In this document: piece by piece, positions 1 to 29,963 of the stretch | Position numbering within the stretch: the first letter of the stretch is position 1 | How the letters are laid out: each line of letters opens with the position of its first letter | Source: a virus | Strand: one strand, 5' to 3' | DNA length: 29,963 bases | IMG/VR virus record: IMGVR_UViG_3300027759_000033 | Coordinates: 1-29,963 of that record | Notes under the pieces: model-generated | What the model was told of the DNA's origin: nothing | Seen by the model: the letters and a program-made list of their open reading frames with translations, nothing else | Databases searched by the model: none | Program-made: the position numbers and the translations under genes

Positions 1-102
1 GATTCTATGCAACGTCGTAATACCAATACCGAAATGCTGCAAGGTTTCTTTTACCGTGTGATTGCGCGCGTACGTTCGCACCTCTCTGTCGGTGTAGCTC
101 AT
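1..102 (-). CDS. Partial copy: N-terminus of the multi-HTH DNA-binding protein
   Basis: This is the first 34 codons of the gene that is complete at 28898-29938, seen again because the window overlaps itself. Its ATG (102-100) overlaps the TGA of the upstream gene (101-99) as ATGA, which places the multi-HTH protein directly downstream of the primase and zinc-finger genes in the same operon. It is not a separate gene. Confidence 0.9.
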   Translation of the reverse strand, partial: MSYTDREVRTYARNHTVKETLQHFGIGITTLHRI

Positions 103-127
103 GGCAGCGCCTGTATAAGCGTTTTGA
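1..127. repeat. Left copy of 127-bp terminal overlap (assembly circle)
   Basis: Bases 1-127 are identical to 29837-29963. The segment lies inside coding sequence: the first 34 codons of the multi-HTH gene (reading down from 102) and the last codons of the zinc-finger gene ending at 99. A repeat inside two overlapping genes, with a length equal to the assembler k-mer 127, is best explained as the overlap left when a circular or circularly permuted genome is assembled. The unique genome is then 29,836 bp. Confidence 0.9.
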
Positions 128-497
128 TTTGCTCGTATCGTGCCTGGGCTGTGGTAAGCTGCTTGTGCAACAACAACGCCTGCCCTAACTTGCCGCCTGC
201 TGCTATGCTTTTGTCGGCTTTACGCTGCAATGATTCGCGGTTTTCTGTTGTGGCAGTACGGTATGCATGATAGTACCTGGTGTACCGTTCGTCGTCTGCA
301 TCTTCGAGCCGCTCTATCATGTCTACCAAAGCCGCGTTTAGCACGTTTACCATAGTTTGCAAGCGGTTCGTAATCTTTGCATGTTGGTGCCGACAAAATC
401 CACATAGGGCTATACCGTCTGTGTTGTCTGGCTGGTATTTCTCTAAGCAGTAGGCACAAATCGGCTGCCATAGTCCAGTATTGCGCGCGGTTGTCAT
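99..497 (-). CDS. Zinc-finger / coiled-coil protein, early operon
   Basis: A 132-aa protein of unknown function. Near the N-terminus it has a CxxC-14-CxxC arrangement (C14, C17, C32, C35) followed by HxH, typical of a small zinc ribbon. The rest is strongly helical and charged, probably a coiled coil. An upstream ATG at 548 exists, but the start at 497 is preferred because its ATG overlaps the TGA of the primase-helicase (ATGA). The stop overlaps the start of the next gene in the same way. Lying between the replicative primase-helicase and a multi-HTH protein, it probably has an accessory role in replication; this is inference from position only. Confidence 0.75.
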   Translation of the reverse strand: MTTARNTGLWQPICAYCLEKYQPDNTDGIALCGFCRHQHAKITNRLQTMVNVLNAALVDMIERLEDADDERYTRYYHAYRTATTENRESLQRKADKSIAAGGKLGQALLLHKQLTTAQARYEQIKTLIQALP

Positions 498-2506
498 CGG
501 CTTAATTCCTCTCTCAGTGTATCGATTAGCGAACGTGTCGGAAGCCATACGCTGGCTAGCCTGTCAAATTCTTTTAGGTTGCCCGTGATTAACACGTTGC
601 GCAATTGCTGCAGCCTGTTTTCGGGTATCATCTGGCTTGCCGTTAACCTCGGCAGCGGCTCGGCTGGCTTCACTGGCTCGGCAGGCTTTGGTGTTGGTCG
701 TGATTCATAACCAGTAGGCACGTATGGTGCAACGCTTTTGATACAAAAGTATTTGCCGCTTGCATCCTGCTTCACATGCCCAGTGCCTTTTAGCCGATGC
801 AACAGGTTATGTGTGCTTTGCTTGCTCTTGTTGATTGCCTCGGCAATGTCTTGCGCTCTCCAGTGTGTACCGTCTGCAAGGTATTCCAGCACGGTTGCGC
901 GCTCTTTGGTAAGCAGGAAACTTTCAGGGTCGCCGATTACCTCGTGATGCGAGCCGGTGCTATTCCAGGTTAGCAGCCGTTTGTCATCGGCTTCTATATC
1001 CCTGCCGCGTACAATTAATTCTGATTGGTTTTCTTCACCTGGTATACGGCTTAGAATAAACATGCCAGACACGCCGCCTGCAAGCCCCGTGGTACCGCTT
1101 ATTTCATCGAAAGCGTCATCGCTTTTACTTTTGCGCGTGTGGTGTATTACCAGGATTGCGCAATGGTATTTCTCTGCAAGCATCGTAAGCGGCTTTACCG
1201 CGTCGTAATCTTCGCTGTAGGGATTTGCGTATTTTTCACGCGGTGCACGGATATTCTCGAGAATGTCCACAACAATCAAAACGGTATCTGGGTATTTCAG
1301 GAGATAAATTTCAAGGTCTTCTACTGCCTGGCTGCCTCGGCTCCAATTCTCGGCAATCAGCAGATTTGACGGCTGCCCTTCGTCACCAATTGCCATTTGT
1401 CGCAATCGCTGCTGCATACGCCGCTGGTTGCTCTCAAGGTCAAGATATAAAACCTTGCCTTTTTCTGATTTGTATTTGCCGAAAACCAAATCACCGCGAG
1501 CTACCGCGCGCGCAATGTGTGTGCCTGCCCAGCTTTTGCGCGCTTTCGGCTTGCCTGCAAAGACAAAGCATCCTTCCGGTAATATCTCTTCTACAATCCA
1601 GGTAAGCGCGGCAAATTGCTTAGCTTCCAATGCCTCGGCAGAAATCAAATCAAACTGCAATTCGTTGCTAGCCGCGAATGATTCCGGCTGCAGTGCTGCC
1701 AGCATATTCATTGCATCTGCCTGATATAGTTTTGCCCAGTCTGCTAAATCCCCGCCGTTACCCAGCTGCATATTTACGGCATACACGGATAGCCGTACAT
1801 CCTGCATTGCCTTAACGGCTTTTGCCGTGGCTGCCCTGCCTGCTTTGTCGCAATCCAGTGCAACAATAATAGAGCCGCTCCACATGCGCAAAAGCTCGGC
1901 AAGCAGGCTGGCAGTTGGTGCCCGCTCGCCGCCGCCTGCCAGGGTGATTGCTGGTATTCCAAAGTGCTGTGCTACTACCGTGCTAGCTTCGCCGTTACAG
2001 TACACAAGCGGCTGTTTTGTTGCGCGTGCCATTTTGATTGCTTCTGGCAGCTTGTACCAACACGAGGTAAAGCCCTTTTCATTGGTGTAGGTGTTGTTAT
2101 CTCGATAGTCTAGAAACCGATACCGCAAGCCGTTTGCAGTTTGTATGCTTATGGCAGGTCGTTTTAAATACCGAATAGGTGCAAAGCCTGCCGCTGCAAA
2201 CACTTCCCAATTTACGCCCTTTTGCGCCGCGTAATCGGTGTGGTCTGTATAAACACGCTTGCTACTGTCTATCGCCGCTCCTGGTTGCTCTATGCCCCAT
2301 TGCGGCATACGTTGTACTAGGTCGTACAAGCTGCCGCGCTCTTGTGTAACGTGGTCTAGCCAGGTGCCGTGCTCATCGCCCGTAATGTGCAAGCTAAAAC
2401 CATTGCTATCGCTGCCTGGTCGAAATGGTGAATTAATACGGTATTGATTGCTACTGGCAGGCTCTATATTGAGCGCTGCCAGTACCTGTGCTGCTGTGCT
2501 GTCCAT
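494..2506 (-). CDS. Primase-helicase (TOPRIM + RecA-like ATPase + winged helix)
   Basis: A 670-aa replication protein. Residues 1-110 resemble the N-terminal part of phage primase/helicases. A TOPRIM-type segment follows, with E173 (NGEAS) and the DxD motif D218/D220, then a GDLADW element at 252-257. The ATPase domain has a RepA/AAA_25-like Walker A (AGKPKARKSW, 317-326), a hydrophobic Walker B ending in D414 and an HHT motif at 455-457. A winged-helix region lies near residues 530-590. The family synthesises primers and unwinds DNA at the phage fork. The start at 2506 has AAGG about 7 nt upstream. The gene is preceded by a short hairpin and the SSB-like gene. DnaB-like helicase function is inferred, not proven. 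Confidence 0.88.
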   Translation of the reverse strand: MDSTAAQVLAALNIEPASSNQYRINSPFRPGSDSNGFSLHITGDEHGTWLDHVTQERGSLYDLVQRMPQWGIEQPGAAIDSSKRVYTDHTDYAAQKGVNWEVFAAAGFAPIRYLKRPAISIQTANGLRYRFLDYRDNNTYTNEKGFTSCWYKLPEAIKMARATKQPLVYCNGEASTVVAQHFGIPAITLAGGGERAPTASLLAELLRMWSGSIIVALDCDKAGRAATAKAVKAMQDVRLSVYAVNMQLGNGGDLADWAKLYQADAMNMLAALQPESFAASNELQFDLISAEALEAKQFAALTWIVEEILPEGCFVFAGKPKARKSWAGTHIARAVARGDLVFGKYKSEKGKVLYLDLESNQRRMQQRLRQMAIGDEGQPSNLLIAENWSRGSQAVEDLEIYLLKYPDTVLIVVDILENIRAPREKYANPYSEDYDAVKPLTMLAEKYHCAILVIHHTRKSKSDDAFDEISGTTGLAGGVSGMFILSRIPGEENQSELIVRGRDIEADDKRLLTWNSTGSHHEVIGDPESFLLTKERATVLEYLADGTHWRAQDIAEAINKSKQSTHNLLHRLKGTGHVKQDASGKYFCIKSVAPYVPTGYESRPTPKPAEPVKPAEPLPRLTASQMIPENRLQQLRNVLITGNLKEFDRLASVWLPTRSLIDTLREELSR

Positions 2507-2523
2507 GCTGTTACCTTACAAAC

Positions 2524-2552
2524 TGCCAGGCAAGCATTACGCCTGCCTGGCA
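2524..2552 (-). other. Intercistronic hairpin before the primase-helicase gene
   Basis: A perfect 9-bp stem (TGCCAGGCA / TGCCTGGCA) with an 11-nt loop lies in the 58-bp gap between the SSB-like gene and the primase-helicase. On the minus strand a T run lies on the 5' side, not the 3' side, so this is not a good terminator for the operon. It is more likely a processing or mRNA-stability element, or an attenuator. It uses the same GCCTGCC/GGCAGGC words as the other intercistronic hairpins here. Confidence 0.55.
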
Positions 2553-2564
2553 AAAACGTGCTGC

Positions 2565-3359
2565 CTAAAACATTGCCTCGTCGTCTTCAATTGGTACCGC
2601 TGTGTTTTGTGGTGTTGGTGCTGGCTCGGCTTCGATGTTGCCGCGTCGCTCGTCTAGCCAGCCATCATTTACCAATTCAGCCCGCAATGCAGCCGCTTTG
2701 GCAAAAAGCTCGTCACCAATGTACAGGGCTGTGATTTGCGCCTCTGTAGCTGGCTCGGTAATGCCGAGCAATTGCACATCATGCAAGCCCGCTTTTTGGG
2801 TACCGCTGCCTACCTCGACAAATAGCGGCTTTTTCTGTGCATCAACAGCGCCGCCGAATTCTACCCAGAATGCCCATTGTGGCAACGCGGCTTCTGCTTG
2901 CGCGTTCGCTGTCTTTACTACCCAGTCATTATGATTGCTTAATACCGAATGTTTGGCGCCTGTGATTCTGCCAGCAATCCAGCCTTTGCAGGCGAATATT
3001 ACCGGCTCGGTATAGCCTCGCATAAGGCAGACGATTTCGGTATACAGTTTCATGCCTTTGTCACGCTCCCAGTGCTTGTGCCAAATCATGCTGCCGTCAA
3101 TCATCGTAAACGGCTGGGTACGTCGTGCAATTGGCACCAATGCAATATCAGGTGATTCGTAGCCTTCTTCATTTGGATATAGGCTTGATTCTGCCCAGCC
3201 ATCAGGGCAGGCGTTCATATACTGGGCTTTCACGTAGAATTGCCCAGGCTCTCCCGTTCTGCCTACCTTGCGTCCGTTATTCCATCGTATGCGCGCGTAG
3301 CTGGCTTTCTCTTTGTCTTCTGTCCATTGCACTTGTTTAGCTGCGTTTTTCCATGTCAT
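2565..3359 (-). CDS. Putative single-stranded DNA-binding protein (SSB-like tail)
   Basis: A 264-aa protein. I do not recognise the main domain with certainty. The C-terminus has a proline-rich linker (EAEPAPTPQN) and ends in PIEDDEAMF, an acidic tip with a terminal Phe like the partner-binding tail of bacterial and phage SSBs. It sits directly upstream of the primase-helicase. The start at 3359 is chosen over 3377 because GGGGAG lies 7 nt upstream and it follows the stop of the previous gene (3364). SSB function is inferred from the tail and the neighbourhood. A Gp2.5-like or other replication accessory role is the alternative. Confidence 0.55.
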   Translation of the reverse strand: MTWKNAAKQVQWTEDKEKASYARIRWNNGRKVGRTGEPGQFYVKAQYMNACPDGWAESSLYPNEEGYESPDIALVPIARRTQPFTMIDGSMIWHKHWERDKGMKLYTEIVCLMRGYTEPVIFACKGWIAGRITGAKHSVLSNHNDWVVKTANAQAEAALPQWAFWVEFGGAVDAQKKPLFVEVGSGTQKAGLHDVQLLGITEPATEAQITALYIGDELFAKAAALRAELVNDGWLDERRGNIEAEPAPTPQNTAVPIEDDEAMF

Positions 3360-3363
3360 CTCA

Positions 3364-3561
3364 TTACTCCCCTTCAATTTGCGTTGTACGCTTCTGCCGA
3401 ATGATTTCTATTACTCTCTCGATTGTTTCGTGGTCAGCGTGTGTATAGAACGCTTCCAGAATGCAAACGATAATAGACGATACCGAAACACTGTACAGGG
3501 CTGCCGTTTCGTTCAAACGCTTATGCAGCCAGGTAGGCATTGCTAATACTGGTCTGGGCAT
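3364..3561 (-). CDS. Small ribbon-helix-helix-like protein
   Basis: A 65-aa protein. The segment from about residue 8 (MPTWLHKRLNETAALYSVSV) has the short strand followed by two amphipathic helices typical of Arc/CopG ribbon-helix-helix DNA-binding proteins. The start at 3561 has AGAAAG 9 nt upstream; Met8 is a weaker alternative. It lies in the early operon just before the SSB-like gene and could be an early regulator. The fold is a guess from pattern alone. Confidence 0.6.
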   Translation of the reverse strand: MPRPVLAMPTWLHKRLNETAALYSVSVSSIIVCILEAFYTHADHETIERVIEIIRQKRTTQIEGE

Positions 3562-3565
3562 GGCT

Positions 3566-3910
3566 CTATGCTTTCTCGATACGCAAGAACGATTTTACTG
3601 CAGTGTGCTTTTTGTACGCTCGTAAGCGACGTGCTACCGCATCTGCAAATTCATTGTTCTGGTCAATAAGCTCTAATACAAATGCATCGATTGCTGCAGT
3701 ATCGTAGCTAATGCGCTCTGTTTCTGGTTGCATCTTGAGTGTTGCAACGCCCTTGATAGTGTGGCTCTTCAGCTCGGCAGCCTGCATGATTTGCGAAATA
3801 GCAACGCGTGTGGTCTTCTGGTTTTCCTCAAGCGCTTTCATTTCGTTCTGATATTCCATAAAATCAAGCGTAAGCAGCCGCAAATAATCTAAATCTGTTT
3901 CGCGCGTCAT
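3566..3910 (-). CDS. Hypothetical early protein, helical
   Basis: A 114-aa charged, mostly helical protein with no motif I can name. Residues 15-50 look like a coiled coil. The C-terminal third (about 70-114) ends in a basic stretch (RRLRAYKKHTAVKSFLRIEKA, about 94-114). It lies between two putative ribbon-helix-helix genes in the early operon. Length and layout recall small phage proteins of the Gp157 type, but the match is too weak to use as a name. Confidence 0.7.
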   Translation of the reverse strand: MTRETDLDYLRLLTLDFMEYQNEMKALEENQKTTRVAISQIMQAAELKSHTIKGVATLKMQPETERISYDTAAIDAFVLELIDQNNEFADAVARRLRAYKKHTAVKSFLRIEKA

Positions 3911-3930
3911 CGTTGTACCTCTTTGTTATA

Positions 3931-4116
3931 CTATGCTTGCTGTGCCTGTGCTGCAGCGCGCGCGCTTTCGTTTACCGAGGCGCGCGCTTCGTTGTCAAGC
4001 CTGGTTAGCTCGATAGTAAGCGCGTTTAGTAGCAAGCCTGTTGCCGTCATCTGTTGCGCTGTTGCCTCTGCCTTCCATCGTTGGATTAATTCCAAAGGCA
4101 TCCGAATCGTTACCAT
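3931..4116 (-). CDS. Small ribbon-helix-helix-like DNA-binding protein
   Basis: A 61-aa protein beginning MVTIRMPLELIQRWKAEATA, which reads as a classic RHH: a short basic strand, then a helix, a turn and a second helix (TATGLLLNALTIEL). The tail is Ala/Gln rich. The ATG at 4116 has AAGGG 7 nt upstream and is preferred to 4173. The gene overlaps the 3' part of the 179-codon frame 3995-4534 by 122 nt, which is unusual in this tightly packed genome. It could be an early transcriptional regulator or partition/antitoxin-like protein. Confidence 0.65.
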   Translation of the reverse strand: MVTIRMPLELIQRWKAEATAQQMTATGLLLNALTIELTRLDNEARASVNESARAAAQAQQA

Positions 4117-4534
4117 CTTGCTGCCCTTGCTCGGTATACCAGGCTGGTGGTATTTTTTTAGGTACATATACATATCCTTCTGCTAATAACGCTGCTTGTA
4201 ACCAATCTGCTGCCGTGCAGAGCGCCTCATCATAATCAAATACCCAAAGCACTGTAGGGTTCGCATTACAGCTGCTTAATTGCACCAAATTTACCTCTTC
4301 GCCGCTAATAACATCTTGCCAAATCGTTGCCGTTATGGATGTTGTTATGTCTGCAAAGTTTTGCAATTTTTGGTACGTAACAGCCAGCCGTGCAAATCCA
4401 GTAATAGGGCATTTGATAAGCTCTCGATACGGCTGTACAAACGTTTGCAAGTTTGGTGCCATTTCTCGCACAAAATCCATGTGATAGCGTTGCTCGATTG
4501 ATTCGCCCTGGTTGGTTGCAATCCTTGTAAACAT
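3995..4534 (-). CDS. Hypothetical early protein
   Basis: A 179-aa frame of unknown function. Residues 1-125 look like a folded globular protein (hydrophobic spacing, VLWVFDYDEA). The last 50 residues are low in hydrophobic content (Gly, Asn, Asp, Arg) and overlap the RHH gene in another frame. An A7 run at 4159-4153 lies near residue 126, so the true C-terminus is doubtful. The start at 4534 overlaps the stop of the 34-aa membrane protein as TAATG, and GAGAG lies about 8 nt upstream. Confidence 0.6.
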   Translation of the reverse strand: MFTRIATNQGESIEQRYHMDFVREMAPNLQTFVQPYRELIKCPITGFARLAVTYQKLQNFADITTSITATIWQDVISGEEVNLVQLSSCNANPTVLWVFDYDEALCTAADWLQAALLAEGYVYVPKKIPPAWYTEQGQQDGNDSDAFGINPTMEGRGNSATDDGNRLATKRAYYRANQA

Positions 4535-4638
4535 TACTGCCGCTCTCTTTCTTTTGGCTTTACCACAATTACCACTACTGCCGCAATCCCAAATATGATA
4601 TACGCTGCCGCTGCAAAAAACAGGATAGCTATAATCAT
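4534..4638 (-). CDS. Tiny single-pass membrane protein (34 aa)
   Basis: A 34-aa frame too short for normal gene finders. About 26 residues from the start are hydrophobic (Ile, Ala, Val, Phe), followed by a charged tail KPKERERQ, so it should insert once in the membrane with a cytoplasmic tail. Both junctions are coupled: its ATG overlaps the TGA of the upstream gene (ATGA, 4638-4635) and its TAA overlaps the next ATG (TAATG, 4536-4532). Both overlaps, together with the clean membrane segment, make it a convincing gene. Position in the early operon argues against a late holin; takeover or superinfection exclusion is possible. Confidence 0.7.
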   Translation of the reverse strand: MIIAILFFAAAAYIIFGIAAVVVIVVKPKERERQ

Positions 4639-4925
4639 CTGCTCAACTCTCGTACACAGTATGCAATGTCTGTTACCTTTTCATAGCCTGAAATGCCGAG
4701 CAAATCACCTGCATTGTCTATGTGTATCAATACCCATTTACCGCGCGCGTTATGCAGCTTTGTGCAATCGAACGCATAAAACACCTGGGTAATGTCTTCA
4801 TCAAAAAATACCAGGTTGTGTGTTTTGCCGTTGTGATTTATCAGCGTTGCCGAAACAGCAGGACGCGGAAAATCTTTGCGAATGCCAAACATGATGCTTA
4901 CACATTGCGCGGGTGATGCATTCAT
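4635..4925 (-). CDS. Hypothetical early protein
   Basis: A 96-aa protein of unknown function. The sequence alternates short strands and turns (SATLINHNGKTHNLVFFDED, WVLIHIDNAGDLLGISGYEKV) and looks like a small beta-rich fold with a final helix. The start at 4925 overlaps the upstream TGA (ATGA), and the stop overlaps the start of the tiny membrane protein in the same way. No catalytic or binding motif is visible. Confidence 0.7.
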   Translation of the reverse strand: MNASPAQCVSIMFGIRKDFPRPAVSATLINHNGKTHNLVFFDEDITQVFYAFDCTKLHNARGKWVLIHIDNAGDLLGISGYEKVTDIAYCVRELSR

Positions 4926-5158
4926 TGCAGCACCGAGGCTGGCATAAGAGGTGACAAATCCAGCCCTGGCAATACTTCTGCCTCTCGGCTCTTGCGCTCG
5001 GCTCGGTACACATTTTCAACAGCCAGGCTATATACGCTTTTTTCTGCCTGCCGCAATCGCATTGCATCGATAATACGAGCGTTTAACGGCTGCCCTGTGA
5101 GTGTGCGTTTGGCTAGTTCCTTGTGTGCTTCGAGTAGGTGTAATTCGTAGCTGTTCAT
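4922..5158 (-). CDS. Hypothetical early protein, helical
   Basis: A 78-aa charged helical protein (MNSYELHLLEAHKELAKRT...), function unknown. The frame is open back to 5215, but the start at 5158 is chosen because AGAAAGG lies 9 nt upstream, inside a duplicated leader that serves the neighbouring gene start at 5401 in the same way. It begins MN-x-YE like that neighbour because the leader duplication includes the first codons. Confidence 0.7.
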   Translation of the reverse strand: MNSYELHLLEAHKELAKRTLTGQPLNARIIDAMRLRQAEKSVYSLAVENVYRAERKSREAEVLPGLDLSPLMPASVLQ

Positions 5159-5220
5159 GCTGTGCTGCCTTTCTGTAGTGCCTGCCGAGTGTCTGGCTCG
5201 GCAGGCTGTTTGCATTGTTT
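5151..5220 (-). repeat. Duplicated leader, copy 1 (hairpin + RBS + start codon)
   Basis: A 70-bp segment repeated at 5394-5463 with 67 of 70 identical bases (48 in a row, 5161-5208). In transcription order it holds the end of the upstream gene, a 10-bp perfect hairpin (GCCTGCCGAG, 7-nt loop, CTCGGCAGGC; 5206-5180), the RBS AGAAAGG and the ATG at 5158. Confidence 0.9.
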
Positions 5221-5401
5221 AAGCGTATTGCCAAGACACGTTATATAGCAAATGTTGCAATTCCAACTGCAATGCAATCATTTTTTGTGATAGCTTATTT
5301 GCTATTTCTTGATTCTGTTGCATATTTATTTCTGTCAAAAACCAATTTATACGATGTTGCAAAACGATAATTTTGAATCCAGTTGATTCGTATCTGTTCA
5401 T
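5219..5401 (-). CDS. Hypothetical small early protein
   Basis: A 60-aa protein, mostly helical with many Gln and Leu residues, possibly a short coiled coil. The start at 5401 has AGAAAGG 9 nt upstream within the second copy of the duplicated leader. Base composition is more AT-rich than its neighbours. It lies between the two leader copies, so it may have arrived with, or been created by, the duplication. No function can be assigned. Confidence 0.55.
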   Translation of the reverse strand: MNRYESTGFKIIVLQHRINWFLTEINMQQNQEIANKLSQKMIALQLELQHLLYNVSWQYA

Positions 5402-5463
5402 GGTGTGCTGCCTTTCTGTAGTGCCTGCCGAGTGTCTGGCTCGGCAGGCTGCTTGCGTTGTTT
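5394..5463 (-). repeat. Duplicated leader, copy 2 (hairpin + RBS + start codon)
   Basis: The second copy of the 5151-5220 segment, offset by 243 bp, with three mismatches. It carries the same hairpin (5449-5440 / 5432-5423) and AGAAAGG upstream of the ATG at 5401. It fills the gap between the stop at 5465 and that start. Confidence 0.9.
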
Positions 5464-5464
5464 G

Positions 5465-5764
5465 TTATAGTGCTGCTAGGCGTCGTGCAATTTCCAATTT
5501 GATAATTGATGTCATCACGGCAGCCAGGATGCCGTTTTCTTTGTGTAGCTCTTTGTACCAGGTCATCAATTCGCCGTACAAATCGCCATAAGCAACAGCT
5601 TTTACGCGTTCTGCGTGCATATCCCAAAAACCATCAAACATAGTAGGCTGTGTGTTTTCGGTTGCATCGTCTAATTCGTTTGGCAGTGCATTGCAATAGC
5701 CGCTGCATTCGCCGATAGCAGCCCCGCAATGTGGGCAATCTGTGTTGTTCATTGTGTTCTGCAT
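5465..5764 (-). CDS. Zinc-finger protein, first gene of the early operon
   Basis: A 99-aa protein. Residues 10-24 hold CPHC and CSGYC, spaced like a small zinc knuckle, and the rest is helical. It is the first gene after the early promoter (-35/-10 at 5844-5815), with a leader of about 44 nt and AGAAAG 9 nt before the ATG; Met5 is an in-frame alternative without its own RBS. First-expressed phage genes often act on the host transcription machinery, but nothing here proves that. Confidence 0.75.
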   Translation of the reverse strand: MQNTMNNTDCPHCGAAIGECSGYCNALPNELDDATENTQPTMFDGFWDMHAERVKAVAYGDLYGELMTWYKELHKENGILAAVMTSIIKLEIARRLAAL

Positions 5765-5793
5765 TGTGTTGCGCTTTCTGTTTCAGATTCCTT

Positions 5794-5807
5794 GCCGCCT
5801 TTGCGGC
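5794..5807 (-). other. Small hairpin in the early leader
   Basis: A GCCGC / GCGGC 5-bp stem with a 4-nt loop right at the expected transcript start of the early operon. It may stabilise the 5' end of the mRNA. Confidence 0.35.
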
Positions 5808-5814
5808 TGATTGC

Positions 5815-5844
5815 ATAATAGCACAGGTAAATACATATTGTCAA
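5815..5844 (-). promoter_or_regulatory. Early promoter (sigma70-type)
   Basis: On the minus strand TTGACA (5844-5839) is followed after 18 nt by TATTAT (5820-5815), close to the sigma70 consensus. The expected start is near 5808, about 44 nt before the first early ATG. It lies just downstream of the late terminator. TACATGTA, a perfect palindrome, overlaps the upstream flank (5852-5845). The block TATTGACA is shared with the late promoter at 26293-26266, so both may be read by the same host holoenzyme. Confidence 0.8.
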
Positions 5845-5866
5845 TACATGTAACGAAATCAAATAA

Positions 5867-5903
5867 CACGATACCTGCAAGGGATTAGCTTGCAGGTATC
5901 GTG
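5867..5903 (-). terminator. Late-operon terminator
   Basis: A perfect 15-bp stem (5867-5881 with 5889-5903) and a 7-nt loop, followed on the minus strand by the T-rich run TTATTTGATTT. It lies 43 bp beyond the last late gene and just before the early promoter, which fits an intrinsic terminator that separates the two operons. Confidence 0.85.
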
Positions 5904-5945
5904 GCGGTCTTGGTAGTGTTCGTTAAGGATTGCAGGCGTATTGTA

Positions 5946-6263
5946 TCACGGCTTTTTTGGGTATGGTGCACCTGTCCAGGCTGTCACGTTTACCGTTTCT
6001 GGGTAATCGCGCCAAAGCTGCCTATACGCTCTATACGCTTCTTTGTCTGCAGGTGCAAGCGGTGCATCATCAAGCTGCGTATAGTCTGATTCTTGCAGTA
6101 TCTGATTCCGATACATTCGCAACAGCTGCATAGCCTCGGCTTCTGTCGGATTGTCTACAACAGTGCTGCCGTCTGGCAATTGCTCGCTGTACTCTTCGCC
6201 GTACTCATCCCAAAATTGTATGTGCAGCTGTGGCAGTATCAAACGCTGTCGAAAAATTATCAT
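5946..6263 (-). CDS. Tail fibre assembly chaperone-like protein
   Basis: A 105-aa protein, last gene of the late operon. The C-terminal half (residues 50-105: RNQILQESDYTQLDD, then YRAYRQLWRDYPE and a Pro-rich end APYPKKP) follows the pattern of phage tail-fibre assembly proteins (Phage_tail_APC type), which help fold or attach fibres. It is coupled (ATGA) to the preceding fibre-like gene, which supports this role. No enzymatic motif is visible. Confidence 0.65.
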   Translation of the reverse strand: MIIFRQRLILPQLHIQFWDEYGEEYSEQLPDGSTVVDNPTEAEAMQLLRMYRNQILQESDYTQLDDAPLAPADKEAYRAYRQLWRDYPETVNVTAWTGAPYPKKP

Positions 6264-6763
6264 TCTACACTTCCTGTTAGTTGCACAACATGCAGAAAAG
6301 GGCTCGCGCCTGGTGTGTTTTCGGCATTTACATTTACTGTTGTATTTGCACCAGGCACTAATTGAATACTAAAAAAATCACTGGTATTAAAATACAAACT
6401 AAAAACAGCACTAAATGAAAAGCCGCCGCCTGTAGATACTGCTACCGCGTTATAAACGTTTTGCCGTTGCTGTCCATTTACTACTAATCTCATTGATAAA
6501 GTTGTATTCAACACCAATGCACAATTAAACGCAACGAGGTAATAGCCGTCTGTTGGTATGGTGATGTTAATAGTACTCCAGGTATAACCATAGTTGCGCG
6601 TTTCGGTTTGCCATGTTATTGCAGTAGCTGCCGTGGTAATCGCAAGCGTTGCCGAGCGTGTCAAGGTCAGCCCAGCCGCTGGGTATTCAACAGATGAAAT
6701 GTTGTCTATATCCGTTTGTGCTACCGTAAGCAAATCATACACATTAGTTGTTGAGTTTGACAC
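6260..6763 (-). CDS. Tail fibre / receptor-binding protein, jelly-roll-like
   Basis: A 167-aa beta-rich protein. The pattern from residue 55 (IPTDGYYLVAFNCALVLNTT..., MRLVVNGQQ..., FSAVFSLYFNTSDFFSIQLV) matches the C1q/TNF-like jelly roll found in phage receptor-binding heads. The start is GTG at 6763 with GAGG 6 nt upstream. It overlaps the hub gene stop by 20 nt. Base composition is AT-rich, as often seen in exchangeable host-range genes. It is probably trimeric at the tail tip; this is inferred from family behaviour. Confidence 0.65.
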   Translation of the reverse strand: MSNSTTNVYDLLTVAQTDIDNISSVEYPAAGLTLTRSATLAITTAATAITWQTETRNYGYTWSTINITIPTDGYYLVAFNCALVLNTTLSMRLVVNGQQRQNVYNAVAVSTGGGFSFSAVFSLYFNTSDFFSIQLVPGANTTVNVNAENTPGASPFLHVVQLTGSVE

Positions 6764-7832
6764 TTATTACCTCATCGCCTGTCGATTTCCACTCGAGCCC
6801 TACCCCTACAACAAATTGTGTAATTGTGCTGCCATTCCAATTTACCGAGATTTTATCACCAAAAAAATAATCACGCCCGTACCTGGTCTGGCTTGTTTGC
6901 AGCACGTCTACTGCATACTGCGTACGCTTGCGCTGTTGGATTGCCAAAGCCTTATTACCGAATTGCTGTAAATATGCTGCCGTGCTGTTTTGTTGATTCT
7001 TTGCATCAAGAAAGTTTTCACGCAATGCCAAACCGGTAGGCAGGCTGGCCGGTCGTGTGGCAAATGGTTTGGCTTCCTCGGTACCGTTGCCGCCTGCAAT
7101 AACGGCTGTAAAATCCGTTAGCAGGTCTTGTGTTTGCACAATCCGTGCTACCGTGCCTGTTGGTATCGAGAGCGCTATAGTAGCTGTCCTGTCGGTACCA
7201 ATCTGCCCTACGTACGTTGTTAGCAGCCAGGTTGCGGGTGCTGTGTAGGTAATGGTATAAGCCAGCCCGCTTGTGTATGCGACTTCCTGCATTGTCTTTA
7301 ATAACGGCAGCATAGAGCATTTCAGCGTAAGGGCAGTGCCAGTGCCTGCCGTTGCCGCCGTGCTCATACCTGTGATTCTGCCGTCAAGCAGCCTGCCGTT
7401 TGCCGTCGTTGCCAGGCTGCCGAGATTGTAATTAAACAGGTTTTTTAGAATCGTTTCACCAGGCACTGCAGTAAACTTTGTAATGTTTGCTTTGTTTGCT
7501 TTGTATGCAATAACTCTATCTGCAAGCAGAGCCAGCATGCCTACCGCGCTTATGGTTAGCTTGATTACCAAATCACGTACGGTAACAATCTTGCGAATGA
7601 TTCCAACAAATTCCTGTGCATTTGGTATGCCGAGGTCTGCATCCTGTCGGTATATGGCTATGATTGCGCCCGTCAGCATGTACTGTGCACTGGGTGATTC
7701 GTTGCGTATTGAAAATTGCAGCATATCGATTGCGTTTAGCTGTTTGCTAATTGCAAGCGTTTCAAAATCTGTTACGACAGCCTGCAACGTGCCTGCCGAG
7801 TTGTATACCTGCATGGTGTAATACGGTGCCAT
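6744..7832 (-). CDS. Tail hub / Gp37-like baseplate protein
   Basis: A 362-aa protein located between Dit/fibre genes and the last fibre gene. The N-terminus (YYTMQVYNSAGTLQAVVTDFETL..., LQFSIRN) and the C-terminus (YGRDYFFGDKISVNWNG..., VISVKLNN) match the layout of ReqiPepy6 Gp37-like siphovirus proteins. These form the tail hub below Dit and resemble the Tal N-terminal domain. No peptidase motif is visible. The start at 7832 follows the preceding gene by 4 nt. Confidence 0.7.
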   Translation of the reverse strand: MAPYYTMQVYNSAGTLQAVVTDFETLAISKQLNAIDMLQFSIRNESPSAQYMLTGAIIAIYRQDADLGIPNAQEFVGIIRKIVTVRDLVIKLTISAVGMLALLADRVIAYKANKANITKFTAVPGETILKNLFNYNLGSLATTANGRLLDGRITGMSTAATAGTGTALTLKCSMLPLLKTMQEVAYTSGLAYTITYTAPATWLLTTYVGQIGTDRTATIALSIPTGTVARIVQTQDLLTDFTAVIAGGNGTEEAKPFATRPASLPTGLALRENFLDAKNQQNSTAAYLQQFGNKALAIQQRKRTQYAVDVLQTSQTRYGRDYFFGDKISVNWNGSTITQFVVGVGLEWKSTGDEVISVKLNN

Positions 7833-7836
7833 GTGC

Positions 7837-8760
7837 TTACAATCTTACTACCGTAAAAATTGCATTTAACACATTACGAGATGCAACACTAGCGCCTGCA
7901 TACAAATTAACAATAACTAAAGGTGATACAACATCAAAATAATGCAAACCAGAAAATTGATATACACCATAATTTGTACCAGAAACATTTTGTACCAATG
8001 TCGTTGCAGAAATTTGTGTACCGTAAATACTTGTAACAGGTATATTTGCTTTTCTGGTACCTGTTGCATTTGAATCAAAATAAATTGTAGCCGAAAAACT
8101 ATATAAACCAGATTTATATATATATACATCGCCTTGGGTTGTATTTGTCAACATAGTGCCATCGTTACTGCTAGTATAGCTTGACACTCCATAATTCCCT
8201 ATAACATAATCCGTTCCTGCAGTTGTTAAAGTTGCAGTGCCTTGCGATAAAATTACAAATTGTGTATTTGTATTTTGCCGCGCTGTTGCAAATGGGAATA
8301 AACTTGTTACCGAGCTTATCAGCCCCGTTGCTCCTACTACTACCGTTGCGTATGAAATGTAATTTGCAGCACCAATAGTGGTAAGCTGTGCACTTGTGCA
8401 AAGAGCCATGCGAACGGTAGAGGTAAGCACAAGGATTGTTGCAGCACCGTTTGCTGTTACCGTATAGCTGGAACCGCTGGCATTTGAAATGAGAGCAAGC
8501 GTATATGTACCGTTCAAACCTAACGTGCTTATTGTGCTTGCTGCCGTGGTTTCATAAAAATAGCCGTTAATAAGTGCTGCCCCGTCTGCAATAGTAAGTG
8601 TATTAGTTGCACCTGTTACTGCCAGATTGCTGCCAGTTTTTAACGTGCCATTGCCGAGCGTTTTTAATTCCATTGCAATCATTCGCGCTGTATCGTAAGC
8701 GCTTGCCCCGTCGTTTACTGTGCTTGTATTCCAGCCCAAAGAACGTTCATTGCTTGCCAT
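7837..8760 (-). CDS. Tail fibre / baseplate receptor-binding protein
   Basis: A 307-aa protein, Ser/Thr/Ala/Gly rich. The N-terminal 60 residues (MASNERSLGWNTSTVNDGAS..., TADGAALINGYFYE) resemble the baseplate-attachment part of siphovirus fibre proteins. The last 130 residues (KSGLYSFSATIYFDSNATG... VVSPLVIVNLYAGASV) look like a C1q/TNF jelly roll. The C-terminal coding half (7840-8280) is visibly more AT-rich than the N-terminal half, consistent with exchange of the receptor-binding head. It sits between Dit and the hub protein. Confidence 0.7.
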   Translation of the reverse strand: MASNERSLGWNTSTVNDGASAYDTARMIAMELKTLGNGTLKTGSNLAVTGATNTLTIADGAALINGYFYETTAASTISTLGLNGTYTLALISNASGSSYTVTANGAATILVLTSTVRMALCTSAQLTTIGAANYISYATVVVGATGLISSVTSLFPFATARQNTNTQFVILSQGTATLTTAGTDYVIGNYGVSSYTSSNDGTMLTNTTQGDVYIYKSGLYSFSATIYFDSNATGTRKANIPVTSIYGTQISATTLVQNVSGTNYGVYQFSGLHYFDVVSPLVIVNLYAGASVASRNVLNAIFTVVRL

Positions 8761-8773
8761 GGTATTACCTCTT

Positions 8774-9670
8774 CTAAATGCCTACAAACCTATCAAAATA
8801 CGATAAAAATACACTGCTAGACGATGTTACGCTTGTGCCAGAAACAGCCAGGGTATTAATACCGTTTGGCACGTCAGGTGCTGGGTATAGTGCAAATTGT
8901 GCAAGCTCGCTGCTGCTGTCTACCAAACCTATTTTGTTTGCGCCTGTTTGGTCTGTTACGGTTTTATATCCGTATCGTAAATCAAACGTAAGCGACGTAC
9001 CAGCCGCAATTACCGTGCCTGTCACTAACGTTATATTTTGATTGCTTGCAGTGTTGGTAATTGAAAAATTGGTAACGGGACCGGTAACGGTAATGATAGG
9101 ATAGCTCAGCCAGGTACCGCCGTAATTCAAAACATAGGTACCAGTAAGAGAAAGCGTACCGTATGTCACTGGGTAAATTTTTGGGTAGGGTGTTGGTGTA
9201 CCTGCAATACTAAACAGTGGCAGCGTTGTTTCCAAAGGGTTATACCATGTAGGGTCACTGCAACGTAATTTTACTACCGCTCGTATACTATAGCCGCTGC
9301 TTGTTTCCATATTGAAATCAAGCCCGCCTAATACTCGAGTAGTAATACAGCGCTGGCGCCCGTCTGGGTAATCAACTACAAGCGTGCCATCAGTATTAGA
9401 CGGCTTGAAAATGGATAGCAGGTAATTCCGCAGTTCGTACTGTTCTTGCAGCGTTTCGCACTCTACTAGTAACGGTATTTGAATGATTCGCGGGTCAAGC
9501 CGAAAATCAAGCGTTGTATCACCGTGCTGTACAGGTGAACGGCTGGTAATCATGTGCAGCGGTGCCATACCATAATTTTCATCACCGAGGTAATGCACCA
9601 AAAAGCCAGGGCTTTGGTTTGATAGGTTATACGTGTTAGCGCCTGAAATGTAGGTAATCTGGTATGCCAT
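8774..9670 (-). CDS. Distal tail protein (Dit)
   Basis: A 298-aa protein directly after the tape measure gene (TAATG overlap at 9672-9668). The N-terminal half (PGFLVHYLGDENYGMAPLHM, QIPLLVECETLQEQYELRNYLLSIF, DYPDGRQRCITTRV, AVVKLRCSDPTWYNP) is a clear match to the siphovirus Dit / ORF46-like tail component family, which forms the ring joining tail tube and baseplate. The C-terminal part is a variable beta domain with possible carbohydrate-binding character. Confidence 0.82.
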   Translation of the reverse strand: MAYQITYISGANTYNLSNQSPGFLVHYLGDENYGMAPLHMITSRSPVQHGDTTLDFRLDPRIIQIPLLVECETLQEQYELRNYLLSIFKPSNTDGTLVVDYPDGRQRCITTRVLGGLDFNMETSSGYSIRAVVKLRCSDPTWYNPLETTLPLFSIAGTPTPYPKIYPVTYGTLSLTGTYVLNYGGTWLSYPIITVTGPVTNFSITNTASNQNITLVTGTVIAAGTSLTFDLRYGYKTVTDQTGANKIGLVDSSSELAQFALYPAPDVPNGINTLAVSGTSVTSSSSVFLSYFDRFVGI

Positions 9671-11487
9671 TAGATTGCCCCTGATAATATCTGCATAGCT
9701 CGCATGTCCTGCATAATGCTGCCTTCGTTTTGTACTGTAGCATACGAGGCATTTAAGTTGTAATTGTAGCTGGTTACCGCTGCCGCGTTGCCTACTGCCA
9801 TGCTGCTTGCATCGGCAACAAGCCCGCTGCTGTTTATAATCCCTTGTGCCATGCCTTGCGAAATTGGGGCGCCTACCATGTCTGCAAATAGCTTGCTAGG
9901 TGATTGAATAATACCCGCGTCGCGCGCTGCTTGCAATGCATCGGCAATAACTCGATTAATAGCATCTTTCACAAATTTAATGCCCAAATCAATACCGCCT
10001 GCAATGCCCTTGACCAAATCAGTGCCTAATGATTTTGCCTCGTCCATTTTGTTTTTTAGCGCTGTAGATATGTAATCAACGCCTACCTGTACTGCTGCTT
10101 TTATGTCTGTCCACACGGTTTCAATTGTGGTTTTTAATGCATTCCAGGCGCCTGTTACATCGCCTTTCAGCAGTAACGAAAATACGTTCATTATGCCCGT
10201 TACAAAATCAATTGCAATCGTTGCATTTGCTATGAGCTGGTCAAATACTACCTTGATATACGGCCAAAGAAATGTAAACGCGTCTACGAGCAAACCCCAA
10301 ACAATGGTTAGATTATTTATTTCGTACACTAAAATATCGCGTATTGTGGTTGCCAGTTGCCCAAAGAATGTACCGAGCAATGCAATATATGCCTGGGCTG
10401 TAGGTGATGCCAAATATTCGGTAATTGCGCTGCCAGCTTGTACCATTGCAGGAACAAAAACGGCAACAAACCCCATAACCGCGTCTGTCAACGGCTGCAG
10501 AAATATTTGTACCTGTGCAAAGCCCGCGCTTAGCTGTGCAAGCACTCCAGGCACTGCAGCAATTGCATCTTTGATAGTAGTGAATATATCAGCCGTCGTA
10601 CCGCTTTCGTTAACCGAGGTAATCCAGCCTGATAATGCTTCGGTGCCAGATTTTACCGCTGGTACAATCGTGTCTTGCATAAAGGTACCAAATTGCATAA
10701 GCACAGGCATAAGTGCATCGCCTAATCCCTGCTGTATGTCTGCAAATTGGGCTTTTAGTACTTCCTGCTGTCCTGCATACGTGCCTACCGCTGCCGCTGC
10801 CGAGCCGCCAAACTCTTTATTGAGCTCGGCAATAATTACCTGTTGCGCGCCTGCAACGTCGCCTGTTTCTACCAGGCTTTTGATAAGTTTCTTTTGGTCT
10901 TCGCTAAAGGTAACCCCTACACGAGAAAGCGCACCAATGCCCGCTATAGGGTCGTTCAGCGCCTTGCCTACCTGTATTGAGGTGCTTTGCAGGTCTTGCC
11001 CTAATGCCTGGCTTACATCGAGAATTGCGGCTGTTGCATCGCCAAAGTTTGTACCTTTAATCTGGGTAAATGTTGCTAGCACATTTTCAGCGCCCAAAAT
11101 AGCATCATCACTAAATATGCTTTTACCGCTGGCAGCGCTTAACCCTTCTGCCATATCGCCTAATTGCGTTGCCGTAAAGCCTGCTGCCGCGCCCGTGCTT
11201 CTTACTACTGCCTCGGTTTGCGCAAGGGCACTTTGCCAGCTTGATGATTCTTCGATTGCACCGGTAAAGAAATCACCGAGCTTCGCAAGCCCTTGCGTAG
11301 CCAGGTTAGTAAGAGCACCGCCGATTGCCATAAAAGCGCCCTGGGCAATGCCATTAAAGGCGCTCATTTTGGTGCTTACGGCTTCGCTTTGGTTGCCCAG
11401 TGCACTCATGTTTTTATCGATTGTGTTGGTAACGTTTGTAACGTCATCTTCTCCAACAAATCGAATAATTACAGTTTCTTGTGTCAT
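9670..11487 (-). CDS. Tape measure protein
   Basis: A 605-aa protein, the longest tail gene. It has long helical stretches, Ala/Gly-rich hydrophobic segments (GAFMAIGGALTNLATQG; FVAVFVPAMVQAGSAI) and the typical N-terminal tape-measure region (QSALAQTEAVVRSTGAAAGFTATQLGDMAEGLS). It sets tail length; at about 0.15 nm per residue the tail would be near 90 nm. It is preceded by the frameshifted chaperone gene (ATGA overlap with the frameshift product) and followed by Dit, the standard siphovirus order. Confidence 0.9.
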   Translation of the reverse strand: MTQETVIIRFVGEDDVTNVTNTIDKNMSALGNQSEAVSTKMSAFNGIAQGAFMAIGGALTNLATQGLAKLGDFFTGAIEESSSWQSALAQTEAVVRSTGAAAGFTATQLGDMAEGLSAASGKSIFSDDAILGAENVLATFTQIKGTNFGDATAAILDVSQALGQDLQSTSIQVGKALNDPIAGIGALSRVGVTFSEDQKKLIKSLVETGDVAGAQQVIIAELNKEFGGSAAAAVGTYAGQQEVLKAQFADIQQGLGDALMPVLMQFGTFMQDTIVPAVKSGTEALSGWITSVNESGTTADIFTTIKDAIAAVPGVLAQLSAGFAQVQIFLQPLTDAVMGFVAVFVPAMVQAGSAITEYLASPTAQAYIALLGTFFGQLATTIRDILVYEINNLTIVWGLLVDAFTFLWPYIKVVFDQLIANATIAIDFVTGIMNVFSLLLKGDVTGAWNALKTTIETVWTDIKAAVQVGVDYISTALKNKMDEAKSLGTDLVKGIAGGIDLGIKFVKDAINRVIADALQAARDAGIIQSPSKLFADMVGAPISQGMAQGIINSSGLVADASSMAVGNAAAVTSYNYNLNASYATVQNEGSIMQDMRAMQILSGAI

Positions 11488-11878
11488 AGGGTAACCCTCT
11501 TTTTCAGCCTGCGCTCTATGGCTATCATATGCAAATGCTGTGCTATGGTGTCGTAATCAGGCAGCTGGCTGGGTGTACAGTGGTACAAATCCCTACAGGC
11601 AAGCAGCTCCAAATACTCTAATGGCATTGGTGCTGCTGTCCATAGATGCGCAATCAGCTGCCTTTCAAGTTTGGGTCTTGAAACTGCAATCTAGCAAGAA
11701 TCTTTTCAACAATTGCATTAAAGTGTTCGAACGGCAAATCACTTGCTGGGCTGCCGTCTTCAGTGCTTACACACTTTTCAATAATCGGCAGCATCTCGTG
11801 TATTTCGCCGCTCTTTGCACTCTTCTGCAGCTGTGCAACATCTCGTATAGAAAGTTTGGTTTTGTTAATGGTGTACAT
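11484..11878 (-). CDS. Tail assembly chaperone, -1 frameshift product (G-T type)
   Basis: The 74-codon gene 11878-11654 contains the heptamer C CCA AAC in frame (11675-11669), a canonical XXXYYYZ slippery site. A -1 shift there joins residue 70 to a 61-codon open frame (LERQLIAHLWTAAPM...) that has no start of its own and ends at TGA 11486-11484. That TGA overlaps the tape-measure ATG as ATGA. The 131-aa fusion is the lambda gpG-T equivalent that chaperones the tape measure. This explains the otherwise gene-free 165 bp. Frameshift efficiency and a downstream stimulator are not visible directly. Confidence 0.8.
11654..11878 (-). CDS. Tail assembly chaperone, short form (G type)
   Basis: A 74-aa acidic-basic helical protein between the tail tube gene and the tape measure, the standard position of the gpG-like chaperone. 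Unshifted translation stops at TGA 11656-11654, five codons after the slippery heptamer. The short form is expected in excess over the frameshifted form and coats the tape measure during tail assembly. Sequence similarity to named families is not obvious; the call rests on position, size and the frameshift signal. Confidence 0.78.
   Translation of the reverse strand: MYTINKTKLSIRDVAQLQKSAKSGEIHEMLPIIEKCVSTEDGSPASDLPFEHFNAIVEKILARLQFQDPNLKGS
11669..11675 (-). other. -1 ribosomal frameshift site (CCCAAAC)
   Basis: The slippery heptamer C_CCA_AAC is in the reading frame of the chaperone gene. Slipping by -1 re-pairs both tRNAs with CCC and AAA and opens the 61-codon extension that ends at the tape-measure start. 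Confidence 0.8.
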
Positions 11879-11918
11879 AATTCCTCTGTATCAAGGGCAA
11901 TGCCTGTGCTGCAAATGC

Positions 11919-12365
11919 CTAGACGGTAATGGTAATGCTTGTGCATTTCAAGGTAAACGAACATACAATCACGTCTGCCGTGGTTGCATCACCGTTTGGT
12001 AACTGCATTTTGTAAATGCGCGTTGCATTGGTTGCGTATGCATCGTTGCCTGCCGTGCTGCCTGCTGGCTGCCATTTGATGCTAACCAGGGTTTTGTTAC
12101 GGTATGCATCTTCGAGCACGTGCCATGCTTCTGTAGTGGTTTCGGTGTAAATGACGTTTACCGTCAAATCGAACGGCTTCTGCTTACCAAATGTCACAAT
12201 GCCATAATCCGAATCAGGCGTGTATGCATCTCCCGTAAACCGCTCTAATTCTGGCATTTCAATAGATTGTGAGGAACCAGAAATGTCAGTATAGGTACCC
12301 GTGCCGCCTGTTTGTAATCCAATAAAAAACGCGCTGCCGTTCATTGCCGCTGTGGTTTGTGCCAT
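11919..12365 (-). CDS. Major tail (tube) protein
   Basis: A 148-aa protein rich in beta strands and Thr (MAQTTAAMNGSAFFIGLQTG... ITITV). Residues 35-75 (MPELERFTGDAYTPDSDY... FDLTVNVIYTE) and the C-terminal strand pattern fit small siphovirus tube proteins. It lies between the head-tail joining genes and the tail chaperone pair, exactly where the tube gene belongs. The RBS GAGAGG is 7 nt before the ATG. Confidence 0.72.
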   Translation of the reverse strand: MAQTTAAMNGSAFFIGLQTGGTGTYTDISGSSQSIEMPELERFTGDAYTPDSDYGIVTFGKQKPFDLTVNVIYTETTTEAWHVLEDAYRNKTLVSIKWQPAGSTAGNDAYATNATRIYKMQLPNGDATTADVIVCSFTLKCTSITITV

Positions 12366-12377
12366 GGTCTTACCTCT

Positions 12378-12830
12378 CTATTGCACAATGTCTGTAAATG
12401 TGCTGGTACTGATTACCGCGTGATAGGTACGCTCGCTGCTTGCTGGGTATTGCAGCACCTGGGTACGCTGCTGCAACAAATCAAGCGCGTATACCGTGTT
12501 GCCCAGCTGCCGTGCACATTCGATATAACTGTTCATGTACTCCAGGTATATCGATGCAATGTCAGCTAAGCCGAGCCCGTCACCAACAAACCGTAATAGT
12601 GCTATGTCTTCTATAGTCCATTCGGTTTGCATAACCCTGCCCGCGCCCGTGGTAATCCGCTTGCTTCGCTGGCTGGTTGCATTAAGTGGTGAAATGATAC
12701 GGCATGGCAGGTCTGCATTTTCTACCGTGTTGTGCAAGCCCGTGCCAGAACGTACAGTAACCGTTGCCCCAAACGCCTGTACAGGCATTGCAGCAATTGC
12801 ACTAATAATGCTGGTGATATGTGTAGCCAT
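12378..12830 (-). CDS. Head-tail joining / tail terminator-like protein
   Basis: A 150-aa protein of mixed alpha/beta pattern (ATHITSIISAIAAMP..., VENADLPCRIISPLN). Placed between the adaptor-like gene and the tail tube gene, it most likely corresponds to a stopper or tail terminator. It is coupled to the upstream gene through TAATG. Sequence alone is not enough to choose between the two roles. Confidence 0.55.
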   Translation of the reverse strand: MATHITSIISAIAAMPVQAFGATVTVRSGTGLHNTVENADLPCRIISPLNATSQRSKRITTGAGRVMQTEWTIEDIALLRFVGDGLGLADIASIYLEYMNSYIECARQLGNTVYALDLLQQRTQVLQYPASSERTYHAVISTSTFTDIVQ

Positions 12831-13426
12831 TAGCTCTGCCGCCTGTATGGCTCTAACATTCTCGTAACATCAGTAGGGATTGCAGGCGCCGCTATGCTTA
12901 CGCCGTCAACGCTCATAATGCTTCTGTCGGTTTCGGCTGTGTTGTCTTTGGCTCGGTACATATATCCTGCCAGGCGCCGCGTTGCAGCTCGTATTGGTGT
13001 AGGGCAGGTAATGCTATACGCCCAGCGCCCTACTACCTCGATTGCCGTATCAGGCGTGCCGATGTATGTCCAAACATACGCCGTGTTCATCTTGATTTTT
13101 ACCGCGTAACTCGGCACAAAATTGGTAGGCAGCAATACCAGATATTCGTTTGGGATTGTTTGCCCGTTACCGTTTTTGACACTGGTTAGCTGGCACAAAT
13201 CAAAATCAAGCAGCAGCGTATTTTGGAATGCATCAACGCGCCCGCCGTACCGAATGTCTAGCGCGTTAAAATAGCGCGTTGCATCTGCTGCAGCTTCAAA
13301 TGTCCGGTTGCAATAATCGTCTACCGCTGCTTGCGCCTCGGTAACAATATCTGCAAGTAACGAATCATCAGTACTGGATTGTATGCCCAGGTATGTTTTT
13401 AATTGAGCTACAGTCAGGTATGCCAC
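12830..13426 (-). CDS. Head-tail adaptor (gp6-like connector)
   Basis: A 198-aa protein. The N-terminus (YLTVAQLKTYLGIQSSTDDSLLADIVTEAQAAVDDYCNRTF) is a clear match to the phage gp6-like head-tail connector pattern, four helices that dock on the portal ring. The C-terminal half is extended. The start is GTG at 13426, with GAGG 6 nt upstream, overlapping the preceding TAG (TAGTG). It follows the capsid and a small structural gene. Confidence 0.8.
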   Translation of the reverse strand: MAYLTVAQLKTYLGIQSSTDDSLLADIVTEAQAAVDDYCNRTFEAAADATRYFNALDIRYGGRVDAFQNTLLLDFDLCQLTSVKNGNGQTIPNEYLVLLPTNFVPSYAVKIKMNTAYVWTYIGTPDTAIEVVGRWAYSITCPTPIRAATRRLAGYMYRAKDNTAETDRSIMSVDGVSIAAPAIPTDVTRMLEPYRRQS

Positions 13427-13632
13427 TACACGCCTCGCTTGGTTTTGGGTTTTGGTGCTGCCGCTGGTGTTGCCGTAGGTGCTGCAGCTTCTGGCTCTAC
13501 TGCCTCGGCACGTCCTGTGTTCAGCAGGTGTTGTGCCTCGCTTGCTGGCAGCTCGATTACCGAGCCGCCAGCATAGCTACGCATTGAGCCATTAACGATG
13601 CAGCTTAGGGCATTTTTAAGCCTAATTTGCAT
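13426..13632 (-). CDS. Small structural protein after the capsid gene
   Basis: A 68-aa protein. Residues 20-45 (YAGGSVIELPASEAQHLLNTGRAEAVE) match the motif of small phage proteins often found after the capsid gene (G-x-V-x-x-L-P-x-x-x-A-x-x-L-x-x-x-G-x-A). The tail is Ala/Pro rich and then basic (PKPKTKRGV). It may be a head accessory or decoration-like protein. AAGGGA lies 6 nt before the start. Confidence 0.65.
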   Translation of the reverse strand: MQIRLKNALSCIVNGSMRSYAGGSVIELPASEAQHLLNTGRAEAVEPEAAAPTATPAAAPKPKTKRGV

Positions 13633-13642
13633 CTGCTATCCC

Positions 13643-14692
13643 TTACGGATTCACGCCGTATACGAATGCTTCAGGCTGTACAACATCCCCGCCCCAACGT
13701 ACGGTACAGAAAATTGCCGTTTGGTAATTTGGCTGGTATACGTATGGATTGCGGCTTACTTCCAAACCGAGGTTTTCGACAAACGCGTAATATCCCCAAT
13801 TGCCGAAAATGATAGGCTTGTTGCCCGTACCGAGCACTGCAATCTTATCTGTTACTGCAATAGGCTTGCCGTACAGGTTATCAATTGTGCCCATTGGTGT
13901 AGGTTGGAAGCTGTAGAAATTGCCTTGCAGCTGTCGAATTGCGCCCAGGGTGCTGTTTTGCATTACCCAGCCCGTTGCGTTGCCGTCATCAACGTACCAT
14001 GCTGGCAGCTTGTATACGATGTTATGAATGTCGCTCTGGTCAAGCCCGCTTGCGCTTGCCAGGGTTTCGCTTACGGTTGCACGTGCAAGAACGCCGTATG
14101 GTTGTGCCGAGCCCGTGCCGTTAATCATGTAATCGTTCAAATGACGTGCGTATGCCCGCCCGATTTCACGAGTAAGAAAGCCTTCCAAATCCATTGCATT
14201 GTCACGCAACAGCTGGTTAGAAATCTTCATTGCAAGGGAAGCCGTATAAACCGTAATGGCAGACTGGCTAAAGGTTGGCTCGTCAAAATTTGCGGCTGCA
14301 GATTCTGCAACAAACGCGAAATTGCTTTTGCCGTTCTGGTCTGCAATGTCGAAAATCTGTCGGTCTGTGGTATAGCGTTGAATGCCGAGCTTTGCACCAA
14401 TCCAGTTCTGGTCGCGCTTATCAATAACCTGGGTATAGAAATCGTGAGGTACGGTATAGCCGCCGTTTGCGCCCGTGCCTTCTACCAAAGTTGCTTTGGC
14501 TGCAATCTCATCACCGGTTTTCAGGTAATGTACGATTGCTTCCGATTGTTCACCGCTAAACCCTCGGCTGGTAAGCTTCTTGGTTGCTGGTGCCTGTCGG
14601 GTGCTGTCCACAACGCCGCCGCCTGCAACAGGCGTGCCCGCGGATTCCTCGAGGATTTCGAGCATTGCCGCTTTCATTTCGTTCTTGTCCAT
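13643..14692 (-). CDS. Major capsid protein from internal start (HK97 fold)
   Basis: The C-terminal part of the protease-capsid frame has its own ribosome-binding site: AGAAGG, then 7 nt, then ATG at 14692 (codon 168 of the long frame). This would give a 349-aa capsid precursor on its own. The N-terminal 60-100 residues are charged and helical, like the HK97 delta/scaffold domain. The rest (VPHDFYTQVIDKRDQNWIGAKLG..., WVMQNSTLGAIRQLQG, GKPIAVTD, GNWGYYAFVENLGLEVSRNPY) is the HK97 capsid pattern. Whether fused, free or both forms are made cannot be told from sequence. Confidence 0.65.
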   Translation of the reverse strand: MDKNEMKAAMLEILEESAGTPVAGGGVVDSTRQAPATKKLTSRGFSGEQSEAIVHYLKTGDEIAAKATLVEGTGANGGYTVPHDFYTQVIDKRDQNWIGAKLGIQRYTTDRQIFDIADQNGKSNFAFVAESAAANFDEPTFSQSAITVYTASLAMKISNQLLRDNAMDLEGFLTREIGRAYARHLNDYMINGTGSAQPYGVLARATVSETLASASGLDQSDIHNIVYKLPAWYVDDGNATGWVMQNSTLGAIRQLQGNFYSFQPTPMGTIDNLYGKPIAVTDKIAVLGTGNKPIIFGNWGYYAFVENLGLEVSRNPYVYQPNYQTAIFCTVRWGGDVVQPEAFVYGVNP

Positions 14693-15193
14693 TGGTTTAC
14701 CTTCTGTTGGTGATTGTTCGATATATGCATAAGCGTATGCAGAATTAGCAGCGTTGCCGCTCTTTGCTAACCTCTTTACATCGCTGGTTGCCGTGGTACG
14801 TGGCTCGGCAGGCGTCGGTGTTAGGCTTATTTCGCCTACTACCCAGCGTTTGAGCTCTCCTGATTCTCTTACTACCAAATGCGATAATGCACCGGTCGAC
14901 AAACCGAGCGCGCCGCGCTTTACCAGTTGCATTACTTGTTTGGCGTATTTGTCGCGCCTGTCTAATTCGATTTCAACGTCGATGCCGTCGTCATCAGGTG
15001 CCCAGCTTTTTACTACACCAATTTGGCGCCGCAAATCACCCAGGCTGTGGTCGTAGTACACAGGCATGCCGATAAAAGAGCGCGTTTCGCCGAGGTCTGT
15101 TTTTGGCGTGAATGTATCGCCTTGCAAATCACGCCCGCCCCAAATAATGCCCTTGCCTTTTAATGTGTATTCGCCTACTGCCTTTACTGTCAT
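13643..15193 (-). CDS. Prohead protease - major capsid fusion
   Basis: A 516-aa single frame. Residues 1-135 are an HK97-type (S78) prohead protease with H49 in VYYDH, S99 in LGLSTGA and E121 in VVGEISLTP. Residues from about 168 are the scaffold-like domain and HK97-fold capsid. The protease would cut itself free and trim the delta domain. The start at 15193 overlaps the Dps-like gene stop (TAATG), which rules out the longer frame open to 15355. The internal RBS at codon 168 suggests extra capsid without protease is also made. Confidence 0.85.
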   Translation of the reverse strand: MTVKAVGEYTLKGKGIIWGGRDLQGDTFTPKTDLGETRSFIGMPVYYDHSLGDLRRQIGVVKSWAPDDDGIDVEIELDRRDKYAKQVMQLVKRGALGLSTGALSHLVVRESGELKRWVVGEISLTPTPAEPRTTATSDVKRLAKSGNAANSAYAYAYIEQSPTEGKPMDKNEMKAAMLEILEESAGTPVAGGGVVDSTRQAPATKKLTSRGFSGEQSEAIVHYLKTGDEIAAKATLVEGTGANGGYTVPHDFYTQVIDKRDQNWIGAKLGIQRYTTDRQIFDIADQNGKSNFAFVAESAAANFDEPTFSQSAITVYTASLAMKISNQLLRDNAMDLEGFLTREIGRAYARHLNDYMINGTGSAQPYGVLARATVSETLASASGLDQSDIHNIVYKLPAWYVDDGNATGWVMQNSTLGAIRQLQGNFYSFQPTPMGTIDNLYGKPIAVTDKIAVLGTGNKPIIFGNWGYYAFVENLGLEVSRNPYVYQPNYQTAIFCTVRWGGDVVQPEAFVYGVNP

Positions 15194-15960
15194 TACTTGC
15201 CCCGCAATACATACAGAAGCTGGCTTGCCAGTTCTTTTACGTGCTTTGGTTGTTCCATTGCAGCAGGCATTGATTCTGTCATCATGTCCATTTCGGCAGG
15301 CTCTGGCAGTTCTGCAAGCTCTGGTGTTGGTGTCTGAATTGCTCGTAACATCCAACGTAATTTCTGGTGATAGCCTAAGCGGTCTTGCAGAAAGTTTTGT
15401 ACACCATATTCAGCTGCAATGCCTGCAAAGTAGATTCCGCCTTGCAGCAAATCACACATGCGCATGTTATCAAGCGTAATGCTTGCAAGCAGGGCAGGTA
15501 GTGGTGCTTCCTCGGTCAGCATGTCGGCTGGCTGGTATGCAATTGCCTGGTAAATAGTGGCAGGTGCCTTAAATCCCAAAGCTCGCAAATACTCGGCTGT
15601 AGGGTCAATTGCCTCTTCGAGCGCTTCGTACATATCATGAAAAAATGCATGATATTGCGGAAAGTCTTCACCTTCCAGATTCCAATGTGCTGCGTGTGAT
15701 TTGTATTTGAGGCAAATGGTTTCACCGAGGATTTCGCGCAATTGCCCTGGCAGGTCTGCAGCCTTTGCACTGCGTACCGCGTCGGTTTCTGCTACTCGGC
15801 TGTTTACGTCTTCCATGTCTGTCATATCGTCACCCAAATCAGCAAACATGCTCTTCATTGCCTCGGCATGTGCTGCCGTTGCCTGGGCATGCATCATTAC
15901 TGCCTGCCGTGCTGCTTTAATCATTACCATGTCACTTGCACTGTGTCGGCTTCCTGCCAT
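15193..15960 (-). CDS. Dps-like ferritin within the head module
   Basis: A 255-aa protein. Residues 70-215 are a Dps/ferritin-like four-helix bundle. The ferroxidase ligands follow the canonical spacing: H92 (AHWN), H104, D119 and E123, the same +12, +15, +4 spacing as bacterial Dps. There is an N-terminal helical extension of about 70 residues and an acidic Pro/Met-rich C-terminal tail. The Dps family binds DNA and oxidises ferrous iron, protecting DNA from damage. Here it is coupled to the prohead protease gene, so it may be packaged or sit on the capsid. RBS GAGGTG lies 5 nt upstream. Confidence 0.85.
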   Translation of the reverse strand: MAGSRHSASDMVMIKAARQAVMMHAQATAAHAEAMKSMFADLGDDMTDMEDVNSRVAETDAVRSAKAADLPGQLREILGETICLKYKSHAAHWNLEGEDFPQYHAFFHDMYEALEEAIDPTAEYLRALGFKAPATIYQAIAYQPADMLTEEAPLPALLASITLDNMRMCDLLQGGIYFAGIAAEYGVQNFLQDRLGYHQKLRWMLRAIQTPTPELAELPEPAEMDMMTESMPAAMEQPKHVKELASQLLYVLRGK

Positions 15961-16003
15961 GATTGCACCTCATTACTAATTACTGTGATAATACCAAATG
16001 CCG

Positions 16004-16474
16004 CTATTTAAACGCGTTTTGGATTGCATCGCGAATTACCTTATCAATAACACCAGATGCCAGCATTTCGGTTGCTACATCGCTGCCCTTTTTCCATCTG
16101 CCCTGATGTATTTGGCTTTGCTTATCGCCTACTACAAATTGCGAATAGCTTGCCGTATTGATGATTGATACATCACCTATTTGCTCTTTCATAATTACAT
16201 AGCTGTTATTCATTCGCTGGCTGGTTTGCCAGGGCAGCCCGTTGCCCCTGCCGCGTACGTACTTTTTCATCTTGCCTATTGCAAACATGGTTTTTACAAA
16301 CCGTTCTTGCTTTGCACTAACCCACTGCATCGAGCCTGGGTTAGGTGCCGGCGGCTTATCTTTGTTCAGCTTGTTTTTGGCAATGTCTGCTATTACCGCA
16401 ATGGCTGCCGCCTGGGCTGCTTTCACCTTTTCGGTTAAATGCAGGGCTGCGTTCTCTACGATTATTTTTGTCAT
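16004..16474 (-). CDS. HK97 gp10-like head-tail/neck protein
   Basis: A 156-aa basic protein. The N-terminal helix (HLTEKVKAAQAAAIAVIADIAKNKL) and the C-terminal part (SYSQFVVGDKQSQIHQGRWKKGSDVATEMLA) resemble phage morphogenesis proteins of the HK97 gp10 / tail-completion group, in which a short xxxHQGRxW segment is common. It lies between the portal-MuF gene and the Dps-like gene and overlaps the preceding stop as ATGA. The call is moderate: position is earlier than usual for gp10. Confidence 0.55.
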   Translation of the reverse strand: MTKIIVENAALHLTEKVKAAQAAAIAVIADIAKNKLNKDKPPAPNPGSMQWVSAKQERFVKTMFAIGKMKKYVRGRGNGLPWQTSQRMNNSYVIMKEQIGDVSIINTASYSQFVVGDKQSQIHQGRWKKGSDVATEMLASGVIDKVIRDAIQNAFK

Positions 16475-16698
16475 ACGTCTAACGTGCCTTCTGGGTAAAC
16501 GTCTGGCACGTATTCTTCTATTTCGATTGCATACAACGTTGCATCCTGTACTAACATGTTGTACCTATTGCTGCCCAGCTTAGCGCTGAATGACAGTAAT
16601 TTTTTGATGTATTCTATGAGGCGTTTATCACCATCAAATTGCCCTGTAGCATCATTCCAAACAGCCTTATAGTTATCTTTTGTAACAATCAATTTCAT
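16471..16698 (-). CDS. Small hypothetical protein after the portal-MuF fusion
   Basis: A 75-aa protein of unknown function, ending in acidic residues. It is coupled (ATGA) to the portal-MuF-metallopeptidase gene. In polymorphic MuF toxins an immunity gene often follows the toxin domain. Position alone makes this a candidate partner for the metallopeptidase domain, but nothing in its sequence proves it. Confidence 0.6.
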   Translation of the reverse strand: MKLIVTKDNYKAVWNDATGQFDGDKRLIEYIKKLLSFSAKLGSNRYNMLVQDATLYAIEIEEYVPDVYPEGTLDV

Positions 16699-19600
16699 CT
16701 GCCGCCATCCTTTACGATTTGTGCAAATAACTTTAATAATCCCGTATCCTTTGCAGTAGGCTTGCGCGAAATGTCATCAATAGCCGTGGTTAGCACTTCA
16801 GACCATCGGTTGCTACCGTGGTTAACATATACACGGAATGTATATGCACTGTCGGTAGCATCGAGGTATGTATCACCTGAAACCCCGTACCCTTGCGAGA
16901 ATAGCGTTACAGGTTTATCATTTGCCGTTCTTGCATCACCAAATGTATTGGTAGCTTGTTCCCCGTAATATTGCTGTTGTTGCAAACTATGCATAGTTTC
17001 ATGTACTAACGTGCTTGCCGTTGTGTTTGGATTTACGGTTAGTACGTTGCGTAGATATCTGCCGCCTACTTTATTTAATCTTCCCATGCTGCCTTCTTGA
17101 ATATCTAAACGCCCCGAGGCATTCAAATTAATTTCAATAGGTTTACCAATATCAGGTGCAATGCCTACTGATAACTGTATCAATTCATTTATACGGTGCT
17201 GTTGTGCTGGTTTTAATTTGGTGCCGACAAAATTCACTGTTGCAGTTTGTGGTGTTGGATGCTGCATATCTTGTAAGATTTGACGGTATACAACCTCTTC
17301 ACGTTTAAATACAGCATTCTGCAATAACTTGTATTCATCTTGTATTACCAATGCATCTGCTACTGCTTTTTGATGTTCAGGAGAATTGTATCCATAAGTT
17401 TTGATTGCAAAATTAATGTCATTCTTGAGCTGTTGCAAACCGCCCTTTTCCCAAAAATCTGCTGATTTTCTCGAATCAGCCGCCAAATCAGCAGGTACCG
17501 AGTCAATAATGTGCTGTGCAATCTCGGCAGCATCACGCTGCAATAGTGGCACCTCGGCAGGTGTTGGTGCTGGCTGTGCAATCTGTAGCGCTTCGTCTGT
17601 TGTCATTTCTTCGGCAGGCATTTCGGCTGGCTGCGTGATGCTGTCTACATATTCGAGCCCTGTATCACAGCGGCAGTTCACATGAGCGGGTGCACCTTGC
17701 GTTATATCTTGTTCACCGCTGTATACTGCCTGCCATTCTTCTTCTGGCAGCCCGTCAAGCTCTCGGCACATCTGGCATACAATCCTGTCTTTTTCGGTGT
17801 TCCAATACCGCGTAACAGAAATGCCGTTTGCGCGTGCCAGGTCGCGCACCTGCAATGTTTGCTGTGATGCCGCGCGCGTCGGCTCGGTAAACGCAATACG
17901 GCTTGCACGTAACTGCCCAAACATAGAGAGCTGCTGCATAATGTCGGCTTGTGTGGTGCCTGGGCTTACCATCGTATTTGCTATTACTTTGTCTACATAG
18001 CTTTTTTCGGTTGTGCTCAAATCTTGCAGGAACGGATTCCAGTATTTATCTAAATACGTTGCCCCGTGTGCTTTAATGCCTTGCTCAATAAGCGCCGCGC
18101 TTTGGTCATCAGCCATGCCGCGTATAGGCTGCACACGCTCGGCACCAGCGTTTAAAACGGCAGTAGCTACTGATTTGTCAAGCACGTTGCGCAAATCAGT
18201 ATCTATGCCGCTGTAATCACCGGTTGCAATTTTCTGGCTTACATCTTCGTTGCGCTTTTCAAGCTTTTTAACGATAGCCTTGTACACCTTTTGCTCGCCG
18301 TCTGTCATATCAGCAAACGTCAGTTTTACGGCTGCAAAGATTTCTGCTATCTCATATTTTTTTTTTACGCTGGCTAGCTCGGTATCAAGATAGTCAAGCA
18401 TGTATTGTGGCAGTACATCGCTGCTAAATTTCACGGCAGCCGGTTTGCCTGGCTTGTGCCGCGCAAGTGTTTTGGATTCGTACCGCTCGAGCTCGGCAGC
18501 GCGCTTGCCTGCCATGTCTTGCATACCCAGCCGCTCATCAGGCATTGCACCTTGTGTGTTTACTGGCTTGCCCGTGTCTACGTTTACGCCGCCGTCGTTA
18601 TCGATTTGCACAGGTGCTGGCAAACCTAATGCCTCTTCGATGTTGCTATAGCCCAGCTGTTTCATTGCTGCAGATAATGGCAAGCCCGCTTGCACGAGTA
18701 GTACTAAACTATTCGCGCGTGCTGCTTCGTCTACTTGGAACACGTCTAGTTTTTCAGGCAAAAACTTAAACTGATATTTTAAATTGCGAAATAATTGCTC
18801 ATTCAACACGCGTTCGTAAAATGCCAGCCTGGGTACAATTGTTTCGCGCCAAAATGATTGCCTATCGCTGTTTGCTGTTGCATAGTTTGCCGCGCTTGCC
18901 TCAATCATGGTACGAGGTACACCAAACGTGCTAACAATGTTCATTACCGCGCGCTCTTGAATTGGTACCATGTCCATCTGGTCTAATGGAAATGTCACAA
19001 TCTGGGCTTTTACATCACCGCGAAAAAAGAACGTTTTAAACGCGTTTGATACGTTTTCTACGTAGCGCGTCCAATGTGATTTCATACGCTCTAATTCAGG
19101 AGGCGTGATGCTTTTGTCAAGGCTCAACACCAATGCAGGCTGTGCACCGTGTTCAAAGAATGCCGAGGCAAACCGCTCTAAGTAATACGCAAGCTGGGCG
19201 CTTTGCAGTGCAACACGTGCTGGGCTTACCTCTTCGTTAATATCGTTTTTAATGCTCGGCTCGTGAAAATACACAATGTCTGCAGCTGTCCAGGTAGCAT
19301 GCACTTGCCCGTTAATTTTTTGCGTAAACTTTAGCCCTGTAAGGTAATCGGCACCTGTCATAATTTCAGGGTGAAATGTAACCTCAATAGAACGCGGGTT
19401 AATAAATTGAAAACCGTACAATACCCGCCCGCGATAAAGCCGTAGCCAGAACGCGCGCCCTACAAGCATTAGCGCTCGTTCTGTTTGCTGTATAAGGTTT
19501 TCAAGAGGCGTCGTAAATGGATATTCAACAGGCAAGCCAGCCCGCAATAATTCAAACGGTACGGTACCGAGAGCATCGGCGCGCAAGTTAATTGCACGGT

Positions 19601-19706
19601 AGTACATTGGTACCTTTTCGTATGCATCAAGCGTGCCGTATAATTCGCCTGCTTTTTTGGCAATGCTATACCAGCCTGGTATTGCTTCGATTGCTTTATA
19701 TTCCAT
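16695..19706 (-). CDS. Portal - MuF - zincin metallopeptidase fusion
   Basis: A 1003-aa protein with three modules. Residues 1 to about 400 are an HK97/SPP1-type portal (GWYSIAKKAGELYGTLDAYEKVPMYYRAINL..., VGRAFWLRLYRGRVLYGF, TFGVPRTMIEAS). Residues about 560-690 are a MuF/SPP1 gp7 minor head domain with VCQMC and AHVNCRC (about 675). The C-terminal about 140 residues carry HETMH at 902-906, a zincin HExxH motif, with E970 (SEVLTTAID) as a possible third ligand. Portals form the DNA channel; MuF proteins enter the head and can be injected. The start at 19706 is preceded by AGAGG. An A10 tract at codons 447-450 lies between portal and MuF. Confidence 0.85.
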   Translation of the reverse strand: MEYKAIEAIPGWYSIAKKAGELYGTLDAYEKVPMYYRAINLRADALGTVPFELLRAGLPVEYPFTTPLENLIQQTERALMLVGRAFWLRLYRGRVLYGFQFINPRSIEVTFHPEIMTGADYLTGLKFTQKINGQVHATWTAADIVYFHEPSIKNDINEEVSPARVALQSAQLAYYLERFASAFFEHGAQPALVLSLDKSITPPELERMKSHWTRYVENVSNAFKTFFFRGDVKAQIVTFPLDQMDMVPIQERAVMNIVSTFGVPRTMIEASAANYATANSDRQSFWRETIVPRLAFYERVLNEQLFRNLKYQFKFLPEKLDVFQVDEAARANSLVLLVQAGLPLSAAMKQLGYSNIEEALGLPAPVQIDNDGGVNVDTGKPVNTQGAMPDERLGMQDMAGKRAAELERYESKTLARHKPGKPAAVKFSSDVLPQYMLDYLDTELASVKKKYEIAEIFAAVKLTFADMTDGEQKVYKAIVKKLEKRNEDVSQKIATGDYSGIDTDLRNVLDKSVATAVLNAGAERVQPIRGMADDQSAALIEQGIKAHGATYLDKYWNPFLQDLSTTEKSYVDKVIANTMVSPGTTQADIMQQLSMFGQLRASRIAFTEPTRAASQQTLQVRDLARANGISVTRYWNTEKDRIVCQMCRELDGLPEEEWQAVYSGEQDITQGAPAHVNCRCDTGLEYVDSITQPAEMPAEEMTTDEALQIAQPAPTPAEVPLLQRDAAEIAQHIIDSVPADLAADSRKSADFWEKGGLQQLKNDINFAIKTYGYNSPEHQKAVADALVIQDEYKLLQNAVFKREEVVYRQILQDMQHPTPQTATVNFVGTKLKPAQQHRINELIQLSVGIAPDIGKPIEINLNASGRLDIQEGSMGRLNKVGGRYLRNVLTVNPNTTASTLVHETMHSLQQQQYYGEQATNTFGDARTANDKPVTLFSQGYGVSGDTYLDATDSAYTFRVYVNHGSNRWSEVLTTAIDDISRKPTAKDTGLLKLFAQIVKDGGR
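18357..18366 (-). other. A10 slippery tract inside the portal-MuF gene
   Basis: Ten consecutive A on the coding strand at codons 447-450 (VKKKYE). One extra A gives TGA two codons later, and one fewer gives TAG after three codons. Either slip would therefore yield a portal-only protein of about 451-453 residues, a normal portal length. Confidence 0.6.
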
Positions 19707-19730
19707 AGCCTCGGTACCTCTTACTACGTG

Positions 19731-20936
19731 TTATATGAAATCGTACAATACTTGCCCGCTTGCAAGCATTTCTACAGCACCTGAAACCGCGTCTACCATG
19801 TCGTCATGTTGCCCGTGTGGAAATGCTAGGCACTCATCAATAAACTGTGCTGTCCAATCCCCGCGAACAATTCGCAACATGCCTTGCTCGGCTCTTACTG
19901 CCCAGGGCATAGCCCGCTGCATTTTGTCACGTGTTACCACATAACCTTGTAACGATACGTTTACCAGTTCAGGCATTCGGCGTATGTCTTGCAGCGCGCC
20001 TAAGCCTGCTTGCGCTTGCTCTATCCCTTGCATAGTATCGTATTGCTCATTTTTCATCGTGTCTACCATGATTTTGCGTACGTCTGGAAATTCTGCTTTT
20101 ATCCTGATTCCGTCTGCTATGTATAGGTTGCCTTGCTCATCGAGTGCACAGCGTACGCTCGCTGTATAGTCTGCTGTTTCTCGTATGCTTGTGGCAGTAT
20201 CCCAATACCGAAACCATGATAAACCATCAGGCGCTCGGTCAACAATAGTAAACCACTGCCGCCGAAATAGAGCGCCTGCCATGTCGACAAATTCGCCTTC
20301 TACTTCCTGCCGAAATTGTTCGCTGGTGTAGGATTTTTTGAGCGTTTCAAGAAACGAGCCGGGTAGAAAAACATTATCAGCCGTTTTACTGTGTATGATT
20401 TGATAATCTGCATCGCCTGATGTCCATAACTCGTATATCCAATCACGCCCGCGCGGTGTTGTGGTAACCCATGCCCTGGCAGGCTCTTCACGTAACGTTG
20501 CAATAGCAATAGTCCAGGTGTTAATTGGTACTAATGCTGCTTCGTCTACCCATAGCCAGCTTAGGTTAGCACCGCGTAGCCGTTCTGGGTTTTCTGCCGA
20601 GCGTAGCAAAATAGTACGATTGCCATGCAGCCTGATTGTGCCTGTACTGATATTTTCTTGTACCAGTATTTTTGCCTTGCGCGCAATGTCTAAAAGCATC
20701 TTGCGCGCGCCGTCTCGTAACATGGCATTTGTAGGCGCAATAATCATGCCTGTACTGCCTGCCGGTTGCCGTAGGCACTCGATTACACCAGCCCGCGTTT
20801 TGCCGCTGCCGCGCCCGCCGATAAACGCGCGAAATCGTGCATTACTCTGGAAAAATCTTAGTTGTGGCTCGGTCGATTGCGTCTGCTTCAATAAACGCAC
20901 TGGGTTGCTGTTCTGCGAATCTGTGTACTGGCTCAT
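19731..20936 (-). CDS. terL: Terminase large subunit
   Basis: A 401-aa packaging motor. Walker A is GGRGSGKT (40-47) and Walker B is LSWLWVDEAA with D131/E132; a TTTPRG coupling motif lies at 158-163. The RNase H-like nuclease has D246 (YWDTA), E306 and the HDDMVDA motif (D378, D379, D382). It cuts and pumps phage DNA into proheads. The start at 20936 has GGA 8 nt upstream and overlaps TerS by 95 nt, unusually long for this genome. The length is close to the short end for the family. Confidence 0.95.
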   Translation of the reverse strand: MSQYTDSQNSNPVRLLKQTQSTEPQLRFFQSNARFRAFIGGRGSGKTRAGVIECLRQPAGSTGMIIAPTNAMLRDGARKMLLDIARKAKILVQENISTGTIRLHGNRTILLRSAENPERLRGANLSWLWVDEAALVPINTWTIAIATLREEPARAWVTTTPRGRDWIYELWTSGDADYQIIHSKTADNVFLPGSFLETLKKSYTSEQFRQEVEGEFVDMAGALFRRQWFTIVDRAPDGLSWFRYWDTATSIRETADYTASVRCALDEQGNLYIADGIRIKAEFPDVRKIMVDTMKNEQYDTMQGIEQAQAGLGALQDIRRMPELVNVSLQGYVVTRDKMQRAMPWAVRAEQGMLRIVRGDWTAQFIDECLAFPHGQHDDMVDAVSGAVEMLASGQVLYDFI

Positions 20937-21477
20937 TGCCTATTTCCACAATAAAATCATTAGCCTGTTGGTTTGCGGGTGCTTCGTATTTTTCACGATA
21001 CTTTTCAGGCTTCAAACCCTTAAGCAAAAACATTGCAAGCAAATCCGATTTGCGCGCGCGTTCTGCAACATCCATTTCGAGCCGCTCGGCTGCCTCATCT
21101 ATTGCCTCGTGCCATTGCTCGCGAACGTCTGGGCGCTCGTTGTATGCCTTGCGTGCTGTCTTACGATTAATCCCTACATACTCGGCTGCCGCTGTCACAT
21201 TGCCCCAAAGGCTCAAATGCTTGATAAATACAGGTAGCCAGGCTTCAACGTCTAAATTTGTTGTGCGTGCCTCGCGCCCGTCGCTGTATTTTAAAATAAT
21301 CGTATCTGGTCGAACATATGCTTCGCTTGGTCGTGGCTTTACTTTGGGTGCATGCATTGGAGGTCTGCCGCGCGGTCGTGCCTGCCGCATCGGCATTTCA
21401 GGTTTTGTTTTTGGGCGCCCTGGCTTGCGCTTTACTTTACCGTGTAACGGTAGCATGTCTTCTGGCAGTTCACTCAT
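20842..21477 (-). CDS. terS: Terminase small subunit with AT-hooks
   Basis: A 211-aa DNA-binding packaging protein. The N-terminal 55 residues are basic and contain two AT-hook motifs, KPGRPK (18-23) and RPRGRPP (34-40). A HTH region follows (WGNVTAAAEYVGINRKTARKAYNERPDVREQWHEA) and then the typical LLKGLKPEKYREKY segment. Its last 31 codons overlap the start of TerL. AT-hooks bind AT-rich minor grooves and may replace or assist the usual HTH in choosing the packaging site. Confidence 0.85.
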   Translation of the reverse strand: MSELPEDMLPLHGKVKRKPGRPKTKPEMPMRQARPRGRPPMHAPKVKPRPSEAYVRPDTIILKYSDGREARTTNLDVEAWLPVFIKHLSLWGNVTAAAEYVGINRKTARKAYNERPDVREQWHEAIDEAAERLEMDVAERARKSDLLAMFLLKGLKPEKYREKYEAPANQQANDFIVEIGNEPVHRFAEQQPSAFIEADAIDRATTKIFPE

Positions 21478-21482
21478 AATAA

Positions 21483-21665
21483 TTACTCAATTGTTGAAAC
21501 GGTAATGATACGCAAGGCAGCATTAGCCAGGGCAGTAAGCATGAGCAATGGCTGTGCATATGCTGCCCAGCTTGCATCATTTGAAAGAATCATAGCGCCC
21601 GTGGCAATTGCCGTGATGATGTTTAGCCAAATTGTTTTTGATTTGTACCATGGTTTTGTGTTCAT
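21483..21665 (-). CDS. Holin
   Basis: A 60-aa membrane protein beginning MNTKPWYKSKTIWLNIITAI, the hallmark of a small phage holin family (W-x-S-K-T-x-W-x-N), with two membrane helices (about 11-28 and 35-55). It forms the pore or lesion that lets the endolysin reach peptidoglycan. It is coupled (ATGA) to the XhlA-like gene and next to the amidase gene. Confidence 0.8.
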   Translation of the reverse strand: MNTKPWYKSKTIWLNIITAIATGAMILSNDASWAAYAQPLLMLTALANAALRIITVSTIE

Positions 21666-21910
21666 TGTCCTACTATCCTATTCACTAGCCACATAATAAC
21701 GCTAATTAAACTTGCAACAGCTGCAACGCCGCCCCAAATCTTGCTTATTGATTGTTCAAGCTCTGCCAGCCTGCCCGCAAGCTCTTTTACCTCGGCTCTC
21801 ATTTCTATTTCGTTTGCTTTGATTGCCGTTTCATTAGCTCGGCTTAAACGTAATAGGTTATCTATTTTTTCTTCGAGCCGTGCTAGCTTTACTTCTATAG
21901 TGTCTGTCAT
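21662..21910 (-). CDS. XhlA-like lysis accessory protein
   Basis: An 82-aa protein with a long coiled coil (residues 5-55, heptads of Leu/Ile with many Glu/Lys) followed by one C-terminal membrane helix (GGVAAVASLISVIMWLVNRI). This is the layout of hemolysin XhlA and related proteins that work with holins in PBSX-type lysis cassettes. It lies between the amidase and the holin and is coupled to both by ATGA overlaps. Confidence 0.78.
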   Translation of the reverse strand: MTDTIEVKLARLEEKIDNLLRLSRANETAIKANEIEMRAEVKELAGRLAELEQSISKIWGGVAAVASLISVIMWLVNRIVGQ

Positions 21911-22401
21911 TCGTTCACCACATGTTTTGCTAATAGCTCATAGAATGCTTGCCATGGAAAGTTGTACGGGTCGTACTTGCCTTTGGTATCGATGCCAGCG
22001 TGTGATGTAATCATCTGAATAGGATATGCAGCCAGCCAGCGTGCAACAATACCTGCAACGCTATCGATTTGCGCAACTGGGTATGCATCTGGCACCGTTT
22101 TGCTGCCTGTGTTGCTAATCTCAATACCGAGCGCTGCAGCGTTTGGGCTGCCGAGGCTGCCTACCAGGCTATTTCCTACATGGTAGGCTATCACGTCATC
22201 TGGTACCATCCTGGTACGGCTTCCATCTTTTGCTACGTGGTAATGAATGCTTACGCCTGCAGGGTTGTTTTGCAGGTACGCTAATTCGCTTGCAGCGTTG
22301 CCGTTGCCTGCCGTGTGATGCAACACAATAACGGTAGGCAGTGCCTTGCGCTTGCCGCCCGTGCTTGCGGCTGGCTTCGTTTGTTCTGGGTAGGTTGTCA
22401 T
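21907..22401 (-). CDS. N-acetylmuramoyl-L-alanine amidase (endolysin)
   Basis: A 164-aa Amidase_2/PGRP-type enzyme with a single domain. Zinc ligands fit H28 (VLHHTAG), H134 (SHAGID) and D144 (KYDPYNF). The SIHYHVAKDG segment at 51-60 is typical of the family. It cleaves the bond between N-acetylmuramic acid and L-alanine at lysis. No wall-binding domain or signal peptide is seen, so it depends on the holin beside it. The start overlaps the preceding stop (TAATG). Confidence 0.9.
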   Translation of the reverse strand: MTTYPEQTKPAASTGGKRKALPTVIVLHHTAGNGNAASELAYLQNNPAGVSIHYHVAKDGSRTRMVPDDVIAYHVGNSLVGSLGSPNAAALGIEISNTGSKTVPDAYPVAQIDSVAGIVARWLAAYPIQMITSHAGIDTKGKYDPYNFPWQAFYELLAKHVVNE

Positions 22402-22739
22402 TATGGCTGCCCCTGGTATGACTCGATAATTTCGGCAGTAACAGCGCCTGATTTATTATTGATGATGAAATACAATTTACCGTTTAACAGCGTTAAATTG
22501 CCGTGGCTGTCATTGCGAAATTTGAGCAATTTCCAGGCTGCTATGTAGCTTGCTCGGCTCCACACATGTATGCCAAATTGCCCTTTTGGTACGCCCGCGC
22601 TGCTCATACTGGTTGCAAACCATTGCCCCGCTTTATCGATAAAAACAAACGTAGGCGTTGCCATGTACGTACCGCCTGGTATTTTTAAATCAAATACATT
22701 AGGCAATGGTGTTGGTGCCGTTACGGTTTCTGTTGTCAT
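22401..22739 (-). CDS. Hypothetical protein before the endolysin
   Basis: A 112-aa protein with no signal peptide. It is beta-rich with aromatic residues (GGTYMATPTFVFIDKAGQWFATSM, GIHVWSRASYIAAWKLLKF, GKLYFIINNKSG), which could be a small carbohydrate- or wall-binding fold. It has a strong RBS (AAAGGG, 6 nt). Coupled to the amidase through TAATG, it may be a lysis accessory or virion component. No family is recognised. Confidence 0.65.
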   Translation of the reverse strand: MTTETVTAPTPLPNVFDLKIPGGTYMATPTFVFIDKAGQWFATSMSSAGVPKGQFGIHVWSRASYIAAWKLLKFRNDSHGNLTLLNGKLYFIINNKSGAVTAEIIESYQGQP

Positions 22740-22776
22740 GTGCTGCCCTTTCTTTGTTGCTTAGAGTATAGCAAAA

Positions 22777-22989
22777 TCACAATTGCAACAAAGCGCGTAA
22801 CCGTTCGCGCTCGGTTTCAATTTCTGCTATTCGCGTTTCAACATTTGCCAGCCAGCTTGGATAAAAATCCGTGCTGTGTTCTGGGTTTTTCTCGTCTATC
22901 CAGGCTTTGATTTGCTGGGCTTTTGTTGACCAAAAAATCAAATCATGTTCTGCCCGTTTGAGCGCTGCATAGGTTTGTTCTTTTTTCAT
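22777..22989 (-). CDS. Small coiled-coil protein
   Basis: A 70-aa protein of unknown function, helical throughout, with a heptad-like C-terminus (VETRIAEIETERERLRALLQL). The start at 22989 is chosen over 23058 because it overlaps the TGA of the lysozyme-like gene (ATGA). It lies within the lysis-linked part of the late operon. Confidence 0.65.
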   Translation of the reverse strand: MKKEQTYAALKRAEHDLIFWSTKAQQIKAWIDEKNPEHSTDFYPSWLANVETRIAEIETERERLRALLQL

Positions 22990-23354
22990 TGCCACACTGC
23001 CTGCCCTTCGTTGTTTACTTGCAGCCACTGGCTCCAACACGCTTGTGATGATTTCCAATGTTTCCAGCCCTTGCCATTATTCCATAGCTGCCGAAATGCT
23101 CGGTATTGATTGTCTGGTGTATCAAGCTCGGCATGTGTGCTGCCTGTTAACCAAATGTACGTTGCGTCGTTAAATTGAAACAGCCCGCCGTCATTGGTTG
23201 CGCTTCGTGCCCAGCGGGTGTACGTGCCATAGTGCAAACCGTCGCCGCTTTCACAGGCAATAATTGCTGCCGCTTCTTGTGGTACCTCAAACGGTACGGT
23301 ATGGCAGGCACCGCCGCTGCATACCAGGTACCAAAATAAAATAATGCTGTTCAT
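22986..23354 (-). CDS. Lysozyme-like / Rpf-like transglycosylase
   Basis: A 122-aa secreted-looking protein. The first about 12 residues are hydrophobic (SIILFWYLVC) and look like a signal or anchor. The core (AAAIIACESGDGLHYG... NDGGLFQFNDATYIW... YRAFRQLWNNGKGWKHWKSSQACW) matches the lysozyme/transglycosylase fold of resuscitation-promoting factors, with E35 as the likely catalytic acid. It would cleave the glycan backbone. It is separate from the amidase, so the phage carries two wall enzymes. The start overlaps the preceding stop (ATGA). Confidence 0.8.
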   Translation of the reverse strand: MNSIILFWYLVCSGGACHTVPFEVPQEAAAIIACESGDGLHYGTYTRWARSATNDGGLFQFNDATYIWLTGSTHAELDTPDNQYRAFRQLWNNGKGWKHWKSSQACWSQWLQVNNEGQAVWQ

Positions 23355-23767
23355 TCGTCTATCTCTTTCTCATCTGATTCGAGCTCTTCGCCCTGGTAAT
23401 AGAACGGCATTTTCAAGCCCTTTACCCAGGTTGTTTCATTTGCTCGTAAGTGTGCAAGATTGTACAGCAAATCGGTATAGGGCTGCTGGGTATCATGAGC
23501 AAATTTTATGCACATGTCTAGCCAGTAATCAAAATCAATATTCTGCCGCCTGCTTTTGAGCTCTATCTGTAGCTTTTTGTCTACTACCATTGCCGCAATA
23601 AAGCGTAGTGTGTACCGAGATGCCTTTGTACGCCTTGCATAGATTTGCACGTTTACTGGCTGGTTTGCTGTTGGTTTAATCTCTACCCATTCGCTTTGAT
23701 TTGCCCAGCGTCTATCTACCAGTATTCCATTGCCCGCGTATATTTCGCCTTTAAACCAGCCTGGCAT
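23351..23767 (-). CDS. Hypothetical protein
   Basis: A 138-aa protein of unknown function. It is basic and beta-rich in the first half (WVEIKPTANQPVNVQIYARRTKASRYTLRF), then helical, and ends in a very acidic tail (EELESDEKEIDE). It is coupled to the six-repeat HTH gene by TAATG and to the lysozyme-like gene by ATGA. The direct link to the HTH-repeat gene makes it a candidate partner of that protein. Confidence 0.65.
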   Translation of the reverse strand: MPGWFKGEIYAGNGILVDRRWANQSEWVEIKPTANQPVNVQIYARRTKASRYTLRFIAAMVVDKKLQIELKSRRQNIDFDYWLDMCIKFAHDTQQPYTDLLYNLAHLRANETTWVKGLKMPFYYQGEELESDEKEIDE

Positions 23768-24984
23768 TACTTGCCGCCTTTCTTGTATGGCACTGCTACT
23801 GCCTTGTATGTGTAGCCCTTGCGCTTAAGGTACCTGCGTAATTGATTATCTGTACAGCCGATTACGTGCCGAGCCTGTTGAATCGTTCGCGCTGCATACC
23901 AGTTTGCATGGTGATTAAAATCTAAATCGGTTTCTATCGTTTGCGGTTTGATGTTGTGCTTGTATGTCCAGCCGCGTTTTCGCAAAAAATGAATAACTTG
24001 ATACCGAGTCTGGCAGAGCTCATCAGTTAGCTGTGCAATTGTTCTGCTTGCGTAATAATTTTGCTCTTCTGGCATTTCATATTTTTTGTTACCTCGGTTT
24101 ATTCTGCGTTTATACGGCAGATTACGCACCCGCAAAAAATTGCGGGTTGCGCTTTCGCTTCGCTTCATTGCTCTCATGATTTCTTTGATTGTGCGCTTTG
24201 CATACCAGGCTGCATCTGTCGGCATGTCTGGCAATGCTTTTTTATACATTGGTTTTGTCTGTATGTATGCATAGCCGCGTGATTCGCAAAAATGCCGCGC
24301 TGCCGAGCGGCTTAAATTCATTGCTGCAGTAAGTTGCTTTATTGTTTTGTTTGCATAGAATGCTGCATCGTCTGGAAATCGTGCCGTATATTGTTCTTTC
24401 TTTGGATTTGGTTTGTATGCCCAGCCCCGTCGCCGCAAAAACCGTGCTACTGTCTTTGCATCGATGCCGAGCTCGGCAGCAGCCGCGTTGATTGTTCGCG
24501 CGGCAAACCAGCTTGCATCTTCTGGGTATTTTGCCCGTGGCTTGTTTGTCGGTATTGCAATCAGTTTTTGGTATTGGTAATTATGTGCAGTGCAATGCTT
24601 GTACACCGCGTCGCGGCTGCAGCCCATTTCGGCAGCAATCTGCAATATATTGCGTGATGCATAGTAGGCAGGGTTTTTGCTCCAAACGCGCTCTTTTGCG
24701 GCTGTGTTTACCAGCTTTGGTGCTTGTATCGGCTGGCTTTCGGCACGTGCCGCTAATCGCCTGTAATCGCGTATATCTGCAATGCCCAGGGCAGCAGCCC
24801 CGTTGCTTTTCATGCCGTCAATTTCTTGCACATGATAGGAAATGTCATCTTCTGGCACATTCAGCAATACCGCTTTGTACCAGGGCTCGTATTCCTCGTG
24901 CCGTAACGTTGCTATTACCCTGTCGGTGTAGCGCAAATCATCGCGCCCCGTCAATGATTCCTGCAGCTTTTGGTGCAATCCCAT
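23767..24984 (-). CDS. Six-repeat HTH-like DNA-binding protein
   Basis: A 405-aa basic protein. After about 100 residues of N-terminal domain come six tandem repeats with a period of 50-52 residues. Each begins with a YA-x-[RK]-[TN]-I type signature (residues 108, 160, 210, 261, 311, 363). Each continues as a helix-turn-helix (e.g. AAAELGIDAKTVARFLRRRG) and ends in an aromatic plus basic linker (W/Y-x-YK). The second helix differs strongly between repeats, as expected of recognition helices. The likely role is binding an extended or repeated DNA site. Expressed from the late promoter. The start at 24984 has AGG 6 nt upstream. I know of no named family with this layout. Confidence 0.8.
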   Translation of the reverse strand: MGLHQKLQESLTGRDDLRYTDRVIATLRHEEYEPWYKAVLLNVPEDDISYHVQEIDGMKSNGAAALGIADIRDYRRLAARAESQPIQAPKLVNTAAKERVWSKNPAYYASRNILQIAAEMGCSRDAVYKHCTAHNYQYQKLIAIPTNKPRAKYPEDASWFAARTINAAAAELGIDAKTVARFLRRRGWAYKPNPKKEQYTARFPDDAAFYANKTIKQLTAAMNLSRSAARHFCESRGYAYIQTKPMYKKALPDMPTDAAWYAKRTIKEIMRAMKRSESATRNFLRVRNLPYKRRINRGNKKYEMPEEQNYYASRTIAQLTDELCQTRYQVIHFLRKRGWTYKHNIKPQTIETDLDFNHHANWYAARTIQQARHVIGCTDNQLRRYLKRKGYTYKAVAVPYKKGGK

Positions 24985-24991
24985 AACAAAC

Positions 24992-25231
24992 CTAAATCCT
25001 CTCTATTCTCTGATTAATCCATTGCTCTACCAGGGCAATTGCTCCTGATTCGGTGCTTGCCGTAAATCGCTTTTCTTTATCCCTGCCGCGTAACCGAGCG
25101 CTTGCCGTTTCGGTAACAATGACCGTGCCTGCCCAGCCAGCGTCAAGCCCCTGTACTATTCGCGCCCTATACAGCCTGTTTGGCGTTTGCAGCTCGGCAT
25201 ACAAGCCCAGCCCGCGTGCTATCCATTGCAT
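24992..25231 (-). CDS. Small hypothetical protein
   Basis: A 79-aa protein of unknown function. It has beta strands (YRARIVQGLDAGWAGTVIVTET) followed by a basic loop and a C-terminal helix (SGAIALVEQWINQRI). The strand-then-helix layout resembles its two upstream neighbours. The start at 25231 overlaps the preceding stop (TAATG), preferred to the open frame up to 25294. Confidence 0.65.
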   Translation of the reverse strand: MQWIARGLGLYAELQTPNRLYRARIVQGLDAGWAGTVIVTETASARLRGRDKEKRFTASTESGAIALVEQWINQRIERI

Positions 25232-25446
25232 TATTGTGCACTCTCTATTACCGCTTTGATTGCTTCCAGGTCGAACGCTGCCGCGTCGTAGCATTGCTGG
25301 CTATATATCATTTTGCCGTCATATCGCATTACCCAAACAAAGATAATGCCTATTGGCAGCGTGTGTGTTTTGATTGTGTAATCAATGCCTGCTGCCGAGG
25401 TGTACGCTTGCTCGGCAGTGATGATGCCCGCTTGCTCATCACTCAT
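25231..25446 (-). CDS. Small hypothetical protein
   Basis: A 71-aa protein of unknown function: strand-rich middle (IGIIFVWVMRYDGKMIYSQQ) and a C-terminal helix (AFDLEAIKAVIESA). It overlaps the upstream gene by 8 nt. Possibly a paralogue of the genes on either side, which share the strand-strand-helix layout, but sequence identity is very low. Confidence 0.65.
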   Translation of the reverse strand: MSDEQAGIITAEQAYTSAAGIDYTIKTHTLPIGIIFVWVMRYDGKMIYSQQCYDAAAFDLEAIKAVIESAQ

Positions 25447-25660
25447 TGTTGTTGCCTTCCGTGTCTGATTCTTTGGCTGCTATTGACTCGGCACACTCTA
25501 TTGCCTGTGCTGCCGTAGCAAACACCAGCGTTTGCGTATCGCCTGTACGGTAATTCATGTACTGCAGCTCGATACCGTTCACTATTGCCCGTATGGTGTA
25601 CAAGGTCAAATTGTGTGAAGCTTGAAACTGCCCTATAGATTGCACAAATTGCAATTTCAT
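25439..25660 (-). CDS. Small hypothetical protein
   Basis: A 73-aa protein of unknown function: strands (LTLYTIRAIVNGIELQYMNY, TQTLVFAT) and a helix (AAQAIECAESIAAKE), then an acidic, Asn-rich tail. Its start overlaps the preceding stop (ATGA). Confidence 0.65.
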   Translation of the reverse strand: MKLQFVQSIGQFQASHNLTLYTIRAIVNGIELQYMNYRTGDTQTLVFATAAQAIECAESIAAKESDTEGNNNE

Positions 25661-25905
25661 TGCCGCCCGCCTTCCGTGTCGATGCTGCCCAGCTGGGTTG
25701 CCAAATGCACCAGCCTGCAGGCGTGCGTGTGCAAGGTACCAATGTTCTGCTGCAGATTGTACCGCCTGTCACTGGTTGCCGCGCCTGCCTGTTGCTCGGT
25801 GTCGTACGCGATGCTGTCGATAAGCACGTCAAGCCCTGCCAGTAATGCAAGCATTTCCGGTATTTCCTTGCGTAACGTCTGTGGCTGCCGTTGTGTGAAT
25901 TGCAT
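25657..25905 (-). CDS. Small helical hypothetical protein
   Basis: An 82-aa protein of unknown function, helical (EIPEMLALLAGLDVLIDSIAYD, IGTLHTHACRLVHLATQLGS). RBS AAGGGG lies 7 nt before the ATG, and a strong hairpin (25931-25955) precedes it in the leader. Second gene of the late operon. Confidence 0.65.
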   Translation of the reverse strand: MQFTQRQPQTLRKEIPEMLALLAGLDVLIDSIAYDTEQQAGAATSDRRYNLQQNIGTLHTHACRLVHLATQLGSIDTEGGRQ

Positions 25906-25930
25906 TAGATTGCCCCTTCTGCTATGTGCA

Positions 25931-25955
25931 AGTGCCAGGCATTGTACCTGGCACT
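25931..25955 (-). other. Intercistronic hairpin in the late operon
   Basis: A 9-bp perfect stem (AGTGCCAGG / CCTGGCACT) with a 7-nt loop, between the stop at 25972 and the start at 25905. There is no T run after it on the minus strand, so it is more likely an mRNA processing or stability element than a terminator. Confidence 0.55.
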
Positions 25956-25971
25956 GATTCCCTGCTTGCCG

Positions 25972-26211
25972 CTATTGTGCTGCCGTCATTTTGTTCATTG
26001 CGTCTAACTCGTGCTGCAGATTACGCAACAATCTCTGCAGAATTTCGTGCCGTTCCTGTGTTTGCTCTTTTGTGTACTTGTTTACTGCAGTACTAATCTG
26101 CAGTGCATTAAATCTGATTTCCCATGCTTGTTTCTGCAATGCTGTTTCTTCCGGTCGCGCTGTTGCTTGCACTGGCTTGCCGTTCAGTACTGCATTCATT
26201 TTGGTTTTCAT
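25972..26211 (-). CDS. First gene of the late operon, hypothetical
   Basis: A 79-aa charged helical protein of unknown function. It is the first gene after the late promoter, with a leader of about 47 nt and AAGGG 8 nt before the ATG at 26211; Met5 is a possible alternative. No motif is recognised. Confidence 0.7.
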   Translation of the reverse strand: MKTKMNAVLNGKPVQATARPEETALQKQAWEIRFNALQISTAVNKYTKEQTQERHEILQRLLRNLQHELDAMNKMTAAQ

Positions 26212-26265
26212 CTTCGTTGCCCTTCGTTGTCTGCGTTGTTTCGCATTGCTTGCCTAACCATCCGT

Positions 26266-26293
26266 AGTATAGACCAGATGTACAATCTGTCAA
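26266..26293 (-). promoter_or_regulatory. Late promoter with operator-like inverted repeat
   Basis: On the minus strand TTGACA (26293-26288), a 16-nt spacer and TATACT (26271-26266), placed just after the methyltransferase stop. The spacer and the end of the -35 hold the inverted repeat CAGAT-TGTAC-ATCTG (26275-26289), a likely operator that would block polymerase. Its TGTAC core is the core of the repeats in the putative origin. It shares TATTGACA with the early promoter. Confidence 0.75.
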
Positions 26294-26310
26294 TACGCTG
26301 CATGCAATTG

Positions 26311-27513
26311 TTATAATTCACAATCCCAATGCCCAATGCGCTTGCGTGCAATCTCTACGTATTCCGGCGTGATGTCGATGCCGATGAACTGCATCCCCTC
26401 AATCATCGTCGCACACCCCGTCGAGCCGCTACCCATGAACGGGTCAAGCACAGTGCCGCCCTTTGGCGTGACCAGGCGAATCATGTAGCGCATCAAGGCG
26501 ATAGGCTTCACGGTCGGGTGATGATTGGCGCGTTGCGCCGAAGTTCTGCCGTCACGTCGTTCCCATGAACCACCCGACAATCTTTCGTCGCCTACGTCTA
26601 ATTTGATTTTCTCCACCCCGTCGAGCCCCGCTTCGCGCTCCGACCGCGACGCCTTCGCCGTGTAGAAAAATCGAGAAGCGCCGCCGCTCTGCTCATCCAG
26701 CGCCGCCGCTGCCTCCTCGTCAAGAATGACGTTGGCTGGCCAGCGACCTGATTTATATTCTATAGGATTATTATTTCGTAATGCAGGCAATCCATATTTG
26801 TATTGTCTAATACCATGTTCAATTGATGCTTTTTGATATGAGGCTATTCCCGGGCCGATACCCTTAACCATTTCATCTGTTCCCACTCTGCATCCATCGA
26901 TGTTGAGCCCACCGACTCCCCATTGCGCCACGTTGTTCGCCACCGTGCCCCGTAGCGGCTTGCGTGCCAATATCGCCGGCTCGTGCGCAGGTTTCAGCGC
27001 AGTGCCCCAGCCTTGCCATTCCTTGGCGAGGTCGGTGATTGGATTATTTGACGCTACCTCGTGATAGCCTGCTATTCTTGATTGTTCAATCCATGGTCGT
27101 GTATCGCTGTTTGCCGCCATGGTTCCGCTAGTTTCGGGTCGTGCTTTGTGTCTGATTTTATCCCGCTCCGCTCCCGCCTGTTTGTCAATCGCTTTGCTGA
27201 CGTCGTGCGATTTCGGGAACCCGCTTCCGTAAATCCATTGCAGTTGGTCACGTATCTCAAAGCCTGCGTCCTCAATAGCCACCGCTAATCGGTGATACGT
27301 CCGAGCGCCGCCAAACGCAATAAGGTGCCCGCCTGGCTTCAGCACACGCATGCACTGCTGCCACACGGTCACATCGTATGCTATCCCGCTGTTATCCCAC
27401 GCCTTCCCCATAAATCCAAGTTCGTACGGAGGGTCACACACAATGCTGTCAACGCTGTTATCTTCCATCGTTGCCATAACGTCTCGGCAATCCCCTGTGT
27501 GTAGTGTGTACAT
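26311..27513 (-). CDS. DNA methyltransferase (beta-class N6A/N4C type)
   Basis: A 400-aa enzyme. The catalytic motif DPPY (27-30) comes first and the AdoMet-binding motif FMGSGSTG (359-366) last, the order of beta-class amino-methyltransferases (N6-adenine or N4-cytosine). The middle is the target-recognition region. The gene is GC-richer than its surroundings except for an AT-rich patch at about 26750-26870 inside the recognition region, suggesting domain exchange and recent transfer. The start at 27513 has AAGGGG 6 nt upstream and is preferred to 27555. No restriction enzyme gene is adjacent. It probably protects phage DNA. Confidence 0.88.
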   Translation of the reverse strand: MYTLHTGDCRDVMATMEDNSVDSIVCDPPYELGFMGKAWDNSGIAYDVTVWQQCMRVLKPGGHLIAFGGARTYHRLAVAIEDAGFEIRDQLQWIYGSGFPKSHDVSKAIDKQAGAERDKIRHKARPETSGTMAANSDTRPWIEQSRIAGYHEVASNNPITDLAKEWQGWGTALKPAHEPAILARKPLRGTVANNVAQWGVGGLNIDGCRVGTDEMVKGIGPGIASYQKASIEHGIRQYKYGLPALRNNNPIEYKSGRWPANVILDEEAAAALDEQSGGASRFFYTAKASRSEREAGLDGVEKIKLDVGDERLSGGSWERRDGRTSAQRANHHPTVKPIALMRYMIRLVTPKGGTVLDPFMGSGSTGCATMIEGMQFIGIDITPEYVEIARKRIGHWDCEL

Positions 27514-27554
27514 TGCTTGCCCCTTGCTGTGTGCTGCTTTCCACTGATTGTACA

Positions 27555-27584
27555 TTTCTTTTTCTTTTTTTTCTTTTTGTTTTT
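27555..27584. other. Polypyrimidine/polypurine tract upstream of the methyltransferase
   Basis: A T-rich run on the plus strand (A-rich on the coding strand) with only four interruptions, 42-71 bp upstream of the methyltransferase start. It could act as a bent or UP-like element. No hairpin precedes it, so it is not a clear terminator. Confidence 0.4.
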
Positions 27585-28012
27585 CATCGCCTCGGCTGGT
27601 GTTACCTTAGGGGGAAACGATTTCCCACAGTTGCCCCGCGCTGCCGCGCGAATCCGAGCCGCCGCGCTGCCGCGCTCATTGTCCAGCCGAGCCCAGCCCG
27701 CTGCCGCGCTGCCCTGCCTGGCTCGGCAGTGTCAAGCATTGCCGCCGCGTTGCCGCTGCTGTTTGGCATTGCAGTGCCGCTTTGCTGTGCTTGCGTTCAA
27801 TGCAACATACCAGCACAAATGTTGCTTTGAGCCAATGCACCGCAACACAAAGCCAAACACCGCAACGCGTTACACCAGGCGCCCGCCTGCCTGGCACCTG
27901 GCTGCCGCCTGCCACACATCGCCATCGATGCCGAGCGCTGCCGAGCCGAGCCGCGCCCGCGCGCGCGCGAAGGGAGGCAGCGCCATTGCCTGCCAAATGC
28001 CGCAATGCCCGC

Positions 28013-28027
28013 ACCTGTAATACAGGT
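28013..28027. promoter_or_regulatory. Operator-like palindrome ACCTGTAATACAGGT
   Basis: Perfect 6-bp arms ACCTGT / ACAGGT around AAT. The ACCTGT half also forms the arms of the inverted repeat at 28376-28407 (ACCTGTGTACT), so the same protein may bind both. Confidence 0.45.
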
Positions 28028-28261
28028 ACCGCAATGTGACAACAGCAGCAGCATTGTTTCGCAAGGATATCAACAGCCGTTTACATTGCGCCCAGGTCAA
28101 TACTTATTAAATAAGCATTTCAGCTGGCAGGGATTAAAAACACGGTAATACTCTAGTTAGTCACTAGATTACATAAACTAACATTGCGGTATGCACAGAC
28201 ACGAGCAAAGCGCTCGGCAGTGAGAGAAACAAACCATAGACAAGAGAAACACTACATACAT

Positions 28262-28298
28262 ATAGATATATATAAAGAACATCCATATATATATCTAT
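28262..28298. repeat. AT-rich 13-bp inverted repeat (possible unwinding element)
   Basis: ATAGATATATATA (28262-28274) and TATATATATCTAT (28286-28298) are perfect inverted copies around an 11-nt spacer. The block is almost pure A/T and lies 12 bp from the first GTGTAC repeat, as expected of a DNA unwinding element beside iterons. Confidence 0.65.
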
Positions 28299-28309
28299 GT
28301 GTTATGCAT

Positions 28310-28605
28310 GTGTACTCATGTGTACTACATGTACTACTGTGTACCTGTGTACTCGTGTGTACTTTAGTAAACGTTAGTACACAGGTGTTCTATAAGACCT
28401 GTGTACTCGTTTTACAGCATTCTATAGCCTTATACCTGCATTTAGTACACAGGTACACGTTAATTCACATAGGAAACAAGAAAAGCAGTACACATGCAAC
28501 GCTGTATACCAAGTGCTGGCCAGTGTTTCGCGCGTCACAAAGCAAAATGCCCAGCCTATCGCCTGATATGCTGGGCATGTGTGTACCGGTGTACTCGTGT
28601 GTACT
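28310..28605. repeat. GTGTAC[T/C] iteron array, putative origin/operator
   Basis: Plus-strand GTGTAC[T/C] begins at 28310, 28320, 28339, 28347, 28357, 28401, 28581, 28589 and 28599, with the variant ATGTACT at 28329. Minus-strand copies (plus-strand [A/G]GTACAC) begin at 28376, 28444, 28452 and 28487. The first six sites are 10, 9, 10, 8 and 10 bp apart, close to one helical turn. Sites 28376 and 28401 form an 11-bp perfect inverted repeat (AGTACACAGGT, 10-nt gap, ACCTGTGTACT). The array lies beside replication genes and an AT-rich element, so origin function is the best inference. Confidence 0.75.
28547..28578 (-). terminator. Early-operon terminator
   Basis: A 9-bp perfect stem (ATGCCCAGC / GCTGGGCAT) with a 14-nt loop that can form a further TATC/GATA stem, followed on the minus strand by TTTTGCTTTG. 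It lies 34 bp beyond the stop of the VRR-NUC gene. It sits inside the repeat array, with three GTGTAC sites before it and the rest after it. Confidence 0.75.
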
Positions 28606-28611
28606 GGCTTA

Positions 28612-28908
28612 CTATTGCAATGATTCGAGATAGTCACGCGCTTGCTCGGCTGTATAAATCACGGCAACAGGTGCACCGAGCCAAGCAGCGTGCCATGCCT
28701 GCTGCCGTTCATTGAGCTTGCCTTTGAGGTCTGGATTCTTTACCTCTACAAGGCACGTTATTCCGCGATATCCCACAAGCAAATCAGGTACGCCCGCCCC
28801 TGCATCGTGCAACAACACTACCGAGGCACCGAGAGCCTGCAGGGTGCCAACAATGAGCTTCTGATTTGCGTCTACTCTTCTACGTTGGTATACAAGCTTA
28901 TTTGCCAT
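28612..28908 (-). CDS. VRR-NUC nuclease
   Basis: A 98-aa stand-alone nuclease of the PD-(D/E)xK class. The core is AGAGVPDLLVGYRGITCLVEVKNP, giving the PD motif and ExK (EVK), followed by LNERQQAWHAAW and PVAVIYTAEQARDYL, the standard VRR-NUC layout. Such phage enzymes cut branched DNA or flaps during replication and recombination. It overlaps the multi-HTH gene by 11 nt and is the last early gene before the terminator and the putative origin. Confidence 0.88.
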   Translation of the reverse strand: MANKLVYQRRRVDANQKLIVGTLQALGASVVLLHDAGAGVPDLLVGYRGITCLVEVKNPDLKGKLNERQQAWHAAWLGAPVAVIYTAEQARDYLESLQ

Positions 28909-29938
28909 GCAATGCCTCCAATGCAGCAGGATATTTGCCGCTTTCCTGTAGCCATTGTATGACGGCTGGCTTATAGTGCACTCCTGGCTGCAGTGGTCGA
29001 GGCAATCCCATATAGTACACGCTGCCTGTTACCTGTTTACCAATGAGCTGGGCAATGTGCTGGCTGGTGATATACGAGGCGTTGAAACGGTCAATAATCG
29101 TTTGGTACCAATCTTCGCCAGGCAGCGCGCGTTGCTGTAAACGTGGCACCTGCAACACGAGGTAATCGGCAACGAATGCCCGCAAAAACACGCTGCCGAA
29201 ACCCCAAGCCCTGCCGATATATGCAGCGCGCAAGGCAGGTGCATGCACGCGCGAATAGGTATCGAGCCCGTACGCTTGCAGCTCTAATGCCCCAACAAAA
29301 TCTACTTTGCATTGCTCGTATATCTCTTGTATTTCGGTGTTGCGTTTGTGTAGCATATTGAGCCGCAATGCATTGCCGCTGGCTAGCCAGTTGTATACCT
29401 CGGTTATATCGTACGAACGCCTACCGCTCTCGTGCTGGATTACTGGCAGCCTGTTGTGTGTTACCCAGTGTGAAACGTGCTCGGTATTTACGCCCAAATC
29501 AGCAGCTACCATGCTGCAGGTATAGCCCAAAGCAGAATTATAGGAAATGTTCAACACGCGCCCGCGCTCAAATACTGCCCTGCTTGTGCGCTTTAGCTTT
29601 TTGGCTATTTCGTCAATGTGCATAATGTGCATATTCATGGAAAGATACGTATCATCTTTTTTCGTCCAGGCATACCGAATGCCCTTCAGCTTTAACCGTC
29701 GTAAGCGCGAATAGAGGGCGCTTGCCGTAATGCCGTAATAGGCTGCCAGTAGTGGTACGTTGTTATGAAATTTGCGCATATCTGCTGCCAGTACATCAGT
29801 ATCGAACCAAGGGCGCCGCAAGGTAACTTTTCCAATGATTCTATGCAACGTCGTAATACCAATACCGAAATGCTGCAAGGTTTCTTTTACCGTGTGATTG
29901 CGCGCGTACGTTCGCACCTCTCTGTCGGTGTAGCTCAT
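28898..29938 (-). CDS. Multi-HTH DNA-binding protein (candidate origin binder)
   Basis: A 346-aa protein built from several helix-turn-helix units: residues 5-40 (KETLQHFGIGITTLHRII), 44-86 (LLAAYYGITASALYSRLRRL), a SANT/Myb-like unit at 88-132 (WTKKDDTYLSMNMHIMHIDEIAKKL) and a MerR/excisionase-like unit at 140-186 (CSMVAADLGVNTEHVSHWV..., ITEVYNWLA). A possible fifth unit is at 288-335 (TSQHIAQLIGKQVTG). No catalytic motif is seen. It lies between the primase-helicase genes and the repeat array, so origin binding or replication control is the likeliest role. Its start (ATGA overlap with the previous gene) is seen at 102 in the left overlap copy. Confidence 0.75.
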   Translation of the reverse strand: MSYTDREVRTYARNHTVKETLQHFGIGITTLHRIIGKVTLRRPWFDTDVLAADMRKFHNNVPLLAAYYGITASALYSRLRRLKLKGIRYAWTKKDDTYLSMNMHIMHIDEIAKKLKRTSRAVFERGRVLNISYNSALGYTCSMVAADLGVNTEHVSHWVTHNRLPVIQHESGRRSYDITEVYNWLASGNALRLNMLHKRNTEIQEIYEQCKVDFVGALELQAYGLDTYSRVHAPALRAAYIGRAWGFGSVFLRAFVADYLVLQVPRLQQRALPGEDWYQTIIDRFNASYITSQHIAQLIGKQVTGSVYYMGLPRPLQPGVHYKPAVIQWLQESGKYPAALEALHGK

Positions 29939-29963
29939 GGCAGCGCCTGTATAAGCGTTTTGA
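29837..29963. repeat. Right copy of 127-bp terminal overlap
   Basis: Identical to bases 1-127. It includes the start of the multi-HTH gene (29938) and the last codons of the zinc-finger gene (copy of 99-127). It should be counted once. Confidence 0.9.

Follow-up and report, generated by a model that had tools for sequence, protein, structure and literature searches.

What does a phage gain from a protein made of helix-turn-helix (HTH) units set one behind the other, and how would such a protein meet its DNA? The question is raised by the gene P0001 of the IMG/VR virus record IMGVR_UViG_3300027759_000033, of which positions 1 to 29,963, hereafter the window, were analysed as one stretch of 29,963 nucleotides. 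Because relatives with three, four and six modules exist, P0001 most likely regulates transcription and does so stretched out over a long piece of DNA; for the full reading, in which this string of HTHs binds sequence over an extended site and thereby regulates phage transcription, we estimate a probability of about 0.5. P0001 belongs to a real, well-defined and apparently unnamed family of tandem-HTH phage proteins whose module number is variable. A family of three to six near-regular modules would be a natural series for relating specificity and affinity to module number; it would also let one ask whether HTH strings can be rewired like TALE or zinc-finger arrays, and it gives a way into gene control in the group to which the window phage belongs.

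The tandem-HTH gene and its predicted fold

The coordinates given for P0001 by the original prediction hold, since a complete open reading frame from ATG to stop is found there; the strand is the minus one, the gene running from 24984 to 23767, and the plus-strand reading of 23767-24984 is broken up by stops. The encoded protein of 405 aa carries the signature [YF]A-x-[RK]-[TN]-I six times, beginning at residues 108, 160, 210, 261, 311 and 363, with a spacing of 50-52 residues which is also the length of the modules. The six 44-residue units have a mean pairwise identity of 30% and a mean pairwise BLOSUM62 score of 57.5; in 100 shuffled copies of P0001, each scored at its best phase, the score averages -32 and reaches at most -23.7, which rules out repeats arising by chance. 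This independent test was made because the unit profile, with which all six repeats score an i-E of 4e-20 or better (Table 1), had been trained on P0001 and one relative. Signature positions, spacing and shuffling together confirm the six tandem repeats of about 51 residues that had been predicted.

Table 1. Features of the window discussed in the text, with positions counted from the first letter of the window.
Feature	Position	Strand	Description
Tandem-HTH gene P0001	23767..24984	-	405 aa, net charge +34
N-terminal module (about residues 15-62)	24799..24942	-	alignments; three helices predicted by AF2
HTH repeat 1 (residues 99-142)	24559..24690	-	unit profile i-E 4e-21; AF2
HTH repeat 2 (residues 151-194)	24403..24534	-	unit profile i-E 4e-20; AF2
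HTH repeat 3 (residues 201-244)	24253..24384	-	unit profile i-E 1e-20; AF2
HTH repeat 4 (residues 252-295)	24100..24231	-	unit profile i-E 2e-20; beside repeat 3 in the tree of single modules
HTH repeat 5 (residues 302-345)	23950..24081	-	unit profile i-E 8e-22; AF2
HTH repeat 6 (residues 354-397)	23794..23925	-	unit profile i-E 8e-21; AF2
Near-consensus sigma-70 promoter	26266..26293	-	TTGACA-16-TATACT, 11/12 matches
TGTGTACT array	28309..28605		9 copies, beside an AT-rich stretch
Second multi-HTH protein	28898..29938	-	346 aa, several different HTHs (Fis-like, MerR-like)

The whole chain was modelled with AlphaFold2 (AF2) on a seven-member alignment. The model has three helices in each repeat, with a pLDDT of about 80 within modules, and a second model of two modules, built from 32 paralogous module pairs, reaches 82; the repeats are therefore predicted to fold as separate three-helix HTHs joined by flexible linkers. 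The HTH-like core that had been read in each repeat is borne out in this way, and repeats without separate HTH folds, which would have spoken against it, are not what the models show. Given that pLDDT falls under 50 in several linkers and pTM of the whole chain is 0.23, the model is one of beads on a string in which the relative orientation of the modules is undefined. Helix 3 is strongly basic, with a net charge of about +3 on average, and helix 1 carries about -1.

The first 80 residues or so of P0001, passed over by the original prediction, are probably a seventh HTH module. AF2 places helices at residues 21-28, 34-41 and 45-60 with a three-helix look (pLDDT 57-69), and alignments display here a motif, RDDLRYTD-x-VIATL...YH-x-x-E-x-x-G, that is common to most relatives.

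Foldseek searches with the full P0001 model and with the two-module model gave no match at E 0.001 or better. A structural second look with VIA returned mostly DNA-binding HTHs, with Z up to 4.6 and thus support at the level of the fold only; the matches listed include FapR, Fis, Mos1, DeoR, Mor and homeodomains. Moreover, the generic HTH models ANT, HTH_23 and HTH_28 of Pfam match P0001 above cutoff, and no catalytic or nuclease domain was matched in the protein.

Relatives, module number and divergence

A scan of viral contigs with P0001 found one close relative (48% identity, six repeats), and terminase-based and alignment-based scans raised the total to about 20 loci, on contigs of uncultured phages. 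The search for homologues with other repeat numbers, which had been proposed as a check, thus yielded proteins with three, four and six repeats. Six are found in the window protein, in that of genome G001 (= L002/L003/L015) and in L006, with which the fragment L005 is listed; three in L009 (= L016), L013, L008, L011, L017 and L021; and four in L018, L019, L020, L022, L024, L025, L026 and L027. Nearly all relatives carry the same N-terminal module before their repeats; L028 has four repeats but lacks this module, and L010 has three repeats behind a different N-terminus.

Viral scans seeded with L022 and L010 each returned the seed alone, and a scan of genome contigs with the family found no prophage and no host. 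A tblastn search of P0001 against the phage collection gave no match, nor did an Rfam search; a two-unit consensus searched against phages recovered one weak HTH protein, from a Citrobacter phage. The terminase of the window phage has distant matches only in the phage collection, the best at about 28% identity.

In a tree of single modules, whose resolution is limited by the 44 columns available, the first repeats of three- and six-repeat proteins group together (97/91), as do the third (95/82). Repeat 4 of the six-repeat proteins stands beside the repeat 3 group (90/85), and the placing of repeats 5 and 6 near repeat 2 is less well supported. The six-repeat form would most simply derive from an internal duplication of the three-repeat form, or the reverse would have happened by loss; variants with 3, 4 and 6 modules show that modules were both gained and lost in evolution. 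In L029, where consecutive multi-HTH ORFs are found, one W-Y/W-A type module is placed after other HTHs. Three multi-HTH ORFs of this locus (L029:7013-9809) mix HTH types and two of the three end in a single W-Y/W-A type module, which looks like module shuffling.

Each module keeps its own identity by position across genomes. Comparing every repeat of the window protein with its counterpart in G001 gives identities of 0.48 for helix 3, 0.48 for helix 2 and 0.44 for the helix-1 region, against 0.22, 0.25 and 0.28, respectively, when different repeats are compared. A conserved frame with a variable recognition surface had been supposed by the original prediction. Variability is not concentrated in the recognition helix, because the region-by-region identities do not single out helix 3 either between different repeats or between orthologues, and hypervariability of this helix was rejected.

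Position-specific identity, the occurrence of 3-, 4- and 6-module variants and the grouping of repeats 4-6 with repeats 2-3 all fit a natural modular DNA reader. In such a reader each module would take its own few base pairs and the order of modules would spell a site of 40-60 bp, and duplication, loss and divergence of modules would give phages new specificities. Diverged modules could also bind DNA without sequence choice, and we hold both the reader and this way of changing specificity to be unlikely.

The tandem-HTH protein is among the products of the fastest-diverging syntenic genes, being 48% identical to its counterpart in G001, as compared with 93% for the terminase and above 70% for most syntenic genes. 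Divergence of this kind could come from an arms race, with P0001 as an anti-host or anti-defence protein occupying host DNA or promoters; however, dN/dS is at most about 0.33 in all pairs, with no excess in helix 3, and other small genes of the region diverge equally fast. We regard such a role as very improbable. The gene is under purifying selection, looser than that on the terminase: dN/dS is 0.25-0.33 for the pair G001-L006, where the terminase has about 0.05, and 0.05-0.26 for four other pairs. No positive selection was found over whole genes in these five pairs.

Known multi-HTH proteins and a proposed mode of action

Three-domain tandem-HTH proteins (Cbp1) and multi-HTH regulators of phages (D5) are already known. 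The statement that no named phage family with such a layout was known is not supported: PHROG 323, the D5-like transcriptional regulators, is the best match of P0001 (E 2e-11), and tandem-HTH readers also occur elsewhere, as with Cbp1 (PMC10883916). The alignment joins residues 163-394 of P0001 to positions 23-250 of the 319 of the profile, at a modest 45 bits vs the 243 that D5 itself reaches, and scores of this kind are inflated by queries rich in repeats. PHROG 323 is also the best match in 5 of the 6 relatives scanned, down to 3e-13. When P0001 is compared by hhalign with T5 D5 alone, the probability is 62% over 34 columns, that is, one module; this direct link being weak, we file P0001 as D5-like in layout, with membership unproven.

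T5 D5 and P0001 are both phage proteins of several successive HTHs in which no catalytic domain was matched. D5 (255 aa), however, is made of a few unequal HTH/Myb-like segments (Pfam) and has neither the W/Y-Y-A-x-R-T signature nor the RDDLRYTD module of P0001. According to the annotation of its record, T5 D5 binds DNA and is needed both for DNA replication and for late transcription; the HTH of D5 has recently been proposed to bind retron DNA (PMC13405049, preprint), and in a T5-like virion preparation a homologue of D5 ranks among the most abundant proteins (PMC8624392).

This abundance, together with the D5-like PHROG match, suits a sequence-independent DNA coat, in which the modules of a nucleoid-like protein, plentiful as T5 D5 may be, would bind any double-stranded DNA cooperatively and would protect or organise replicating phage DNA. 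It is also in keeping with the net charge of +34, with the fact that no specific site was found, and with the four-module phage G006, where the gene adjoins those of primase and a Mom-like DNA-modification protein. A pure coat would not need modules that keep their own identity across genomes, and yet helix 3 is 0.48 identical between orthologues and 0.22 between positions; we consider a coat rather unlikely.

For the regulator lying along an extended site, the clearest functional precedent, by analogy, is Cbp1 of Sulfolobales. Its three HTHs, which come from duplication and are joined by short linkers, follow one another in the 5' to 3' direction on the CRISPR repeat, which forms a single long DNA site (PMC10883916). 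The likeness to P0001 concerns the principle of the architecture only, namely tandem HTH domains derived by duplication; Cbp1, unlike P0001, is archaeal, has three modules and binds CRISPR repeats. The NCBIfam model of Cbp1 (NF040595) can be aligned with L018 over three modules (E 1e-3), but its cutoff of 140 bits is far above the 19.0 bits of L018 and the 17.7 bits of L009, and P0001 itself gives no match to it at E 0.1. As a consequence, P0001 is Cbp1-like in its working at most, and it is no Cbp1.

On this analogy P0001 would act through its N-terminal HTH-like module and six three-helix HTH repeats, held together by basic, flexible linkers. Expressed from a host-type sigma-70 promoter, it would set its modules in successive major grooves of one extended site of tens of base pairs, so that affinity and reach would grow with module number; once bound, it would repress early or activate later phage transcription, as the annotation of T5 D5 brings to mind. 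That the protein binds DNA as such is highly probable, and the basic helix 3 of its modules is consistent with binding of double-stranded DNA; sequence specificity, the lie along DNA and the direction of regulation we infer.

Among the best PHROG matches after 323 are phrog_8446 and phrog_7545, HTH modules of phages that are linked to HNH endonucleases; the modules are similar but come in pairs, and those proteins are nuclease-linked, whereas no nuclease domain was matched in P0001. A protein of Bacillus phage SBSphiJ3 annotated as hypothetical (L044:2275-3438) has three tandem HTHs behind an N-terminal part that, from a reading of its sequence, looks nuclease-like. The 'CAP repeat' of PDB 8vd6 has repeated T-x-x-x-IA-x-x-LG HTH-like units as P0001 does, but with a period of 33 residues, and looks like a designed protein; kinship with it was rejected because its E of 5e-9 arises only as the sum of five almost identical units, each worth about 6 bits.

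Genome setting, promoter and short-word array

An exact direct terminal repeat of 127 bp (window 1-127 and 29837-29963) makes it probable that the genome is complete, at about 29.8 kb. All genes with family matches in the window phage lie on the minus strand. Primase/helicase, a small ORF, the 346-aa multi-HTH protein and VRR-NUC come first, up to the array of short words; after the array follow a DNA methyltransferase, small ORFs, the tandem-HTH gene, ORFs of 138 and 122 aa, amidase, the probable terS, terL, and a portal fused to a head-morphogenesis part. The methyltransferase (N6/N4; 26311-27555, minus strand) has no match in G001, G002 or G003.

The place of the tandem-HTH gene before the lysis and packaging genes, part of the original prediction, stands for the window phage; it does not for G006, where the four-module gene stands before a Mom-like protein and primase. 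With neighbouring genes varying from one phage group to another, the position of the gene does not settle whether it takes part in late control.

HTHs are common in the small subunits of terminases. P0001, whose gene precedes the probable terS by a few genes and has the same operon orientation toward terS/terL, might accordingly be thought of as a packaging-site recognition factor aiding the small terminase. This is extremely improbable: a separate terS candidate is present (20842-21477, assigned from position only), and in G006 the gene adjoins primase and not packaging genes.

Expression from a late promoter, which had also been claimed, is unsupported, since a near-consensus sigma-70 promoter of host type, with no late mark, belongs to the operon itself. 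This promoter (26293-26266) precedes both the small ORFs and the tandem-HTH gene, and equivalent promoters are present in G001 and G002; similar to it is the promoter at 5844, which comes after a terminator, at the start of the replication-gene block. The word GTATTGACAnnnTGTA is present at exactly two places of the window, 5832-5847 and 26281-26296 (minus strand), both of them sigma-70 promoters, and an extended GTATTGACAnnnTGTA word is shared by G001 and G002; the word is a possible operator that overlaps the -35 box.

Among repeated or conserved DNA elements, none was found to track the tandem-HTH protein. The window does contain a short word, TGTGTACT, in 13 copies vs 0.95 expected, a number reached in 0 of 100 shuffles, and nine of these form the array of Table 1. 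Its main run has six TGTAC sites at a spacing of 8-10 bp. G001 has an array of the same word at the same place, with a similar run; the word is TGTTTACA/TGTACA in the three-module genome G002, whose run has five sites, and ACGTGTAT in G003 (array loci in relatives: L033:2209-2505, L034:12440-12755 and L035:14391-14735). In all four genomes the array comes directly after the VRR-NUC gene and beside an AT-rich stretch, and it is a candidate origin or operator.

Six sites for six modules in the window, and the similar run in G001 with its six-module protein, invite the idea that P0001 binds this non-random array, one module per roughly 10-bp repeat, and acts there in the firing or control of an origin; the word also diverges alongside both multi-HTH proteins. 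However, five sites face three modules in G002, identical words suit one reader domain better than six diverged ones, and arrays occur in the four genomes with the 346-aa protein, G006 having none. We consider binding of the array by P0001 improbable and have set the array aside as the leading target, because its occurrence follows that of the 346-aa protein and G006 lacks it. The gene of the 346-aa protein lies close to the array, and proteins of this type are encoded in all four array genomes (relatives at 63, 50 and 30% identity); G006, which has terminal repeats and is apparently complete, gave no match to the 346-aa type and no array. It is thus the 346-aa protein that likely reads the array, as initiator or regulator.

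Other elements of these genomes were also noted. A strong hairpin followed by ACAGAAAGG and ATG is duplicated at window 5143-5220 and 5386-5463, in front of neighbouring small genes; G001 and G002 have a hairpin in a comparable position but with a different stem, and another hairpin is found in four-module phages (L041:12526-13136). The head-gene block encodes a Ferritin/Dps-like domain (PF00210, E 2e-13; 15193-15960, minus strand) that is conserved in G001 and G002. Two long open frames of the plus strand, 10103-11494 (463 aa) and 13598-14713 (371 aa), lie antisense to tail and capsid genes and are probably by-products of base composition.

Follow-up and report, generated by a model that had tools for sequence, protein, structure and literature searches.

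A conserved array of GTGTAC sites as a probable iteron-type replication origin of a tailed phage

The window, that is the whole stretch of 29,963 nucleotides analysed here (IMG/VR virus record IMGVR_UViG_3300027759_000033), begins and ends with the same 127 bases. Judging from this end overlap, it holds the complete or nearly complete genome of a phage, about 29.8 kb long and circularly permuted. The minus strand carries nearly all genes, including all recognised ones, which comprise a terminase pair, portal, capsid and tail genes, an amidase-type endolysin, a primase-helicase of the Toprim/AAA_25 type, a nuclease and HTH proteins. A close named relative was not found, the top terminase match showing about 28% identity, and searches with Rfam and for tRNAs gave no matches. 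Between the portal and capsid genes lies a gene for a Ferritin/Dps-like protein (15193-15960, minus strand; Pfam Ferritin, E = 2e-13), and ORFs with a similar size and N-terminus are found at the matching position in the relatives G002 and G003. The features around the repeat array studied here are collected in Table 1.

Table 1. Features of the array locus and candidate binding proteins (window coordinates).
Position	Strand	Feature	Remark
99..548	-	Small conserved protein carrying paired cysteines	Part of the replication operon
494..2506	-	Primase-helicase: Toprim, RecA/DnaB-fold AAA_25, C-terminal winged HTH	Favoured candidate for the initiator
737..910	-	Winged HTH of the primase-helicase (residues 533-590)	Candidate domain for iteron binding
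3931..4173	-	Ribbon-helix-helix protein	Less favoured alternative binder
27556..28611		Main intergenic region	Conserved among relatives; 67% to G002 across 947 bp
28258..28302		AT-rich inverted repeat with the lowest stability in the genome	Candidate site of melting
28310..28605		Iteron array: 13 GTGTAC(T/C) sites in both orientations	Variant sites TGTACT (28330) and GTAAAC (28367)
28376..28407		Inverted repeat/hairpin	Arms are two iterons in opposite orientation
28547..28578	-	Hairpin between iteron groups, maintained through compensatory changes	May act as terminator or as single-strand structure
28612..28908	-	Small nuclease gene (PHROG endonuclease / Holliday junction resolvase families)	Immediately upstream of the array
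28898..29938	-	D5-like multi-HTH DNA-binding protein	Alternative binder

A first, sequence-only reading of this DNA had claimed thirteen GTGTAC sites followed by T or C, together with one variant. We counted exactly 13 between 28310 and 28604, nine on the plus and four on the minus strand, with T or C always as the next base; the variant is TGTACT, and a second one, GTAAAC, adds to it. The sites are enriched over shuffled sequence, since 5000 dinucleotide shuffles of the array's own 296 bp contained GTGTAC 1.68 times on average and 8 times at most. Genome-wide, the array is the densest hexamer cluster, the best unrelated hexamer reaching 7 copies per 296-bp window, and elsewhere in the genome GTGTAC occurs at expectation (23 observed vs 22.9). 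A blastn search of the array against named phages gave no match.

The first six sites are indeed 8-10 bp apart, as had been stated, and the conclusion drawn from this spacing, that they lie on roughly one face of the helix, did not hold. Taking a helical repeat of 10.5 bp, we obtained a mean resultant length R of 0.11 for the dense run, which is no better than the phase coherence of random gaps (P = 0.91). Throughout the five genomes compared, the short gaps measure 10 bp (27 cases), 8 bp (15), 9 bp (6) or 7 bp (2), with a mean of about 9.1-9.3 bp, and the 10-bp and 8-bp gaps are intermixed in every genome. With the sites out of register at about 10.5 bp, a helically phased operator array was rejected. 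The same applies to a 9.3-bp lattice over the entire array, as jittering the long gaps does equally well.

The location of the array is conserved. Four related contigs (L001, L002, L003 and L004) encode the neighbouring nuclease with 71-84% identity, and all four carry an array just after the nuclease gene. Counting GTAMAC, there are 14 sites in the window, 13 in L001, 17 in L002, 16 in L003 and 20 in L004. The unit in gene sense is AGTACACAGG in the window, L001 and L002, and most sites of L003 and L004 now read TGTACACAGG or TGTAAACAGG, a drift to TGTAMACAGG. Since most sites are altered in these two contigs, the set of sites has moved together, as would be expected if the array is read by a co-evolving protein. 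A methyltransferase gene downstream of the array was not found in G002 or G003, and a link between the array and the methyltransferase was rejected for this reason. The 78-bp block at 27556-27633, just before the methyltransferase start, is 86% identical in G003, which has no methyltransferase; the block is possibly a promoter or leader.

The AT-rich block and the 11-bp inverted repeat described in the sequence-only reading are both present, the former as a 17-bp inverted repeat with 94% match and the latter, at 28397-28407 and 28444-28454, with 100%. Moreover, the 50 bp with the lowest stability genome-wide directly adjoin the array in all three genomes large enough to be tested, namely at 28256 in the window (z = -4.1), at 2157 in G002 (z = -4.3) and at 28773 in G003 (z = -4.8). 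In the hairpin between the iteron groups, 98% of cells pair across five genomes, both sides have changed in five of ten pairs, and the observed covariation score was reached by no shuffle. Because its T-run is weak, this hairpin may either end transcription of the replication operon or act as a single-strand structure. Further into the intergenic region, at 27630-28000, lies a GC-rich stretch that stands apart from the remaining genome by its CGCGCG runs and its many words resembling GCTGCC and GGCAATGC; similar stretches are seen in L002 and L003.

The intergenic region contains no DnaA box, the nearest match to TTWTNCACA being located about 1 kb away inside a gene. DnaA boxes are present in many iteron origins, though not in all, and are not defining where the helicase loads itself. 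A turning point of the GC skew, proposed as a further mark of an origin, was not seen at the array; after detrending, the skew of the window has its extremes at 4.8 and 15.8 kb. The skew is uninformative here, because nearly all genes lie on one strand.

Overall, the locus combines a cluster of short repeats far above chance, adjacent AT-rich and easily melted DNA that is the stability minimum of three genomes, and replication genes that are common to the relatives and kept together with the array. These are marks of an iteron-type origin. We consider it likely that the array is such a replication origin of a tailed phage, an origin kind which is already known. The sequence-only reading had left the choice between an iteron-type origin and a multi-site operator. 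The former is best supported, owing to the conserved position, the adjoining melting region and an initiator-type helicase family with iterons at the stop codon of related genes, and the latter has become the less likely of the two.

Which protein recognises the iterons is a separate question. The array had been described as next to replication genes, and this is broadly right: the nuclease and multi-HTH genes adjoin it, and the primase-helicase is located about 2 kb upstream. The latter is read in the same direction as these two genes and is reached across the circular junction. Two further genes and the nuclease lie between the helicase stop codon and the array, which counts against the helicase as the binding protein. 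Its structure model is poor overall (pLDDT 45), so that local regions alone are usable.

The case for the helicase comes from its homologues. A scan for GTACAC arrays identified an unrelated high-GC phage contig, L176, which encodes a helicase homologue (29% identity, E = 4e-34) and in which a GTACAC array begins at the stop codon of this gene. Seven further homologues were fetched from a collection of named phages regardless of repeats, and six of them have an intact gene end; the seventh, L245, stops short inside its helicase domain and did not enter the combined test. All six carry repeats at or beside the stop codon, namely TCATTGA in L240, GTGACGA in L241, CGACGC in L242, GTGACRG in L243, TTATCG in L244 and GTCCCT in L246. 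For the 150 bp 3' of the stop codon, the combined P over the six intact homologues is 5e-4, with three of them ranking in the top 2% of their locus and the other three at 19-29%. Among five homologues from a plasmid collection, two have arrays (GTGAAA in L248 and CGTGAC in L249), and no array was found at the stop codon in L247, L250 and L251. Moreover, very similar C-terminal domains of the helicases pair with very similar iterons, as seen for GTGACG in L241 and L249. The 3' arrays and the match between C-terminus and iteron support the helicase as an iteron-binding initiator whose specificity may reside in the winged helix. As judged from these sequences, the tie between helicase and iterons is an association, not proof.

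On balance, we favour the phage's own primase-helicase as the initiator at this origin, with somewhat less confidence than the origin itself. In the mechanism we propose, about 14 short iterons (AGTACACAGG) following the replication operon would serve as the origin repeats, and copies of the primase-helicase would bind them through the C-terminal winged helix. The iteron groups of opposite orientation would gather helicases on both sides, and the AT-rich block at 28258-28302 would be melted. The helicase would then load itself, and its own Toprim primase would prime at the melted DNA. As the genes searched included no recognisable polymerase gene, the host polymerase would presumably be recruited afterwards.

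The array could also be a replication origin at which the adjacent D5-like multi-HTH protein binds the iterons and recruits the helicase. Its gene adjoins the array and is conserved in all relatives that reach that far, the protein contains several HTH units, and D5-like proteins are annotated as DNA-binding regulators. However, we detected no relative of it beside any other GTACAC array examined, that of L176 included, and its poorly modelled fold (pLDDT 56) leaves local regions alone usable. We regard this arrangement as unlikely, although it is the closest competitor of the primase-helicase. Another HTH protein had been named as a possible binder. It is encoded at 23767-24984 on the minus strand, near the lysis genes, and consists of six HTH-like repeats of roughly 45-50 amino acids each. 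It is not favoured, because the number of its repeats (6 in the window, 6 in G002 and about 3 in G003) does not track the number of sites (14, 17 and 16).

Less probable still is a role of the array as a multi-site operator or enhancer, where a bound regulator would control transcription of the downstream genes. The genome does encode candidate regulators in the multi-HTH and ribbon-helix-helix proteins, and the next gene cluster lies downstream of the array, with a conserved block just ahead of the next gene. The start of this gene is, however, about 750 bp from the array and the gene itself is not conserved in G002 and G003, which makes the operator less likely; a good promoter match was not found in the array, and an operator would not explain why the array adjoins the least stable DNA of the genome. 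It is very improbable that the array is a partition site, at which a segregation protein would bind as at a centromere, or a pac site used by the terminase: the genome encodes a ribbon-helix-helix protein and the GTACAC arrays of some other contigs lie near terminase genes, but no match to ParA, ParM or TubZ was found among the genes scanned, which include part of the small ORFs, and the terminase genes of the window are about 7 kb from the array.

The reading as an origin can be compared with known systems. In SaPI-type satellites (L061, L070 and others), we found a GTACAC array directly after the rep gene. It has been shown that the SaPI origin is located directly after rep and is recognised by the C-terminal domain of Rep, and that PICI origins have an AT-rich region with one iteron set on either side (PMC7581432, PMC6092414). 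Like these origins, the window has GTACAC iterons in both orientations, spaced 9-10 bp and grouped in sets after replication genes, together with an AT-rich melting region. The shared GTACAC core is partly built in, because our search for SaPI-type elements used the motif of the phage itself. The two differ in that the AT-rich region lies between the sets in SaPI/PICI, whereas in the window it lies at one edge and a GC hairpin separates the sets. Furthermore, the SaPI/PICI origin is directly 3' of rep, whereas other genes separate helicase and array in the window, and the Rep helicase is of the DUF927 type, as in SaPIbov1-type Rep, or of the SF3/D5 type, in contrast to the RecA/DnaB-type helicase of the phage. 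Homology of SaPI Rep to the primase-helicase or to the D5-like protein was not detected.

A flexible layout taken from SaPI and other contigs, a comparison defined after the resemblance had been noticed, accommodates six of seven inter-site gaps in the window (P about 0.0045). For the window and L001 the match has a P of about 0.005, and L003 and L004 show no fit. The likeness in spacing between SaPI and the phage arrays of the window and L001 is thus only suggestive. A rigid spacing match failed to reach significance in permutation tests (P 0.06 to 1.0) and was rejected, and DNA alignment to SaPI outside the iterons was discarded as weak and inconsistent between relatives.

The alpha protein of satellite phage P4 unites a primase, an SF3-type helicase and a C-terminal DNA-binding domain. 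The window resembles P4 in this one-protein combination of primase, helicase and putative DNA-binding domain and in a likely origin where AT-rich DNA accompanies short iterons of both orientations, and differs in its Toprim and RecA fold, as opposed to the SF3-type helicase of alpha. SCCmec Cch2 is a self-loading helicase whose C-terminal domain binds direct repeats downstream of its own gene (PMC7581432). Its putative origin is like the window in the position of the repeats downstream of the gene and in the binding proposed for the helicase C-terminus; unlike the window, it has a D5/SF3-type helicase and AAGTG iterons in three copies only (PMC7581432).

The AAA_25/RepA-like loci (L176, L240-L244, L246, L248 and L249) have helicases homologous to that of the window, and 9-10-bp iterons directly 3' of the gene, usually in both orientations. 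Their iteron sequences are unlike that of the window except in L176, and the window differs from them by the genes between helicase and array. In a limited literature search, which covered few subscription papers, no paper was found that treats AAA_25 and iterons together. Within this searchable literature, there appears to be no description of a RecA/DnaB-fold helicase combined with a winged helix and 3' iterons.

Replicative helicases of the DnaB/RecA fold are generally thought to require a separate initiator and often a loader. More tentatively, the helicases compared here may represent a widespread, undescribed class of initiators in which a RecA/DnaB-fold helicase with a winged helix, joined in this phage by a Toprim primase, loads itself on iterons 3' of its gene or operon without separate initiator or loader, the iteron sequence following that of the winged helix. 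If the helicase family binds the iterons itself, it would form a compact, self-starting replication module. If the class exists as outlined, the origins of many uncultured phages and plasmids could be predicted from the helicase gene alone, and winged-helix sequences could be paired with iteron sequences.

GTGTAC arrays were also observed beside other replication proteins (L008:1195-1503, L158:2982-3297, L227:4693-4960 and L167:5486-5716), where the partners comprise a DUF5906 protein, a DUF927-type helicase, VapE-like and Toprim proteins. Thus, one iteron core is shared by loci with different helicase families. In L133, L155, L180, L185, L205, L214, L216 and L218, GTACAC arrays of a recurring layout lie between genes; they consist of a pair, an inverted single site, a triple and an inverted pair or single site, with gaps of about 10, 26, 41, 9, 9 and 84-93 bp, and several have terminase genes in the neighbourhood. 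A very dense intergenic GTAAAC array, with 23 GTAMAC per 300 bp, is located at L104:3286-3900, in a contig that encodes a terminase-like protein.
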